A DNA stretch of 64,000 bases from Massilia varians (lineage in GTDB: Bacteria > Pseudomonadota > Gammaproteobacteria > Burkholderiales > Burkholderiaceae_D). The notes below the pieces were generated by a model. That model worked only from the letters and a program-made list of their open reading frames with translations. It ran no database searches and was not told the DNA's origin. Shown one piece after another: positions 1-64,000 of the stretch. The position numbers and the translations under genes are program-made. The DNA is taken from positions 248,001 to 312,000 of the forward strand of contig NZ_AP026966.1 of the NCBI RefSeq assembly GCF_027923905.1, given 5' to 3'. The first letter of the stretch is position 1. Each line of letters begins with the position of its first letter.

Positions 1-468
1 CAGATCATTGATGCCAGCTACGTCGCCCTGCCGGTCGCGCCCGGCAACCGCCGGGTGCTGGTGGCCTCGCCGGCCTACCTCGCCCGGCATGGGCGCCCGG
101 CCTCGCTCGACGCGCTGGCCGATCACAACTGCCTGCAATACCGGCTGCGCGGCCGCACCTACGACCGCTGGTCCTTTCCGGCGGCGGAGGGCGCGCGGCT
201 GGTGCCGGTAGCAGGGCGCCTGGTGAGCGACGATGCCGAGGTGGTGCGGCGCTGGGCGCTGGCCGGCGAGGGCATCGCCTACAAATCCTGGCTCGACGTC
301 AGCCAGGACGTGGCGCAGGGGCGGCTGGAGGTGTTGTTGCCGGAGCTGCCGGGCGAACCCACGCCGTTGAACCTGGTCTGCCCGCACCGCAGGCAATTCT
401 CGCCCGCGGTGAAACTGCTGCACGCTCTGGTCGAGGAGCGCTGCCGGTCATTGGCGCGTGAAACCTAA
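1..468 (+). CDS. LysR-family transcriptional regulator, C-terminal part (cut by window edge)
   Basis: The reading frame is open from the first base, so the 5' end, including the helix-turn-helix, lies outside the window. The visible 155 residues look like the second half of a LysR effector-binding domain: a VLVASPAYLARHG segment, then LADHNCLQY, then a VRRWALAGEGIAYKS segment. These are typical of the second lobe and the hinge return strand in this family. The gene ends convergently with the nitronate monooxygenase gene, with a 4-nt overlap. The regulated target cannot be told from this fragment. Confidence 0.85.
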   Translation, partial: QIIDASYVALPVAPGNRRVLVASPAYLARHGRPASLDALADHNCLQYRLRGRTYDRWSFPAAEGARLVPVAGRLVSDDAEVVRRWALAGEGIAYKSWLDVSQDVAQGRLEVLLPELPGEPTPLNLVCPHRRQFSPAVKLLHALVEERCRSLARET

Positions 469-1526
469 ACGGCTTTGTCCAGCTCCGCCGCCAGTGTGGC
501 GACCAGTTCGCCCGCCGGCATGGCGCGCGCCTGGGCGAAGTTGACGCCGCCCCAGTTGACCGAATAATCCTGGCTGCCCTTGCTGGACGCAGCCGCATGC
601 AGGGCCTTGGCGGCGTCGTAGGCGATCGGATAATTCGGCAGCGGAGGATGGCCGTCCGCGCCGACTTCCAGGAACAGCCTGTTGACGATGCCGCGTGCCG
701 GCCGTCCGGAGATCACGGCCGTGAGTTCGGTCTGCAGGCTTCCTCCTTTCGTGATCAGCGCGCGGTGGTGCGGCGGGGCCGAGGACTCGGGACAGGCGAT
801 GAAGGCGCTGCCCATCTGGACCGCGCTGGCGCCGTGATGCAAGGCGGTGCGGATCTGTCTACCGTCCATGATGCCGCCGGCCGCGACCAGCGGCAGCGTC
901 ACCTTGTCGCGCAACTGTTCCAGCAGCTCGAAGGTGGGCAAGGCCGGATCGGGCGCGGAAGGATCGAAGATGCCGCGGTGACCGCCCGCCTCGATGCCCT
1001 GGGCGACGATCACGTCGATGCCGGCGGCCTCGATGCGTTGCGCCTCTTCCAGCGAGGTCGCGGTGGTGAACAGGGTGATGCCGGCGCCTTTCAGCGCGTC
1101 GATCCAGTCCTGCGGCGGCAGGCCGAAGTGGAAGCTGACCACGGCCGGGCGTGTTTCCAGCAGCAGCTCGAGCATCGCCTCGTCGGCCAGGAAGCTGCGG
1201 TAGATCTCGGACAGCGCGGCGGGTGGCTCGGCGCCGAACTGCGCGAAGTGCGGGCGCAGCCAGGCGAGCCAGGCGGCTTCGCGCGCCGGATCGGCCTGGG
1301 CCGGCGCATGGGTGAACACGTTGGCGTTGAAGGGGCGGCCGGTCCGCTCGCGCACCGCCGCGATGGCGGCGCGCGCCGCCTGCACGGTCGAGGTGCCCAG
1401 GGCGATCGAGCCGAGCCCGCCCGCTTCCGAGACGGCGGCGGCCAGCGCCGGGGTGGAGACGCCCGCCATGGGGGCCTGGATGATGGGGTAGCGGATGTCC
1501 AGCTTCGACAGCAGGTCGTGGCGCAT
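465..1526 (-). CDS. nitronate monooxygenase family flavoprotein
   Basis: 353 residues with the layout of FMN-dependent nitronate monooxygenases (formerly 2-nitropropane dioxygenases), TIM-barrel enzymes that oxidise alkyl nitronates. The N-terminal strand reads PIIQAPMAGVSTPAL (about 14-28). The GIEAGGHRG segment (177-185) carries the histidine usually assigned as catalytic base. AAGGIMDGRQI (216-225) and GASAVQMGSAF (232-242) form the phosphate and FMN contacts. Length is normal for the family. The physiological substrate (nitroalkane, propionate-3-nitronate or something else) is not shown by sequence. It sits between a convergent LysR gene and a same-strand exporter gene. Confidence 0.87.
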   Translation of the reverse strand: MRHDLLSKLDIRYPIIQAPMAGVSTPALAAAVSEAGGLGSIALGTSTVQAARAAIAAVRERTGRPFNANVFTHAPAQADPAREAAWLAWLRPHFAQFGAEPPAALSEIYRSFLADEAMLELLLETRPAVVSFHFGLPPQDWIDALKGAGITLFTTATSLEEAQRIEAAGIDVIVAQGIEAGGHRGIFDPSAPDPALPTFELLEQLRDKVTLPLVAAGGIMDGRQIRTALHHGASAVQMGSAFIACPESSAPPHHRALITKGGSLQTELTAVISGRPARGIVNRLFLEVGADGHPPLPNYPIAYDAAKALHAAASSKGSQDYSVNWGGVNFAQARAMPAGELVATLAAELDKAV

Positions 1527-1576
1527 GATTGCGGCTCCGTCAAGGTGACATCATGAGTATAGCGAGCGCCGCGCGT

Positions 1577-2194
1577 TCACGCTCCGCGTACCAGCAACCA
1601 GGCCAGCACCAGCATCAGCGTGCCGGTCAGGGCTTCGATCGCCCGCCACACCGAGGGACGGCCGAGCACCGTCGCGAAACGCCGGGCGCCCAGGCCGAGC
1701 GCCGAAAACCACAGCACCGAGGCCGTCATCGCACCGAGCGCAAAGGACAGGCGCGCCTCGCCCGCCAGGCTGCTGCCGACCGCGCCCAGCAGCACCACGG
1801 TATCGAGGTAGACGTGCGGGTTGAGCAGGGACAGCGCCAGCACGGTGGCCAGGGCGCGGCCCAAGGTCTGGGCCTTCTCGTCCGGCGACGCCGCAAGCGA
1901 CGCGCCGCCGCGCAGGCTGCTCTTCCAACAGCGCCAGCCATACCAGACCAGGAAGGCCGCGCCGCCGTAGCGCGCCACCGCCATCGAGGTGGGCGAGGCT
2001 TCCACCAGCGCGCCCAGGCCCGCGATGCCGAGCCCGATCAGCAGCACGTCGACCGCGATGCAGGCGGCCACCGTCGCCAGCACGTGCTGGCCGCGCACGC
2101 CGGTACGGATCACGTGCGCGTTCTGCGCGCCGATCGCCATGATCAGGCTGGCCCCCAGGCCCAGCCCCTGCAGGAAAACCTGTTGGGAAAACAT
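1577..2194 (-). CDS. argO: LysE/ArgO-family amino acid exporter
   Basis: About 205 residues, very hydrophobic, with the LysE-family opening FLQGLGLGASLIMAIGAQNAHVIRTG and about six membrane segments. These inner-membrane proteins export arginine or lysine. The ATG at 2194 was chosen over an upstream start because GAGG lies 8 nt before it and the LysE N-terminus aligns from here. It is divergent from a LysR gene of the ArgP type, the classical arrangement in which ArgP activates the exporter in response to basic amino acids. Substrate (Arg versus Lys) is inferred from family and context only. Confidence 0.88.
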   Translation of the reverse strand: MFSQQVFLQGLGLGASLIMAIGAQNAHVIRTGVRGQHVLATVAACIAVDVLLIGLGIAGLGALVEASPTSMAVARYGGAAFLVWYGWRCWKSSLRGGASLAASPDEKAQTLGRALATVLALSLLNPHVYLDTVVLLGAVGSSLAGEARLSFALGAMTASVLWFSALGLGARRFATVLGRPSVWRAIEALTGTLMLVLAWLLVRGA

Positions 2195-2288
2195 GATGCA
2201 CCTCGATGAAAACCGCCATGTTTGCTTACCCAACAGCAAAATTCAAATATATTCATGTTTTCTAAACTTAGTTAAGCAAAACTGATCC
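2195..2288. promoter_or_regulatory. argO/argP divergent intergenic region
   Basis: 94 bp, strikingly A+T-rich compared with the flanking genes. It contains an inverted pair, TTTGCTTA near 2221 and TTAAGCAAA near 2271, about 50 bp apart. LysR regulators such as ArgP normally bind the space between their own gene and the divergent target, so this is the expected binding region. The role of the dyad is inferred. Confidence 0.5.
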
Positions 2289-3179
2289 ATGCAGATCGAT
2301 CCCCGCCGCAGCGCGGCCTTCATCGCCGCCGTCGATACCGGCAGCCTGGAAGCGGCGGCCGTGCAGCTGTCGCTCAGTCCCTCGGCCGTCTCGCAGCGCA
2401 TCTCGGCGCTGGAGCAGGATTTCGGCACGCCGCTGCTGGTGCGCAGCCGGCCCTGCCGGCCGACCGGGCCGGGCACGCGCCTGCTGCAGTACCTGCGCCG
2501 TTCCACCCTGCTGGAATCGGAATTCCTGGCCGAGATGGGCATGGACGACGGGCCGGCCCGGGTGGCGATCGCGGTCAACAACGACACCCTGGCCACCTGG
2601 CTGCTGCCGGTGCTGGCGCCGATCCTGGCGCAGGAAGCACTGCTGGTGGAATTCGTGCTCGACAACCAGGGCCATACCTTCGCGCTCCTGGCGCAGGGTC
2701 GCGTGGTGGCCTGCGTGGCGGGCGAGGCGATGCCGATGCACGGCTGCAGCGTGAGTCCGCTGGGCCAGATGCGCTACCGGATGGTGGCGTCGAAGGACTT
2801 CGCGCGCCGGTGGTTCGCCGACGGTTTCAACCGCGAGACGGCGCGGCGCGCGCCGGTGGTGGTGTTCGACCGCAAGGATTCGCTGCAGTCGGCCTTCCTG
2901 CTGAAGCATTTCGGCCTGCCCGAGGGTTCCTACCCGTTCCACTACGTGCCGGCCAGCGACCCTTTCGTGGCGGCGATCCGGATCGGCATGGGCTACGGCA
3001 TGCTGCCGCTGGAGCAGTGCGGCGCCATGCTGGAGGACGGCAGCCTGGTGGACCTGGCGCCCGCGCTGCACGTGGACGTGCCGCTGTACTGGCACGCCTG
3101 GCGCGTCCAGCCGCCCCGGCTCGAGCGCATGGGAGCGGCACTGGTCAAGGCCGCGCGCGCGGTGCTGCTGCCGGCTTAG
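2289..3179 (+). CDS. argP: LysR-family regulator ArgP (IciA-type)
   Basis: 296 residues. The N-terminal winged helix-turn-helix (about 1-60) reads AFIAAVDTGSLEAAAVQLSL then SPSAVSQRISALEQDFG. The effector domain (about 90-290) follows the ArgP pattern with NNDTLATWLLPVLAPI, LGQMRYRMVASKDFARRWF and GYGMLPLEQC. ArgP activates argO when basic amino acids accumulate, and the divergent neighbour is a LysE-type exporter, which supports the call. Its 3' end overlaps the following convergent membrane-protein gene by 4 nt. Confidence 0.88.
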   Translation: MQIDPRRSAAFIAAVDTGSLEAAAVQLSLSPSAVSQRISALEQDFGTPLLVRSRPCRPTGPGTRLLQYLRRSTLLESEFLAEMGMDDGPARVAIAVNNDTLATWLLPVLAPILAQEALLVEFVLDNQGHTFALLAQGRVVACVAGEAMPMHGCSVSPLGQMRYRMVASKDFARRWFADGFNRETARRAPVVVFDRKDSLQSAFLLKHFGLPEGSYPFHYVPASDPFVAAIRIGMGYGMLPLEQCGAMLEDGSLVDLAPALHVDVPLYWHAWRVQPPRLERMGAALVKAARAVLLPA

Positions 3180-3628
3180 GACGCGTGCACGAGCTTGAGG
3201 CCCGGCCGGTTGCCGCGCCGGGCGCTGCGCGAGGGCGCCACCGGCCACCATTGCGCCACGCCCCACAGCAGTTCCGGCACCAGGAACAGCCAGACCAGCG
3301 GCAGCCCGCCCTGGGCCAGCGCCCACAGCATCCAGGTCGCGAACAGGAAGCGCCCGGCGCCGTCGTAGCGCCCCAGCGCCAGGCTCGGTTCCAGCAGGCG
3401 CCGCACGGACCACAGCAGCACCAGGCTGCCCATCAGGCAGGTGATCAGGATGTGGAGCTGCGCGAAAGGCGGCAGCGCCGCGCCGCCCATCGACAGATTG
3501 AGCCGGTCCAGCTGCGGGTACAGCAGCTGGAAGCTCCAGGGCGTGGCGAACGGCGCGACGACGAGGACATCGAACAGGGCGCTGGCGCGCGTGATGCGGA
3601 GATAGGTGGACAGCGTGACGGTCGGCAT
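3176..3628 (-). CDS. hypothetical membrane protein
   Basis: 150 residues of no family that I recognise. At least three hydrophobic stretches are visible (around LHILITCLMGSLVLLWSV, FLFATWMLWALAQGGLPLVW and FLVPELLWGVAQWW), with a basic C-terminal tail, so it is probably an inner-membrane protein. The ATG at 3628 was chosen because AGGAG precedes it by 6 nt; an in-frame start further up lacks this. It ends convergently with argP and stands alone on its strand. Confidence 0.6.
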   Translation of the reverse strand: MPTVTLSTYLRITRASALFDVLVVAPFATPWSFQLLYPQLDRLNLSMGGAALPPFAQLHILITCLMGSLVLLWSVRRLLEPSLALGRYDGAGRFLFATWMLWALAQGGLPLVWLFLVPELLWGVAQWWPVAPSRSARRGNRPGLKLVHAS

Positions 3629-3703
3629 GGCGTGCTCCTGCGGCGTGGAATGGCGCATCCACGATGCTGGCATGCCTGGCGCTCACAGTCCTTGCGATGG
3701 ACG

Positions 3704-3734
3704 AAAAAAAGGCTGGACGCTTGCGCGTCCAGCC
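3704..3734 (-). terminator. Rho-independent terminator of phoX
   Basis: A perfect 10-bp stem (GGCTGGACGC / GCGTCCAGCC) with a 4-nt loop, followed on the minus strand by seven T. It lies 25 bp beyond the stop codon of the PhoX gene. Confidence 0.9.
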
Positions 3735-3759
3735 CCAAAGGATGGAGAAGCTGCCTGGC

Positions 3760-6018
3760 TCAGGTGCCGATCCTGCCGCCGTCGTTCTTGGTGATCACGA
3801 TGGTCGCCGAGCGCGGACGCTTGCCGGCGCCGTAGCCGGCGTTCGCCGGCCACTGGCTGGTGTACTTGCTCGGGTCGGCGATGCTGCTTGCGGCCGTGGT
3901 CTCGCCCGGGTGCTGGATGTTCACGAACAGCGCCTTGCCGTCCGGGGTCTCGGCGATGCCGGTGATCTCCGAACCGACCGGGCCGACCAGGAAGCGCTTG
4001 AGCGTGTCCGTGGTGGCGGCCAGGCCGACGTAGGTGTCCACGCTCAGGGTGCTGCCGTTGGCGCGCGGATAGTTCAAGGTGACCTTCTTGCCGTCGCCCA
4101 CGCGGCCCGGCACGCCGGCCAGCATCATGCAGTTGGTGACGTCGGTGTAGGCGCCGTCGTCGGTCTGGATCCAGCAGATGCCGGTGGAGGCGCTGAAGGC
4201 CAGGCCGTCCGGGCTCGAGAAGTCCTGGTCGGCGGTGAGGCCCGACAGGTTCACGGTTCCCGCCGGCGCACCAGACTCGGCGCCAAACAGGTAGACGTCC
4301 CAGGTAAAACCGGTCGCCGTGGAACCCGCGCTGCCTTCCTTGACGCGGATGATGTGGCCGTTCGGGTTGCCCACCTGCGCGCTCGTGCCCTTCATGTCGG
4401 TGTAGACGCGCGGATTGACGGCGTCCGGCGCGGCCTGGCTCGCGCTGCTCGGCTCGACGCGGCGGTTGCTGTTGTTGGTCAGCGTGAAGTAGATCTCGCC
4501 GGTGCCCGGATGCACCGAGCACCATTCCGGGCGATCCATCTTGGTCGCGCCCACGGCATCGCCGGCTAATCTAGCATTCACCAGCACGTCGGCCTGGTCG
4601 GCGAACTTGTAGCCGGCGTAGGCGGCGATGGCCGGATTGCTGATCGACAGTTCGATCCACTGGCCGCTGCCATCGGCGGCAAACTTGGCCACGTACAGCT
4701 TGCCGCTGTCGAGGTACTTGTCGCCGGTGGCAATGCGGTCGGCCGCGGTGGCATCGGACGCGCTCCACACTGCGTTCGAGACGAACTTGAAGATGTACTC
4801 GTTGCGCGAATCGTCGCCCATGTACACGGCCAGCGGCTGGCCGGCGACCGGCTTGCCGAACACGGCGCTCTCGTGGGCGAAGCGGCCCAGCGCGGTGCGC
4901 TTCTTGATCGACTTGGTCTTGTCGTAGGCATCCATCTCGACGATGTAGCCCATGCCGTTCATCTCGTTGCGGTAGTCGTCGCTGCCGTCGCTCGACGCCC
5001 CGCTCTTGCTGATGTTCCAGCGCTGGTACTTGTCATCGAGACCGCCGGTTTCCCAGCCGTGGCGCGAGCTGGCGCCCTGGCTGCGGCCGTAGCGGTTGAG
5101 CGAGACCACGCTCTTGTCGGCGCGCGCGGCATCGTCGCCGGCGGCGCGGGTGAAGTAGCCGGCCCAGTTCTCCTCGCCCGACAGGTAGGTGTTCCAGGGC
5201 GTCTTGCCGGTGCCGCAGTTGTTCAGGGTGCCGCGGATTTTCGTGCCGTTGGTCGAGTATTTGGTCACCACCAGCGCGTTGCCGCGCACCGGGCCCGAGA
5301 TCTCGACCTCGGTCTGCTGGTGCACGCGGCGGTTGAACGACGAATCCTTCTGGTAGGCCCACTTGCCGCCGCTCTGGCGCACTTCGACCACGGACAGGCC
5401 GTGCAGCGCCATTTCCTTGTCCACCTCAAGCGCCGGGCGCGGCAGGGTCATGGTGCCGCCGTTCGCGTGCACGAAGAACGAGGACAGCTTTTCGTCGGTG
5501 GTGGCTTCATGGTTCATCGCCAGCAGGCCGCGGTCGCTCACGCTGGTGGAAGCGCCACCGGTGGCGGACAGCGGGAAAAATTCCATGCCGTCGTGGTGGT
5601 CGCCGGCGCGGTTTTCGAAGTCGCCGTCGGTGCCGTCGTTCTTGTAGGCGGCGGTATTCGCAGTCAATGGATCACCCAGCGCATACAGGACGCTGGCGGT
5701 ATAGCCGGCCGGGACCACGACCGTATCGGCCAGGCTCTTGGAGACGGCGCCGAAGGCGAGCAGCTTTTCGGTCGGGGGCGGATTGGACGTGACCGGCGGC
5801 GTGGGGGCGGTGACGACGTCGTTGTCGGAGCCGCCGCATCCGCTCAGTCCGATGGCGCCCAGCAGGGCGGAGGCAGCCGTCGCGGCGCCGCCGCGCAGCA
5901 GGCTGCGGCGGCTCAGGCGGGCTTCGAGCACGGTGCTGAAGTGTTCGTTCGACGAAACGTTCGTATCGATGTCGTCATGGTCGACAGGGATGCGGGCGAG
6001 GTCGGTCGGCTTGTTCAC
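3760..6018 (-). CDS. phoX: PhoX-family alkaline phosphatase, Tat-exported
   Basis: 752 residues of the PhoX (DUF839) family, large periplasmic or secreted phosphomonoesterases using Ca and Fe that release phosphate from organic esters. A twin-arginine signal RRSLLRGGAATAASAL starts near residue 37, followed by a hydrophobic stretch ending in LSGCGG. Family signatures follow: GLSVVEVRQ, YLSGEENWAGYF, a CSVHPGTGEIYFTLTNNSNR segment and GHIIRVKEG. The start is GTG at 6018 with AGGA 8 nt before it. A four-unit Pho-box-like array lies upstream, consistent with induction by phosphate starvation, and a strong terminator follows. It is divergent from the hybrid kinase gene. Confidence 0.9.
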   Translation of the reverse strand: MNKPTDLARIPVDHDDIDTNVSSNEHFSTVLEARLSRRSLLRGGAATAASALLGAIGLSGCGGSDNDVVTAPTPPVTSNPPPTEKLLAFGAVSKSLADTVVVPAGYTASVLYALGDPLTANTAAYKNDGTDGDFENRAGDHHDGMEFFPLSATGGASTSVSDRGLLAMNHEATTDEKLSSFFVHANGGTMTLPRPALEVDKEMALHGLSVVEVRQSGGKWAYQKDSSFNRRVHQQTEVEISGPVRGNALVVTKYSTNGTKIRGTLNNCGTGKTPWNTYLSGEENWAGYFTRAAGDDAARADKSVVSLNRYGRSQGASSRHGWETGGLDDKYQRWNISKSGASSDGSDDYRNEMNGMGYIVEMDAYDKTKSIKKRTALGRFAHESAVFGKPVAGQPLAVYMGDDSRNEYIFKFVSNAVWSASDATAADRIATGDKYLDSGKLYVAKFAADGSGQWIELSISNPAIAAYAGYKFADQADVLVNARLAGDAVGATKMDRPEWCSVHPGTGEIYFTLTNNSNRRVEPSSASQAAPDAVNPRVYTDMKGTSAQVGNPNGHIIRVKEGSAGSTATGFTWDVYLFGAESGAPAGTVNLSGLTADQDFSSPDGLAFSASTGICWIQTDDGAYTDVTNCMMLAGVPGRVGDGKKVTLNYPRANGSTLSVDTYVGLAATTDTLKRFLVGPVGSEITGIAETPDGKALFVNIQHPGETTAASSIADPSKYTSQWPANAGYGAGKRPRSATIVITKNDGGRIGT

Positions 6019-6069
6019 GGTGGATCCTGTTGGTTGTTAGGAAAAGTCAGTGCATGGTAGGAAGCGAAC

Positions 6070-6109
6070 ATGACTCCTTTGTGACGATTCGGTAACAGTT
6101 CCGTGACAT
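6070..6109 (-). promoter_or_regulatory. Pho-box-like array upstream of phoX
   Basis: Read on the minus strand, four 7-mers ATGTCAC, CTGTTAC, TCGTCAC and GAGTCAT are separated by exactly 4 bp each, an 11-bp period. PhoB sites are direct repeats of CTGTCAT-like 7-mers with 4-bp spacers. Matches to CTGTCAC/T are 6, 6, 5 and 5 of 7. The array begins about 52 bp before the phoX start codon. Binding by PhoB is inferred. Confidence 0.65.
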
Positions 6110-6188
6110 CCGGAAAGCTTGCGACGAGCGCTCATGTATGCAGATCATGTATGCAGATATACTGCCGAGACTCAAACAGGATCCCACC

Positions 6189-8897
6189 ATGCAGGACAGC
6201 CGTGACGCCTTCCAGGCGCTCGACCCCGCCACACTCGGCTACCAGCTCTTCGAAGCCAGCCCCGACTGCGTCAAGCTGCTCGACGCGGCGGGCCATATCG
6301 TCGCGATGAACGGCAATGGCCTGCGCGCCCTGGAACTGGGCAGCATCGACGCCGTGCGCGGCCAGCCCTGGGCCTCGCTATGGCCGGAGGCGAGCCGGGC
6401 CGAGGTCGACGCCGCGATGGCGGCGGCCCGCAGCAGCGGCGTCGGACGCCTGCGCGCGTCCTGCCCGACCGCCGCCGGCACCGTCAAATGGTGGGACGTC
6501 ACGGTCAGCCGCGTCGGCCGCGACGGCCTGCTGGCGAACTCGCGCGATATCACCGACCAGGTGCGCGCCGACGCCGAGCGCGAAGGCCTGCTGGCCCAGC
6601 TGCGCAGCGCCAAACAGCGCCTGGACGACGTGTTCCGCCAGGCGCCGGCCTTCATGTGCGTGTTCAGCGGCCCGGATCACGTGTTCGAGCTGGAAAACGA
6701 ACGCTACCTGCAGCTGGTCGGCGGCCGCTCCAGCATCGGCGTGCCCCTGCGCGAGGCGCTGCCGGAACTCGCCGGCCAGGGCTTCCTCGAACTGCTGGAC
6801 GGGGTGTACCGCAGCGGCGAGCCGGCATTCGGCAACGATGTGCCGGTGATGCTGCAGCGCCGTCCGGATGCGCCGCTGGAGCGCCGCTTCGTCGACCAGG
6901 TCTACATGCCGTTGCGCGACCCCGCCGGCCGGGTGACGGGCATCCTGGTGCATGGCATCGACGTCACCGACCGCAAGCTCGCCGAGATCGAGCTGTACGA
7001 AAGCCGCGAACGCTTCCAGAAGATCGTCAGCCAGGCCGCCACCGGCGTGGTGCAGTTGGACCACGAGGGCCGCATCAGCCTGGTCAACCAGAAGTACTGC
7101 GAGATGGTCCAGCGTAGCGAGGCGGAACTGCTGGGCCTCAGCGTGCTCGACGTCACCGCCCCGGATTCGGTGCCGGTGACGCTGGAGGCGGTGCGCCTGC
7201 TGGCCGGCGGCGAGGCGGGCATCGTCATGGACAAGGAATACCTGCGCCGCGACGGCAGCCGGATGCCGGCCACCAGCAGCGTCAACGCGCTGCGCGGCCC
7301 GAACGGCGAATTCCAGGGCCTGGTGGCGATCGTGGTCGACACCACCGAAAGCCGGCGCGCCGCCGAGAAGCTGCGCGCCAGCGAGGAACGCTACCGCACC
7401 CTGTTCGAATCGGTCGACCAGGGCTTCTGCATCTTCGAGATGATCTTCGACGCGCAGGAGCGGCCGGTCGACTACCGTTTCCTCGAGATGAACCCGATGT
7501 TCGAGTCCCACACGAGCCTGCGCGACGCGGTGGGCAGGACGGCGCGGGAAATGATCCCGACCCTCGACGCGTTCTGGTTCGAGACCTACGGCCGGGTGGC
7601 GACGACCGGCGAGCCGGTGCGCTTCGAGAACGCGGCTCCCGCGATGGGACGCTGGTTCGACGTCTACGCCACCCGCCTGGGCGGGCCGGACAGCCGGCGG
7701 GTGGCCCTGCTGTTCAGCGACATCACGGCGCGCAAGCAGTCCGAGGAGACCCTGCGCAAGCTGGCCCGGGACCTGGAAGAAGCCGACCGGCGCAAGACCG
7801 AATTCCTGGCCACCCTGGCGCACGAGCTGCGCAACCCGCTGGCGCCGATCCGCAGCGGGCTGTCGGTCATGCGCCTGAAAGGCGACAACGCGGCCTCGGT
7901 GACGCGGGTGCGCGAGATGATGGAACGCCAGGTCGGCCACATGGTGCACCTGATCGACGACCTGCTGGACGTCGCCCGCATCAGCGGCGGCAAGCTGGAA
8001 CTCAAGAAGGAACGCGCCGACCTGCGCGGCGTGCTCGCCAGCGCCGTCGAGACCAGCCTGCCGCTGATCGAGACCGGCCGCCACGAGCTGTCGGTGGACG
8101 TGCCGGCGCATGCGGTGCCGGTCGAGGCCGACGTCACCCGCATCGCCCAGGTGGTGGCCAACCTGCTCAACAACGCCGCCAAGTACACCCCGAGCGGCGG
8201 GCGCATCGGCCTGTCGCTGCGCACCGACGGCGCCGAGGCGCTGGTCGCGGTCTCGGACAACGGGATCGGCATCCCCCGGGAAGAACTGTCCTCGGTGTTC
8301 GAGTTGTTCAGCCAGGTCGGACACCACCTGGAACGCGCCCAGGGCGGGCTGGGGATCGGCCTGTCGCTGGTGCGGCGGCTGGTGGAGATGCACGGCGGAT
8401 CGGTGACGGCAGCGAGCGGCGGGCCGCAGGCGGGCAGCACCTTCACCGTGCGCCTGCCGCTGGCCGAGGACGCGCAGGACACGCCGCAGCCGGCCGCCTC
8501 GGACAACGCGGACAACGCGGATGACGGCGCCGGCGGCACCCGGATCCTGGTGGTGGACGACAACGTCGACGCGGCGATGACGCTGTCGATGATCCTGGAA
8601 GCCTGCGGCCACGTGACGCAGGTGGCGCACGGCGGCAGGGAGGCCCTGGCGGCCGCGCAGGCCTTCCGGCCGCAGGTGGCTTTCCTCGACATCGGCATGC
8701 CCGGCATGGACGGCTACGACACCGCGCGCGCGATGCGCAAGCTCGACGGTCTGGAAGACATCACCCTGGTGGCCCTGACCGGCTGGGGCGCGGAAAGCGA
8801 CCGCCGCAAGTCGAACGAGGCCGGCTTCGACCGGCACCTGACCAAGCCGGTGCAGCTGGACGTGGTGCAGGAGCTGCTGGCGAAGCTGGCCGCCTGA
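6189..8897 (+). CDS. hybrid sensor histidine kinase with four PAS-like domains and a receiver
   Basis: 902 residues from the ATG at 6189, which has AGGA about 8 nt upstream. No membrane segment is obvious, so it is probably cytoplasmic. Four PAS-like units lie in the first 525 residues (recognisable at FEASPDCVKLLDAAGHIV, FRQAPAFMCVF, IVSQAATGVVQLDHEGRI and SEERYRTLFESVDQGFCIF). The HisKA H-box HELRNPLAP has His near 545. The HATPase domain (about 640-760) has NLLNNAAKYT, DNGIGIP and GLGIGLSLV. A receiver domain (about 785-900) has phospho-acceptor Asp near 834 (FLDIGMPGMDG) and Lys near 886. No cognate response regulator is adjacent. The signal is unknown; sharing an intergenic region with phoX does not prove a phosphate link. 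Confidence 0.9.
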   Translation: MQDSRDAFQALDPATLGYQLFEASPDCVKLLDAAGHIVAMNGNGLRALELGSIDAVRGQPWASLWPEASRAEVDAAMAAARSSGVGRLRASCPTAAGTVKWWDVTVSRVGRDGLLANSRDITDQVRADAEREGLLAQLRSAKQRLDDVFRQAPAFMCVFSGPDHVFELENERYLQLVGGRSSIGVPLREALPELAGQGFLELLDGVYRSGEPAFGNDVPVMLQRRPDAPLERRFVDQVYMPLRDPAGRVTGILVHGIDVTDRKLAEIELYESRERFQKIVSQAATGVVQLDHEGRISLVNQKYCEMVQRSEAELLGLSVLDVTAPDSVPVTLEAVRLLAGGEAGIVMDKEYLRRDGSRMPATSSVNALRGPNGEFQGLVAIVVDTTESRRAAEKLRASEERYRTLFESVDQGFCIFEMIFDAQERPVDYRFLEMNPMFESHTSLRDAVGRTAREMIPTLDAFWFETYGRVATTGEPVRFENAAPAMGRWFDVYATRLGGPDSRRVALLFSDITARKQSEETLRKLARDLEEADRRKTEFLATLAHELRNPLAPIRSGLSVMRLKGDNAASVTRVREMMERQVGHMVHLIDDLLDVARISGGKLELKKERADLRGVLASAVETSLPLIETGRHELSVDVPAHAVPVEADVTRIAQVVANLLNNAAKYTPSGGRIGLSLRTDGAEALVAVSDNGIGIPREELSSVFELFSQVGHHLERAQGGLGIGLSLVRRLVEMHGGSVTAASGGPQAGSTFTVRLPLAEDAQDTPQPAASDNADNADDGAGGTRILVVDDNVDAAMTLSMILEACGHVTQVAHGGREALAAAQAFRPQVAFLDIGMPGMDGYDTARAMRKLDGLEDITLVALTGWGAESDRRKSNEAGFDRHLTKPVQLDVVQELLAKLAA

Positions 8898-8901
8898 AGC
8901 C

Positions 8902-9249
8902 CTACCCCTGGCGCTGGCCCAGCGCGATGCAGGCGGCGCCCGTGAGCGCCAGCGCCACGCCCAGGTAATCGCTCCACACCGGCTTGATGCCGTCCACGAT
9001 CCACAGCCAGGCCAATGCGGTGGCGATGTAGACCGCGCCATAGCTGGCGTAGACACGCCCGCTGGCGGCCGGGTGCAGGGTCAGGAGCCAGACGAAGACC
9101 GCCAGGCTGAGGGCCGCCGGCAGCAGCAGCCAGGCCGAGCCTTTCCCGGTCAGCCACAGCAGCGGCAGGTAGCAGCCGAGCAGCTCGGCGATGGCGGTCA
9201 GGAAGAACAGGCCGGCCATGCGGCCGAAGGGCAGGAGATCGAAGGGCAT
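8902..9249 (-). CDS. ynfA: YnfA family (UPF0060) small membrane protein
   Basis: 115 residues with four predicted membrane helices. The family-specific block [34 protein letters not shown] is nearly the Escherichia coli YnfA sequence in outline (key residues H, P, S, G, R, V, Y), followed by [10 protein letters not shown]. YnfA proteins are small inner-membrane proteins related to drug/metabolite exporters. The gene lies 4 bp from the convergent kinase gene. Confidence 0.88.
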
Positions 9250-9361
9250 CGGGAACGCGCTTGTGGAAAACGCCCATCTTATCCTCAGTTCACCACGTGG
9301 CGCCGCCGATCCGCGATCCGGCGTATCCTGCGGGGACGGATCTTGTTTCGGCGGTGGTTAC

Positions 9362-9769
9362 ATGAGCGAGCAGACACTTTCAGCAATCAAGCTCGGCGCG
9401 CAGCAGCTGGCGGACGTGGTCACCCTGCCGGCCCGGCAGCGCTATGCGCGCTTCGTGCAGCAGGTGACGGAGTCGGGCGAAGTATGGGGACTGTACCGCG
9501 ACGGCTGGGCGCTGGCCAAGGCCGACGACGGCACCCTGGTGTTCGCCATGTGGCCGGCCAGCGAATTCGCCGACCTGTGCGCGGAATACGAATGGGACGG
9601 CTACGAGCCGCAAGCCTTTGCGCTGGACGACCTGATGAGCGATTTGCTGCCCCAGCTGGAAGAGGACGGGGTATTGCCGGGCATTTTCTACACCCCGGGC
9701 GACCGCGGGCTGACGCCGACGGCCACCGCCTTGCGCATGGACCTGGAGCGCGAGACGAGCCGGCGCTGA
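9362..9769 (+). CDS. DUF2750 domain protein
   Basis: 135 residues, acidic, soluble. The sequence RYARFVQQVTESGEVWGLYRDGWAL followed by LVFAMWPASEFADLCAEYEWDGYEPQ matches the DUF2750 pattern as I know it, in which a cystatin-like small protein has the alternation G-x-VWGL and WP-x-x-xFA. Function is unknown for the family. The ATG at 9362 was preferred because the homologous region begins right after it; only a weak GGTGG precedes it. It ends 6 bp from the convergent tssG stop. Confidence 0.7.
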   Translation: MSEQTLSAIKLGAQQLADVVTLPARQRYARFVQQVTESGEVWGLYRDGWALAKADDGTLVFAMWPASEFADLCAEYEWDGYEPQAFALDDLMSDLLPQLEEDGVLPGIFYTPGDRGLTPTATALRMDLERETSRR

Positions 9770-9775
9770 GCGGCG

Positions 9776-10864
9776 CTAAAGACTGAGCTCGTAGCGCACG
9801 TCGCGCCGGTCCGCGGTCTGCAATCCTTCGACCAGGTAGGCATCCCAGCCCAGCCGCCCCGTATCCCCCTCCAGCCGCACGTTGCGCACGTCGGCCGCCA
9901 GCAGCACCAGCTCCACCTCGTACTCGAGCGACAAGCCGGTGAACATCGCCAGCATGCTGCGCAGCGCCCGCGCGGCCAGGCCGCCCGGCAGGAAATCGTT
10001 GAAGCCGGCCCGGTCCAGCGGCCCCACCACCAGGCGCAGGCGCAGGTCGCGCTGCCAGACGCGCGCGCCGGCAATGGCGCCGGCGCCGAGCACCGCATTG
10101 TCGCTGCCCAGGATGGTCTGCTGGCTTGGGGGCACGTCGTACCAGCAGCCGACGAACTGCTCGGCATGGATGCGCTGCCCAAAATATTCCGACAGCACCC
10201 GCCCCAGCTGCACGCTCGAGGCCGGGCGCTGGCGCATGACGCCGGCAAAGTAGGCGATCGACTCGTCCAGCACCGCCCCGTCCTCGGTGCCGGCCAGGCG
10301 CCGCCGCAGCGCGCCGCTGCCCAGGCCGGCCAGGCTCAGGAGCAGGGGCAGGAAGGCGTCCTGGCCGTCGAGCTGGTATTGCAGCGCCAGCCGGTACTTG
10401 CGCCAGGCGCCATAAAACAGGGCCAGCGTGCGGTTCGAGAAAGTGTCGAGGAAGGCACGCGCGCCTTCGGCTTCCGGTTCTCCCTTTTCCAGCGACTGGT
10501 GCTCGGCGATGCGCTCGGTGTAGTGCAGGGGCAGCACGCCCTGGCCGCCCAGCAGGCCCATGAAGGAGGGCGTCAGGCGCACGTACGCCAGCCTTCCCTC
10601 CTGCAGCGCGGCCGCCAGTGCCGCAGGCCCGGTATCGATATCGCGCGGCTCGGCCTGGATCGCCTCCAGCTGGCTGGCCGGAAAACCGAGCGACACCGAA
10701 TTCTGGAAGCGCAGGTAGTGCGCCACCAGCTCGCGCGAGGGCTTGCCGCGCCGGCGCAGCCACAGTTCGAGCATGCGCACCGCCTGAACGTATTCGAAGC
10801 GGTAAGGCTCGCGGAACAGGCGCTCGATTACAGCAGGCTCAAATCGCCGCTGCGGGGCTGGCAT
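9776..10864 (-). CDS. tssG: type VI secretion baseplate protein TssG
   Basis: 362 residues. TssG (VasB, COG3520) is a wedge component of the T6SS baseplate bound to TssF, TssE and TssK. Family marks are FRFEYVQAVRMLE-type opening (here EPYRFEYVQAVRMLELW), LRFQNSVSLGFPASQL, then SFMGLLGGQGVLPLHYTERI and FLDTFSNRTLALFYGAWRKY. The ATG at 10864 lies inside the 3' end of tssF (37-nt overlap) with GGAGA about 10 nt before it. A longer open frame continues upstream on the same strand but is antisense-like noise within tssF. Confidence 0.93.
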   Translation of the reverse strand: MPAPQRRFEPAVIERLFREPYRFEYVQAVRMLELWLRRRGKPSRELVAHYLRFQNSVSLGFPASQLEAIQAEPRDIDTGPAALAAALQEGRLAYVRLTPSFMGLLGGQGVLPLHYTERIAEHQSLEKGEPEAEGARAFLDTFSNRTLALFYGAWRKYRLALQYQLDGQDAFLPLLLSLAGLGSGALRRRLAGTEDGAVLDESIAYFAGVMRQRPASSVQLGRVLSEYFGQRIHAEQFVGCWYDVPPSQQTILGSDNAVLGAGAIAGARVWQRDLRLRLVVGPLDRAGFNDFLPGGLAARALRSMLAMFTGLSLEYEVELVLLAADVRNVRLEGDTGRLGWDAYLVEGLQTADRRDVRYELSL

Positions 10865-12669
10865 GTCAATATCTCTTCTCCGGTTTTGCTCGATGCGATC
10901 ACCAGCTGGGTGAAGCTGTTGGCGTGCACGTACAGCGCCAGGAAACGCTCGACCACCTGGGCAAAGGCATGGATGCCACTGCCGACAAAGGCTTCCTCGT
11001 CGATGCTCAGCCGGACTTCGACGCCGCGCACCAGGCAGGTAAAAGGATTCCCGGCCAGCCAGGCGGTGGCAGGACGCTGGGCGATCGCCTTGATGCCGCC
11101 GATCTGGCGCTGCGAGGACGGCGAACGCGGCAGGTCGTACAGCGCCAGCATCTCGCGGAAGGCATCGACGCCGCCGTCGGCCAGCGACAGGTGGTTGAGC
11201 GCCAGGTGCGAGATCAGGCGCCAGTGCGCGCCGCGTCCGCTGGCGAAGCGGTGGGAAGCCGTGGGCTTGCGCAGGAAGGCGATCGCGCGCAAGTTCGAGC
11301 CGCCCTCCAGGAACAGGTCGCCGCCTTCCTGGCCATAGCTCAAGCTGGCCGGCAGGTCGCGGTTGGTGCAGGTGAGTTCGATGTTCAGGGTATCGGTTTC
11401 CACCTCGCCCGCGTCGAAGTCGATGTCGACGATCGATACCTGGGTTTCGAAACCGGGACTCTTGTCCGCCAGCGACTCGTCGCGCCGCACCGCGTAGTAG
11501 TGGCCGGCGTCGTCCGGCATCTGCGCGTGCTTCAGCGCATAGAAGGGACGGAACTGCACCAGGGTCTCGCCCTGCGGGGTCTGGCGGATCAGGCTCAAGG
11601 ACTCGATCGCATAGACCTCGTAGGCAAACGCGCGCCGCGCGTCGGCCAGCACCGGGTAGCTGGCGCTGGTATGCGTCACGCGAATCGGTTCGCCGCGCTG
11701 GCGGAACAGGTTGATCACCGGGGTGCAGCCCAGCAGCACGTTGTTGGTGGACAGGGTGCCGAGCATGCGCGCCAGGTTCGAGTCCGACCGTATGCCGCTC
11801 AAGGCCAGGTGCAGGGTCAGGGTGCGTGCGCCGGGCGGCGCATGCGCGGCCAGCGCCCGCAAGTCGATGTCGACGAAGTTGAACTTCTCGGGGAAACAAA
11901 AATATTCGGTCAGCAGGCGATAGGCCGCATGCGAGCGCGCCGGGAAGTCGATCAGCGCTTCCTCTTCGTCGAAGCCGGCCGGCTGCACCGGAATGGCCGG
12001 CAATGGCGTCCAGCGGCCGCTGTTGTCGGCTTCGACATACGCCGCGACGCCGCGCATGAAGAGCGCATCGCGCAGGGCCGCGCAGAACGAGGGTTCGCCG
12101 TCGATGAAGACGCGCAGCAGCGGCAGCGCGAGCTGGGCAATCGAACCCTGCTCGGCGGTACTGGACACGGTGAGGCTGATGCCGGAGGACGCATTGCCCG
12201 GCAGGCGCACGGCGTCGGGCGCGTCGATGATGGCCGAGAAGGCGGCGCGGGTGAGCGCCAGCGGCGCCACCGTGACCGGGTAGACCGTGCGGAAGGTGCA
12301 GGCTGCGCCGCGCACCGGGCGCGTGTTCAGCTGGGTGCCGCGCGCGATGATGCTGGTCCCCGGCTGCTTGCCCGCGCCGCCGAAATCCATGTGCGCGATC
12401 GAGCACGAGGGAAAGGGGCGCAGGTAGTGCGGATACAGCACCTCGAACAGCGCTTCCGTGAACTCCGGATAGTCGTCGTCGAGGCGTTTGGCGATGCGCG
12501 CGTTGAGCAGCGCGCAAGATTCGATCATGCGTTCGGTATGCGGGTCTTCGCACACCTCGCCGCTGATCAGGAGGCGCCCGGCGATGCGCGGATAGCGTTC
12601 GGCGAACTCGCGCAAATCGCGCCGCAGGAAGCCAAGCTCGCTCTCGTAATAGGGCAGCATCTGGTCCAT
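10828..12669 (-). CDS. tssF: type VI secretion baseplate protein TssF
   Basis: 613 residues, normal for TssF (VasA, COG3519), which forms the baseplate wedge with TssG. It opens with MDQMLPYYESELGFLRRD, the family hallmark, and continues with AGRLLISGEVCEDPHTERMIE and FTEALFEVLYPHYLRPFPS. The start chosen is ATG at 12669, 2 nt beyond the tssE stop, because GGGAG sits 7 nt before it. A GTG at 12675 overlapping the tssE stop codon is possible but too close to that sequence. It is translationally coupled to tssE and tssG. Confidence 0.94.
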   Translation of the reverse strand: MDQMLPYYESELGFLRRDLREFAERYPRIAGRLLISGEVCEDPHTERMIESCALLNARIAKRLDDDYPEFTEALFEVLYPHYLRPFPSCSIAHMDFGGAGKQPGTSIIARGTQLNTRPVRGAACTFRTVYPVTVAPLALTRAAFSAIIDAPDAVRLPGNASSGISLTVSSTAEQGSIAQLALPLLRVFIDGEPSFCAALRDALFMRGVAAYVEADNSGRWTPLPAIPVQPAGFDEEEALIDFPARSHAAYRLLTEYFCFPEKFNFVDIDLRALAAHAPPGARTLTLHLALSGIRSDSNLARMLGTLSTNNVLLGCTPVINLFRQRGEPIRVTHTSASYPVLADARRAFAYEVYAIESLSLIRQTPQGETLVQFRPFYALKHAQMPDDAGHYYAVRRDESLADKSPGFETQVSIVDIDFDAGEVETDTLNIELTCTNRDLPASLSYGQEGGDLFLEGGSNLRAIAFLRKPTASHRFASGRGAHWRLISHLALNHLSLADGGVDAFREMLALYDLPRSPSSQRQIGGIKAIAQRPATAWLAGNPFTCLVRGVEVRLSIDEEAFVGSGIHAFAQVVERFLALYVHANSFTQLVIASSKTGEEILTCQPRSGDLSLL

Positions 12670-12671
12670 CG

Positions 12672-13184
12672 TCACGCTCCCAGCGGCGCGCTGCGCGCTG
12701 CCTTGCCTGATGTCTTGCCGGCCTTGCTGATGCTGTATTGCAGGGTCGACGGCGTCAGGACGGCATCAAAGTTGACCGGCTCCTGCGACACGCTGGCCAC
12801 CAGTACCGCCGTGATCGAAAAATTCAGCCGGTTGACCGAATCGCCGTGCAGATCGAGCATGGCGCGGATGTTGCGCAGGCGCGGCTCGTGGCAGGCGATG
12901 GTCTTCTCGATGCTGGCGCAGATGGCCGCGCGGTCGGTGGGACTGGACAGGCAGCGGTCGGCGAAGTCGTTCAGCCCGTAGGTGACCATCGAGCGGCTGC
13001 ATTCGGGATAGGCCTTCAGTGCTCCGTCCGGAATGCTGGAACGCGTGTTGAGCAGGGACTCGAGGTCGCGCGCCACGGTGTCCTTCAGCTCTTCGATCGT
13101 CAAGCGCTGCGCCGCGTTCTTGCCTGGCCCGCGGTTCGGCATGCCCAGCAGGCGGTCGAACAAGCCTGGCGTGTATCCCTTCAT
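12672..13184 (-). CDS. tssE: type VI secretion baseplate protein TssE (gp25-like)
   Basis: 170 residues. TssE is the T6SS homologue of phage T4 gp25, linking the baseplate to the sheath. The gp25-type features are LFDRLLG near the start, IEELKDTVARDLESLLNTR, then YGLNDFADRCLSSPTDRAAICASIEKTIACHEPRL, where the E-P-R-L block is the conserved sheath-initiator motif. It is first gene of the minus-strand tssE-tssF-tssG unit and faces tssK across 167 bp that probably holds both promoters. Confidence 0.92.
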   Translation of the reverse strand: MKGYTPGLFDRLLGMPNRGPGKNAAQRLTIEELKDTVARDLESLLNTRSSIPDGALKAYPECSRSMVTYGLNDFADRCLSSPTDRAAICASIEKTIACHEPRLRNIRAMLDLHGDSVNRLNFSITAVLVASVSQEPVNFDAVLTPSTLQYSISKAGKTSGKAARSAPLGA

Positions 13185-13351
13185 CAGCTTCCCCTCTCAG
13201 CCTTGCCTGTGGACGGCAAAAAACGAAATCCGATGTTGCCATGGCAGGCAGCGCCAACCTTTGATCAACTTCACATGGCAACCCTTTCCAGTTGTTATGG
13301 TTTCGCGGGTAGGGTCCACCAAATTCGACAAAACCTTGAGGGAAGGCAGAG

Positions 13352-14692
13352 ATGACTACCAAAGTTCTCTGGGGCGAAGGCCTGTTATTGCGTCCACAGC
13401 ACTTCCAGCGGCAAGACCACTATCACGAGCAATGCCTCCACAAGAGCATCAAGGCCGTGCACCCCTACGCCTGGGGCGTGGAGGCGCTGCAGGTCGACCG
13501 CGAGGCGCTAGCCAACAGCGTGCTGCGGCTGCTGTCCCTGGCGGTGCGCTTCCAGGACGGCGAGCTGGTCGACGCGCCGGACGTCGATGCGCTGCCCGAG
13601 ACGGTGGACCTGAGCCTGCTGCCGCCATCGCAGCAGACCATCACCTATTACGTCGCCCTGCCCGGCATGAAGCCGTTCAGCGGCAACTTCACCCCGCCCG
13701 GGCAGGCCAGCAACACGGCGCGCTTCGTGCAGGCAAACCAGGAAACGCCCGACCTCTACACCCAGGCCGCGCCGGTGCAGCTGTCCTACCTGAAGAAGTC
13801 GGTGCGGCTGGTGTCGGAGGCGGAGCCGCGCGACTCCTACATCCACTTCCCGCTGCTGCGCCTGCGGCGCGCCTCCACCGGCGGCTTCGAGATGGACGAG
13901 AGCTTCGTGCCGCCGACACTGTCGACCGGGGCCGCGCCGGTGCTGTTCCAGCAGTTGCGCCGCCTGCTCGATGCGCTGCAGGCCAAGACCGCCGCCCTGT
14001 ACGGGCACCAGCGCGAGCCGAGCCGCAACGTGGTGGAGTTCCGTTCGGGCGACATGTCCTCGTTCTGGCTGCTGCACACGGCCAGTTCCGCCTATGCGAC
14101 GCTGACCCACCACTTCAACCATCCGGCCCTGCACCCGGAGCGCCTGTACGAGCAGCTGCTCGACCTGGCGGGTGGCCTGATGACCTTCTCCAAGAGCTGG
14201 CTTCTTTCCGATTTGCCGCCCTACCAGCACAACAACCCGGGACCATCGTTCGCCAAGCTGCATGCGATCATCCGTGAACTGCTCGACACGGTGATCTCCT
14301 CGAAATACTTCGCGATCGCGCTGAGCGAGGTGCGGCCGTCCTACCACATCGGCGCCCTCGATTCGGGCAAGATCGACGAGCGCACCACCTTCTACATCGC
14401 GGTCTCGGCCGCCATTCCCGCGGTGGAGCTGGTGGACGTGGTGCCGCTGCGCTTCAAGGTCGGCGCGCCGGACGATGTCGAGAAGTTCGTGCTGTCGGCG
14501 CTGCCGGGCGTGCGGCTGCAGTACGCGCCGCAACTGCCGGCGGCGGTGCCGGTGCGTCCCGAAACCTGCTACTTCGTGCTGGAGGCGAAAGGGCCGATGT
14601 ACGAGCGCATGCTCAAGGCCCAGTCGATCTCGATCTACGTTCCGGCCGGCCTGAAGGAGCTGCGGCTGGAGCTGCTGGCCGTCGCCGCATGA
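13352..14692 (+). CDS. tssK: type VI secretion baseplate protein TssK
   Basis: 446 residues. TssK is the trimeric adaptor joining the T6SS baseplate to the TssL/TssM membrane complex. It opens with KVLWGEGLLLRPQHFQRQD, a diagnostic block, and continues with PYAWGVEALQVD and later FSKSWLLSDLPPY and SIYVPAGLKELRLEL at the C-terminus. It is divergent from tssEFG. Its stop codon overlaps the vgrG start by 4 nt (ATGA), so vgrG is translationally coupled. tssL, tssM and tssJ, often adjacent in other clusters, are absent here. Confidence 0.94.
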   Translation: MTTKVLWGEGLLLRPQHFQRQDHYHEQCLHKSIKAVHPYAWGVEALQVDREALANSVLRLLSLAVRFQDGELVDAPDVDALPETVDLSLLPPSQQTITYYVALPGMKPFSGNFTPPGQASNTARFVQANQETPDLYTQAAPVQLSYLKKSVRLVSEAEPRDSYIHFPLLRLRRASTGGFEMDESFVPPTLSTGAAPVLFQQLRRLLDALQAKTAALYGHQREPSRNVVEFRSGDMSSFWLLHTASSAYATLTHHFNHPALHPERLYEQLLDLAGGLMTFSKSWLLSDLPPYQHNNPGPSFAKLHAIIRELLDTVISSKYFAIALSEVRPSYHIGALDSGKIDERTTFYIAVSAAIPAVELVDVVPLRFKVGAPDDVEKFVLSALPGVRLQYAPQLPAAVPVRPETCYFVLEAKGPMYERMLKAQSISIYVPAGLKELRLELLAVAA

Positions 14693-16527
14693 ACGGCCCT
14701 CTGGGCATCTTTGGCACAGGGCTGAGCCAGCACGCGCGGCTCATCACGCTGGCGAGCAGCCAGGAAAGCGGCCTGCCGGAATCCCTGGCCGCGGAAGCGT
14801 TCAGCGGCCTCGAGGCGGTCAACGCACTGTTCGCCTTCGACATCGATGCGCTCAGCACCTCGACCGACCTCGACCTGGGACCGTTCATCGGCGAAGAGCT
14901 GAGCATCGGGCTGCTGCAGCCGGATGGATCGCGGCGCATGTGGCATGGCCTGTGCACGGCGGCCTCCTGGCTGGGCGCGGATGGCGGCGTGGCGCGCTAC
15001 CGCCTGCGGCTCGAGCCGGCGCTGTCCATGCTGGCGCTGCGGCGCGACAGCTACCTCTTCCAGGACAAGAACGTCCGCGACATCGTCTGTGAATTACTCG
15101 CGGATTATCCACAAGTGCGCTTTGATTTCGACATCACGCAGGAGCTGCTGCCGCGCACGGTCTGCACCCAGTACCGCGAGAGCGATCTCGATTTCTTCAC
15201 GCGGCTGCTGGCATCGGAGGGCCTGAACTGGCGCTTCGAGCACGACCAGGCAGAGGATGCGGGAGAGGGCGCGCACGGCCAGGCAAAGCACCGGCTGATC
15301 GTGTTCGACAGCAGGGCGATTGCACCTGCCACGCCGGGCGGCGAGGTCCTGCGTTTTCACGGCGTGCGCGCTACCGAGCAGGATGATGCAATCGACGGGT
15401 TCCGGGCGCGCCGCACCGTACAAGCCAACAGCGTCGCCATCAGCAGCTGGGATCCGGCGCAGCTGCTGGCGCCCGCCTACGAACATGCCTCGCACCTCGA
15501 CGCGGGGAACCTGCCGGCGCTGCACCTGTACGACGGCAGCGGGGAACGCATCGCCACCGGGCGCGGCGCGGCCGATACGCACAGCGAATTGATGCTGCAG
15601 GCGCTGGAGCTCGATAACAAGGTGTTCGAGGGGACCGGGGCGGTGCGCAGGCTGGCGGCAGGGCATGCGTTCTACCTGAGCCATCATGACCGTTATCCCG
15701 ACGGCGAGAATGCCTTCAAAGTGCTGTCGGTGCGCCACGAAGCGCGCAACAACTTCCGGACCGGCGTCCCCGGCGCCGTCTCGGCTGGTGTCGAGCATGG
15801 CACCTACCGCAATACGTTTTCCTGCGTGCGCGAAGTGGTGCCGCTCGTTCCCCGCATGACAGCCCCGCCGCATCGCACCACGGCGCCGGGGCCGCAATGC
15901 GCCCTGGTGGTCGGGCTGGCGGATGCGGTATCGACCACCAACCGCGATCACCAAGTCCGGGTGCAGTTCGCCTGGTAGCGGCGCATGCGTCCGAACCCGG
16001 GCGGGACGGCACACAACACGGACGGCAAGGGCTGCGCGCCGGGGAACGAGAGCTCCGGCACCTGGGTGCGCGTGGCCGAGGCGCTGGCCGGGCCGAACTG
16101 GGGAACGGTGTTCACGCCGCGCATCGGCACCGAGGTGCTGGTGGACTTCATCGAAGGCGATATCGATCGCCCCGTCATCGTGGCGCAGCTCTACAACGGG
16201 GTGGATCTGCCGCCGTTTTCGGCCGGCGTCGATTCCGGCGCCAACCATGCGGGCGTGCTGTCGGGGATCCACACCCGCAACTTCGACGGCAGCGGCTACA
16301 ACCAATGGCAGATCGACGACACGGCCGGGCAGCTGCGCATGCGCTTGGCGAGCAGCGTCGGGCTTAGTCAACTCAATCTGGGTTACCTGATCCATCAGGA
16401 GCCAGGCACCGCGCAGCGTGGCACTTATCGCGGCAGCGGCTTTGAACTGCGCACCGATGCCTGGGCGGTGATTCGCGGTGGAGAAGGTGTGTTGTTGTCG
16501 ACGCGTGCACGGCCTGCACTACCCTGA
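14689..16527 (+). pseudogene. vgrG: vgrG, interrupted by an in-frame amber stop and lacking its native 3' end
   Basis: The first part (14689-15978) encodes 429 residues of a VgrG spike: gp27-like β-barrels, YRESDLDFFTRLLASEGLNW near residue 160, and the approach to the gp5-like OB fold, DHQVRVQFAW. A TAG at 15976-15978 then interrupts it, and the same frame continues at once with RRMRPNPGG, GTWVRVAEALAGPNWGTVFTPRIGTEV and DGSGYNQWQIDDTAGQLRM, which is ordinary VgrG sequence. VgrG normally has a Gln or similar residue at the stop, so one C-to-T change would explain it. The frame then ends at 16527, after GEGVLLSTRAR, by fusion to a PAAR fragment. The protein is truncated before the spike. Confidence 0.85.
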
Positions 16528-16622
16528 TCATCGACGGTAAACCAGCCGCCCGCCACGGCGACAAAACCGCCTGCGGCGCCACCCTGATCGCCGGCCAACA
16601 AGCAACGATCGACAAGGTCTGA
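16512..16622 (+). pseudogene. 3' remnant of a PAAR-domain spike-tip gene
   Basis: In a frame different from vgrG, the sequence reads TLIIDGKPAARHGDKTACG followed by ATLIAGQQATIDKV and a stop. This is the C-terminal third of a typical ~90-residue PAAR protein, the sharp tip that caps VgrG and carries the metal-binding His and Cys. The first two-thirds, including the first PAAR repeats and a start codon, are missing. The join to vgrG is out of frame, around 16505-16518, so it looks like a deletion scar and not a designed fusion. Confidence 0.8.
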
Positions 16623-16629
16623 GACCAAC

Positions 16630-18029
16630 ATGACAACAACTACAATGACACCGGCACGCTTGCCTGCCGAGTGGTTCAAACTGGGTGCGATCTTCATCAC
16701 GATCTTCATTGCCTGCTGGGCCATCGCGCTATGGTATTGGCGCCGGACGGATCACAGTCCCGGAACCGGTGAACTGGCACTGGGCCTGCTCGTTTTCCCT
16801 CTGGGTGTCCTGTTCGCGTTATGGGGCAGCCAGAAAGCCATTGTGGCGCGTGCCGCGTCCATCCCAGCGAGTAGCTCCAAGCCCGCTTCCTCCACGCCGC
16901 GCGCTGATGCGGCACCAGGCACGCCAGTGCTGGCCATCCTCGCCACGGCACTGCGCTCCCCGCACGGCAGCTCTGCCGAAGAACTCGCCAGCGCCATCGC
17001 CGATAACGAAGCGCGCGCCGACCTGGACAAGGAGCTCGTCGATGACAACGGGTTCCCGGTCATGACGGCACGCAGCGACGATGCGCATGACGAGCGCTGC
17101 AGGACGAGATCGCCGACTGGCTGTCGAGCCAGGGCTTGCTAGTCCATCTCTCCGAAGAACAATGGCGTGCACTCACGCTCGCTAGTGGTGTAACGGCCGA
17201 ACTCGGCAGCATCGCCGCGAGCGACTTGCTGCCCTGCGAGGAAAACCTGCCAACGCTCCAGCTCAGCTTGATGCTGCCCATGGATTGGCCGGCCGACATC
17301 CGTCGCGCGGCGACCATGTGGATCAAGCGTACGGTTAGCCAGTACGGCTGGCCGGAAGCCGGCATCGCCGTCCCTGAAGCGCCTGAATACGATCACACTT
17401 CGCCGGCAAGCATCGTCACGCGACTGATGCCAGGCACATCAGAGGGTAACGCCCCAACGGTGGCCCTCGTCATCGCCTGCGCTTCGCTGATCGGACAGGA
17501 AAGCGTCGACCGCCTGGCGGCGCAGTCGTCCCTGTTCACCTCCTCGCAATCAGGCGGCCAGATTCCTGGCGAAGGCGCTGCCGGATTGCTGTTGATCGAC
17601 CTGAAACTGGCGCATGCCTGCGGCGCCGAGTTCAGCTTGCTCGACCCCATCACCGAGCGCCGCCGCGACACCTCGGCCGACGACAGCAAACGCGTGGATG
17701 CAAGCCTGCTGCTCGCGCTGGTCGAGCAGGCAAGCAAGGCGGCTGCAGTGGATATCTCCCAGATCAGCATGGTTGTCGCGGACACCGCGCACCGCCCCAA
17801 CCGCGTACTGGAACTGATGGGCCTGAGCGCGCCGGCGATCGCGCAAGTCGATGCCGCGGACGACATCGTCCGCGTCGGTCTCGGCAGTGGAAGCTGCGGC
17901 GCCGTGCCTTTCGTGACGGTGCTGGCACTGGCACGGCACTATGCGCTGGAGCGCGGCGCGCCGGTCCTCTGCATCGGCAACGAAGATCCTTACCTGCGCA
18001 CTGCGGCCCTGGTGCGTCTCCCGGCATAA
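16630..18029 (+). pseudogene. T6SS-cassette membrane protein with thiolase-like C-terminal region, frameshifted
   Basis: The first frame gives residues with two membrane helices (LGAIFITIFIACWAIALWYW and LALGLLVFPLGVLFALW). Near 17090-17100 the phase is lost: reading one base back gives ALQDEIADWLSSQGLLVHLSEEQWRAL and runs on to 18029. Loss of one G in GAGGCGCTG would explain it. Whole, the protein would be about 466 residues. The C-terminal part (GEGAAGLLLIDL, then VGLGSGSCGAVPFVTVLALARHY) faintly resembles β-ketoacyl synthase folds without visible catalytic residues. Its position after vgrG/PAAR suggests a role with the tip cassette. Function is unknown. Confidence 0.65.
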
Positions 18030-18046
18030 GCCGCCGGGAGTCGCGA

Positions 18047-19354
18047 TCAGGTCGTGAGCGAATTCACCACCAGCTTGCGCTTGCCGTTCGGCGCCAGCGG
18101 AATGTCGCTTTCTTCCTGCAGCGAGATGTCGAAGAAACCGCCCCAGCGGCGTTGCTGGGCATCCAGCACGAAGGCGCGCTGTTCGTCGTTCAGGCTGCCG
18201 TGGCGCGGCACCACCGCCAGCGTGATCTCGCCCGCCTTCTTCTGGCGCACCTGGTACAGGCGCACGAAGTCCCAGGTGACTTCGTCGATGACGATCGACA
18301 GCCCCGGAATGCGCTTGCCGGAGCGGTCGACCAGGTATTCGTGGCCGCGGCCATCGATGCCGGCGCAGCGGCCGTCAGCATCGATCAGCCCGTAATCATT
18401 GGTCCGGTAGCGGATCAGCGGCATCACGTCATTCCACAGCGAGGTCCCGACGATCTCGGGCCGGTCTCCATCCATGCGGTTCTCGTTCCACCCGTACAGC
18501 GGCTGGAACTGGTAGTCCGAGGTGCCGCGATCATCGACCTGCAGGAAGGCCAGGTTGGTTCGTTCCGACAAACCATAGTTGAGCGACACGGGCGCACGGA
18601 ACAGCCGGCGCATCGATGCGAGCTGCGCCGGCGTCGCCGGTTCGGAAGCCAGCAGCACCGCCTTTACCTGTACGTCGAGTTCCCCGGCATCGACCAGCTC
18701 GGCCAGTGCCGTCACCGAGCTTGGGTAACCGTGCACATATTCTGGTTGGAAGCGCTTGATTGCTTCCACGATGGCAGCCTTGTGCTGTTCATGCACGTGA
18801 TAGGGCGACAGCATCAGACGGTTGCCGACCACGCGCGCCGGTTCTTCGTGGGCCAGGCGGCGCGCGTCGGCGCCGATGCGCAGGATGCGCGACTTGTCGA
18901 AAGAAAAGCCGAGCTTGCCCCATTCATGGGTAAAGAAGGCTTTCTCGATGTCGGCCAGGCGCTTGGTGCGCCACAGGCCGATACCCTGTCCGGACGAGCC
19001 GCCGCTGGTTGCATACATCAGCTTTTGCGGATCGAGCCGGCGGTCGAGGAAGTCGCGCTGCTGCGACATCACGTCTTCCTTGGCCAGGAAGGGGAAGGCC
19101 GCCAGCACGTCCTGCACCGGCTCGTTGTTCGCCTCGTCGATGCTCAGTTTCACGGTGCGCCCGTAGTAGGGCACGTGCTCGAGGGCATGGACCAGGATCT
19201 TGCGCAGGCGCTGCTGGGCCAGTTCGGCAATCGCGGCCTGGTCGCGTGCCAGCATGTCCTGCACGCTGAAGAAGTCCGGGTGGTACAGCACGCGGCTCGG
19301 GATGTAGCGGCGCCAGGCGTAATAGGGTTTGGCGAGCAGGTCGTGGATGCTCAT
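18047..19354 (-). CDS. PaaK/CapK-like adenylate-forming enzyme
   Basis: 435 residues related to phenylacetate-CoA ligase (PaaK) and the CapK capsule protein, members of the ANL adenylate-forming superfamily that activate a carboxylate with ATP. The P-loop-like motif is TSGGSSGQGIGLW (about 116-128). SLNYGLSERTNL corresponds to the A5 region and MPLIRYRTNDYGLID to the A7/A8 hinge. The C-terminus ends in a basic segment with LAPNGKRKLVVNS, where the last Lys could be the catalytic one. It lies 4 bp downstream of the opine-type dehydrogenase gene, so the two are almost certainly co-transcribed. The substrate is unknown. Confidence 0.8.
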   Translation of the reverse strand: MSIHDLLAKPYYAWRRYIPSRVLYHPDFFSVQDMLARDQAAIAELAQQRLRKILVHALEHVPYYGRTVKLSIDEANNEPVQDVLAAFPFLAKEDVMSQQRDFLDRRLDPQKLMYATSGGSSGQGIGLWRTKRLADIEKAFFTHEWGKLGFSFDKSRILRIGADARRLAHEEPARVVGNRLMLSPYHVHEQHKAAIVEAIKRFQPEYVHGYPSSVTALAELVDAGELDVQVKAVLLASEPATPAQLASMRRLFRAPVSLNYGLSERTNLAFLQVDDRGTSDYQFQPLYGWNENRMDGDRPEIVGTSLWNDVMPLIRYRTNDYGLIDADGRCAGIDGRGHEYLVDRSGKRIPGLSIVIDEVTWDFVRLYQVRQKKAGEITLAVVPRHGSLNDEQRAFVLDAQQRRWGGFFDISLQEESDIPLAPNGKRKLVVNSLTT

Positions 19355-19358
19355 GGCC

Positions 19359-20450
19359 TCACCCGTTGAGTACGCGCTTGAACTCTTCCGGCGACTTGTC
19401 GCCCAGCCCGAGCTTGTCCAGGGTCCGTGCCTCGGCGGCGAAGTCGCGGTCCAGCAGGCCGCTGGCGATGACGGTCAGGGCGTCGGCGGTCGGCGTCGGC
19501 ACGTTCATCAAACGGCCGATCGAGGACAGCAGCGCCAGGCCCATCGGCACGTCTTCGGTGATGAAACGCGTCTGCAGGGTGGCCGGCCCCTTCGGCCCGC
19601 CCTCGCGCGCATAGCGGCGGAACACGGAGATCGACGGTTGCGACAGGTCTTCCTCGTTGCGGAACTTGCACTCGTCAAAATAGGGCGAGGGCTTGCCGCC
19701 GGTGGCGGCGATGACCGCGTTCTTCTCGGCATCGAGCTTGTACAGGAGGTTCAGCACCGAGGGCGTGAAGGCTTCGCGGTACATCCAGAATTCGCCTTCC
19801 GCATGCTCGATGCGGCTGGCCGACAGCAGGGTGCCGATGGTGTGCACGATCAGGTTCGGATTGTGCATCGCGGACTCGACCACGTTGGTACGGGTCGCGA
19901 CATAGGTCGGGAACAGGCGCGCGGCGCGTTCCAGCCCTTCGGCGGCGCGCTCGCGCGGCAGGAAGGCCAGGGCGTTGCGCGTGTTGCGGAACAGGACGTT
20001 GACGACGCCCGGCTCGACGATGCGCGCGTCGTAGGGCAGGCTTTCGCCTTCCGCCAGCAGGAAGGCTTCCTTTTCCTGGTAGGGCAGGAAGTAGCAGGAC
20101 CCCATGTAGCCGGGCGCCAGCAGCACCAGCTGGTGCGCTTTCAGATAAGGGCCGATCAGCGCGGCGATCTCGGCATGGCACTGGGTCTGGGTGGTGATGA
20201 TGATCGCGTCCGGCGTCTCGGCGAACGCCTCGTCGACGTCGCGCGTGGCCAGGGCAATCGATGCCGTGCTGGTTTCGCCGCCTTTGGGATTGCTGATGAG
20301 TTTGATCGTGCGGGTTTCGCGCACGATATCGAAATTCTGGTCGTGCAGCGAGTGCGAGGTTTTCAGCAAGGCGACCCGGTGCCCGTCCTGTGCAAGGATC
20401 GCGCCGAGCGCGCATCCCGCATTGCCTGCACCTACCATTAACACATTCAT
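19359..20450 (-). CDS. octopine/nopaline dehydrogenase-family oxidoreductase
   Basis: 363 residues. The N-terminal Rossmann fold has the dinucleotide motif [14 protein letters not shown] (about 7-20). The C-terminal half matches the octopine/nopaline dehydrogenase domain with [20 protein letters not shown] (His and Asn of the substrate pocket) and [13 protein letters not shown]. Such enzymes reductively join an amino acid to an α-keto acid, or act on related substrates. The ATG at 20450 was chosen because GGAGG precedes it by 4 nt and the Rossmann strand begins at once; an upstream in-frame start lacks support. It is the first gene of a two-gene unit with the adenylate-forming enzyme. Confidence 0.85.
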
Positions 20451-21057
20451 GCGTCCTCCATTGGACCGGCCCAAGCGGCACAACGCGGCGAGCGTCAGTG
20501 CCAGGTCCACCAGAGGCGGCGGCCCGGTCATCGGGTTCATCAAGGCGGCAACAGCGTCATGGAATGTCGCGCAAACGCTTCCCCAGGAGAAGTCGCAATG
20601 CCTCTCTGCGTCACCGCACGAATCGAAAATTATCAAACGAGCACGAATATGGGCTGCTCATCGATGAAATTAAGATAAGTTTGTTTAATTGGGAAGTCAA
20701 CCGAATTCCCGCTTGGGTGAGGCTGCAAGAAGCGCACAGATCGTCAACAAAGAACACATTTGCCGATTATTAACAATCTTTAGTGCAACTTTCCAATTGA
20801 AGGTTTGGCCGTTGTTTCGCTCTGCAGGTAGGGTGGAGGCAGACAGCTGAGCAGTAACACGCGGCATCGTTCATCTGCGTGAACGTGTCTTTGTGAAGCG
20901 CGGCAGCAGGATTTAGGAAACGGCACCCATACACATCTTGTTACACTTTTGCTCATGTTTTGGCAGCGTCCACATGTGCTGTGCTTCACCCAACCAACTT
21001 GCTAATGAGAAAAATGGCGGGGTAGTATATGAACACCTTCTTATGTCCTGCCCATCC
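20451..21057. other. 607 bp without a recognised gene
   Basis: The first 180 bp upstream of the opine-type dehydrogenase are GC-rich and may hold its promoter. From about 20630 to 21020 the base composition drops and several short, non-coding-looking frames occur. No RNA gene, terminator or insertion-sequence end was recognised. The right part leads into the HIT remnant, so the stretch may be decayed sequence. Confidence 0.5.
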
Positions 21058-21321
21058 ATGTCCACTTCCACGCCTTGCGTTTTCTGCTCACTTTCTCAAG
21101 AGCGAATAATCGACAGCAATGAATTGGCAATGACGATCCGGGACGCTTATCCCATAACGCACAGGACACGTGGTGCCGCTGGACGAAGGATATCGGCGGA
21201 TTCTTCAGGAACGCTCCCCAACTCCCCCGGATGCGGCGGCGACGGCAGCCTGAGCAGCGCCGTTGCTGTTGCGAAGTGGCTCATCACGAGCCACCACTCG
21301 TCGGCGATGCCGGAAAAATAA
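21058..21321 (+). pseudogene. remnant of a HIT-family hydrolase gene
   Basis: From the ATG at 21058 the frame reads STPCVFCSLSQERIIDSNEL then AMTIRDAYPIT, the unmistakable N-terminus of a HIT-family (histidine triad) nucleotide hydrolase with its Cys-x-x-Cys pair. In intact homologues PGHTLVVP-type sequence and RHIGGFF follow. Here GHVVPL is found in one other frame and DIGGFFRNAP in a third, so at least two small indels have occurred. The H-x-H-x-H catalytic triad is not present. The remnant is cut off before the glmS 3' end. Confidence 0.7.
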
Positions 21322-21331
21322 GCCGACCCGC

Positions 21332-23161
21332 TTACTCCACCGTCACCGACTTCGCCAGATTCCTCGGCTTATCCACATCAGTACCACGCGCCAGCGCGGT
21401 GTGATAAGCCAGCAGCTGCAGCGCCGCCACGTGCAGGATCGGCGACAGGTCGCCATAGTGCTCCGGCAGGCGGATCACGTGCAGGCCGTCGCCCGAGGTG
21501 ATGCGCGAGTCGACGTCGGCGAACACATACAGCTGGCCGCCTCTAGCGCGCACTTCCTGCATGTTCGACTTCAGCTTTTCCAGCAGCGCATCGTTCGGTG
21601 CGATCGTGACCACCGGCATCTCTTCGGTCACCAGCGCCAGCGGGCCGTGTTTCAATTCGCCCGCCGGATAGGCTTCGGCGTGGATGTACGAGATTTCCTT
21701 CAGCTTCAGCGCACCTTCCAGGGCGATCGGATAGTGCATGCCGCGGCCCAGGAACAGGGCATTTTCCTTGCGCGCGAATTCTTCGGCCCAGGCCATGATC
21801 TGCGGCTCCAGCGCCAGCACCGAACCCAGCGCGACCGGCAGGTGGCGCATCATCTTCAGGTGTTCGGCTTCTTCGGCGTCGGTCAGGCGGCCGTTCACTT
21901 GCGCCAGGGTCAGCGTCAGGAGGAACAGCGCGGCCAGCTGGGTGGTAAAGGCCTTGGTCGAGGCCACGCCCACTTCGACGCCGGCGCGGGTGATGTAGGC
22001 CAGCTTGCATTCGCGCACCATGGCGCTGGTGGCGACGTTGCAGATGGTCAGCGTGTGCGGCATGCCGAGGCTGCGCGCGTGCTTCAGTGCGGCCAGGGTA
22101 TCGGCGGTTTCGCCGCTCTGCGAGATGGTCACGACCAGGGTCTGCGGGTGCGGCACGCTGTCGCGGTAGCGGTATTCGCTGGCGATCTCGACGTTGACCG
22201 GGAGCTTGGCGATGCATTCGATCCAGTACTTCGCGGTCAGGCCGGCGTAGTAGCTGGTGCCGCAGGCCAGGATCAGCACGCGGTCGATTTCCTTGAACAC
22301 GCCATAGGCGCCGTCGCCGAACAGTTCCGGCATGATGCCGGTCACGCCTTCCAGGGTGTCGCCGATGACGCGCGGCTGTTCGAAGATTTCCTTCTGCATG
22401 TAGTGGCGGTACGGGCCCAGCTCGGCCGCGCCGGTGTGGGCGTGCACGGTCTTGACTTCGCGCTCGACCGGACGTCCTTCGCTATCGACGATCCAGTAGC
22501 GCGCCAGCTGCAGGTCGACCACGTCGCCTTCTTCAAGGTAGATGATCTGGCTGGTGGTGCCGGCCAGCGCCATCGCGTCCGAGGCCACGAAGTTCTCGTT
22601 CTCGCCCACGCCGACGATCAGGGGCGAACCCTGGCGCGCGGCAACCACGCGGTGCGGCTCTTCGCGCGAGAACACGGCGATGGCATAGGCGCCGTGCAGG
22701 CGCTTGACGGCCTGCTGGACGGTGTCGAACAGGTCGCCGTTGTACATGTGGTCGACCAGGTGGGCGATGACTTCGGTGTCGGTCTGGCTGGTGAATTCGT
22801 AGCCGAGGCCCTTCAGTTCGGCACGCAGCTCGTCGTGGTTTTCGATGATGCCGTTGTGGACAAGTGCGATGCGGGCATTGGTCTCGCTCGGCGAGAAGTG
22901 CGGGTGGGCATTGTGCGAAGCCGGCGCACCGTGGGTGGCCCAGCGGGTGTGGGCGATGCCGGTGAAGCCGTCGAGATGGGCTTCGCGCACCTGCTCTTCG
23001 AGCTCGGCCACGCGCGAGGTGCTGCGCGCACGGGTCAGTTTGCCATCGAGGTGCACGGCCACGCCGCAGGAATCATAGCCCCGGTATTCGAGACGCTTCA
23101 GGCCCTCGATCAGGACTGGGGTGATATTACGCTTGGCAACTGCACCGACGATACCGCACAT
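21332..23161 (-). CDS. glmS: glutamine--fructose-6-phosphate aminotransferase (isomerizing)
   Basis: 609 residues, full length. GlmS makes glucosamine-6-phosphate from fructose-6-phosphate and glutamine, the entry to UDP-GlcNAc, peptidoglycan and lipopolysaccharide. Cys2 (MCGIVGAV) is the N-terminal nucleophile of the glutaminase domain (1-235), with RWATHG near 75. Two SIS domains follow, marked by [10 protein letters not shown] and [16 protein letters not shown] (about 305-360) and by [21 protein letters not shown] (about 480-500). The C-terminus ends NLAKSVTVE, the isomerase loop. glmU, the next enzyme-set gene of the pathway, lies nearby. An AsnC-type gene diverges from it. Confidence 0.97.
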
Positions 23162-23323
23162 GGTTGGACCTCATCTAAAAGATTTGCAATGAAATCTATC
23201 GTAGAGCAACACTGTTGAAATAAGCTTTCAGAATTCAGTAGTATTTGATAGATTATTTCATGCTCCTAAAAGCATGAAATTTTCTTTCATTTACGGCTAA
23301 TTTATTAATTTTTATTTCACTCG
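23162..23323. promoter_or_regulatory. glmS/asnC divergent control region with iterated ATGAAAT
   Basis: 162 bp, far more A+T-rich than the genes. It has a 10-bp inverted repeat ATTTCATGCT / AGCATGAAAT at 23255-23280 (6-nt spacer) and further ATGAAAT or TTTCAT copies near 23188 and 23286. Lrp/AsnC proteins bind several phased sites next to their own genes, so these are candidate operators acting on both glmS and the regulator gene. The binding is inferred. Confidence 0.45.
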
Positions 23324-23794
23324 ATGTCAGAACAACCACTTCTTGACGAGCTAGATCGTCGCATTCTGAATACATTGCAGACTGATGCATCGCATACGAA
23401 TGCGGAATTGGCGGAACTCGTTCACGTCTCCCCACCAACCTGTTTGCGCCGGGTGAAACAGCTGACCGACAGCGGCGTTATCGAGCGCCAGGTGGCGATC
23501 GTGAACCCGGCCAAGGTCGGCGCACGCCTGAGCGCCATCGTCGAGATCACGCTCGACGTGCAGGCGGCCGAGCGCATGGACGAGTTCGAAGCCCTGGTGG
23601 CGCAGGACGCCGCGGTCCTGCAGTGCTACCGCGTCAGCCCCGGGCCGGATTTCGTGCTGATCGTGCAGGTGGCCGACATGCCGGCCTACCACGCGCTGGC
23701 GCACCGCCTGTTCACGGCGCATGCCAACGTGCGCAACGTGAAAGCCTATTTTTCCACCCATCGCTCCAAGTTCGACACCCGGATCGCCGTGTAA
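23324..23794 (+). CDS. Lrp/AsnC-family transcriptional regulator
   Basis: 156 residues with the standard two-part layout. The N-terminal helix-turn-helix (about 8-60) reads DELDRRILNTLQTDASHTNAELAELVHVSPPTCLRRVKQL. A C-terminal RAM/ligand domain (about 75-150) follows with VLQCYRVSPGPDFVLIVQVADM. These regulators respond to amino acids and form octamers. It is divergent from glmS, an enzyme that uses glutamine, so control of amino-sugar synthesis by an amino-acid signal is an attractive but unproven guess. The effector is unknown. Confidence 0.9.
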   Translation: MSEQPLLDELDRRILNTLQTDASHTNAELAELVHVSPPTCLRRVKQLTDSGVIERQVAIVNPAKVGARLSAIVEITLDVQAAERMDEFEALVAQDAAVLQCYRVSPGPDFVLIVQVADMPAYHALAHRLFTAHANVRNVKAYFSTHRSKFDTRIAV

Positions 23795-23798
23795 GGCC

Positions 23799-23892
23799 TG
23801 TGGATAACTTTGTGGATTGGCACTAGGAGAAGCACAGGATAAGCATGTGATTAGCCTGTGTTTATCCTGTGTCTTTCCTGTTGTTATCCTGT
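23799..23892. repeat. cluster of DnaA-box-like and TTATCCTGT 9-mers between convergent genes
   Basis: The gap between the AsnC gene and glmU contains TGTGGATAA (23799-23807, a perfect TTATCCACA box in reverse), ACAGGATAA (23834-23842), TTATCCTGT (23862-23870), a degenerate TCTTTCCTGT copy, and TTATCCTGT again (23884-23892). Both flanking genes end here, so a promoter role is unlikely. It may bind DnaA or be a simple local repeat. Confidence 0.4.
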
Positions 23893-23906
23893 CGATACCC
23901 GGTGGA

Positions 23907-25283
23907 TTACTTCTTCGTTTTCACGGGACGCGACCAGCCTTCCACCGTCAGCTGCTTCGATCGCGAAATGGTCAGCTTGCCTGCCGGCGCATCCTTGGTC
24001 AGCGTCGTGCCCGCTCCCAGCGTGGCGCCTTTGCCCACCGTCACCGGCGCCACCAGCTGGCTGTCGCTGCCGATGAAGGCGTCGTCCTCGATCACGGTGC
24101 GGAACTTGTTGGCGCCGTCGTAGTTGCAGGTGATGGTGCCGGCGCCGATGTTGACGCGCGAACCGACCGTGGCATCGCCGACGTAGGCCAGGTGGTTGGC
24201 CTTGCTGTGCGCGGCGACCTGGCTGTTCTTGATCTCGACGAAGTTACCCACATGGACGTCCTCGCCCAGCTCGGTACCCGGGCGCAGGCGCGCGTAGGGG
24301 CCGATCTGCGACTTGTCGCCGACTACGGCATCCTCGATGTGGCAGAAGGGCTTGATCTGGGCGCCGGCGCCGATCTTCGCGTTGACCAGCACGCAGTGCG
24401 GGCCGACCGTCACGCCGTCGGCCAGTTCCACGCGGCCTTCGAACACGCAGCCGACGTCGATCACGACATCGCGGCCGCACACCAGTTCACCGCGCACGTC
24501 GATGCGGGCCGGATCCATCAGGGTCACGCCCTTTTCCAGCAGCGCGTTGGCGATGTTCAGCTGGTGGCGGCGCTCGAGCTCGGCCAATTGCACTTTGCTG
24601 TTGACGCCGGCTACTTCCCATTCCGCGGAAGGGTGGGCCGACACGACCGGCACGCCGTCCGCGACGGCCTGGGCCACGATATCGGTCAGGTAGTATTCGC
24701 CCTGGGCATTGTTGTTCGACAGCGCCGCCAGCCAGCGCTTCAGATGGACGGTCGGGATGCACATGATGCCGCTGTTGATTTCGCGGATCGCGCGCTCGGC
24801 TTCGCTGGCGTCTTTTTCTTCGACGATGCGCACGATGCTGCCGTTCTCGCGCACGATGCGGCCCAGGCCGAAGGGGTTGGCCTGCTCGACCGTCAGGATG
24901 GCGAGCTTGTCCGTACCGGCGGCCTCGACCAGGCGGCCGAGCGATGCGGCCGTCGTCAGCGGCACGTCGCCGTACAGCACCAGGGTCGGTACGTTTTCAT
25001 CGAGCTCCGGTACGGCCTGCATCACCGCGTGGCCGGTGCCAAGCTGCGGCTGTTGCAGGGCGGTGTCGATGCGGATGCCGGTTTGCTCGGCCAGTTTGCC
25101 CACCATCTCGGGCACCGCTGCGCCTCCATGGCCGTAAATGACGCATAATTTACTCGGCGATAAGCTGCCGGCGGTATCGATGACGTGCCGCAACAGCGGT
25201 TTCCCCGCCAATGGATGCAGGACTTTCGGCAGCGCAGACTGCATGCGCTTTCCCATGCCGGCGGCAAGGATTACAACGTTCAT
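23907..25283 (-). CDS. glmU: bifunctional GlmU: glucosamine-1-P acetyltransferase / GlcNAc-1-P uridyltransferase
   Basis: 458 residues, full length, catalysing the last two steps of UDP-GlcNAc synthesis. The N-terminal pyrophosphorylase domain (1-230) has [24 protein letters not shown], with the loop Gly/Arg and Lys that bind UTP, and LYGDVPLT. The C-terminal left-handed β-helix (250-458) has hexapeptide repeats, [20 protein letters not shown], and [28 protein letters not shown] with the catalytic His region. Its start is only 26 bp from the divergent lipoprotein gene, so the two promoters must overlap with each other or with coding sequence. Confidence 0.97.
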
Positions 25284-25309
25284 AAAGCCGTCCTCAAAAA
25301 GTTGATAAT

Positions 25310-26203
25310 ATGAAAAATTTTATCACGCCGGACTCGGTGTTCCGGCGCACTATTGCGTTATGCCTGATCGCACTGTTCGCCCTCGTCGCGGGCTGCAGCT
25401 CCGTGCGTTTTACTTATAACCAGGGTGATACCTTACTGTATTGGTGGTTGGATTCCTACGCCGATCTGGAAGGCCAGCAGGCCGACATTGCCAAGCGCGA
25501 CATTGACAAGTTGTTCCAGTGGCACCGCCAGACCCAGCTGCGCGACTACGCGGCACTGCTCGGCACCATGCAGAAGGAACTTGCCGGTAACCCGACCCAG
25601 GCCGACCTGATCGGCATCTACAAGGAAATTCGTGTCCGCGGCGAGCGGCTGGCCGCCCGCGCCGTGCCGGAAATGACCACTCTCGCACTGTCCATCAAAC
25701 CGGAGCAGATCGCCGATATCGAACGCAAGTTCATTTCAAAAAACGCGGAGTATCGCAAGAAATTTGTTGAAGGCAGTGTCGAGAAGCGCCAGCGTGCCCG
25801 CTACAAGAAGGCCATGAGCCAGCTCGAACTCTGGTTCGGCGGTTTCAACAATGAACAGGAAGCCATCCTGCGCAAGGCATCCGACGCCCGCCCGCTCGAC
25901 AGCGACATCTGGCTGGAAGAACGCGTCTGGCGCCAGCGCCGCATCCTCTCCTTGCTGCGCAAGTTTCAGCAGGAAAAGCCAAACCGCGAGCAGGCCACGG
26001 CCCAGATCACGGCGATGCAGCGCGAATTCTTCGGCCGCACCGAATCGCCCGAGCGCAAGGCTTTTTACGACAATTATCTCGATCAGACCACCAAATTCAT
26101 GCTGACCGCGATCCGCATCGCCACGCCGGCGCAGAAGAAGCACGCGCACGAGCGCATGCAGGGCTGGATCAATGATTTCCAAGCTTTGGCATCTGGCAAA
26201 TAG
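25310..26203 (+). CDS. DUF6279 family lipoprotein
   Basis: 297 residues. The N-terminus has a basic start, a hydrophobic stretch [14 protein letters not shown] and a lipobox LVAGC at about 25-29, so it is an exported lipoprotein. The body is helical and charged, opening with [24 protein letters not shown], which I associate with the DUF6279 family of proteobacterial lipoproteins. No enzymatic motif is seen and the function is unknown. It faces glmU across 26 bp and precedes rsmD, with no certain co-transcription. Confidence 0.82.
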
Positions 26204-26257
26204 CGCCATGAAACAAGGCCGGGCAGGGCGGGGCGCCAGGGTGCTATAGTGCCGCCC

Positions 26258-26902
26258 ATGCAAAAGAAGTCCTCCAAACCCTCCAAACCAGCCCATGGGG
26301 CTCCCCGTCTGGCGCCGCGCCAGGTGCGCATCATCGGCGGCGCCTGGAAGCGCGCCCTGCTGCCGGTGCTCGATGCCGACGGCCTGCGCCCGACGCCGGA
26401 CCGCGTGCGCGAAACCGTCTTCAACTGGATCAACCACCAGCTCGGCGGCGACTGGGACAGCGCCAGCTTCCTCGACCTGTTCGCCGGCTCCGGGGCCCTC
26501 GGTTTCGAAGCGGCCAGCCGCGGCGCGGCCTCGGTCACGATGGTCGACAGCCATGGCGCGGCGGCGCGCCAGCTGGAAGCCAACCGCGACAAACTGAAGG
26601 CCGGCAATGTGAAGGTGCTGCGCGCCGACGCGCTGGTGCTGGTCAAGGACCTGGCCGCACGTGGCCAGCGCTTCGACGTGATCTTCCTGGATCCGCCCTA
26701 TCAGCTGGGACTGCTCACCCAGATCCTGCCGCTGTGCCCGGCCATCCTGAATGAAGGCGGCCTGGTCTTTGCCGAGACGGGAGAAGCCTTGCCGCTGGAC
26801 GCCGAACTGCCCGACTGGCTGGCCGGCTGGGAGGCGATTCGCGCCGACAAGGCCGGCATGGTCTATTACTACCTGCTGAAATTGAACCAGGCCGATACCT
26901 GA
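26258..26902 (+). CDS. rsmD: 16S rRNA (guanine-966-N2)-methyltransferase RsmD
   Basis: 214 residues. RsmD methylates G966 of 16S rRNA in the assembled 30S subunit. The basic N-terminus (KKSSKPSKPAHG) leads into QVRIIGGAWKR and LRPTPDRVRETVFNWI, family-specific blocks. The SAM motif I is FLDLFAGSGALGFEAASRGA (about 80-99) and the amino-methylase catalytic motif is DPPY (about 147-150). ATG at 26258 was taken; GTG at 26249, with AGGG 7 nt before it, is equally possible and adds three residues. rsmD next to coaD is a common bacterial pairing. Confidence 0.95.
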   Translation: MQKKSSKPSKPAHGAPRLAPRQVRIIGGAWKRALLPVLDADGLRPTPDRVRETVFNWINHQLGGDWDSASFLDLFAGSGALGFEAASRGAASVTMVDSHGAAARQLEANRDKLKAGNVKVLRADALVLVKDLAARGQRFDVIFLDPPYQLGLLTQILPLCPAILNEGGLVFAETGEALPLDAELPDWLAGWEAIRADKAGMVYYYLLKLNQADT

Positions 26903-26942
26903 GCGTCCCGCGGCGATAAAACCTGCACAAAGATTGGGCAAA

Positions 26943-26965
26943 AACCGCCCCAGGCTGGGGCGGTT
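26943..26965. terminator. hairpin after rsmD, weak terminator candidate
   Basis: A perfect 9-bp stem AACCGCCCC / GGGGCGGTT with a 5-nt loop, 40 bp after rsmD. On the plus strand no T-run follows directly; on the minus strand five T follow, but no minus-strand gene ends here. Its role as a terminator is therefore doubtful. Confidence 0.4.
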
Positions 26966-27000
26966 GCCGGATTTTCAGGCATAATGCGCGTTCTAACAGC

Positions 27001-27922
<922 letters not shown>

Positions 27923-27927
27923 TCCCC

Positions 27928-27954
27928 AAGCCGGCTGTTCCGCCGGCTTTTTTT
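27928..27954 (+). terminator. Rho-independent terminator of coaD-ferredoxin unit
   Basis: Stem AGCCGGC / GCCGGCT with a 6-nt loop and a run of seven T, starting 6 bp after the ferredoxin stop. The ISL3 element is inserted in the end of its T-run. Confidence 0.9.
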
Positions 27955-27956
27955 AT
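27949..27956. repeat. 8-bp target-site duplication, left copy (TTTTTTAT)
   Basis: TTTTTTAT directly precedes the left end of the insertion sequence, and an identical copy follows its right end. An 8-bp duplication is the usual size for ISL3-family transposition. Confidence 0.88.
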
Positions 27957-29289
27957 GGTTCTTCGCGGGGAATGGGGGAAGACGGGGTTGACGATCTAAT
28001 CGGGAGGTGGTGGCGGTGGCCTGATGTTGGTAGATTGATAGTCGCCAAACAAATCAGTCTATCAAACCACCGCCATGCTCAATGCTATGTCGTCTGTCCC
28101 GTTTTGGGAAGGCCATATTGTCGACACCGTCCAAGAACAAGAAGACGGATCACTGTTAATCGTTCTCGATACCTGCCCGGCAAGGGATGCTGTGTGCGGA
28201 GCGTGCCACCAGCCTTGCGCCCTGGTGCATGAGCGCCGAAGGCGTAAGGTGCGCGATCGCGACGTTCTGGACAAGCGCGTCTGGCTCGATGTGCCGGTAC
28301 GGCGGCTGGACTGCCATCACTGCAATGCACGAGTGGCCGAGCACATTGTTTGGCTCGACCGCCGGGCGCGCATCACGCACCGCGTGCGTCTGTGGGTCGA
28401 GGCGCTGGCGCAGTTGCTGCCCATAGCCCATATAGCCCGGTTGACCGGGCTGCACTGGCATACCATCAAAGAGATTGATCATCGGCGACTAAAGCAGCTG
28501 CACGGCGACTTCTCGGCGGTGGGCGTACGCCGCTTGGTCATGGACGAATTTGCCCTGCACAAGGGCCATCGCTACGCTACCGTGGCCATGGATGCCGAGC
28601 GTATGCGCGTCTTGTGGGTTGGGGAAGGCAACAGCCGGGAAGCGATCCGGCCATTCTTTGAGCTGCTGGGCGAGCAAGGCTGCCAGCGAATCGAGGCGGT
28701 GGCCATGGATATGAACACGGCCATGGACCTTGAAGTGCGTCAGCAATGTCCAAACGCGGAGGTGGTCTACGATTTGTTTCATGTCGTGGCCCGCTTCGGC
28801 CGCGAAGTCGTCGACCGGGTGCGCGTCGATCAAGCCAATACGTTACGGGCCGAACCAAAAGCGCGCCAGGTCATCAAGCGTAGCCGCTGGCTGTTACTAC
28901 GCAACCGCGACAACCTCAAGGCCGAACAGGCCGTCAAGCTCGAAGAACTGCTCGCCGCCAATCAGCCGCTGGCAACGGTCTACCTGCTCAAGACCGAATT
29001 GAAAGAGATCTGGTATGCGCCATCGGTCCGGGAAGGTGCTCGTCGATGGAAGGCTTGGCTCAAACTCGCCTTGGAAAGCCATATCACACCGCTGATCCAG
29101 TTTGCCAAACGGCTGGCCAAGTACCGGCGCGGCATTCTGGCTTCGGCCATCTATCCGATGAACTCATCGATCCTGGAAGGCGTCAACAACCGCATCAAAG
29201 TCATCAAGCGCATGGCCTACGGATTTCGGGATGCATCCTACTTCTTCCTGAAAATCAAGGATGCGTTTCCCGGCAAAACGCGATGAACC
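27957..29289 (+). mobile_element. complete ISL3-family insertion sequence (1333 bp)
   Basis: The left end begins GGTTCTTCGCGGGGAA and the inverted right end reads GGTTCATCGCGTTTTG, giving imperfect terminal inverted repeats, with 11 of the first 12 positions the same. It is bounded by identical 8-bp direct repeats TTTTTTAT and carries one intact transposase gene. A 7-bp dyad TTGATAG / CTATCAA lies just upstream of the transposase. Perfect target repeats and an intact gene suggest a recent insertion. Confidence 0.92.
28075..29286 (+). CDS. ISL3-family transposase
   Basis: 403 residues, full length for the family. An N-terminal zinc-finger region has CGACHQPCALVH and CHHCNARVAEHI (about 41-85). 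A helix-turn-helix follows (HIARLTGLHWHTIKEID). The DDE-type catalytic core has VMDEFALHKGHRY, AMDMNTAMDLEV with NAEVVYDLFHVV, and a final Glu in MNSSILEGVNNRIKVIKRMAYGFRD. It ends 3 bp before the right end of the element. An alternative ATG at 28087 would remove four residues. Confidence 0.95.
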   Translation: MLNAMSSVPFWEGHIVDTVQEQEDGSLLIVLDTCPARDAVCGACHQPCALVHERRRRKVRDRDVLDKRVWLDVPVRRLDCHHCNARVAEHIVWLDRRARITHRVRLWVEALAQLLPIAHIARLTGLHWHTIKEIDHRRLKQLHGDFSAVGVRRLVMDEFALHKGHRYATVAMDAERMRVLWVGEGNSREAIRPFFELLGEQGCQRIEAVAMDMNTAMDLEVRQQCPNAEVVYDLFHVVARFGREVVDRVRVDQANTLRAEPKARQVIKRSRWLLLRNRDNLKAEQAVKLEELLAANQPLATVYLLKTELKEIWYAPSVREGARRWKAWLKLALESHITPLIQFAKRLAKYRRGILASAIYPMNSSILEGVNNRIKVIKRMAYGFRDASYFFLKIKDAFPGKTR

Positions 29290-29297
29290 TTTTTTAT
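29290..29297. repeat. 8-bp target-site duplication, right copy (TTTTTTAT)
   Basis: TTTTTTAT follows the right end of the ISL3 element directly and matches the left copy at every base. Confidence 0.88.
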
Positions 29298-29360
29298 TCC
29301 CGTGTGGTTTGCGCTCACGTGCGCAGGCGAGCGGCCCGCCGCCGGTGCTATGCTGGTTTC

Positions 29361-29913
29361 ATGGAGACCCCAGACCGCAGCCGGGAAGCCCTCCCTTTCG
29401 CCTTCCAGGAACACCTCGGTACGGTGGCGGAATTCTACGCGCGGCATAACCAGGACCTGTCTCCGGCGCAACGGGCGGTGGAAAGAATCAGCTTCTTCCT
29501 CGGCAGCCCGGCTTATGTGGTCGGCAACCTCGTCTTTGTCGTGCTCTGGATCGCCTGGAACCTGGCGGCGCCCGAACTGGGCTTCGACCAATGGGACGAG
29601 CCGCCATTCTTCTGGCTGCAGGGACTCATTGCCCTGAACGCCTTCGTGATCTCCACCACCGTGCTGATTCGCCAGAATCGCATGTCCACCCTCGCCAGCC
29701 AGCACTCCCCACCTCGACCTGCAGATCAACCTGCTGGCGGAAGAAAAGAACAGCAAGATTATCCGCATGCTGTAAGAACTGCGGCGCGACCTGCCCAATG
29801 TCCGCGACAAGCCCGATCCCGAGGCCGAAGAACTGTCCAAACCGACCGATACCCAAGCCGTCCTGTCCATCATCGAGGACTCGGCGGAACAGCTCAACTG
29901 CACCCGGAAATAA
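29361..29913 (+). pseudogene. DUF1003 family membrane protein gene with frameshift and stop
   Basis: The first frame encodes about 115 residues, with FQEHLGTVAEFYARHNQ, RISFFLGSPAYVVGNLVFVV, FFWLQGLIALNAFVISTTVL and IRQNRMSTLASQH, the two membrane helices and loop of DUF1003 proteins. After a run of four C at 29707-29710 the phase shifts. Reading one base on gives HLDLQINLLAEEKNSKIIRML, a TAA at 29773-29775 where homologues have Glu, and ELRRDLPNVRDKPDPEAEEL, the usual C-terminus. Two lesions make it unlikely to be functional. It begins 64 bp right of the ISL3 duplication. Confidence 0.8.
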
Positions 29914-30358
29914 TTGACTGCGCAGGCTCCTGAAAACGTCCTGGGGCAGGAAGCGGGGCGCGATCGCGCGCGTGATTACCAATACTCATCCATTCTCTGT
30001 GATAGAAGTTGAATTGTGTGGAACCTCCTACATCTATGATCTATATAAGGTCTTCATGCCGCCAATTTCTTTCAAATGTCGATTCCTTACCTTCTCTTCT
30101 TCAATGGCGGACTGGAGGCTGAGTTTTATGGTATCTCGCTTCATTTATCAATATCACGCAGCTAAACTCGTCCATTGTTCGCGCTTCTTTCATCTCAGCA
30201 TCAATCACCTTTTTTCGTGATGTTGACTCTTCGTGAACTTTGTTAAATCAACGGCGTGAGAAAACCCCGGTGACGAAGAGTCACCAGGCGTACTACCCTG
30301 AATGGTCGGCTACCGTACGAGAAGAGCCCGGAAGCGGGAGAGGCGGGAAAGACGGACG
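29914..30358. other. 445 bp without a recognised gene, AT-rich in the middle
   Basis: From about 29970 to 30250 the sequence is much richer in A+T than anything nearby and contains only short frames with no coding character. No tRNA, inverted ends or known repeat was recognised. It could be old transferred DNA. The edge near 30290 returns to high GC. Confidence 0.5.
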
Positions 30359-30393
30359 AAAAAAAACGCGGCGTCCGGATCGGAGGCCGCGTT
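30359..30393 (-). terminator. Rho-independent terminator of the small membrane protein gene
   Basis: On the minus strand, AACGCGGC and GCCGCGTT form an 8-bp stem around a 13-nt loop that itself contains TCCGGATCGGA, followed by a T8 run ending at 30359. It lies about 20 bp after the stop of the 65-residue gene. Confidence 0.8.
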
Positions 30394-30412
30394 CAAACGG
30401 AGAAAGACAGGA

Positions 30413-30610
30413 TCAGTGGTGCTTGGCCAGGTGGGTTTTCGGCGGGCGCGGACGCACGGTCAACACGGCGGCGCGGCCGATACCGACGAGCAGAGGACGG
30501 AAAAACATGGCAACGCCGCCCAGCAGCGCGAGGCCGCTGGCGGCAAGGAGGACCTGGCCGACGGGAACGGCGGCAACGGCGGTCTGGATAAGGGTAAGCG
30601 AGGCGGACAT
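30413..30610 (-). CDS. small hypothetical membrane protein (65 aa)
   Basis: The 65 residues begin MSASLTLIQTAVAAVPVGQV and have one or two hydrophobic stretches (VLLASGLALLGGVAMFFRPLL-like), then a basic tail with LTVRPRPPKTHLAKHH. No known domain was recognised. Support for a real gene comes from the strong terminator placed right after it and from an intergenic promoter-sized gap shared with the divergent LysR gene. No clear ribosome-binding site is visible before the ATG at 30610. Confidence 0.6.
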   Translation of the reverse strand: MSASLTLIQTAVAAVPVGQVLLAASGLALLGGVAMFFRPLLVGIGRAAVLTVRPRPPKTHLAKHH

Positions 30611-30748
30611 GATGTGGTAATTGTTCGGTTGCGCCCAATATAGTGCGATGCAACATATAAATCTAATTCCGTTCACTGATGACGCTTATGCATTCTGTGA
30701 ATACTTGAGGTACACTGCGAACACCTGTATTGCCATCAACCAGTTCCC

Positions 30749-31705
30749 ATGAGCTTTCTGACGCTTGACCTGAACCTGCTGCGCGTTTTCGACGCAGTAA
30801 TGACCGAGCAAAACCTCACCCGCGCCGCCGGGCACCTCGCCATGACCCAGCCGGCGGTCTCGAATGCGATCAAGCGGCTGCGTGAAAGCCTTGGGGACGA
30901 ACTCCTGATCCGCACGGCGTATGGCGTCAAGCCGACGCCGCGTGCGGAAGCGCTGTGGCCGGCGGTACGCCAGGCCCTGGCCGCGCTGGAAGCGGCCGTG
31001 ATGCCGGAAACCTTCGACGTTTCCAAGGCCCAGGCGACCTTCCGGATGGCGATGGCGGACGCCACTGCCGCCCTGTGGCTGCCCTCGCTGATGCGTTCGA
31101 TCGAGCGCGAGGCGCCGGGCGTGAACATCCGCATGGTGCCGCTGACCACGCGCGAACCGCGGCCGATGCTGCTGCGCGGCGACATCGACCTGGCGGTGGG
31201 CTTCTTCCCCGGCGTGGCGGCCCAGCTGTCGTATGAGACGGGTTCGCCGATCCGCCACGAACGCCTGTATTCGGGCGTCTATGTGTGCGTGATGCGCAAG
31301 GACCACCCGCTGGCCAAGGAAAAGCTCGACCTCGACACCTACTGCAAGGCCAACCACTTGTTGGTGAGTTTTTCAGGACGCGCCCACGGCCTGGTTGACG
31401 AAGCGCTGGCCCAGATCGGCCGCGAGCGCCGCATCCTCTTGACCGTGAACCAGTTCTTCACGGCGGGGCGGGTAGTGGCGAACTCGGACCTGATCACGGT
31501 GCTGCCGAAGCACCTGATGGTCTCGACCGGGATGACCGATGCGCTGGTCTGGCGCGAACTGCCCTTCCAGCTGCCCGCCGTGCACCTGGACATGCTCTGG
31601 CACGAGCGCGACGGCCGCAGCCCGGCGCACCGCTGGCTGCGCAATAATCTCGAGAATATGGCGGAGAGCGCGGCGCCGAAGACGGGCGCGCGCAAGGTCG
31701 TGTGA
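30749..31705 (+). CDS. LysR-family transcriptional regulator
   Basis: 318 residues. The N-terminal winged helix reads LDLNLLRVFDAVMTEQNLTRAAGHLAMTQPAVSNAIKRLRESLGD, of the NodD/LeuO-like subgroup. The effector domain (about 95-305) has RMAMADATAALWLPSLM, LRGDIDLAVGFFP and RVVANSDLITVLPKHL. Neither divergent nor downstream genes give a clear target: a small membrane protein gene lies upstream and an Lrp gene is convergent. The gene ends in a short palindrome region. Confidence 0.9.
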   Translation: MSFLTLDLNLLRVFDAVMTEQNLTRAAGHLAMTQPAVSNAIKRLRESLGDELLIRTAYGVKPTPRAEALWPAVRQALAALEAAVMPETFDVSKAQATFRMAMADATAALWLPSLMRSIEREAPGVNIRMVPLTTREPRPMLLRGDIDLAVGFFPGVAAQLSYETGSPIRHERLYSGVYVCVMRKDHPLAKEKLDLDTYCKANHLLVSFSGRAHGLVDEALAQIGRERRILLTVNQFFTAGRVVANSDLITVLPKHLMVSTGMTDALVWRELPFQLPAVHLDMLWHERDGRSPAHRWLRNNLENMAESAAPKTGARKVV

Positions 31706-31722
31706 TTGTCCTACCGTAGGGG

Positions 31723-31743
31723 TGGTCCAGTTCAGTGAACTGG
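31723..31743. terminator. palindrome between convergent LysR and Lrp genes
   Basis: GTCCAGTTC and GAACTGGAC form a perfect 9-bp stem with a 3-nt loop. It lies between two convergent stop codons, which fits a bidirectional terminator, but no T-run follows on either side. Confidence 0.35.
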
Positions 31744-31762
31744 ACTACGCTTCGCCGCCCTC

Positions 31763-32218
31763 CTACCTGATCGGCAGCTTGGTCGTATTCTTGACCTCTT
31801 CCATCACCGCATACGTGTGCGTCTCGCGCACCCCCTTCTGCAGCAAGGTCTTGCCGAGGAATTCCCGGTACGCCGCCATGTCCTTGACGCGCGCCTTGAC
31901 CAGGTAATCGAAGCCGCCCGCCACCATGTGGCATTCCAGCACTTCCGGAATCATCTGGACGCTTTGTTTGAATGCATCGAACACCTCGGGAGTGGTACGA
32001 TCGAGCACCACTTCGATGAAAACCAGCAGCGACACATCCAGCAGCTGCGGGTTGAGCTGGGCGGTGTAGCCCATGATATAGCCGGACTCGTGCAGCTTGC
32101 GCACGCGCTCTAGGCAGGCGGCAGGAGACAGGTTGACGCGCGCCGCCAGTTCGACGTTGCTGATGCGCCCGTCGTTCTGGAGTTCCGCCAGAATTTTCTT
32201 ACTGATCTTGTCGAGCAT
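31763..32218 (-). CDS. Lrp-type regulator, likely regulator of putA
   Basis: 151 residues, closely resembling Escherichia coli Lrp: ILAELQNDGRISNVELAARVNLSP, then ACLERVRKLHESGYIMGYTA for the helix-turn-helix, and the ligand domain with LDVSLLVFIEVVLDR, ECHMVAGGFDYLVKARVKDM, and TYAVMEEVKNTTKLPI. Lrp proteins sense leucine and other amino acids. It is divergent from putA, the arrangement of PutR-type regulators that activate proline degradation when proline is present. Regulation of putA is inferred from position. Confidence 0.9.
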   Translation of the reverse strand: MLDKISKKILAELQNDGRISNVELAARVNLSPAACLERVRKLHESGYIMGYTAQLNPQLLDVSLLVFIEVVLDRTTPEVFDAFKQSVQMIPEVLECHMVAGGFDYLVKARVKDMAAYREFLGKTLLQKGVRETHTYAVMEEVKNTTKLPIR

Positions 32219-32433
32219 GGTCGGTCTCTTGCCATGTAAATATTATTCGGTCAGATTGTCGCACCAAAAACTATCTTTTGCTAGTCTGTCGTAAAAACAG
32301 AATTAATCCAGAAGATTTCCTTCTACAATCGAATCATTCCAAGGTATCGCGCAGTACGCCGGCCGCCATTCTCGCGGCACGGCGTTTTTTGCTGCGTCGC
32401 GCCTCTGTTTGATTCCTTTTTTAGAAGACCACC

Positions 32434-35400
32434 ATGCACATTGACGCCGCCCTGGCCTCCACTTTCGTTCCCTTCGATGCGCTCCAGCGCGAGGTCAAGC
32501 AGGAGCAGACCCCGTTGCGCGAAGCCATCACCGCCGCCTACCGCCGCGATGAAACCGAGGCGGTGCAGTGGCTGCTGGCCCAGGGTGCCAGCGCCAGCGC
32601 CGACGCCACCGCACTGGCGCAGCGCCTGGTCGCGAGCGTGCGCGAAAAGCGCACCCGTTCCTCGGGCGTGGACGCGCTGATGCACGAGTTCTCGCTGTCG
32701 TCGGAAGAAGGCGTGGCGCTGATGTGCCTGGCTGAAGCGCTGCTGCGCATCCCGGACAGCGAAACCGCCGACCGCCTGATCGCCGACAAGATCAGCCGCG
32801 GCGACTGGAAGAAGCACCTGGGCGAATCGCCTTCGCTGTTCGTCAACGCGGCCACCTGGGGACTGCTCATCACCGGCAAGCTGGTCTCGACCAATAGCGA
32901 GAAAAACCTGGGATCGGCGCTCACCCGCCTGATCGCCAAGGGCGGCGAACCCCTGATCCGCAAGGGCGTCGACATGGCCATGCGCATGCTGGGCAACCAG
33001 TTCGTCACCGGCCAGACCATCGAGGAAGCCCTCAAGAACAGCCGCGAGAACGAGACGCGCGGCTACCGCTATTCGTATGACATGCTGGGCGAAGCGGCGC
33101 TGACGGAAAGCGATGCGAAAAACTACTACGCCTCCTACGAGACCGCCATCCATGCGATCGGCAAGGCCTCGAACGGCCGCGGCATCAAGGACGGTCCGGG
33201 CATCTCGATCAAGCTGTCGGCCCTGCACCCGCGCTACAGCCGCGCGCAGTACGCGCGCGTGATGACCGAACTGCTGCCGCGCGTGCGCAGCCTGGTCCTG
33301 CTGGCCAAGCAGTACAACATCGGCATCAACATCGACGCGGAAGAAGCCGACCGCCTCGAGATCTCGCTCGACATGCTGGAGTCGCTGGCGTTCGATCCGG
33401 AACTGGCGGGCTTCGAAGGCATCGGCCTGGTGGTGCAGGCTTATCAAAAACGCTGCCCCTTCGTGATCGACTTCGTGGTCGACCTGGCCAAGCGCAGCGG
33501 CCGCAAGTTCATGGTGCGCCTGGTGAAGGGCGCCTATTGGGACGCCGAGATCAAGCGCGCCCAGGTCGACGGCATGCCGGGCTATCCGGTCTACACCCGC
33601 AAGGTCTACACCGACGTCTCCTACCTGACCTGCGCGCGCAAGCTGCTCGCTGCGTCAAGCATCATCTACCCGCAGTTCGCCACCCATAACGCGCACTCGC
33701 TGTCGGTGATCTACAGCTGGGCCAAGGCGGACGGGGTCGAGAATTATGAATTCCAGTGCCTGCACGGCATGGGCGAGACCCTGTACGACCAGGTCGTCGG
33801 CCCGAACAAGCTGGGCAAGGCCTGCCGCATCTACGCGCCGGTCGGCTCGCACGAAACCCTGCTGGCCTACCTGGTGCGCCGCCTGCTGGAAAACGGCGCC
33901 AACTCTTCCTTCGTGAACCAGATCGTGGACGAGAAAGTGGCGATCGACACCCTGCTGGCCGACCCGTTCGAGCAGGCGCGCGCCGCCGGCGGAAAACCGC
34001 ACCCGGCCATCGCCCTGCCGCTGCAGCTGTTCGGCGCCGAGCGCAAGAATTCAAGTGGCCTCGACCTGGTCAACGAACACATCCTGAGCGCCACCGCCGC
34101 AGGCCTGGCCCGGCAGCGCCAGCACAGCGCGGCGCCGCTGATCGCCGGCCCGGTAGCCGCCAGCGACACCGCCAAGGTGGTCAACCCGGCCGTATCGAGC
34201 GACATCGTCGGGCAGGTGCAGGAAGCCACGCGTGCCGACGTCGACACCGCATTGGCGGCCGCCGCGGCCTTCGCCGGCGAATGGGAAAGCACCCCGGTCG
34301 ACACCCGCGCCGCCATTCTCGAGCGCAGCGCCGACCTGTTCGAACAGCATGCGACCGAGCTGATGGCATTGGCCGTGCGCGAAGCCGGCAAATCGCTGCC
34401 GAACGCGATCGCCGAACTGCGCGAAGCGGTCGACTTCCTGCGCTACTACGCGGTCGAGATCCGCGCAGCCAAGGCGCAAGGCGCACTGGGACCAGTGACC
34501 TGCATCTCGCCCTGGAACTTCCCGCTGGCGATCTTCACCGGCCAGGTGGCAGCGGCGCTCGCCGCCGGCAACGTGGTGCTGGCCAAGCCTGCCGAGCAAA
34601 CCCCCTTGATCGCGCACCGCGCCGTCGAGCTGTTCCTGGAAGCCGGCTGCCCGCGCGCCGCGCTGCAGCTGCTGCCGGGCCGCGGCGAAACCGTGGGCGC
34701 CGCCCTGACCTCGGATTCGCGTGTGAAAGGCGTCATCTTCACCGGTTCCACCGAAGTGGCGCAGCTGATCAACCGTACCCTGGCAAAGCGCGCCGAACAG
34801 GAAGGCATCGACATCCCGCTGGTGGCCGAAACCGGCGGCCAGAACGCGCTGATCGTCGATTCCTCGGCGCTGCCGGAGCAGGTGGTGCAGGACGTGCTGT
34901 CCTCGGCCTTCGACTCGGCCGGCCAGCGCTGCTCGGCGCTGCGCGTGCTGTTCCTGCAGGAAGACATCGCCGACAAGACCGTCAGGATGCTCAAGGGCGC
35001 GATGCTGGAACTGCGCGTCGGCTCGCCGGACCGCCTGGCCACCGACATCGGCCCGGTGATCGATGCCGAAGCCCAGCGCAACCTGCTGGCCCACATCGAG
35101 CGCATGCGCGCCACCGCGCGCAGCCATTTCGCGCTCGAGCTGCCCGACAGCGTGAACGGGGCCGGCACCTTCGTGCCGCCGACCGTGCTGGAAATCGGCT
35201 CGATGGCCGAACTCAAGCACGAAGTCTTCGGCCCGGTGCTGCACGTGGTGCGCTACCGCCGCGCCGACCTGGCGAAGGTGGTCGACACCATCAACGCCAC
35301 CGGCTACGGCCTGACCCTGGGCGTGCATTCGCGTATCGACGAGACCATCGACTTCATCGTCGCGCGCGCCCACGTCGGCAACATCTACGTGAACCGCAAC

Positions 35401-36078
35401 ATCGTCGGCGCGGTCGTGGGCGTGCAGCCCTTCGGCGGCGAGGGCAAATCGGGCACCGGTCCGAAGGCCGGCGGTCCGCTCTACCTGAAGCGCCTGCAGC
35501 GCCATGCGGCGCCGCTGATGGAACACGGCCGCACGTTTGACGCCGGCCTGGACGCGCTGCTCGGCTGGCTGCGCAACAACGGCCATCAGGATGTGGCGAC
35601 GCTGGCGCAGGGCTATGGCCGCACTTCCCTGAATGGCGTCGAGATCGCCCTGCCGGGTCCGACCGGCGAGCGCAATACCCTGGCCTTCACGCCGCGCGGC
35701 ACCGTGCTGTGCGCGCCGAAGAGCCTTGCCGGCCTGCTCAACCAGCTGGCCGCCAGCCTCGCCAACGGCAACCGCGCGCTGGTGCTGGCCACGCCGGATT
35801 TGATTCCGGCCAATCTGCCCGACCTGGTCAAGGAGCGCGTGCGCTTCATCGGGGAAGACGAGATCGACGCCAGCGAGTTCCAGATCGCGCTGCTGGAAGC
35901 CGGCCTGGCCGGTTCGCTGCGCAGCAAGCTGGCGGGGCGGCCCGGGGCCATCGTCGGCATTGTCGACACCAGCGCCAGCGAGCCGGTCGCCCTGTGGCGG
36001 CTGGTGGCGGAACGGGCGGTGTGCGTCAACACCACCGCGGCTGGCGGCAACGCAAGCCTGATGACACTGGGAGTGTAA
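32434..36078 (+). CDS. putA: bifunctional proline dehydrogenase / P5C dehydrogenase PutA (type B)
   Basis: 1214 residues. PutA oxidises proline to glutamate in two steps. The N-terminal ribbon-helix-helix repressor domain of Escherichia coli PutA is absent; the protein starts with the arm domain. The FAD-binding proline dehydrogenase barrel (about 170-480) has GISIKLSALHPRYSRAQY, MVRLVKGAYWDAEIKRAQ and YPVYTRK. The aldehyde dehydrogenase domain (about 530-1010) has Glu near 799 (AETGGQNALIV) and catalytic Cys near 833 (SAGQRCSALRVL). A C-terminal ALDH-like flap (about 1040-1214) is typical of type B PutA. Control should come from the divergent Lrp-type gene. A terminator follows. Confidence 0.95.
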   Translation: MHIDAALASTFVPFDALQREVKQEQTPLREAITAAYRRDETEAVQWLLAQGASASADATALAQRLVASVREKRTRSSGVDALMHEFSLSSEEGVALMCLAEALLRIPDSETADRLIADKISRGDWKKHLGESPSLFVNAATWGLLITGKLVSTNSEKNLGSALTRLIAKGGEPLIRKGVDMAMRMLGNQFVTGQTIEEALKNSRENETRGYRYSYDMLGEAALTESDAKNYYASYETAIHAIGKASNGRGIKDGPGISIKLSALHPRYSRAQYARVMTELLPRVRSLVLLAKQYNIGINIDAEEADRLEISLDMLESLAFDPELAGFEGIGLVVQAYQKRCPFVIDFVVDLAKRSGRKFMVRLVKGAYWDAEIKRAQVDGMPGYPVYTRKVYTDVSYLTCARKLLAASSIIYPQFATHNAHSLSVIYSWAKADGVENYEFQCLHGMGETLYDQVVGPNKLGKACRIYAPVGSHETLLAYLVRRLLENGANSSFVNQIVDEKVAIDTLLADPFEQARAAGGKPHPAIALPLQLFGAERKNSSGLDLVNEHILSATAAGLARQRQHSAAPLIAGPVAASDTAKVVNPAVSSDIVGQVQEATRADVDTALAAAAAFAGEWESTPVDTRAAILERSADLFEQHATELMALAVREAGKSLPNAIAELREAVDFLRYYAVEIRAAKAQGALGPVTCISPWNFPLAIFTGQVAAALAAGNVVLAKPAEQTPLIAHRAVELFLEAGCPRAALQLLPGRGETVGAALTSDSRVKGVIFTGSTEVAQLINRTLAKRAEQEGIDIPLVAETGGQNALIVDSSALPEQVVQDVLSSAFDSAGQRCSALRVLFLQEDIADKTVRMLKGAMLELRVGSPDRLATDIGPVIDAEAQRNLLAHIERMRATARSHFALELPDSVNGAGTFVPPTVLEIGSMAELKHEVFGPVLHVVRYRRADLAKVVDTINATGYGLTLGVHSRIDETIDFIVARAHVGNIYVNRNIVGAVVGVQPFGGEGKSGTGPKAGGPLYLKRLQRHAAPLMEHGRTFDAGLDALLGWLRNNGHQDVATLAQGYGRTSLNGVEIALPGPTGERNTLAFTPRGTVLCAPKSLAGLLNQLAASLANGNRALVLATPDLIPANLPDLVKERVRFIGEDEIDASEFQIALLEAGLAGSLRSKLAGRPGAIVGIVDTSASEPVALWRLVAERAVCVNTTAAGGNASLMTLGV

Positions 36079-36083
36079 TCATC

Positions 36084-36108
36084 AAGGGAGCGCAAGCTCC
36101 CTTTTTTT
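36084..36108 (+). terminator. Rho-independent terminator of putA
   Basis: Stem AAGGGAGC / GCTCCCTT around a GCAA loop and a T-run, starting 5 bp after the putA stop codon. Confidence 0.9.
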
Positions 36109-36119
36109 ATGCTGAACCC

Positions 36120-36228
36120 GTAGGGTGGACGGCTGTGCCGTCCGCGCGTTCAAACAGCGTAGAAATGGACGATGCGCCGCATTTCACCTTGTAGCTGAAC
36201 GCGCGGACGGCACAGCCGTCCACCCTAC
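36120..36228. repeat. paired palindromic intergenic repeat (copy 1)
   Basis: The left arm starts GTAGGGTGGACGGCTGTGCC and ends with GCGCGTTCAAAC; the right arm is its inverted copy, beginning CTGAACGCGCGGACGG and ending CCGTCCACCCTAC. Each arm contains its own small hairpin (GGACGGC / GCCGTCC). The spacer is about 40 bp. The same pattern occurs at 60146-60252, and a single arm at 48704-48739. Confidence 0.8.
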
Positions 36229-36294
36229 AAAATCTTCGAAACAGGAGTAGCGTAGCGAAGCAGCTTCACATTCTTATACATCTTGGAGGTAGAC

Positions 36295-37410
36295 ATGCTT
36301 GTTGGCGTACCAAAAGAGATCAAGAATCACGAATACCGTGTCGGGATGACGCCACCTTCGGTGCGCGAACTGACGTCGCGCGGTGTCGACGTCATCGTGC
36401 AGCAGGGCGCCGGCGAGCAGATCGGGCTGTCGGACGAGCAGTACATGGCGGCCGGTGCAAGCATCGTGGCGAAGGCAGAGGAAATCTTTGCGCGCGCCGA
36501 CATGATCGTCAAGGTCAAGGAACCGCAGCCTCTAGAGTGCGCGATGCTGCGCGAAGGGCAGGTGCTCTACACCTACCTGCACCTGGCGCCCGATCCGGAA
36601 CAGACCGCCGCCCTGGTGAAGTCCGGCGCGGTCTGCATCGCCTACGAGACCATCACCGGCCCGGGCGGCGGATTGCCGCTGCTGGCGCCGATGAGCGAAG
36701 TGGCCGGCCGCATGGCGATCCAGGCCGGCGCTGCGCACCTGGAAAAATCCCGGGGCGGCATGGGCCTGCTGCTGGGCGGCGTGCCGGGTGTCGCCGCCGG
36801 CCACGTGGCGATCATCGGCGCCGGCGTGGTCGGCACCAATGCGCTGCAAATGGCGATCGGCACCGGCGCGCGCGTGACGGTGCTCGACAAGAACGTCGAC
36901 CGCCTGCGCCAGCTGGACCTGGTCTACGGCAACCGCATCTCCACGCTCTATTCCAACGCCCATGCGATCGAGGAAGCGGTGCTGGACGCCGACCTGGTGA
37001 TCGGCGGCGTGCTGGTGCCGGGCGCCGCGGCGCCCAAGCTGGTCACCCGCGACATGATCGCGCGCATGAAGAAGGGCGCGGTGGTGGTGGACGTGGCGAT
37101 CGACCAGGGCGGCTGCTTCGCAAGCTCGCACCCGACCACCCATGCCGACCCGACCTTCGTCGTCGATGGCGTGATTCACTACTGCGTGGCGAACATGCCG
37201 GGCGCGGTGGCACGCACCTCCACCTTCGCGCTCAACAACGCGACCATCGGCCATGCGGTGGCGCTGGCCACCAAGGGCTGGCGCCAGGCCTTGTCGGACG
37301 ACGTCCACCTGCGCAATGGCCTGAACGTCTGCCAGGGCAAGATCACCTACGAAGCCGTCGCGCGCGACCTGAAGTACGACTACGTGCCGGCCGAATCGCT
37401 GCTGGGCTAG
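36295..37410 (+). CDS. ald: alanine dehydrogenase
   Basis: 371 residues, full length. Ald reversibly deaminates L-alanine to pyruvate and ammonia with NAD. It opens MLVGVPKEIKNHEYRVGMTP, with Arg15 and the later Lys (KVKEPQ, about 72-77) in the substrate pocket. The catalytic His lies in YTYLHLAPD (about 92-100). The Rossmann motif is GAGVVGTNALQMAIGTGA (about 174-191). ATG at 36295 has GGAGG 6 nt before it. It overlaps the convergent nucleosidase gene by 4 nt. Its place beside putA suggests an amino-acid catabolism neighbourhood. Confidence 0.96.
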   Translation: MLVGVPKEIKNHEYRVGMTPPSVRELTSRGVDVIVQQGAGEQIGLSDEQYMAAGASIVAKAEEIFARADMIVKVKEPQPLECAMLREGQVLYTYLHLAPDPEQTAALVKSGAVCIAYETITGPGGGLPLLAPMSEVAGRMAIQAGAAHLEKSRGGMGLLLGGVPGVAAGHVAIIGAGVVGTNALQMAIGTGARVTVLDKNVDRLRQLDLVYGNRISTLYSNAHAIEEAVLDADLVIGGVLVPGAAAPKLVTRDMIARMKKGAVVVDVAIDQGGCFASSHPTTHADPTFVVDGVIHYCVANMPGAVARTSTFALNNATIGHAVALATKGWRQALSDDVHLRNGLNVCQGKITYEAVARDLKYDYVPAESLLG

Positions 37411-38174
37411 AGCGGCCTTGCCGCCAGATCCCGGCACACGCGCCGGGTGATGTGAAAAGCATACTGCGCGGCCACCGATGTCACGAATCGCATGAAATCG
37501 GTGGCCGCGTTTTCGTTGGCATTGTCGGACACGGTGCGGATCACGGCGCAGGGCACGTCCAGCTCGTAGCACACCTGCGCCACCGCAGCGCCTTCCATTT
37601 CGACCGCCACCAGGCCGGGAAGGGCGTCGTTGAGCGCGTTCAGGGCCAGGCGATCGTTCATGAACTGGTCGCCGCTCGCCACCAGGCCGCGGTGCACGCG
37701 CGGCTGCGCCAGGCGGAATTCGCGCCGCTCTCCCTCGCTGATCGCGCTGTGCAAGTCCTGCTCGAGGAAGTCATGGGCCGCGCGCGACAGGCGCATCGAC
37801 AGCTGCGGGTCGGGCTGGAAGTGGGTCAGGCCGGTGAGCGGCACCTCGAAACGGGGAAACAGCGGACTGGCATCCATGTCGTGCTGGACCAGGGCTTCCG
37901 CGACCACGATATCGCCGACCTGCACCGTTTTATCCCCGGCGCCGCCCACGCCGGTAAAGAGGATGTGGGTAACTCCGAACTTCTCCACAAGCGTGGTGGC
38001 TGTCATCGCCGCCGCAACCTTGCCAATTCGCGACAGAACGCACACAGCGTCGATTTCCCACAGCTTCCCTGCCCAGTACTCACGCTTGCCATGGATGAGC
38101 TTGGAGGGCCCTTTCAAGGCTTCCACGAGCCCCAGCTGTTCTTCGTACAGCGCGCTGATGATTCCCAGTCGCAT
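37407..38174 (-). CDS. 5'-methylthioadenosine/S-adenosylhomocysteine nucleosidase family protein
   Basis: 255 residues. It opens MRLGIISALYEEQLGLVEAL and has SRIGKVAAAMTATTLVEKFG and LFTGVGGAGDKTVQVGDIVVA, the phosphorylase/nucleosidase fold. The catalytic Glu pair is in AVEMEGAAVAQVCYE and the catalytic Asp in IRTVSDNANE, both near the C-terminus. This enzyme hydrolyses the glycosidic bond of MTA and SAH, feeding methionine salvage and detoxification. It is slightly longer than the Escherichia coli enzyme (232 residues), owing to an extra stretch in the middle. Confidence 0.93.
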   Translation of the reverse strand: MRLGIISALYEEQLGLVEALKGPSKLIHGKREYWAGKLWEIDAVCVLSRIGKVAAAMTATTLVEKFGVTHILFTGVGGAGDKTVQVGDIVVAEALVQHDMDASPLFPRFEVPLTGLTHFQPDPQLSMRLSRAAHDFLEQDLHSAISEGERREFRLAQPRVHRGLVASGDQFMNDRLALNALNDALPGLVAVEMEGAAVAQVCYELDVPCAVIRTVSDNANENAATDFMRFVTSVAAQYAFHITRRVCRDLAARPL

Positions 38175-38201
38175 GTTTTCCTTGTTTTTATTGCGTTTTT
38201 G

Positions 38202-38648
38202 TTATGAAAGCAGCTTGCGGAAGTAGACCACGCGCTCGGTTTCCTCGAATCCGAGCGCCCGATGCATGGCATGGCTCGCCGTATTCTCGAGCAAGGCATC
38301 CGAGGCCATCTCGGTGCAGCCCTGTTTCCTGACCCACTGTTCCGCGGTTTGCACCAGCATGGCAGCGATTCCCTGCCGGCGGAAGGCCGGATCGACATAC
38401 AAACCTTCCAGGAAGCCGACAGGAGACGAGTTGGTGCCGTTGACGACATCCCCGCGCAGCGCGACTTCGATCAGTCCCTGGGGCTCTCCAAGGCTTGAAT
38501 AGGCGAGGAACTGTGCATAACGGCCGGGTTGTGCACACAGTTCCTGCATTTCCCGCAGGTGGTCGGCGCGCTGCGCAGGCCACAGGGCCATGCGCAGCTG
38601 CAGCCAGCCGGCTTGTTCAACGCTTGTGCACGGTTTGATCGAGCTCAT
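38202..38648 (-). CDS. AAC(6')-I-like aminoglycoside N-acetyltransferase (GNAT family)
   Basis: 148 residues, GNAT fold. It resembles chromosomal AAC(6')-I enzymes in many positions: WLQLRMALWP near the N-terminus, VNGTNSSPVGFLEGLYVDP, the acetyl-CoA loop RRQGIAAMLVQTAEQW (R-x-x-G-x-A), the LLENTASHAMHRALGF segment and ETERVVYFRK at the end. AAC(6') enzymes acetylate tobramycin, amikacin and relatives. It has its own start with the origin-like region upstream. Resistance is not shown by sequence alone; the natural substrate could differ. Confidence 0.8.
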   Translation of the reverse strand: MSSIKPCTSVEQAGWLQLRMALWPAQRADHLREMQELCAQPGRYAQFLAYSSLGEPQGLIEVALRGDVVNGTNSSPVGFLEGLYVDPAFRRQGIAAMLVQTAEQWVRKQGCTEMASDALLENTASHAMHRALGFEETERVVYFRKLLS

Positions 38649-38780
38649 GAGGCTGCCAGATTTTACGCTTGAGTGTCCATTTTGCTTGTCTTACGAGCGT
38701 GAGGCCAGTGAAAACCTGATTTTCCTGGTCTTTTCCGGCTTTTCTGGCAGCGCAGTGCTTCACGCTTTTAGTTAACTAAA

Positions 38781-38990
38781 GTTTGTATATAAACTGGTAG
38801 TAGATAGTAAACGCGGCTTCTTCTGTTGATAAGTCAGGTTTACTCCACAGCATCAATGACTTGCAGACGCGTTTACCGGCTGAACAAAGCCTGTGTGAAG
38901 TTTGAACGAAACGTGGACAGTTTTCGCGCGAAGCAGAAATGGTCGCGTTCTGCACATACGATCCTGTGGATATGCCTCGGCTTTTCCACA
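38781..38990. repeat. origin module A
   Basis: Begins GTTTGTATATAAAC, then TGGTAGTAGATAGTAAACGC, then TGTTGATAA (38824-38832, one mismatch to a DnaA box). A GTTTACCGGCTGAACAA block is at its centre. The end has TGTGGATAT (38965-38973) and TTTTCCACA (38982-38990), inverted DnaA-box-like sites 8 bp apart. Confidence 0.8.
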
Positions 38991-39180
38991 AGCGCATCGC
39001 CAACAATGCCTTGAAGAGCGGTTCGACAGGCGATCTGCAGGCAGATGGTGGTCCAGGGAGGATCCTGGCCGACGATGTTGGAGGAGCAGACGGCACACTG
39101 CCTTGGTGATCAACAGGTGGTGGAGCCGGGCGCGGTCGCGACTGGATTCGCGCTGTTGGTTTTGTTGTTGTAGTAAACAA

Positions 39181-39390
39181 GTTTGTATACAAACTGGTAG
39201 TAATAGTAAACGCGCATGTTGCTGTGGATAACAAAGGTTTTCTCCACAACGTCAATGGTTTACGGTCGCGTTAACCGGCTGAACAAGGCTTGTTTTAGAA
39301 CTGGATGAAACTTGGACTATATTTTGGTGGACCGGGTTAACCGGCTGTTCTACACATTCGATCCTGTGGATATCCCAGAGGTTTTCCACA
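39181..39390. repeat. origin module B
   Basis: Begins GTTTGTATACAAAC, a perfect palindrome, then TGGTAGTAATAGTAAACGCG, then TGTGGATAA (39223-39231), a perfect DnaA box in reverse. A GTTAACCGGCTGAACAA block follows. The end has TGTGGATAT (39365-39373) and TTTTCCACA (39382-39390), the same as module A with identical offsets of 184 and 201 from the module start. It starts exactly 400 bp after module A. Confidence 0.82.
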
Positions 39391-39607
39391 GATGAGGTCA
39401 AAATTTGCTGGTTTGCGCGTTTTCCAGGCCGCAGACTTGCAGGTGCGCGTGAACATGCTGGCAGAATCCGGAGAGCGGCGCTCAGGGTATGGCCGCGATA
39501 GTCACGCTGTGGTCGACCCTTGCTACCGTCTGTTGATCGCGAGCCGGTCCGGGTTTGCAGCTGAAGCTGGCAAGCAGGTCGCAGGTGTCGACAGACTGCG
39601 ACGGCGG

Positions 39608-39661
39608 CTAAAAAATTTCGAAAAAATTTTCTACAGCTTTACAATCAAAGTTTGTATACAA
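39608..39661. other. AT-rich tract next to origin module C (duplex-unwinding candidate)
   Basis: CTAAAAAATTTCGAAAAAATTTT-type sequence runs into CTACAGCTTTACAATCAAAG and then GTTTGTATACAA. It is the most A+T-rich stretch in the origin candidate and lies on the side of the trinucleotide run opposite the DnaA box, where strand opening is expected. Confidence 0.55.
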
Positions 39662-39862
39662 CGGTAGTAGTAGTGGTTAACGGCGGCCCTTTTCTGTGGA
39701 CAAGGCGGTTAACGGCTGAAAAATCATTGGTTTACGCACCGTATAAGGCAGTGCAACACTGGCGCGTGGAGACTGCCTGAAAACTGGACAAGTTTTTGGG
39801 CACCCATTAATTCTCCGGTTCTGCACAAAACAGACCTGTGGATATCAAGAGGCTTATCCACA
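39650..39862. repeat. origin module C
   Basis: Begins GTTTGTATACAACGGTAGTA with three clean TAG repeats (GGTAGTAGTAGTGG), then TGTGGACAA (39695-39703, one mismatch to a DnaA box), and a shortened GTTAACGGCTGAA block. The end has TGTGGATAT (39837-39845) and a perfect TTATCCACA (39854-39862), inverted with the same 8-bp spacing. It is the most diverged copy. Confidence 0.78.
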
Positions 39863-39929
39863 GAGGGCCCCTAGACTTCCGTTTACGATCTGGTAAGCTT
39901 GCCTCAACGAATGACGAACGGAGGCTGTG

Positions 39930-40052
39930 GTGGATCTCGATGCGCTGTTTCGTAAGCCTTTGCCACGTGAACCGAAGTGCGGCGGTTCGCGTTCGTTCGG
40001 CCATGACAGTCGTGGCGACGGCGGCAATGGCAACGGCGTGCGGGAACGCTAG
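39930..40052 (+). CDS. possible 40-aa small protein beside the origin candidate
   Basis: A GTG-started frame with GGAGG about 5 nt upstream encodes a basic, Gly-rich peptide, starting VDLDALFRKPLPREPKCGGS and ending NGNGVRER. It ends 2 bp before the first codon of the GMC gene. I know no homologue. The ribosome-binding site and the sudden return of coding-like composition are the only support. Confidence 0.3.
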   Translation: MDLDALFRKPLPREPKCGGSRSFGHDSRGDGGNGNGVRER

Positions 40053-40054
40053 CC

Positions 40055-41643
40055 TTGGAATCTGCCGGCCAGTACGACTACATCATCGTTGGCGGCGGCA
40101 CCTCCGGCTGTGTGCTCGCCAACCGGCTGAGCCGTAATCCGAAGATCGAGGTCTTGCTGGTGGAGGCGGGCGGTCGTGACGATTACCTGTGGATCCACAT
40201 CCCGGTCGGCTACCTGCATTGCATCGGCAATCCGCGCACGGACTGGCTGTTTCGCACCGAGGCCGATCCCGGCCTGCACGGCAGGGCGCTGATCTACCCG
40301 CGGGGCAAGGTGCTGGGCGGTAGTTCGTCGATCAACGGCATGATCTACATGCGTGGCCAGCCGGCGGATTATGCGCGCTGGGCGACGCTGACCGGCGACG
40401 ATTCCTGGTGCTGGGAGCAGGTGCTGCCGCTGTTCAAGCGCAGCGAAGACCACTACCTGGGGGCCAGCGAACTGCATGGCGCCGGCGGCGAATGGCGTGT
40501 CGAAAAGCAGCGGCTGTCGTGGCAGATCCTCGACGCGTTTCGTGAAGCGGCAGCCGAAACCGGTATCCCGAAGATCGATGATCTGAACGCCGGCCGAGGT
40601 GAAGGTTCCGCTTATTTCGACGTCAACCAGCGGCGCGGCATCCGCCTGAATACGGCGAAAGCTTTCCTGAAACCGGCGGCGAAACGGCCCAATTTAACCA
40701 TCATGACCGGCAAGCGAAGCTGTGCACCGGCATTCAGTTCAGCGGCGGCGGCCACATGTACAGGGCGACGGCGCAGCGCGAGACCCTGTTGGCGGCCGGG
40801 GCGGTGGGTTCGCCGCAGCTCCTGCAGCTGTCCGGCATCGGCGCGGCGGAAGATCTGCAGCGCCACGGCATCGCGTCGGTGATGGACTTGCCCGGCGTCG
40901 GCGCCAACCTGCAGGACCACCTGCAGCTGCGCATGATCTTCAAGGTCCAGGGCGTGCGGACCCTGAATACGCGCGCCACCAACTGGTTCGGCAAGACGCT
41001 GATCGGACTGGAATATGCGTGTTTCCGCAGCGGACCAATGTCGATGGCGCCATCGCAACTGGGCGCATTTGCCAAGTCCTCGCCGGATCTGGCGGCGGCG
41101 AATCTGCAGTACCACGTCCAGCCTCTGTCGCTGGACAAGTTCGGCGATCCGCTGCACCGCTTCCCGGCATTTACCGCGAGCGTCTGCAACCTGCAGCCGA
41201 CATCAACCGGGCAGGTCGGTATCGTATCCGCCGACAGTTACGCGCCGCCCAGGATCACGCCGAACTACCTGAGTACCGAGGCCGACCGCACAACCGCCGC
41301 CGCGGCGCTGGCATTGACGCGCCGGATCGTGGCGGCGCCGGCACTGGCGAAATACCGCCCCGAAGAGTTCATGCCCGGCCCGCAATACCAGAGCGAAGAA
41401 GAACTGGCCCATGCGGCAGGTCTGGTCGGCACCACGATTTTCCATCCGGTCGGCACCTGCCGCATGGGACGGGCAGATGATCCGCTGGCCGTGGTCGACA
41501 GCCGCCTGCGGGTACGCGGCGTCGAAAAATTGCGCGTGGTCGATGCCTCGATCATGCCCTTTATAACATCCGGGAACACCAATTCCCCGACCATCATGAT
41601 TGCGGAAAAAGCCGCGCAGGACATCCTCGCGCACCAGGCTTGA
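40055..41643 (+). pseudogene. GMC-family (choline dehydrogenase-like) oxidoreductase, frameshifted
   Basis: The first frame, from a TTG at 40055, encodes the FAD-binding half: YDYIIVGGGTSGCVLANRLS, VLLVEAGG and the GMC signature GKVLGGSSSINGMIYMRG. After NLTIMTGK near 40715 the phase is lost. From about 40720 another frame gives CTGIQFSGGGHMYRATAQRE, LLAAGAVGSPQLLQLSGIG and, at the end, TTIFHPVGTCRMGR with the catalytic His and the closing SGNTNSPTIMIAEKAA. Around the break a few residues also seem missing. Intact it would be about 530 residues and oxidise an alcohol. Either a pseudogene or a sequence error. Confidence 0.8.
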
Positions 41644-41678
41644 TTCCGTCCACATGTCATCTCCCTTGAAAGGCAGCG

Positions 41679-42230
41679 ATGAGCACTGCAATCTTCAAAC
41701 GTGGCGCTGCAAGCCGCATGTGCGCCGTCCTGGCGCTGAACTTGATTGGCATCTCCGCCAGTTATGCCTGCAGGACGCCACCGTCCCAGCAGCTAGTGAC
41801 GCCTGAACAGCAAATTGCGATGGCGACGGATGTGTCTGTCGCCAGGGTGGTCAAGGCGACGCCTTCTCCACTCCCTGCCAATGGCAGGCGTTCTTCGGTA
41901 GAGTACGAGTTCGAGGTGCTGGAGCGCATCGCGGGAGCCGCCGACCCACGTTTCACGCTCGTTGGCGCGACCGGACAGACGCGCACCGGGCCTGACTCGA
42001 GCGACCACAGCGATGAGGAATTCTGGGAACGCGGCGGCGGACGCCTCCATAACGACTCGGACTGCATGCTGAGGCCGGACTTCACGCTTGGCGAAACCTA
42101 CCTGGTTTTCCGCGGCAGTCCGCCGACCTGGCGTAGCTTCAAGCACATCGCATCCGTCGGTGGCAAGCCGCATCCCGACGACCGCTGGCTGGCGTATGTA
42201 AAGGCGAAACTGACGGAAGCGCAGAAATAG
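41679..42230 (+). CDS. hypothetical exported protein
   Basis: 183 residues. The N-terminus has a signal-peptide shape, with MCAVLALNLIGISASYA before CRTPPSQQ, suggesting signal peptidase I cleavage after ASYA, which would leave Cys at the mature N-terminus. The lipobox rule is not met. A second Cys lies in HNDSDCMLRPDF, so one disulphide is possible. It has no domain that I recognise. AAAGG precedes the ATG by 5 nt. Codon use is like the neighbours. Confidence 0.65.
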   Translation: MSTAIFKRGAASRMCAVLALNLIGISASYACRTPPSQQLVTPEQQIAMATDVSVARVVKATPSPLPANGRRSSVEYEFEVLERIAGAADPRFTLVGATGQTRTGPDSSDHSDEEFWERGGGRLHNDSDCMLRPDFTLGETYLVFRGSPPTWRSFKHIASVGGKPHPDDRWLAYVKAKLTEAQK

Positions 42231-42336
42231 TCCGCGGTCTTGCGGCAGGGACCAGGCCTTTGAGCCGGTATAAGTACATCATGATATTGTTGGGTAACTC
42301 GGTGCGCTGCGCGAGCCCATTGCATGTGGAGCGGAC

Positions 42337-43158
42337 ATGAATCTGGAATCCCATTACGTCGACGTACACGGCCTGCGCATGCATTACGTCAGCGCGGGCG
42401 AAGGCCCGGCCGTGATCCTGATGCACGGCTTTCCGGACACCCATGCGATCTGGCGTCTCCAGATCCCCGTGCTGGCTAAACAAGGGTTTCGGGTCATCGC
42501 GCCCGACATGCGCGGCTACGGCAAGACCGATGCGCCACCGTCCACCGGCGCCTACGCGATCGAGTTCCTGTGCGCCGACATCATCGGTCTCATGGACCGG
42601 CTCGGCCTGGAAAAGGCCTCGCTCGTGGGTCACGACTGGGGCGGGCTGGTTGGCTGGCAGCTGTGCATGAATGCCCCGCAGCGCTTCGAGCGTTTCGTCG
42701 CCCTGTCCACCGGGCACCCGGCGGCGATCGCCCACGCCGGCGTCACCCAGCAGATGCGCTTCTGGTACATCCTGGGTTTCCTGATGCCGGTGGTGGCCGA
42801 ACATGCGATCCGCGCCAACGACTGGTTCTTCCTGCGCCAGATGACGCGCCGCCCGGAACAGGTGGCGATCTGGCGCGCGGCGCTGGAGCCGGAAGGGCGC
42901 CTGACGGCGGCCCTGAACTACTACCGCGCTAACCTCAAGCTGGGCCGGCCGCATCACTGGCGCCCGGTCGAGGTGCCGGTGATGGGCGTCTGGAGCGACC
43001 GCGACCCGGCGCTGGGCGAAAAGCAGATGCTAGACTCGCTCCACCACTGCCGCGCCGGTTTCCGCTATGAGCGTCTGAGCGGGGCAGGGCACTGGATGCA
43101 GCTGTCGGCGACCGAGCGCCTGAATGCACTGCTGCTCGACTTCTTGCGACCATCCTAG
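42337..43158 (+). CDS. α/β-hydrolase, epoxide hydrolase-like
   Basis: 273 residues of the α/β-hydrolase fold. The oxyanion motif is LMHGFPDTHAIW (H-G-F-P). The nucleophile is Asp near 100 in GHDWGGLVGW, as in soluble epoxide hydrolases and haloalkane dehalogenases. SDRDPAL (near 222) supplies the acid and GAGHWMQL (His near 252) the base. H-G-F-P with a G-H-D-W-G nucleophile elbow favours epoxide hydrolase, although the substrate is unknown. Two cap tyrosines can be guessed in the 140-200 region but are not certain. Confidence 0.85.
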   Translation: MNLESHYVDVHGLRMHYVSAGEGPAVILMHGFPDTHAIWRLQIPVLAKQGFRVIAPDMRGYGKTDAPPSTGAYAIEFLCADIIGLMDRLGLEKASLVGHDWGGLVGWQLCMNAPQRFERFVALSTGHPAAIAHAGVTQQMRFWYILGFLMPVVAEHAIRANDWFFLRQMTRRPEQVAIWRAALEPEGRLTAALNYYRANLKLGRPHHWRPVEVPVMGVWSDRDPALGEKQMLDSLHHCRAGFRYERLSGAGHWMQLSATERLNALLLDFLRPS

Positions 43159-43175
43159 CGGCGTGCCGGCATGTA

Positions 43176-43200
43176 CTCATTGTTGCGTCGCAACAATGAG
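43176..43200. terminator. perfect 11-bp hairpin after the α/β-hydrolase gene
   Basis: CTCATTGTTGC and GCAACAATGAG around a GTC loop, 18 bp past the stop codon. No T-run follows, so it could be a Rho-independent-like end, a 3'-end protecting hairpin, or a protein-binding site. Confidence 0.45.
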
Positions 43201-43316
43201 CGCGGATCCGCTGTGAACCCGAGCTGGGCAAACGCTTCTCTTCTCCCGGCTGCTTAATGCCTGAAGGATGCGGCTGCCGTACAATGCAGCCTCTGCATTC
43301 CTCCCACGTTTTCCCC

Positions 43317-44087
43317 ATGATTGATTTTGCTTGGCTCGGCGTCGCGGCTTTCACCGCCGGCCTGGTCGATGCCGTTGTCGGTGGCGGCGGCCTGATCCAG
43401 ATTCCCGCGATTTTCTCTGTTCTGCCGAAAGAGGTTCCCGCGACCCTGTTGGGGACGAACAAGTTCGCCAGCATCTTCGGCACCAGTGCCGCAGCCGTGA
43501 ATTACGCGCGACGCGTGCGGGTAGCCTGGAGCACCGCCGCACCGGCGGCACTGGCGGCTTTCGCACTGTCCTTTGCCGGCGCCTGGACGGTCACGCGGGT
43601 GCCGGCCGATTTTGTACGTACGCTGCTGCCGATCATCCTGGTAGCGGTGGCGGTGTACACCTTCAAGAAAAAGGACCTCGGATCGGTGCATGCGCCGGTG
43701 CACAGCGGTCTGGCTGAGCGTTACTGGGCGATCGGCATCGGCGCCGCGATCGGATTTTATGATGGTTTCTTCGGCCCGGGCACCGGCAGCTTCCTGATCT
43801 TCCTGTTCGTGCGCTTCTTCGGTTTCGATTTCCTGAGCGCCTCGGCGGCGGCGAAGATCGTCAACGTTGCCTGTAACTTCTCGGCCTTGCTCTGGTTCGG
43901 CTACAGCGGCCACTTGCTGTGGCAGCTCGGCTTGATGATGGCGGCATGCCAGGTGGCCGGTTCGCTGATCGGCACCAGGCTGGCACTGAAGCATGGCAGT
44001 GGTTTCGTACGCAAGCTGTTCCTGGTCGTGGTGTCGGGATTGATCCTCAAGACCGCCTACGATGCCTTCACCAAGATTGGTTGGTGA
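43317..44087 (+). CDS. TSUP (TauE/SafE) family permease
   Basis: 256 residues with about eight hydrophobic segments. TSUP proteins transport sulphite, sulphonates or other small anions. Family marks are AGLVDAVVGGGGLIQIPAIF at the N-terminus (the G-G-G-G-L loop), LLGTNKFASIFGTS, and the second repeat FYDGFFGPGTGSFLIFLFV, with ASAAAKIVNVACNFSAL. ATG at 43317 matches the usual start; an in-frame start 60 nt up adds a Cys-rich leader unlike the family. A terminator follows, flanked by parS-like sites. Confidence 0.9.
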   Translation: MIDFAWLGVAAFTAGLVDAVVGGGGLIQIPAIFSVLPKEVPATLLGTNKFASIFGTSAAAVNYARRVRVAWSTAAPAALAAFALSFAGAWTVTRVPADFVRTLLPIILVAVAVYTFKKKDLGSVHAPVHSGLAERYWAIGIGAAIGFYDGFFGPGTGSFLIFLFVRFFGFDFLSASAAAKIVNVACNFSALLWFGYSGHLLWQLGLMMAACQVAGSLIGTRLALKHGSGFVRKLFLVVVSGLILKTAYDAFTKIGW

Positions 44088-44088
44088 T

Positions 44089-44104
44089 TGTTCCACGTGA
44101 AACA
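44089..44104. promoter_or_regulatory. parS: parS site 1 (TGTTCCACGTGAAACA)
   Basis: Exact match to the ParB-binding consensus TGTTNCACGTGAAACA. It begins 1 bp after the TSUP stop codon and lies 2.9 kb before parA. Confidence 0.93.
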
Positions 44105-44108
44105 GCAC

Positions 44109-44131
44109 AGCCGGGTTCGCCCGGCTTTTTT
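44109..44131 (+). terminator. Rho-independent terminator of the TSUP gene
   Basis: AGCCGGG / CCCGGCT stem with a TTCG loop and six T, placed between parS sites 1 and 2. Confidence 0.9.
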
Positions 44132-44136
44132 ATTTT

Positions 44137-44152
44137 TGTTTCACGTGGAACG
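44137..44152. promoter_or_regulatory. parS: parS-like site 2 (TGTTTCACGTGGAACG)
   Basis: Its reverse complement CGTTCCACGTGAAACA matches the parS consensus at all but the first position. It is 32 bp past the end of site 1. Confidence 0.82.
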
Positions 44153-44174
44153 TTCTGATGAGCTCGATGTTAAA

Positions 44175-44190
44175 TGTTCCACGTGGAACA
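44175..44190. promoter_or_regulatory. parS: parS-like site 3 (TGTTCCACGTGGAACA)
   Basis: A perfect 16-bp palindrome, one mismatch from the parS consensus on each strand. It is the third site in about 100 bp and lies 88 bp before mnmG. Confidence 0.85.
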
Positions 44191-44239
44191 AAATCTGTCG
44201 TTTTCAGCCCCCTAAAAGCTTCCGAAAGAAAAAAGAATC

Positions 44240-44245
44240 TATAAT
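44240..44245 (+). promoter_or_regulatory. -10 element of the mnmG promoter (TATAAT)
   Basis: A perfect TATAAT lies 33 bp before the mnmG start, after a purine-rich stretch. No good -35 hexamer is seen 17 bp before it, so strength is uncertain. Confidence 0.45.
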
Positions 44246-44277
44246 CGCGCATTAGACTCCTCGCCTTACTCTCCATC

Positions 44278-46209
44278 ATGCTATTTCCAACTGAATTCGA
44301 CGTCATCGTCGTCGGCGGCGGCCATGCCGGTACCGAGGCTGCGCTCGCGTCGGCACGCACCGGTCAGAAGACCCTGCTGCTGACCCATAATATCGAAACT
44401 CTCGGCGCCATGTCCTGCAATCCATCGATTGGTGGCATCGGCAAAGGCCACCTGGTCAAGGAAGTCGATGCGCTCGGCGGCGCCATGGCGATCGCCACCG
44501 ACGAGTCGGGCATCCAGTTCCGTATCCTGAATTCGTCCAAGGGCCCGGCCGTACGTGCCACCCGCGCCCAGGCCGACCGCCTCCTGTACAAGCAGGCGAT
44601 CCGCTCGCGTCTGGAAAACCAGCCGAACCTGTGGCTGTTCCAGCAGGCCGTGGAAGACCTGATGCTGGAAGGCGAGCGCGTGGTGGGCGCCGTCACCCAG
44701 GTCGGACTGCAGTTCCGCGCCCGCGCCGTGGTCCTCACCGCCGGCACCTTCCTGGACGGGAAGATCCACGTCGGCCTGCAGAATTATTCGGGCGGCCGCG
44801 CCGGCGATCCGCCCGCGGTCTCGCTGTCGAGCCGCCTGAAGGAACTCAAGCTGCCGCAAGGCCGCCTGAAGACCGGCACGCCGCCGCGCATCGACGGCCG
44901 CAGCATCGACTTCTCGGTGCTGTCCGAGCAGCCGGGCGACCTCGATCCGGTACCGGTGTTTTCAAGCATGGGCAACGCCGCCATGCACCCGCGCCAGGTG
45001 CCGTGCTGGGTTACCCACACCAATGAGAAAACCCACGACATCATCCGCGGCGGCCTGGACCGCAGCCCGATGTACACCGGCGTGATCGAAGGCGTGGGCC
45101 CGCGTTACTGCCCCTCGATCGAAGACAAGATCCACCGCTTCGCATCGAAAGCGTCGCACCAGATCTTCCTGGAGCCGGAAGGATTGACCACCAACGAGTT
45201 CTACCCGAACGGGATCTCGACCAGCCTGCCGTTCGACGTGCAGCTGGCACTGGTGCGTTCGATGCGCGGCATGGAGAACGCCTTCATCCTGCGCCCCGGC
45301 TACGCGATCGAGTACGACTACTACGATCCGCGCGGCCTGAAGGCCTCGCTGGAAACCAAGGCGATCAAGGGCCTGTTCTTCGCCGGCCAGATCAATGGCA
45401 CCACCGGTTACGAAGAAGCGGCGGCGCAAGGCCTGCTGGCCGGCCTGAACGCCGCGCTGCAGACCCAGGGCAAGGACGCCTGGACCCCGGGCCGCTCGGA
45501 AGCCTATCTGGGCGTGCTGGTCGACGACCTCACCACCCAGGGCGTGGCCGAACCCTACCGCATGTTCACCAGCCGCGCCGAATACCGCCTGTCGCTGCGC
45601 GAAGACAATGCCGACATGCGCCTGACCGAGATCGGCCGCAAGCTCGGCATCGTCGGCGACGCCCAGTGGGCCGCCTTCGAGCACAAGCGCGAATCGGTGG
45701 CCCGCGAACTCGAGCGCCTGCGCTCGACCTGGGTCAATCCGCGCATCCTTGCCGCTGCCGAATCCGAGCGCGTGGTGGGGCAGGCGATCGAGCGCGAGTA
45801 CAACCTGGCCGACCTGCTGCGCCGCCCGGGCGTTGCCTACGACACCCTGATGACGATGACGGGCGCCGAGGGCCAGCCCCTGGCCGGCCCCGGCGTGGAA
45901 GACCCGGCGGTGAAGGAGCAGATCGAGATCCAGCTGAAGTACGCTGGCTACATCGACCGCCAGGCGCGCGAGGTGGAGCGTCACGACCATTACGAGAACC
46001 TCAAGCTGCCCGACAACCTGAACTACCTGGAGATCCAGGCCCTGTCGTTCGAGGTGCGCCAGAAGCTCGACAAGCAGCGTCCGGAAACCCTGGGCCAGGC
46101 CTCGCGCATCTCGGGCGTCACCCCGGCCGCGATCTCGCTGCTGCTGGTGCACCTGAAAAAGCGCGGCGCCAAGGGCTTTACCAATGCGCCGCTGGAGCAG
46201 GCTGAATGA
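44278..46209 (+). CDS. mnmG: tRNA uridine-5-carboxymethylaminomethyl modification enzyme MnmG (GidA)
   Basis: 643 residues, full length. MnmG with MnmE adds the cmnm5 group at U34 of tRNAs using FAD, NADH and methylene-THF. The FAD motif is [19 protein letters not shown] (about 9-27). Other conserved blocks are [35 protein letters not shown] and [21 protein letters not shown]. The C-terminal MnmE-binding domain has [32 protein letters not shown]. It starts the mnmG-rsmG-parA-parB row, close to origins in many bacteria, and overlaps rsmG by 4 nt. Confidence 0.97.
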
Positions 46210-46853
46210 AATATTTTGATCGCGCCGCGCTGGCGCTGGTGCTGGCCGACGGCATCCAGGAGATGCATCTCGACGTAACCCAGGCACAGCAGGACAAGCT
46301 GCTCGACTACCTGGCGCTGATGAACAAGTGGAACAGCGTCTACAACCTGACGTCGTTGCGCGACCCGATGCAGATGGTGACCCATCATCTGCTCGACTCT
46401 CTCGCGGCGGTGCCGGCCTTTGCCGGAGCACGCAATGTGCTGGACGTCGGGGCAGGGGGCGGATTGCCGGGCGTGGTGCTGGCCATCTGTCGTCCCGACA
46501 TGAAATTGTCGATGATCGATACGGTCCACAAGAAAACCGCCTTCCTCAAGCAGGTCAAAGCGGAGCTGGACCTGGCCAACGTCACCGTGCACACCATGAA
46601 AGTGCAGGAGCTGGAAGTGAGCGACAAATTCGACGTGATCACGTCCCGCGCTTTCGCCGACCTGAGCGACTTCCTGGAGTGGTCCGGGCACCTGCTGGCC
46701 GAGGGCGGCAAATTCATCGCCCTGAAAGGCACGGCGCCGGCGCAGGAGCAGGAGCGCATACCGGCGCAATGGAAAATAAGCGGTTTGCAGCCGCTGCAGG
46801 TTCCGAGGCTGGGCGCGGAGCGTCACCTCATATTCGTCGAGCGATCGGCATAA
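46206..46853 (+). CDS. rsmG: 16S rRNA (guanine-527-N7)-methyltransferase RsmG (GidB)
   Basis: 215 residues. RsmG makes m7G527 in 16S rRNA; its loss gives low-level streptomycin resistance. Typical blocks are [31 protein letters not shown], the SAM-binding [28 protein letters not shown], and [15 protein letters not shown]. It overlaps mnmG by 4 nt (ATGA) and is translationally coupled to it. An AT-rich gap separates it from parA. Confidence 0.96.
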
Positions 46854-46961
46854 ACAGAATAAACCGTATAAATAGTTTATATCGTTTATAAAATACGAAC
46901 CGTTTAAATCGTTTTTACGATATGAACGGTATACCACCTTGGCTTCCACGGACAAGAATAG
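46854..46961. promoter_or_regulatory. AT-rich rsmG-parA spacer with small palindromes
   Basis: About 108 bp, of which roughly 46855-46935 is extremely A+T-rich. It contains the palindrome ATCGT-TTTT-ACGAT (46908-46921), TCGT...ACGA near 46880, and repeated ACCGTATA / ACCGTTTA / ACGGTATA elements. It probably holds the parAB promoter and possibly a site for autoregulation; both are inferred. Confidence 0.45.
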
Positions 46962-47732
46962 ATGGCGAAGATTTTTTGCGTAGCGAACCAGAAGGGCGGG
47001 GTCGGCAAGACCACCACCAGCGTGAACCTGTCGGCAGGCCTGGCCAAGCTGGACCAGCGCGTGCTGCTGGTCGACCTCGACCCGCAGGGCAATGCCACCA
47101 TGGGGGCGGGCATCAACAAGGCTTCGCTCGAAGGCTCGATCTACCAGGTGCTGCTGGGCGAGCTCGACGTGGCGGCGGCGCGCCAGCGCTCCGAGTCGGG
47201 GCGCTTCGACGTGCTGCCGGCCAACCGCGAGCTGGCGGGCGCCGAAGTCGAGATGGTGGCGCTCGAGAACCGCGAACGCCGCCTGAAGGAGGCGCTGGCC
47301 GCGGTGGACAAGGACTACGACTTCATCCTGGTCGACTGCCCGCCGGCGCTGTCGCTGCTCACGCTCAACGGCCTGTGCGCGGCGCACGGGGTGATCATCC
47401 CGATGCAGTGCGAGTACTACGCGCTCGAGGGCCTGTCCGACCTGGTCAACACCATCAAGAAGGTGCACGCCAACCTGAACACCGACCTGCGCATCATCGG
47501 CCTGTTGCGGGTGATGTTCGATCCGCGCATGACGCTGTCGCAGCAGGTGTCGAGCCAGCTCGAGCAGCACTTCGGCGACAAGGTATTCAAGACCATCATC
47601 CCGCGCAACGTGCGCCTGGCCGAGGCGCCTTCGTATGGCATGCCGGGCGTGGTGTTCGATCCGTCCTCGAAAGGCGCGCAGGCGTACATCGCCTTCGGCG
47701 CCGAGATGGTCGAGCGCATCAAGAGCATGTGA
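46962..47732 (+). CDS. parA: chromosome partitioning ATPase ParA (Soj)
   Basis: 256 residues, chromosomal type with no N-terminal DNA-binding extension. The deviant Walker A is KGGVGKTTTSVNLSAGLA (starting about residue 11), with Walker A' LLVDLDPQGNATMG and Walker B FILVDCPPALSLLTLN. ParA binds DNA nonspecifically as an ATP dimer and moves ParB-parS complexes. It is followed by parB after 32 bp. Three parS-like sites lie 2.8 kb upstream. Confidence 0.96.
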   Translation: MAKIFCVANQKGGVGKTTTSVNLSAGLAKLDQRVLLVDLDPQGNATMGAGINKASLEGSIYQVLLGELDVAAARQRSESGRFDVLPANRELAGAEVEMVALENRERRLKEALAAVDKDYDFILVDCPPALSLLTLNGLCAAHGVIIPMQCEYYALEGLSDLVNTIKKVHANLNTDLRIIGLLRVMFDPRMTLSQQVSSQLEQHFGDKVFKTIIPRNVRLAEAPSYGMPGVVFDPSSKGAQAYIAFGAEMVERIKSM

Positions 47733-47764
47733 TTAAGATATAAGCACCGAAAGCTGACACAGAT

Positions 47765-48637
47765 ATGGCAACCAAAAAACTCAAAGGCCTCGGACGCGGC
47801 CTCGACGCACTGCTCGGCGGCGACAGCCAGCCGGCCCCGGTGAAAGCGCCCTCGTCGCTGCCGATCACCCAGGTCCAGGCCGGCAAGTACCAGCCGCGTA
47901 CCCGCATGGACGAAACCTCGCTCAGCGAGCTGGCCGCCTCGATCAAGACCCAGGGCATTATGCAGCCGGTGCTGGTACGTCCGCTGGGGGAGGGGGCCGC
48001 CGTCCCGTACGAGATCATCGCCGGCGAGCGCCGCTTCCGCGCCGCCCAGATGGCCGGCCTGGAAGAGATCCCGGTGCTGGTGCGCGAAGTGGACGACCAG
48101 TCGGCCGCGGCCATGGCCCTGATCGAGAACATCCAGCGCGAAGACCTGAACCCGCTCGAAGAAGCGCAGGGCATCCAGCGCCTGATCAACGACTTTCAGT
48201 TCACCCACGAGCAGGCGGCGGCAAGCGTCGGCCGTTCGCGCAGCGCCGTGTCGAACCTGCTGCGCCTGATCAACCTGGCTCAGCCGGTCCAGACCATGCT
48301 GATGGCCGGCGACATCGACATGGGCCATGCCCGCGCCCTGCTGGCGGTCGAGAGCGCCCACCAGATCACGCTGGCCAACCAGGTGATCGCCAAGCGCCTG
48401 TCGGTACGCGAGACCGAGAAGCTGGTGGCGCGCGCCCTCGAGGAGCAGTCGAGCCCGGCGACACCGGCGCGTGCCAAGGACAAGCCTGGCGACATCGTGC
48501 GCCTGGAAGAGGAACTGTCGGACAAGCTCGCCACCCCGGTGATGTTCAAGATGGGCGCGAAAGGCAAGGGGCAGTTGATCATCGACTTCGCCGACCTCGA
48601 CATCCTGGACGGCGTGCTGGCGCGCCTGCGCGCCTGA
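47765..48637 (+). CDS. parB: chromosome partitioning protein ParB (Spo0J)
   Basis: 290 residues. It opens KLKGLGRGLDALLGGDSQP, the N-terminal ParA-interacting motif. The CTPase/sulphiredoxin-like part has LAASIKTQGIMQPVLVRPL, then YEIIAGERRFRAAQMAGL with the GERR(F/Y)R clamp motif, and ALIENIQREDLNPLEEAQG. The helix-turn-helix (HEQAAASVGRSRSAVSNLLRL) binds parS. A C-terminal dimer domain has GKGQLIIDFADLDILDGVLARL. Confidence 0.96.
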   Translation: MATKKLKGLGRGLDALLGGDSQPAPVKAPSSLPITQVQAGKYQPRTRMDETSLSELAASIKTQGIMQPVLVRPLGEGAAVPYEIIAGERRFRAAQMAGLEEIPVLVREVDDQSAAAMALIENIQREDLNPLEEAQGIQRLINDFQFTHEQAAASVGRSRSAVSNLLRLINLAQPVQTMLMAGDIDMGHARALLAVESAHQITLANQVIAKRLSVRETEKLVARALEEQSSPATPARAKDKPGDIVRLEEELSDKLATPVMFKMGAKGKGQLIIDFADLDILDGVLARLRA

Positions 48638-48703
48638 AATTGTGTCTTGGCGCGGGGATGTGGAACTGACGTATGCATGCCACGTTCGCTCAACGCACAG
48701 ACT

Positions 48704-48739
48704 GTTTGAACGCGTGGGCGGGGGACCCGCCCACCCTAC
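48704..48739. repeat. single arm of the palindromic intergenic repeat
   Basis: GTTTGAACGCGTGGGCGGG continues to GACCCGCCCACCCTAC. It matches the right arms of the repeats near 36.2 and 60.2 kb at TGAACGCG and CCACCCTAC, with an internal hairpin GTGGGCGGG / CCCGCCCAC. The partner arm is missing. Confidence 0.65.
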
Positions 48740-48848
48740 GGGAGTCAGCAGGGACTCCTTCGTTAAGTGACTGAAAATATGGAGAAAACAGCATCCCCGA
48801 TGTTGCTCCCGTCACATCTTTACGCCGGAGTTATAAGCGCGGAATCGT

Positions 48849-48878
48849 TTGACTCGCGTCCGTATAACCACTTATAAT
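48849..48878 (+). promoter_or_regulatory. near-consensus σ70 promoter of the atp operon
   Basis: -35 TTGACT (48849-48854), an 18-bp spacer, and -10 TATAAT (48873-48878). It lies 65 bp before atpI. Confidence 0.75.
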
Positions 48879-48942
48879 CCCGCTGATTCATGTAATTACC
48901 ACATCGTAACTGTCCGAAGCGCGGCGAGAAACCAGAACAACA

Positions 48943-49281
48943 ATGTTGCGCATCGTCTCCCTGCAATTGATTGCAACAGTAGTCGCAGGCGTGATCGCCG
49001 CTCTACTGGGGGGATGGTCTGCGATGTTTTCGGCAGTACTGGGCGGTTTGTGTTGTGTTGTGCCCAACGGGATCATGGCAGTACGGCTGTTCGCCAACGC
49101 CCATCGGGCCGGTGGCGCCAGTCCTGCAGCATTCTTCATCTGGGAATTTGTAAAGATTGCACTGACGGTCGCGCTTCTGTTCGCGGTCGCGAAGCTGTAC
49201 CACGATCTGAACTGGTTCGCCCTGATAGGCGGCTTCATCGTGGCGCTGAAGAGTTACATCATCTTATTATTTAGGCACTGA
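48943..49281 (+). CDS. atpI: ATP synthase subunit I (AtpI-like)
   Basis: 112 residues with four predicted membrane helices, including [22 protein letters not shown] and [19 protein letters not shown]. The G-x-x-C-x-x-P-N motif and its place as first gene of the atp operon identify it. AtpI aids assembly of the c-ring and may conduct Mg2+. It stops 2 bp before atpB. Confidence 0.9.
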
Positions 49282-49283
49282 CA

Positions 49284-50120
49284 ATGGCGACTCCAACCGC
49301 AGACGGCGTAGCACACGCGCCCACCCCATCAGAATACATCACCCACCACCTGGGCCACTTGTCGAACAAGCACCAGGATTTCGTGGTGGACTTCAGTGTC
49401 TTCAACTACGACACCATCTTCTGGTCGATCGCCATGGGCGTCGTCGGCTGCCTGGTGATGTGGATGGCGGCACGCAAGGCCACCTCGGGCGTGCCGGGCC
49501 GCTTCCAGGCCGCCGTCGAGATGCTGGTCGAGATGGTCGAAGACCAGTCGAAGTCGATCGTGCACGGCGACCGCAGCTTCATCGCGCCGCTGGCACTGAC
49601 CGTGTTCGTCTGGGTCGCCCTGATGAACTCGCTGGACTTCCTGCCTGTGGATATGTTCGCCAAAGGCTTCGAACTGGTGGGCCTGGGCCACGTTTTCCCG
49701 TACCACCGCGTCGTTCCGACCGCCGACCTGAACGGCACCCTGGGCATCTCCCTCGGCGTGCTGGCGCTGATGCTGTACTACAGCGTCAAGATCAAGGGCC
49801 TGGGCGGCTGGATCCACGAACTGTTCGCAGCACCGTTCGGCATCTGGATGGCGCCGTTCAACCTGCTCCTGAACATCATCGAATACGCAGCAAAAACCGT
49901 GTCGCTCGGTATGCGACTGTTCGGCAACATGTACGCCGGTGAGCTGCTGTTCCTCTTGATTGCTCTGCTCGGCTCCATGGCCACCGCATTTGGTGTGGTT
50001 GGTCACATCATCGCGGGTTCGATCTGGGCGATCTTCCACATCCTGATCGTGTTCCTGCAGGCATTCATCTTCATGATGCTGACGCTGGTGTATATCGGTC
50101 AGGCCCATGAAGGCCACTGA
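49284..50120 (+). CDS. atpB: ATP synthase Fo subunit a
   Basis: 278 residues, multi-spanning. Subunit a provides the two proton half-channels next to the c-ring. The essential Arg lies in [20 protein letters not shown] (SLGMRLFGN). Typical early parts are [14 protein letters not shown] and [15 protein letters not shown]. The C-terminus ends [15 protein letters not shown]. Confidence 0.97.
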
Positions 50121-50191
50121 TCGGCGCCGCAAGCATCGAACAGATAGTGGTTGTAAAGAAGTTGTAGTTTTTAATCTAGTTTTTAAATTAA

Positions 50192-50446
<255 letters not shown>

Positions 50447-50518
50447 TCAAGCACGACTTGATCTGAAGAGCCGAACCGTCCCTGGTTCGGCATCCGTTTT
50501 TGTGAGAAGGAATTTACC

Positions 50519-50989
50519 GTGAACTTGAACGCAACTTTGTTTGTCCAGTTCGTGGTCTTCTTCATCCTGGCGGGCTTCACGATGAAATTCGTGTGGCCGC
50601 CACTGATGAAAGCGCTCGACGAGCGCGCCGAGAGGATCGCGAATGGCCTGGCCGCCGCCGACCGTGGCAAGGCCGACCTGGCCGCTGCCGAAAAGCGTGT
50701 GCAGGCAGAAATGGCCGGCGCCCGTGACGAAGTCCAGAAGCGCATCGCCGACGCTGAAAAGCGTGCCGCCCAGATCATCGACGCCGCCAAGGCAACCGCT
50801 GCCGAAGAAGCCGCCCGTATCGTCGCTGCCGCCCAGGCCGACGCCGAGCAGCAAGTGACCCGTGCCCGCGAAGAACTGCGTGGCCAGGTGGCCGCACTGG
50901 CAGTGCAAGGCGCCGAGCAGATCCTGAAGCGTGAAGTGAACCCAGCGGTCCACGCCGACCTGCTGTCGAAACTGTCGACCGAGCTCTGA
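50519..50989 (+). CDS. atpF: ATP synthase Fo subunit b
   Basis: 156 residues. One N-terminal membrane helix ([22 protein letters not shown]) is followed by a long, charged, Ala-rich helix with the right-handed coiled-coil pattern of the peripheral stalk. It starts with GTG at 50519, with GAAGGA about 6 nt upstream. It ends 2 bp before atpH. Confidence 0.96.
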
Positions 50990-50991
50990 TC

Positions 50992-51525
50992 ATGGCTGAA
51001 CTCGCAACCGTCGCCCGCCCTTACGCCGAAGCGCTGTTCCGTGTCGCCCAGTCCGGCGACATGGCCGCCTGGTCGGCCGTTACTTCCGAGCTGGGCCAGA
51101 TCGGCGCCAACCCGGACGTACAGGCTTTCGCCGCCAACCCGAAGGTCACCGCCGCTCAGCTGGCCGACACGATTGCGTCTATGGTCAAGTCGCCGCTGAA
51201 CGCTGAAGCGAAGAACTTTATCGCGATGCTGGCCGAAAACGGCCGCGTCACCTTGCTGCCCGAAATCGCCGCCCAGTTCGCGGCACTGAAGAACGCCAAC
51301 GAAGGCGCCGCCGATGCGGACATCGTCAGCGCCTTCGAGATCTCGGGTGACCAGCTGGCCCAGCTGGTCGCAACGCTGGAAAAGAAATTTGGCCGCAAGC
51401 TGAACCCGTCGGTGACCGTGGATCCTTCGCTGATCGGTGGTGTGCGCGTGGTCGTCGGCGACGAAGTGCTCGATACCTCGGTACGCGCCAAGCTGCAACA
51501 GATGCATGTTGCGCTGGTGTCGTAA
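50992..51525 (+). CDS. atpH: ATP synthase F1 subunit δ
   Basis: 177 residues. The N-terminal helical domain starts [17 protein letters not shown], the δ-subunit hallmark, and the C-terminal part has [32 protein letters not shown]. It links the peripheral stalk to the top of F1. Its ATG follows atpF by 2 bp. Confidence 0.96.
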
Positions 51526-51601
51526 TCGATCGATATCTAGCAGCACGCGCCGGCCCTAGCGCCCTTGCCCTACGCATCAAAAACATTTGGAGTTAGCACT
51601 C

Positions 51602-53143
51602 ATGCAACTTAATTCTTCTGAAATCAGCGAACTGATCAAGAGCCGCATCCAGGGTCTGGAAGGTTCGGCTGAAGTTCGCAATCAAGGCACGGTGATCTCC
51701 GTCGCCGACGGTATCTGCCGCATCCATGGTCTGTCGGACGTGATGCAGGGCGAGATGCTGGAATTCCCTGGCAACACCTTCGGCCTGGCGATGAACCTCG
51801 AGCGCGACTCCGTCGGCGCCGTCATCCTGGGCGCCTACGAGCACATCTCGGAAGGCGACACCGTCAAGACCACCGGCCGCATCCTGGAAGTGCCGATCGG
51901 TCCGGAACTGCGTGGCCGCGTGGTCAACGCACTGGGCCAGCCGATCGACGGCAAGGGTCCGATCAATACCGCCCTGACCGCACCGATCGAAAAGATCGCT
52001 CCGGGCGTCATCGCCCGTGAATCCGTCTCGCAGCCGATGCAGACCGGCATCAAGTCGATCGACGCGATGGTGCCGATCGGCCGTGGCCAGCGTGAGCTGA
52101 TCATTGGCGACCGCCAGACCGGTAAATCGGCTGTCGCAGTCGACGCGATCATCAACCAGAAGGGCCAGGGCGTCACCTGCGTGTACGTCGCAATCGGCCA
52201 GAAGGCATCGACCATCAAGAACATCGTCCGCTCGCTGGAACAGCACGGCGCGATGGAGTACACCATCGTTGTCGCCGCCTCCGCTTCGGAATCGGCTGCG
52301 ATGCAGTACATTTCGGCCTACTCGGGCTGCGCCATGGGCGAATACTTCCGCGACCGCGGCGAAGACGCGCTGATCGTGTACGACGACCTGTCGAAGCAGG
52401 CTGTGGCTTACCGCCAGATCTCGCTGCTGCTGCGCCGTCCGCCGGGCCGTGAAGCCTACCCGGGCGACGTGTTCTACCTGCACAGCCGTCTGCTCGAGCG
52501 CGCAGCACGCGTGAACGCCGACTACGTCGAGAAGTTCACCAACGGCGCCGTCACCGGCAAGACCGGTTCGCTGACCGCACTGCCGATCATCGAAACCCAG
52601 GCAGGCGACGTCTCGGCATTCGTGCCGACCAACGTGATTTCGATTACCGACGGCCAGATCTTCCTGGAGACCTCGCTGTTCAACGCCGGTATCCGTCCTG
52701 CGATCAACGCAGGTATCTCGGTTTCCCGCGTCGGTGGCGCAGCCCAGACCAAGGTCATCAAGGGCCTGTCGGGCGGTATCCGTACCGACCTGGCGCAGTA
52801 CCGTGAACTGGCTGCGTTCGCGCAGTTCGCATCGGACCTGGACGAGTCGACCCGCAAGCAGCTGGACCGCGGCGCACGCGTGACCGAACTGCTGAAGCAG
52901 CCGCAGTTCTCGCCGCTGTCGACCTCGCTGATGGCCGCATCGCTGTTCGCCGTCAACAAAGGCTACCTGGACGACATCGAAGTCAAGAAAGTGCTCCCGT
53001 TCGAGCACGGTCTGCACAACTTCCTGAAGTCGAGCCACGCTGCCCTGCTGTCGAAGATCGACGAAACCAAGCAACTGGACAAGGACGGCGAAGCTGCGCT
53101 GGCCGCCGCCATTGCTGATTTCAAGAAATCCGGCGCATATTAA
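51602..53143 (+). CDS. atpA: ATP synthase F1 subunit α
   Basis: 513 residues, full length. The Walker A P-loop is [15 protein letters not shown] (about 170-184), with the Gln/Arg finger region in [27 protein letters not shown] is the usual N-terminal stalk-binding helix. ATG at 51602 has GGAGT 8 nt before it. α subunits bind non-catalytic nucleotide and supply the arginine finger. Confidence 0.98.
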
Positions 53144-53199
53144 TCGTCAAGCCGGCGTCGTGTGAGCACGGCGCCGGTGCGCGGAAGGAGTAAGGACTC

Positions 53200-54075
53200 A
53201 TGGCAGTAGGCAAAGAGATTCGTGGCAAGATCAAGAGCGTAGAGAATACGAAGAAGATCACCAAGGCGATGGAAATGGTCGCCGCATCGAAAATGCGCAA
53301 GGCGCAGGATCGCATGCGCGCCGCCCGTCCCTACAGTGACAAGGTTCGTACCATCACCGCCAATCTGGCCGGCGCAAACCCGGAGTACACGCACCCGTTC
53401 ATGGCGCAAGCCAAGCACGTGCAGGCGAAGGCCGTGGGTTTCATCGTCGTCACGACCGACAAGGGTCTGTGCGGCGGCATGAACACCAACGTGCTGCGCC
53501 AGGTGACCCAGAAAGCGCGCGAGATGGAGCAGGCAGGTAACACCGTCGAGGCGGTTGCCATCGGCAACAAGGGCCTGGGCTTCCTGAACCGCATGGGCAT
53601 GAAAGTTGTTTCGCAAGCGACCCAGCTCGGCGATACGCCGCACCTGGACAAGCTGATCGGCCCGGTCAAAGTGATGCTGGACGCGTACCAGGAAGGCAAG
53701 CTCGACGCTGTCTACCTGTGCTACACCAAGTTCATCAACACGATGAAACAGGAACCGATGGTCGAGCAGCTGCTGCCGCTGCCGGCGAAGCACCTGGAAA
53801 AGGACGCCGGCGGGATCAGCTGGGACTACATCTACGAACCGGAAGCGCAAGTCGTCATCGACGAGCTGCTGGTGCGTTACGTGGAAGCGCTGGTGTACCA
53901 GGCCGTGGCGGAAAACCTGGCGTCCGAGCAATCGGCACGCATGGTCGCGATGAAGGCCGCGAGCGATAACGCCGGCAGTGTCATCAACGACCTGAAGCTG
54001 GTCTATAACAAGACCCGTCAGGCTGCGATTACCAAAGAACTCTCCGAGATCGTGTCCGGCGCAGCAGCCGTTTAA
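53200..54075 (+). CDS. atpG: ATP synthase F1 subunit γ
   Basis: 291 residues. The central-shaft coiled coil is visible at both ends: [29 protein letters not shown] and, at the C-terminus, [38 protein letters not shown]. The middle Rossmann-like part has [22 protein letters not shown] is placed well before the ATG. Confidence 0.97.
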
Positions 54076-54087
54076 ACGATCAAGTAA

Positions 54088-55521
<1,434 letters not shown>

Positions 55522-55548
55522 GCCAATTTCTTCACCTGAAGGACAGAC

Positions 55549-55971
55549 ATGGCAAACACGATTCAAGTGGACGTGGTCTCGGCCGAAGAGCAGATCTTCT
55601 CCGGCCAGGCCGAATTCGTCGCGCTGCCGGGTGAAGCGGGTGAGCTGGGTATCTACCCGAAGCACACCCCGCTGATCACGCGCATCAGGCCAGGTGCTGT
55701 ACGAATCCAGGTAGCCGGCGGCGGCGAAGAGTTCGTCTTCGTCGCAGGCGGTATCCTCGAAGTGCAGCCGAACGGCGTGACCGTGCTGGCCGACACCGCG
55801 ATCCGCGGTGGCGACCTGGACGAAGCGAAGGCACTGGAAGCAAAGAAGCAGGCCGAAGAGCTGATGCTGAACAAGGAATCGAAGATCGACTACGCGAAAG
55901 CCCAGGCCGAAATGGCCGCGGCGATCGCGCAGCTGGCGGCGATCCAGAAGCTGCGTTCGAAAGGACGCTAA
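55549..55971 (+). CDS. atpC: ATP synthase F1 subunit ε
   Basis: 140 residues. The N-terminal β-sandwich has [38 protein letters not shown], and the C-terminal α-hairpin [18 protein letters not shown] and [19 protein letters not shown]. ε is part of the rotor and inhibits ATP hydrolysis. It is the last gene of the operon and is followed at 20 bp by a bidirectional terminator. Confidence 0.97.
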
Positions 55972-55990
55972 GCATCCGCTCCAGCGGAAC

Positions 55991-56020
55991 AAAAAAGGCA
56001 GCCTCAGGGCTGCCTTTTTT
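55991..56020. terminator. bidirectional terminator between atpC and the PEP-CTERM gene
   Basis: AGGCAGCC / GGCTGCCT with a TCAG loop, A6 on the left and T6 on the right, so it works for both strands. It directly touches the stop codon of the convergent gene. Confidence 0.9.
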
Positions 56021-56729
56021 ATTGCAAGAGGCGTCTGACGGGCAGCTTGACCATCCACCTGCGCCGCCCCGCCAATGCCAGCAAGGCCAATCCGGACGTC
56101 AGCATGCCCATGCCGGCCGGCTCGGGTACCACGCTGACGACTTGCAAGCGCGCGGTCTCGCTCATGCCGCCCATGGTCCAGTAACTTGGATTGTCGGGGT
56201 CGACCGGCAACGCCGACAAGCCCACGATGCCGCGGAATGCCGACGTTCCGCCAGCCTCTTGCGGGGCCAGCGGATCCGCGACCAGGCTATTGTCCGGCCC
56301 CATCAGCAAAGTATCGATCGCGATGTAATAGTTCCCGGCGGTGACCGGCAGCTCTTCAGTCAGGTAGGCGATATTGTGTTGAAACGAGGAGCTGCTCGCC
56401 CGGATCTCGGCGACGCCGTCGCGAGCAGTGAAGCTGACGGTCTTGCCATCGATCGTGAACGTATAGGAAATGTCTGCTGAAAAATCTTCGCACCGGACCT
56501 CGTCGCACGACACGCCGCGGGCATCCGAATCGATGATGCTGTTGACCGTCAGCGCGTACGGCAGGAGCCCACCCGGGTGCTGATAGTAGTCACCGAACCC
56601 GAGTTGTCCGAGAATAAAGGGGTTGGGATCCATTTGTCCGGTCATGTGGGTCGTCACACGAACCGGTTCGGCCGCCGACGCCAGGGGCAGGGCAAGCAGG
56701 ACCGGGCACAGCAGCCTGATGAGGTGCAT
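56019..56729 (-). CDS. PEP-CTERM sorting domain protein
   Basis: 236 residues. An N-terminal signal peptide (IRLLCPVLLALPLASAA) starts the protein and a PEP-CTERM tail ends it: VVPEPAGMGMLTSGLALLALAGRRR (V-P-E-P, hydrophobic helix, Arg cluster). PEP-CTERM proteins are processed by exosortase and often accompany exopolysaccharide. Two Cys in SCDEVRCEDF may pair. The rest is unlike any family that I know. ATG at 56729 has GGGAG 7 nt before it. The last 13 residues past the Arg cluster are longer than usual. Confidence 0.85.
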   Translation of the reverse strand: MHLIRLLCPVLLALPLASAAEPVRVTTHMTGQMDPNPFILGQLGFGDYYQHPGGLLPYALTVNSIIDSDARGVSCDEVRCEDFSADISYTFTIDGKTVSFTARDGVAEIRASSSSFQHNIAYLTEELPVTAGNYYIAIDTLLMGPDNSLVADPLAPQEAGGTSAFRGIVGLSALPVDPDNPSYWTMGGMSETARLQVVSVVPEPAGMGMLTSGLALLALAGRRRWMVKLPVRRLLQ

Positions 56730-56917
56730 GATGCGCTCCCGAAGATGTAGCCGAACCAGTATAGGCCGGGTGTTCAGGAAGGGCGCACGCATGCCGCGGC
56801 CGTTGCGCAAAAGCCGCAGCGCGGGAGCGGGCGACGCAAGGTTGCATGGCGCACTGATGGCTGGCCGTTTCCAACTTAGGATGATTCATTCCCCGAACTA
56901 CCAGCGCCGAGCCGACC

Positions 56918-57277
56918 ATGGCCAGTTCTCCACCACAAGACGACGACAGCCCCGCGCCGCAGGAAGATTGCTTCGGCCGCACCCTGTACCGCTTCCTGTT
57001 CTTCGACTGGCTGTTCCGCGACGTCAGCAGGGCGCGCAACCTGTATGAGCGGCACGCCGCGCGCGAGCACAACCGGCGCATGAGCCGCTACCTGCCGGTC
57101 TACATGCGGCGCTGGTCGGTGCTGGCCACCTTCGACTTCGCACTCGGCTTCCTGTTCGAGCGCGTGCTGTCGGCCACGGTGTTGTCGGCCCTGTTCTTCA
57201 CTGGTACCTGCGTCACCGTCACCGGCATCCTCGTGATGAGCGTGATCTGGCTGTTGCTCGCCGCCCGCCTGCCTTGA
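56918..57277 (+). CDS. hypothetical membrane protein
   Basis: 119 residues. The first half is acidic at the start and then basic (FGRTLYRFLFFDWLFRDVSRARNLYERHAAREHNRR), the second half has two hydrophobic stretches, the last being TVTGILVMSVIWLLLAARL. No family was recognised. It stands alone between the PEP-CTERM gene and the serine hydrolase pair. Codon use is like its neighbours, which supports coding. Confidence 0.6.
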   Translation: MASSPPQDDDSPAPQEDCFGRTLYRFLFFDWLFRDVSRARNLYERHAAREHNRRMSRYLPVYMRRWSVLATFDFALGFLFERVLSATVLSALFFTGTCVTVTGILVMSVIWLLLAARLP

Positions 57278-57417
57278 AGCCTGCCGGGGCGCTCCCGTTC
57301 GCCCCCGCATAGCCACCACTCGACCCATCCGAACGACCACTAATCGGTTGCCGATTGCGGCAGGCCCGGCATCGTACGTACAGTCACGGCACTCCACAAC
57401 AACAAGGAATGCCGACC

Positions 57418-58367
57418 ATGTTCATCCGTACCGCGCTTTGCGCCGCCGCGCTGCTCCTGTGCCAGCCGCTTGCCGCTGTCGCCGCCGATCCAAGCCCGGG
57501 CAAGCCGCTCACCAAGCGCGCCCTCGAGGACCTGTCCTTCCGCCTGCACGCCACCGTCGCTCCCTATTTCCCTCTCGATGCACCCGGCGGCATCGTCCTG
57601 GTCGTGAAGGACGGCCAGACCGTCCTGCGCCGCGCCTACGGCATGGCCGACACCGTCAAAGGCGTGAACATGGCGCCCGAGATGGCCATGCGCATCGGTT
57701 CGATGACCAAGCAGTTCACCGCCACCGCCATCCTGCTGCTGGCGGACGAAGGCAAGCTCTCGGTCGAGGACGAGATCGGCAAGTACCTGCCGGACTACCC
57801 GACCCAGGGCAAGAAAATCACCATCGAGCACCTGTTGACCCCGCGGCCTTGGACGCGGTGGCGGGCGTGTACAGCCTCGACAAGGATACGCAGCGGGTAT
57901 TCCGCCGCGACGGCGAGTTCCTGTCCTTGCTGCGCACCGGCCGCGGGCCGCTGGTCTTGAAAGCCATGTCGGCCGACGCATTCTTCGTGCCGGATACGGT
58001 GGACTGGTTGGTGTTCCAGCGCGATGGCGGTGGCAAGGTCACGGGCGTGACCTACCACCAGGACGGCAGGGCGCTGGATCACCTGCGCAGCGGCGCGGCG
58101 CCGCCGCCGCGGATCGTGGCGAAGATCGCCGACGCCGCTTTTGACGCGCACGCCGGCCGCTACGAGATCCAGCCCGGCATGGTGTTCGAGGTGAGGCGCG
58201 AGGGCAGCCGCTACTTCGTGCAGCCGACCGGCCAGCGCCGGCTCGAAATCTTCCCGCTGAGCGAAACCCGCTTCTTCGCGCGCGACGTCGATGCCGAGCT
58301 CAGTTTCGACGGCCAGAGCCTGCGCTTCCAGCAGGGCGGCCGCAACTTCACCGGTCGCCGGATTTGA
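57418..58367 (+). pseudogene. serine hydrolase (β-lactamase class C-like) gene with internal deletion
   Basis: The N-terminal frame from 57418 has a signal peptide and the motif SMTKQFTATAILLLADEGKL (S-x-x-K), ending at KKITIEHLLT. It then jumps to LDAVAGVYSLDKDTQRVFRRD in another frame, which corresponds to the C-terminal part of the intact paralogue immediately downstream. By comparison with that gene, about 730 bp, including the Tyr and H-G-G catalytic motifs, have been lost near 57840. The product cannot be an active enzyme. Confidence 0.88.
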
Positions 58368-58469
58368 CCGCCTGGGCCGACTAAACGGCCGTTTGTCGCC
58401 CGGCGTTTGCCGTCCAGGCAAGCCGGGCTTATGCTTTTCACACCACTACAACAGGGAAAGGGACCGACC

Positions 58470-60140
58470 ATGCTGCTTCGTACCGCCATCTGCGCCGCCG
58501 TGCTGCTGCTGTGCCATCCACAGGCTGCCTTGGCCCGGGATGCCGTCACCTCCGCGACCGCGGAGCAGGACCTGGCCAGCCGCATCGATGCGTCGATCGC
58601 GCCGTATTTCCAGGCCGATGCGCCGGGCGCCACCGTCATCGTGGTCAAGGACGGCAAGCCCGTGCTGCGCCGCGCCTACGGCATGGCCGATACCGCGAAA
58701 GGCGTGAAGATGCGCCCGGAGATGGTGCTGCGCCTCGGCTCCATCACCAAGCAGTTCACCGCGACCGCCATCCTGATGCTGGCGGAGGATGGCAAGCTGT
58801 CGCTGGACGACGACATCACGAAGCACCTGCCGGACTACCCGGCCAAGGGAAAGAAGATCACGATCGAGCACCTGTTGACGCATACCTCGGGCATCCCCAG
58901 CTATACCGGCAAGCCGGGCTACATGCTCAACATGGCGCAGGACATCAGCGTGGCCCGGATGATCGACACGTTCAAGAACGATCCGCTCGAGTTCGAACCG
59001 GGCAGCCAGTACCGCTACAACAACTCGGGTTACTTCCTGCTCGGCGCGATCATCGAGAAGATCTCGGGCCAGAGCTACGCCAGCTTCCTGGAACAGCGCC
59101 TCTTCAAGCCGCTCGGCATGCGCGACACCTATTACGAAGGCGTCAAGACCAGCAAGGCGCCGGTGGCGGCCGGCCACAGCCGCGCCGAGCAGGGCTATGG
59201 CGCCGCCGCGCCGCTCAGCATGACCCAGCCCTATGCGGCCGGCTCGCTGGTGTCCACGGTGGACGACCTGGCGCGCTGGGATGCAGCGATCGCCGCGGGC
59301 CGCCTGCTCAAGCCCTCCAGCTGGCAGCGAGCGTTCACTTCGTACCGCCTGAGCGATGGCAAGGCCACCGGCTACGGCTATGGCTGGGAGGTCGGCAAGG
59401 TGCAGGGCGAGACCGCGATTGGCCATGGCGGCGGCATCAACGGCTTCTCGACGCATGCGCTGCGCTTCCCGGATCAGAAGGTGTATGTCGCGGTGCTGAC
59501 CAACAGCGACAGCGGTCCGGCCAATCCGGCCCTGATCGCGCGCAAGGCGGCCGGCATCGCCATCGGCAAGCCTTACCGCGAGTTCAAGGAGGTGGCGCTG
59601 GATGGCGCGGCGCTCGACGCGGTCACCGGCACCTATGAGGTCGAGAAGGGCGTGCAGCGTGTGTTCCGCCGCAGCACCGATGGCCTGGTGATGCAGCGCA
59701 GCGGCCGGCCGCCGGTAGCGCTGAAGGCCGCGTCGGACAACAGCTTCTTCGTGCCGGGAGGCCTCGACTGGTTCGAATTCCAGCGTGACGCGGGCGGCAA
59801 GGTGACGGCAGTGACCTTGCACCAGGATGGCAACGCGCTGGTCAATCAGCGTATCGGCGACGCACCGGCCGGCCGCAAGGCGGTGAAGATCGCCAGCGCG
59901 GCCTTCGATGCCCGCGTCGGCCGGTATGAACTGCGTCCGGGCTTCGTGATGGAGCTGAGCCGCGAGGGCGAGCGCTATTTTGCCCAGGCCACCGGGCAGC
60001 CGAAGCTGGAAATCTTCCCGATGAGCGAAACCGTGTTCTTCTCGAACGACGTCGATGCCGAAATCAGTTTCGAGCCGGCGGCCGGACAGGGCCTGGTGCT
60101 GAAGCAGGGCGGGCGCAGCATCCCGGCGCGCAAACTCTGA
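58470..60140 (+). CDS. secreted serine hydrolase, β-lactamase class C / PBP4*-like
   Basis: 556 residues. Signal peptide MLLRTAICAAVLLLCHPQAALA. The transpeptidase-like domain (about 40-380) has nucleophile Ser91 and Lys94 in LGSITKQFTATA, Tyr183 in YRYNNSGYFLLG and the third motif GHGGGINGF with His319 in place of K-T-G. Such enzymes are esterases, D-peptidases or β-lactam-interacting proteins; true AmpC activity is not implied. The C-terminal region (about 385-556) has two similar β-rich units (YEVEKGVQRVFRR and YELRPGFVMELSREG). ATG at 58470 fits the signal peptide. The upstream neighbour is its deleted copy. Confidence 0.88.
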   Translation: MLLRTAICAAVLLLCHPQAALARDAVTSATAEQDLASRIDASIAPYFQADAPGATVIVVKDGKPVLRRAYGMADTAKGVKMRPEMVLRLGSITKQFTATAILMLAEDGKLSLDDDITKHLPDYPAKGKKITIEHLLTHTSGIPSYTGKPGYMLNMAQDISVARMIDTFKNDPLEFEPGSQYRYNNSGYFLLGAIIEKISGQSYASFLEQRLFKPLGMRDTYYEGVKTSKAPVAAGHSRAEQGYGAAAPLSMTQPYAAGSLVSTVDDLARWDAAIAAGRLLKPSSWQRAFTSYRLSDGKATGYGYGWEVGKVQGETAIGHGGGINGFSTHALRFPDQKVYVAVLTNSDSGPANPALIARKAAGIAIGKPYREFKEVALDGAALDAVTGTYEVEKGVQRVFRRSTDGLVMQRSGRPPVALKAASDNSFFVPGGLDWFEFQRDAGGKVTAVTLHQDGNALVNQRIGDAPAGRKAVKIASAAFDARVGRYELRPGFVMELSREGERYFAQATGQPKLEIFPMSETVFFSNDVDAEISFEPAAGQGLVLKQGGRSIPARKL

Positions 60141-60145
60141 TTTTC

Positions 60146-60252
60146 GTAGGGTGTGCGGCTGTGCCGCACGCGCGTTCAAACTTGGACAATGCTGCCTGTA
60201 CAGCTATTCCAATGCCGGTTGAACGCGCGGACGGCGGAGCCGTCCACCCTAC
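60146..60252. repeat. paired palindromic intergenic repeat (copy 2)
   Basis: Left arm GTAGGGTGTGCGGCTGTGCC to GCGCGTTCAAAC and right arm TTGAACGCGCGGACGG to CCGTCCACCCTAC, the same outer pattern as copy 1 at 36.1 kb. The arms carry different internal hairpins (TGTGCGGC / GCCGCAC versus GGACGGC / GCCGTCC). It ends inside the stop-codon region of the convergent amidase gene. Confidence 0.78.
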
Positions 60253-60875
60253 GGTTTCGCAGCTTGCTCACCCGCCAGGCGCAGCGCCACCTTGTGGCGG
60301 AACCAATTCTCTTTCACGTAGCGGTACAGGTTCGCACCGGGACACACGGTCTTGCTTGAATAGTCGCGGTGGCTCTTGATATCGTCCAGCGAGACCTTGT
60401 ACCTGGCCGCCAGCAGCGCCATCAGGTCGACCACGGCCTCCAACTGCTGCTGGTTCGGCTCCACTTCCTCGAAGTTGCCGACCACCTCGATCAGGGCGTG
60501 GCCGCTCGGGTCGTATTCGGTATTGGTATCGCCCGCGAAGTCGATGTTGCGCGCCTCGTAGATGCGGCCGTCGAGGTCGATGACGTAGTGGTAGGGGATG
60601 TCGAGCCAGCCCTTGCTGCTGCGCGACCACGACTGCAGGCGCCGCAGGTAGGCTTGCGGATCGGTGCCCGGCTTGAAGGGCTCGCCCTGGTGATGCAGGG
60701 TGATCTGGCTGATGGTGTGGCGGCGCGCCTTGGCCGCGTCGGCCGGGGTGCCGCCCCAGGCGGCGACGGGGACGATGGCGCGTTCGACCGCAGCCAGCGG
60801 TTCGGCCGCGTGGGCGGGCAGCGAGAGAAGCAGGGCGGCGAGCAGGGAAAGGGCGGTAAGGCGCATGTTGGGCAT
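60249..60875 (-). CDS. peptidoglycan-recognition / N-acetylmuramoyl-L-alanine amidase domain protein
   Basis: 208 residues. Signal peptide NMRLTALSLLAALLLSLPAHA. The amidase_2/PGRP-like domain has ISQITLHHQGEPF (first Zn His pair), YHYVIDLDGRIYEARN, ALIEVVGNFEE and, near the end, IKSHRDYSSKTVCPGANLY with the second His and the Cys typical of the fold. It would hydrolyse the amide between MurNAc and L-Ala in the envelope. No good ribosome-binding site decides between ATG at 60875 and 60866. Confidence 0.85.
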   Translation of the reverse strand: MPNMRLTALSLLAALLLSLPAHAAEPLAAVERAIVPVAAWGGTPADAAKARRHTISQITLHHQGEPFKPGTDPQAYLRRLQSWSRSSKGWLDIPYHYVIDLDGRIYEARNIDFAGDTNTEYDPSGHALIEVVGNFEEVEPNQQQLEAVVDLMALLAARYKVSLDDIKSHRDYSSKTVCPGANLYRYVKENWFRHKVALRLAGEQAAKP

Positions 60876-60978
60876 GGAAATCGACAGTGTCCGCATCTTT
60901 TCACGTTTGCGCCCGCGACGCCAGCAGCGATGCGAATCTGATAAGCTAGAAGCCGAATCCATACCGAGCCAAGCCACC

Positions 60979-61404
60979 ATGAGAAGCATTGCCCAGATCC
61001 TCAACGACAGCAAGACCATCGCCATCATCGGCCTGTCGAACAAACCCGACCGCGCCAGCCACGAGGTGGCGGCCTACCTGCAGGAGCACGGCTACCGCAT
61101 CGTGCCGGTGAACCCGAGCTATGCCGGCCAGACCATCCTGGGCGAACAGGTAGTCGCCACGCTGCAGGAGGCCGCCGACGCCCTCGCCGGCAGCGGCCAG
61201 CGGATCGACATCGTCGACTGCTTCCGCAAGTCCGAGGACATCCCGCCGATCGCGCGCGAAGCGATCGCCGTGCGCGCCGGCTGCCTGTGGATGCAGCTGG
61301 ACATCGAGAACCAGGCTGCCGCCGATCTGGCGCGCGCCGCCGGCCTCGACGTCGTCATGAACCACTGCATCAAGATCGAACACCGCAGCCTGAACGCGGG
61401 CTGA
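60979..61404 (+). CDS. CoA-binding domain protein (YccU-like)
   Basis: 141 residues. A single CoA-binding Rossmann domain: SKTIAIIGLSNKPDRASHEVAAYLQEHGYRIVPVNP, then DIVDCFRKSEDIPPIAREAI, CLWMQLDIENQAAADLARAAG and MNHCIKIEH. YccU-type proteins bind CoA; the role is not known. It faces the amidase gene across 103 bp. Confidence 0.9.
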   Translation: MRSIAQILNDSKTIAIIGLSNKPDRASHEVAAYLQEHGYRIVPVNPSYAGQTILGEQVVATLQEAADALAGSGQRIDIVDCFRKSEDIPPIAREAIAVRAGCLWMQLDIENQAAADLARAAGLDVVMNHCIKIEHRSLNAG

Positions 61405-61498
61405 ACGGATATCGTCCGGGCGCCGCGGGCGGGCGGCGATCTTTACAGGGGGCGGCTGCGTTACAATCGTGGCATCACCAACCAGGGAACTCCCCGCC

Positions 61499-62098
61499 AT
61501 GATCAAGACCACCGCCCTGCTGTTCGCTGCCCTTGCCGCAGCCAGCGTCTCCCTGCCTGCCGCCGCACAGGCCACGTCCGCGCCGGGCGCCCCGGCTGCC
61601 GCGCGCATGCCGATGAGCTGCCCGGCCATCCTCAAGCAAAATTTCAAGCGCCTGCAGGACGACGCCCCGCAGGACCTGTGCCAGTACGCCGGCAAGGTGG
61701 TGCTGGTGGTGAACACGGCCAGCTACTGCGGCTTCACCAAGCAGTACGAAGGACTGGAGAAGCTGTACGCGAAGTACGGCGGGCGCGGACTGGTGGTCCT
61801 GGGCTTCCCTTCGAACGACTTCGGCAAGCAGGAGCCGGGCAATTCCAAGGAGATCGCCGACTTCTGCTTCAATACCTACGGGGTCAAGTTCCCGATGTTC
61901 GCCAAGAGCTCGGTCACCGGCCCGGAAGCCAATCCGCTGCACGCCAGCCTTGCCAAGGCCACCGGCCAGGCGCCGAAGTGGAACTTCACCAAGTATCTGA
62001 TCGGCCGCGACGGCAAGGTCATCGACCACTTCCCGAGCAAGGTGACGCCGGAAGATCCGGCCCTGGTCGGCAAGATCGAGCAAGCGCTCGCCATGTGA
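61499..62098 (+). CDS. exported glutathione peroxidase family protein
   Basis: 199 residues. A signal peptide KTTALLFAALAAASVSLPAAAQA is followed by a GPx fold. The peroxidatic Cys77 lies in VVNTASYCGFTKQYEGLE (a Cys GPx, not seleno). The Gln and Trp of the tetrad are in GFPSNDFGKQEPGN and KWNFTKYLIGRDGKVIDHF. Such enzymes often use thioredoxin. The periplasmic location is inferred from the signal peptide. AGGGA precedes the ATG by about 10 nt. Confidence 0.9.
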   Translation: MIKTTALLFAALAAASVSLPAAAQATSAPGAPAAARMPMSCPAILKQNFKRLQDDAPQDLCQYAGKVVLVVNTASYCGFTKQYEGLEKLYAKYGGRGLVVLGFPSNDFGKQEPGNSKEIADFCFNTYGVKFPMFAKSSVTGPEANPLHASLAKATGQAPKWNFTKYLIGRDGKVIDHFPSKVTPEDPALVGKIEQALAM

Positions 62099-62108
62099 GC
62101 CGAGAGCC

Positions 62109-62137
62109 AATAACCACAATATCAATGTGGTTATTTT
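62109..62137 (+). terminator. Rho-independent-like terminator after the peroxidase gene
   Basis: A perfect 10-bp stem AATAACCACA / TGTGGTTATT with a 7-nt loop and T4, 11 bp after the stop codon. It touches the FNR box. Confidence 0.7.
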
Positions 62138-62149
62138 GATCCAGATCAA
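62136..62149. promoter_or_regulatory. perfect FNR-type box (TTGATCCAGATCAA)
   Basis: TTGAT-N4-ATCAA, the exact FNR/ANR consensus. Its centre is 70 bp before the ompW start. A TATTCT -10-like hexamer at 62172-62177 would place a class II start near 62184. Control of ompW by oxygen through FNR is known in Escherichia coli; here it is inferred. Confidence 0.75.
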
Positions 62150-62173
62150 CGATTTTTTTGCGCTGCATCAATA

Positions 62174-62206
62174 TTCTTCCTTTCGTCACCATGACGAAAG
62201 GAAGAA
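62174..62206 (+). promoter_or_regulatory. 15-bp perfect inverted repeat covering the ompW ribosome-binding site
   Basis: TTCTTCCTTTCGTCA and TGACGAAAGGAAGAA, with a 3-nt CCA loop. The right arm contains AAGGAAG, the likely Shine-Dalgarno of ompW, which starts 6 bp beyond. If transcription begins before the left arm, the RNA hairpin would hide the ribosome-binding site. Confidence 0.6.
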
Positions 62207-62211
62207 AAAAA

Positions 62212-62823
62212 ATGAATAGCTTGTTGAAGCATCTGCTGGCTATGTCGCTCGCGCTCGCCGGCAGCCAGGCCCTGGCACAGGACAGCAACTGGTTGGTGCG
62301 TGCGCGCGCCGTCCACATCGATCCGGCGAATCAATCCGCGCCCCTGGCCGGGACCGGCGCCGCGGACCGCATCCACGTAGCCAGCAAGACCATCCCCGAA
62401 GTCGACATCTCCTACTTCTTCACGCCGCACCTGGCGGCCGAGCTGATCCTGACTTATCCACAGAAGCACGCGGTCACCCTGGACAGCGCCCGCATCGGCA
62501 GCTTCCGCCACCTGCCGCCGACCCTGACGGCCCAGTACCACTTCGCGCCCCAGGCGACAGTGAGTCCTTACTTAGGCGCCGGCCTCAACTATACGCGCAT
62601 CTCGCGCGTGAAACTGCTGGGCGGCGCGGGCGACCTTGAACAGGACAGCTGGGGCCTGGCCCTGCAGGCCGGCGTGGACGTCCGCCTCGATGCGCGCTGG
62701 TCGCTCAACCTCGACGTGAAGAAAGTGAACATCCGCAGCGACGTGATGGTCGGCGGCGCGAAGGCAAGCGTGGTCAAGGTCGATCCGGTGCTGTTCGGCC
62801 TCGGCCTCGGCTACAAGTTCTGA
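62212..62823 (+). CDS. ompW: outer membrane protein OmpW family
   Basis: 203 residues. A signal peptide (LLKHLLAMSLALAGSQALA) precedes an 8-stranded β-barrel: NWLVRARAVHIDP, VDISYFFTPHLAAELILTYP, LPPTLTAQYHFAP, VSPYLGAGLNYT and the closing FGLGLGYKF with terminal Phe. OmpW is a small pore for hydrophobic compounds, linked to oxygen and stress responses. Its 5' region has an FNR box and a hairpin. The stop codon directly abuts the convergent pabB-pabC stop. Confidence 0.92.
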   Translation: MNSLLKHLLAMSLALAGSQALAQDSNWLVRARAVHIDPANQSAPLAGTGAADRIHVASKTIPEVDISYFFTPHLAAELILTYPQKHAVTLDSARIGSFRHLPPTLTAQYHFAPQATVSPYLGAGLNYTRISRVKLLGGAGDLEQDSWGLALQAGVDVRLDARWSLNLDVKKVNIRSDVMVGGAKASVVKVDPVLFGLGLGYKF

Positions 62824-63999
62824 TCAGCCCAGCGGGTCGTCCAGCAGGACCGCCCGCAGCGGCCCGCGCAGCGCATTGCAGACGACGATGTCGTCCGCCT
62901 CCGCCAGCATCGCGCGCGTGATCACGCGCTCGCTCGCGTTCCAGGCCGGCGCCTGCAACAGGATGCTCCGCATCACGCCCGGCAGCAGGCCGCTCGACAC
63001 GGGCGGCGTGATCCACTCGCTGCCGACACGCAGGAACACGTTGCTGCGTCCCCCTTCCGTCAGTTCCCCGCGCTCGTTGAAGAACAGGGCGTCAAACGCG
63101 CCTTGCGCCTCGGCGGCGCGCCAGGCCGCGTCGTAGCGGCCGCGCACGCTCGTCTTGTGGCGCAGGAAGACGTCGCCCGAATGGGTCGTTTCCTGCGCCA
63201 GCAGCAGCGCCACCGGTTCGCCCAGGGGCGCCAGCGGCGCCGCCTGCACGGCCAGCGCGCCGTCGGGGGCCACCGCCAGGCGCAGCCGGTGCAGCTGGCC
63301 GTGGGGCAGGGCCAGGCAGGCCTCGTTCAGGGCCGCGCGCGCGGCCCCATAGTCGAACGGATAGCCGAAGTAGCGGCAGGAGGCGGCCAGGCGGTCGAGG
63401 TGCTGCTCGACGTGGCGGCAGCCGTCGTCCCAGGAAGCGCGCAGGGTCTCGAAGATCTCGAATTCGTTGGGCAGGCCGGTGAGGAAGCGCGCCTTGAGCC
63501 GGCATTCGGCGTACTCGGAGGCGGCATCGCTGTCGTACACGATACCGGCGCCGACGCCCAGTTCGCCCTTGCGGGTGCCGCCCTCCGGTGCGCCCAGCGC
63601 CAGGGTGCGGATCGGGACCGACAGGCAGAAGTCGCCAAAGTCCCTGGCGCTACCCGCCGCCGGCGGATCGAACCAGCCGATCGCGCCGGTATAGATGCCG
63701 CGCGCGCTCGGCTCCAGTTCATGGATGATCTCCATGCTGCGGCGCTTCGGCGCCCCGGTGATCGAGCCGCAGGGGTAGAGCGCGGCGAATACTTCCTCCA
63801 GTGAGGCATCCTCGCGCAGGCGCGCCTGCACGGTCGAGGTCATCTGCAGCACGCTGCCATAGCGGCGCACCTCGAACAGCGCCGGTACCTCGACGCTGCC
63901 GGTGACGGCTACCCGTCCCAGGTCGTTGCGCAGCAGGTCGACGATCATCAGGTTCTCGGCGCGGTTCTTGGTGTCCAGAGCGAGGGCCTGGGAGCGCTC
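62824..63999 (-). CDS. PabB-PabC fusion: aminodeoxychorismate synthase I / lyase, 3' part (cut by window edge)
   Basis: The frame stays open to the right edge, so the N-terminal chorismate-binding part is missing. The visible part starts ERSQALALDTKNRAENLMIV and has DLLRNDLGRVA, YPCGSITGAPKRRSMEIIHELE and GVGAGIVYDSDAASEYAEC, the chorismate-binding core of PabB. From about 200 residues on, an aminotransferase class IV part (PabC-like) follows: NEFEIFETLRA, LRHKTSVRGRYDAAWR with the PLP-Lys region, and FFNERGELTEGGRSNVFLR. Such fusions make p-aminobenzoate for folate. Confidence 0.92.
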   Translation of the reverse strand, partial: ERSQALALDTKNRAENLMIVDLLRNDLGRVAVTGSVEVPALFEVRRYGSVLQMTSTVQARLREDASLEEVFAALYPCGSITGAPKRRSMEIIHELEPSARGIYTGAIGWFDPPAAGSARDFGDFCLSVPIRTLALGAPEGGTRKGELGVGAGIVYDSDAASEYAECRLKARFLTGLPNEFEIFETLRASWDDGCRHVEQHLDRLAASCRYFGYPFDYGAARAALNEACLALPHGQLHRLRLAVAPDGALAVQAAPLAPLGEPVALLLAQETTHSGDVFLRHKTSVRGRYDAAWRAAEAQGAFDALFFNERGELTEGGRSNVFLRVGSEWITPPVSSGLLPGVMRSILLQAPAWNASERVITRAMLAEADDIVVCNALRGPLRAVLLDDPLG

Positions 64000-64000
64000 C

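Follow-up and report, generated by a model that had tools for sequence, protein, structure and literature searches.

The chromosome of Massilia varians is a single contig of 5,575,375 bp, of which the 64,000-nucleotide stretch analysed here (the window) covers bases 248,001–312,000. At window positions 38767–39863 lies a 1.1-kb region that contains three paralogous modules of about 225 bp (A, B and C), all in the same orientation and separated by spacers of 180 bp (A–B) and 245 bp (B–C). A repeat, AAAGTTTGTATATAA or a closely similar copy, starts at 38778, 39178 and 39647; the three repeated modules of the original prediction are thus real, and their boundaries were set by profile (HMM) matches. 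To the right, a parS-like site is followed by mnmG, rsmG, parA and parB, markers near which bacterial origins often lie, and dnaA, correctly noted as absent from the window, is found at base 1 of the contig, 287 kb from the modules. The features, in window coordinates, are:

38767–38990, plus strand: module A, with an AT-rich edge, AGTTTGTATATAAACT (38780–38795), a TAG-type run (38798–38810), an inner box pair, an IHF-like core and a distal pair
38762–38811, strandless: candidate unwinding edge of module A, its least stable 50-mer, 6th lowest in the 64-kb window
38824–38832, minus strand: inner (R1-like) DnaA box of module A, TTATCAACA, one mismatch; partner at 38841–38849, plus strand, two mismatches
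38853–38862, plus strand: IHF-like core TCAN5TT of module A, 20 bp past the inner box
38965–38990: distal convergent DnaA box pair of module A, 38965–38973 (minus) and 38982–38990 (plus), one mismatch each
39171–39392, plus strand: module B, on the plan of A, with AGTTTGTATACAAACT (39180–39195), four triplets TAGTAATAGTAA (39198–39209) and a 13-bp gap to a perfect DnaA box
39160–39209, strandless: candidate unwinding edge of module B, its least stable 50-mer, 7th lowest in the window
39223–39231, minus strand: inner DnaA box of module B, TTATCCACA, perfect; partner at 39240–39248, plus strand, one mismatch
39252–39261, plus strand: IHF-like core TCAN5TT of module B, 20 bp past the inner box
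39365–39390: distal convergent DnaA box pair of module B, 39365–39373 (minus) and 39382–39390 (plus), one mismatch each
39638–39863, plus strand: module C, on the plan of A with one inner box only, three TAG triplets (39665–39673) and a perfect distal box TTATCCACA
39608–39657, strandless: candidate unwinding edge of module C, its least stable 50-mer, 5th lowest in the window
39695–39703, minus strand: inner DnaA box of module C, TTGTCCACA, one mismatch
39724–39733, plus strand: IHF-like core TCAN5TT of module C, 20 bp past the inner box
39837–39862: distal convergent DnaA box pair of module C, 39837–39845 (minus, one mismatch) and 39854–39862 (plus, perfect)
44089–44104, strandless: parS-like site, the sole chromosomal match with at most one mismatch, 4 kb from the modules
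44278–46209, plus strand: mnmG (gidA), followed by rsmG (46206–46853), parA (46962–47732) and parB (47765–48637), neighbours typical of an origin

Read from left to right, each module starts with an AT-rich, unstable edge that contains a GTATAY palindrome. A run of TAG/TAA-type triplets and an R1-like DnaA box (TGTGGATAA on the plus strand) follow, then a 20-bp step to TCAN5TT, a middle stretch and finally two convergent distal boxes that read TGTGGATAT...TTWTCCACA. All three modules have the elements predicted for each of them, namely an AT-rich palindrome, a TAG run and a distal pair of boxes. The single inner box that had also been predicted for each is correct for module C, at 39695–39703, and wrong for modules A and B, which have an inner pair each.

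The region had been called gene-free, and we found no convincing gene in it: the open reading frames that overlap it (38776–39255, minus strand, and 38902–39231, plus strand) matched no Pfam family, and the spacers are poorly conserved. Among the window and five near relatives, identity is 76–82% in the modules, compared with 47% and 35% in the two spacers and 31.5% in shuffled spacers. A search of 38000–40500 matched no Rfam family, which speaks against an RNA element, and a plasmid-borne element is unsupported, with zero matches in 72,556 plasmid records. A short GTG-started open frame, visible by eye at 39931–40053, lies between module C and the adjoining GMC oxidoreductase gene. The GMC gene itself is split over two frames (40055–41643), with GMC_oxred_N in 40055–40882 and the rest of the N domain plus GMC_oxred_C in 40756–41643; this split is a frameshift or a sequencing error.

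The 1.1-kb region contains ten DnaA boxes with at most one mismatch to TTATCCACA, compared with a mean of 0.08 per 1.1 kb. Across 15,629 windows from the 1.652 Mb sampled of the 5.575-Mb chromosome (30%), the maximum outside 285.6–288.0 kb was three such boxes; with up to two mismatches allowed, the region has 18 boxes and the best window elsewhere in the same sample has 9. Predicted duplex stability, calculated from nearest-neighbour energies, places module edges at three of the seven least stable 50-mer spots in the 64-kb window.

Among 61 genomes compared at the DNA level, module matches were found in all 37 members of the genus (the source genome included) and, weakly, in 1 of 24 genomes from other families. 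An HMM scan of the window and 29 genus loci, which were the best matches of the DNA search (7 genus genomes contributed no locus), found three modules in 30 of 30, with a weak reverse-strand match over a module in two loci (L104 and L105) left uncounted. At least four genus members have two modules (G002, G015, G029 and G171); G002 and G015 share contig places with M. solisilvae and M. agilis, and G029 with Massilia sp. TS11. In M. agilis (L281) and M. solisilvae (L283), two modules stand head to head, with 37 bp between their facing distal boxes, and a third was not found within the 3.2 kb examined; this pair is a natural inverted version of the origin.

The functional elements are conserved to different degrees across the 90 modules of the 30 scanned genomes. 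The inner box and both distal boxes have at most one mismatch in 90 of 90 modules, and TCAN5TT occurs in 89 of 90, always 20 bp from the inner box; the full IHF consensus, WATCAANNNNTTR, is exact in 16 of 90. Perfect inner boxes are most frequent at position B (29 of 30 genomes, with 21 for A and 14 for C), and perfect distal boxes at position C (30, with 6 for B and 0 for A). The inner partner box has mostly been lost from C, where it is kept in 7 of 30 genomes. Under the published DnaA-trio rule (at least three NAN triplets no more than 16 bp from a DnaA box; PMC8287927), 22 of the 90 modules qualify (4 at position A, 17 at B and 1 at C), as do 663 of 1,800 shuffled sequences (37%), so there is no enrichment; when TAG/TAA triplets were required, the counts were 18 of 90 and 78 of 1,800. 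The DnaA-trio label was therefore not upheld for all modules, as the strict rule selects them no more often than shuffled sequence, and within the window it selects module B only.

In a tree of the 90 modules, the position C copies form one clade (99) and the position A copies also group; the labels A, B and C require 3 changes on this tree (minimum 2; shuffled mean 42.8). Because modules group by position, the three must have diverged before these genomes did and have been inherited separately. Modules within one genome are on average 57% alike, and the mean pairwise identity per position across the 30 genomes is 66–67%, about equal for A, B and C. Judged by their sequences, the three copies are old, separately preserved copies of what appears to be a complete start unit.

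A sequence-only model built from 54 of the 90 modules extended the survey, giving counts for the family, the order and named relatives that are lower bounds (strict filters; part of the first-look candidates scored). The model matched 131 of 145 genomes of the host family, with one to four matches each, and found none in the other 14. Of 200 genomes drawn from the order, 68 were matched; 63 of these are outside the host family, and 51 of the 63 have a single match (hand count). By MnmG, the nearest named relatives of the source genome are Massilia. From 80 loci of named relatives, 45 were taken, 44 of them searchable; all 44 genomes have modules, 23 with three and 21 with two (hand count; 11 reverse-strand matches overlapping a module were left out), and they comprise Massilia, Telluria, Janthinobacterium, Duganella, Rugamonas, Pseudoduganella and a few others. 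The tandem-module plan that had been proposed is thus real and conserved. In the chromosome of M. varians, the model matched three places, all in the 1.1-kb region (15 of 271 first-look candidates scored).

With one dif-like site (three mismatches) taken as the opposite point of the chromosome, the two arms measure 2.71 and 2.87 Mb from the modules, compared with 3.00 and 2.58 Mb from dnaA. We searched 15 finished family genomes for 16S genes and dropped two whose module position was unlisted (G092 and G113); in the remaining 13, all 60 rRNA operons are directed away from the modules and 50 of the 60 away from contig base 1, counts that are not independent, as operons are clustered and genomes related, and for which most lengths were rounded and the terminus was set half way. 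One of the family genomes, G107, has dnaA at base 1, two rRNA operons at 199–210 kb that point towards dnaA, and modules at 363 kb; a GMC oxidoreductase gene comes directly after these modules and parS–mnmG 12 kb after them, much as in M. varians.

The indications from strand bias disagree with one another. GC skew, a check proposed beforehand with a minimum expected at about 39 kb of the window, proved weak, scattered across the sampled sequence and of no use for locating the origin. With KOPS (n = 270 in the sample), the best change-point is at 270 kb, positions from 260 to 290 kb are within 1.4 log units of it, and dnaA is 19.6 log units worse. With a wider oligomer set, the best-scoring strand switch falls at about 212 kb, with the modules (287 kb) 5.4 and dnaA 31.9 log units worse; this optimum is about 75 kb from the modules, and we counted it against the oriC reading. 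The merged oligomer skew has a nearly unskewed plateau from about 80 to 290 kb, and de novo skewed octamers have their minimum at 205 kb on a broad plateau. In G107, KOPS switch near 200 kb, with 9 forward and 18 reverse before and 23 and 6 after (hand sums). The KOPS-like strand bias switches 75–160 kb before the modules in both chromosomes, and the offset is perhaps a trace of a past relocation of the origin or of inversions nearby.

We weighed two other starting points against these data. Replication could begin at dnaA, at base 1 of the contig, with the modules as a relic. The contig does begin at this gene, one exact TTATCCACA box is visible by eye upstream of it, and the dnaA region was proposed as the origin in Herbaspirillum seropedicae (PMC3093359). 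Yet the same eye reading found no DnaA box in the dnaA–dnaN gap of M. varians, dnaA fits the oligomer skew far worse than the modules do (31.9 as against 5.4 log units from the optimum), the two rRNA operons of G107 oppose a start at dnaA and modules are kept throughout the genus (37 of 37 genomes), which leaves this alternative extremely improbable. A true start at another site 50–100 kb from the modules, at the oligomer-skew optimum, would explain the value of about 212 kb and the comparable displacement in G107. Against such a site, the model finds zero units outside the 1.1 kb, the contiguous sequence from 0 to 412 kb has no rival cluster (at best three boxes with at most one mismatch, or nine with at most two), KOPS alone favour 260–290 kb and there is hardly any skew on the plateau between about 80 and 290 kb. 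We regard a displaced start as quite unlikely. Elsewhere on the chromosome, six frames of 273 amino acids (at 1594493, 2095118, 2651184, 3066358, 3341910 and 5541504) have equal-scoring matches to the DnaA ATPase domain; these are probably the IstB-type helper of a multicopy insertion element.

The gap between dnaA and dnaN is the classical place of oriC. We examined what flanks the module unit at 16 loci, of which 13 are outside the host family; in 8 of the 16 it lies between dnaA and dnaN (L229, L231, L232, L234, L235, L237, L240 and L253). All eight gene pairs were confirmed by Pfam, and each of these genomes has a single model match. A second profile confirms seven of the eight; L253 reaches only 2.4 bits there and rests on its model E value of 2.2e-7. 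The occurrence of the unit in this gap suggests that it is the ordinary oriC of the order, which in the host family has moved and multiplied. In other lineages, the unit adjoins a heptosyltransferase gene (L228 and L236; L243 is similar by eye) or a LysR gene (L226; L227 and L230 are similar by eye), and the origin appears to have changed place several times within the order.

Loci of the datA and DARS type can likewise be described as dense DnaA boxes with an IHF-like core. The modules could then be a locus that titrates or recharges DnaA, with the origin elsewhere, as the skew optimum about 75 kb away would allow. The presence of the same unit in the dnaA–dnaN gap of eight related loci, the unstable edges, the adjoining parS and mnmG–parAB, the direction of the rRNA operons and the failure of the model search to find a second module set in the chromosome all argue against this explanation, to which we give very little credence. 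By contrast, the identity as oriC claimed in the original prediction is supported by the homology of the modules to the unit in the dnaA–dnaN gap, the rRNA direction, the parS and mnmG–parAB neighbours and the near-equal arms to the dif-like site. On this comparative sequence evidence, the region is very probably the chromosomal replication origin, made of three homologous units (probability about 0.88).

The element order and the 20-bp step are shared with oriC of Escherichia coli, and we therefore infer the same mode of working. DnaA would bind at the distal convergent pair and at the inner box, which adjoins the AT-rich edge, and IHF would bend the DNA at the conserved core between the inner and distal boxes. 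The joined DnaA oligomer could then melt the edge of AT-rich sequence and TAG triplets, where the helicase would be loaded. Because all three copies have been kept, the modules most likely act together as a single large platform for DnaA that opens at one or more of the three edges. Their similar conservation (66–67%) argues that all of them matter, and the differing losses of boxes argue that they divide the labour.

A variant of the three-unit oriC, narrower and with odds that overlap those of the broader reading, is that a single module opens (for example B, with its perfect inner box and intact triplets) and the other two are helper DnaA-binding arrays, a role suggested for oriC1 of Bacillus subtilis. 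The unequal distribution of perfect inner and distal boxes and the loss of the partner box across the 30 genomes are in line with such specialization, as is the restriction of strict DnaA-trios in the window to B, and in B. subtilis one of two origin parts opens (PMC13220808). Set against this are the unstable edges of all three modules in the window, the presence of the inner box in every module and of the fixed-spacing core in 89 of 90, and the near-equal conservation of A, B and C. We consider a single opening module a serious candidate, at somewhat less than even odds. More tentatively still, each module of the three-unit origin may be a self-sufficient replicator, giving a redundant set of two or three start units over about 1 kb, all kept by selection. 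In the course of the family's history, the unit has been relocated, multiplied and even turned around. If the modules are self-sufficient, two helicases could perhaps be loaded at different units, or initiation could survive the loss of one.

That the origin of many relatives is made of two or three complete units of ancient divergence amounts to a natural experiment on origin function. A multi-unit origin raises the questions of whether one unit is enough, how firing once per cycle is kept and why the copies are retained. The module model also provides candidate origins in 131 of 145 family genomes, a family in which the dnaA region has been taken for the origin in at least one genome paper (PMC3093359).

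Among known origins, that of E. coli K-12 (NC_000913.3, 3925744–3925975) has a similar layout. Aligned by inspection, it has an AT-rich edge, R1 (TGTGGATAA), the 20-bp step, TCAA at the IHF-like place and a distal TTATCCACA, and it likewise adjoins mnmG and lies away from dnaA (PMC13220808 for the distance from dnaA). It differs in having one unit rather than three, and TCAN5CT rather than TCAN5TT. The module profile does not match E. coli oriC significantly (best 5.2 bits, E = 0.36, inside oriC), so the likeness rests on order and spacing. The dnaA–dnaN origins of other families of the order contain a homologous unit, as one match beside dnaA rather than three at a distance of 287 kb.

With the DnaA-trio, or basal unwinding system (BUS), the modules share a triplet run beside a DnaA box. 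Module B has four triplets, 13 bp and a perfect box, and the published spacer peak is 10–13 bp (PMC8287927); modules A and C of the window differ in that the strict rule does not select them. On chromosome 1 of Cupriavidus metallidurans CH34, the predicted origin has a skew switch about 90 kb from dnaA and three perfect DnaA boxes in 213 nt, and repeated units go unmentioned in the accessible text of that source (PMC2864759).

Origins away from dnaA (in E. coli and, by prediction, in Cupriavidus) and origins in two parts are already known. As far as the available parts of PMC8235120 and PMC13220808 describe them, bacterial origins have one box cluster, or two with a single opening site in B. 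subtilis; within the open-licence literature on related or multipart origins, in the parts accessible, we came across no origin described as three complete units homologous to one another. The bipartite origins of B. subtilis and Helicobacter pylori resemble the present one in having more than one DnaA-box cluster at one origin, but their clusters flank dnaA and only one opens in B. subtilis (same sources). The modules do not belong to this class of two box clusters separated by dnaA, as dnaA lies 287 kb away. Unlike bipartite origins, the parts here are homologous to one another, each has an AT-rich edge of its own and dnaA is far from all of them.
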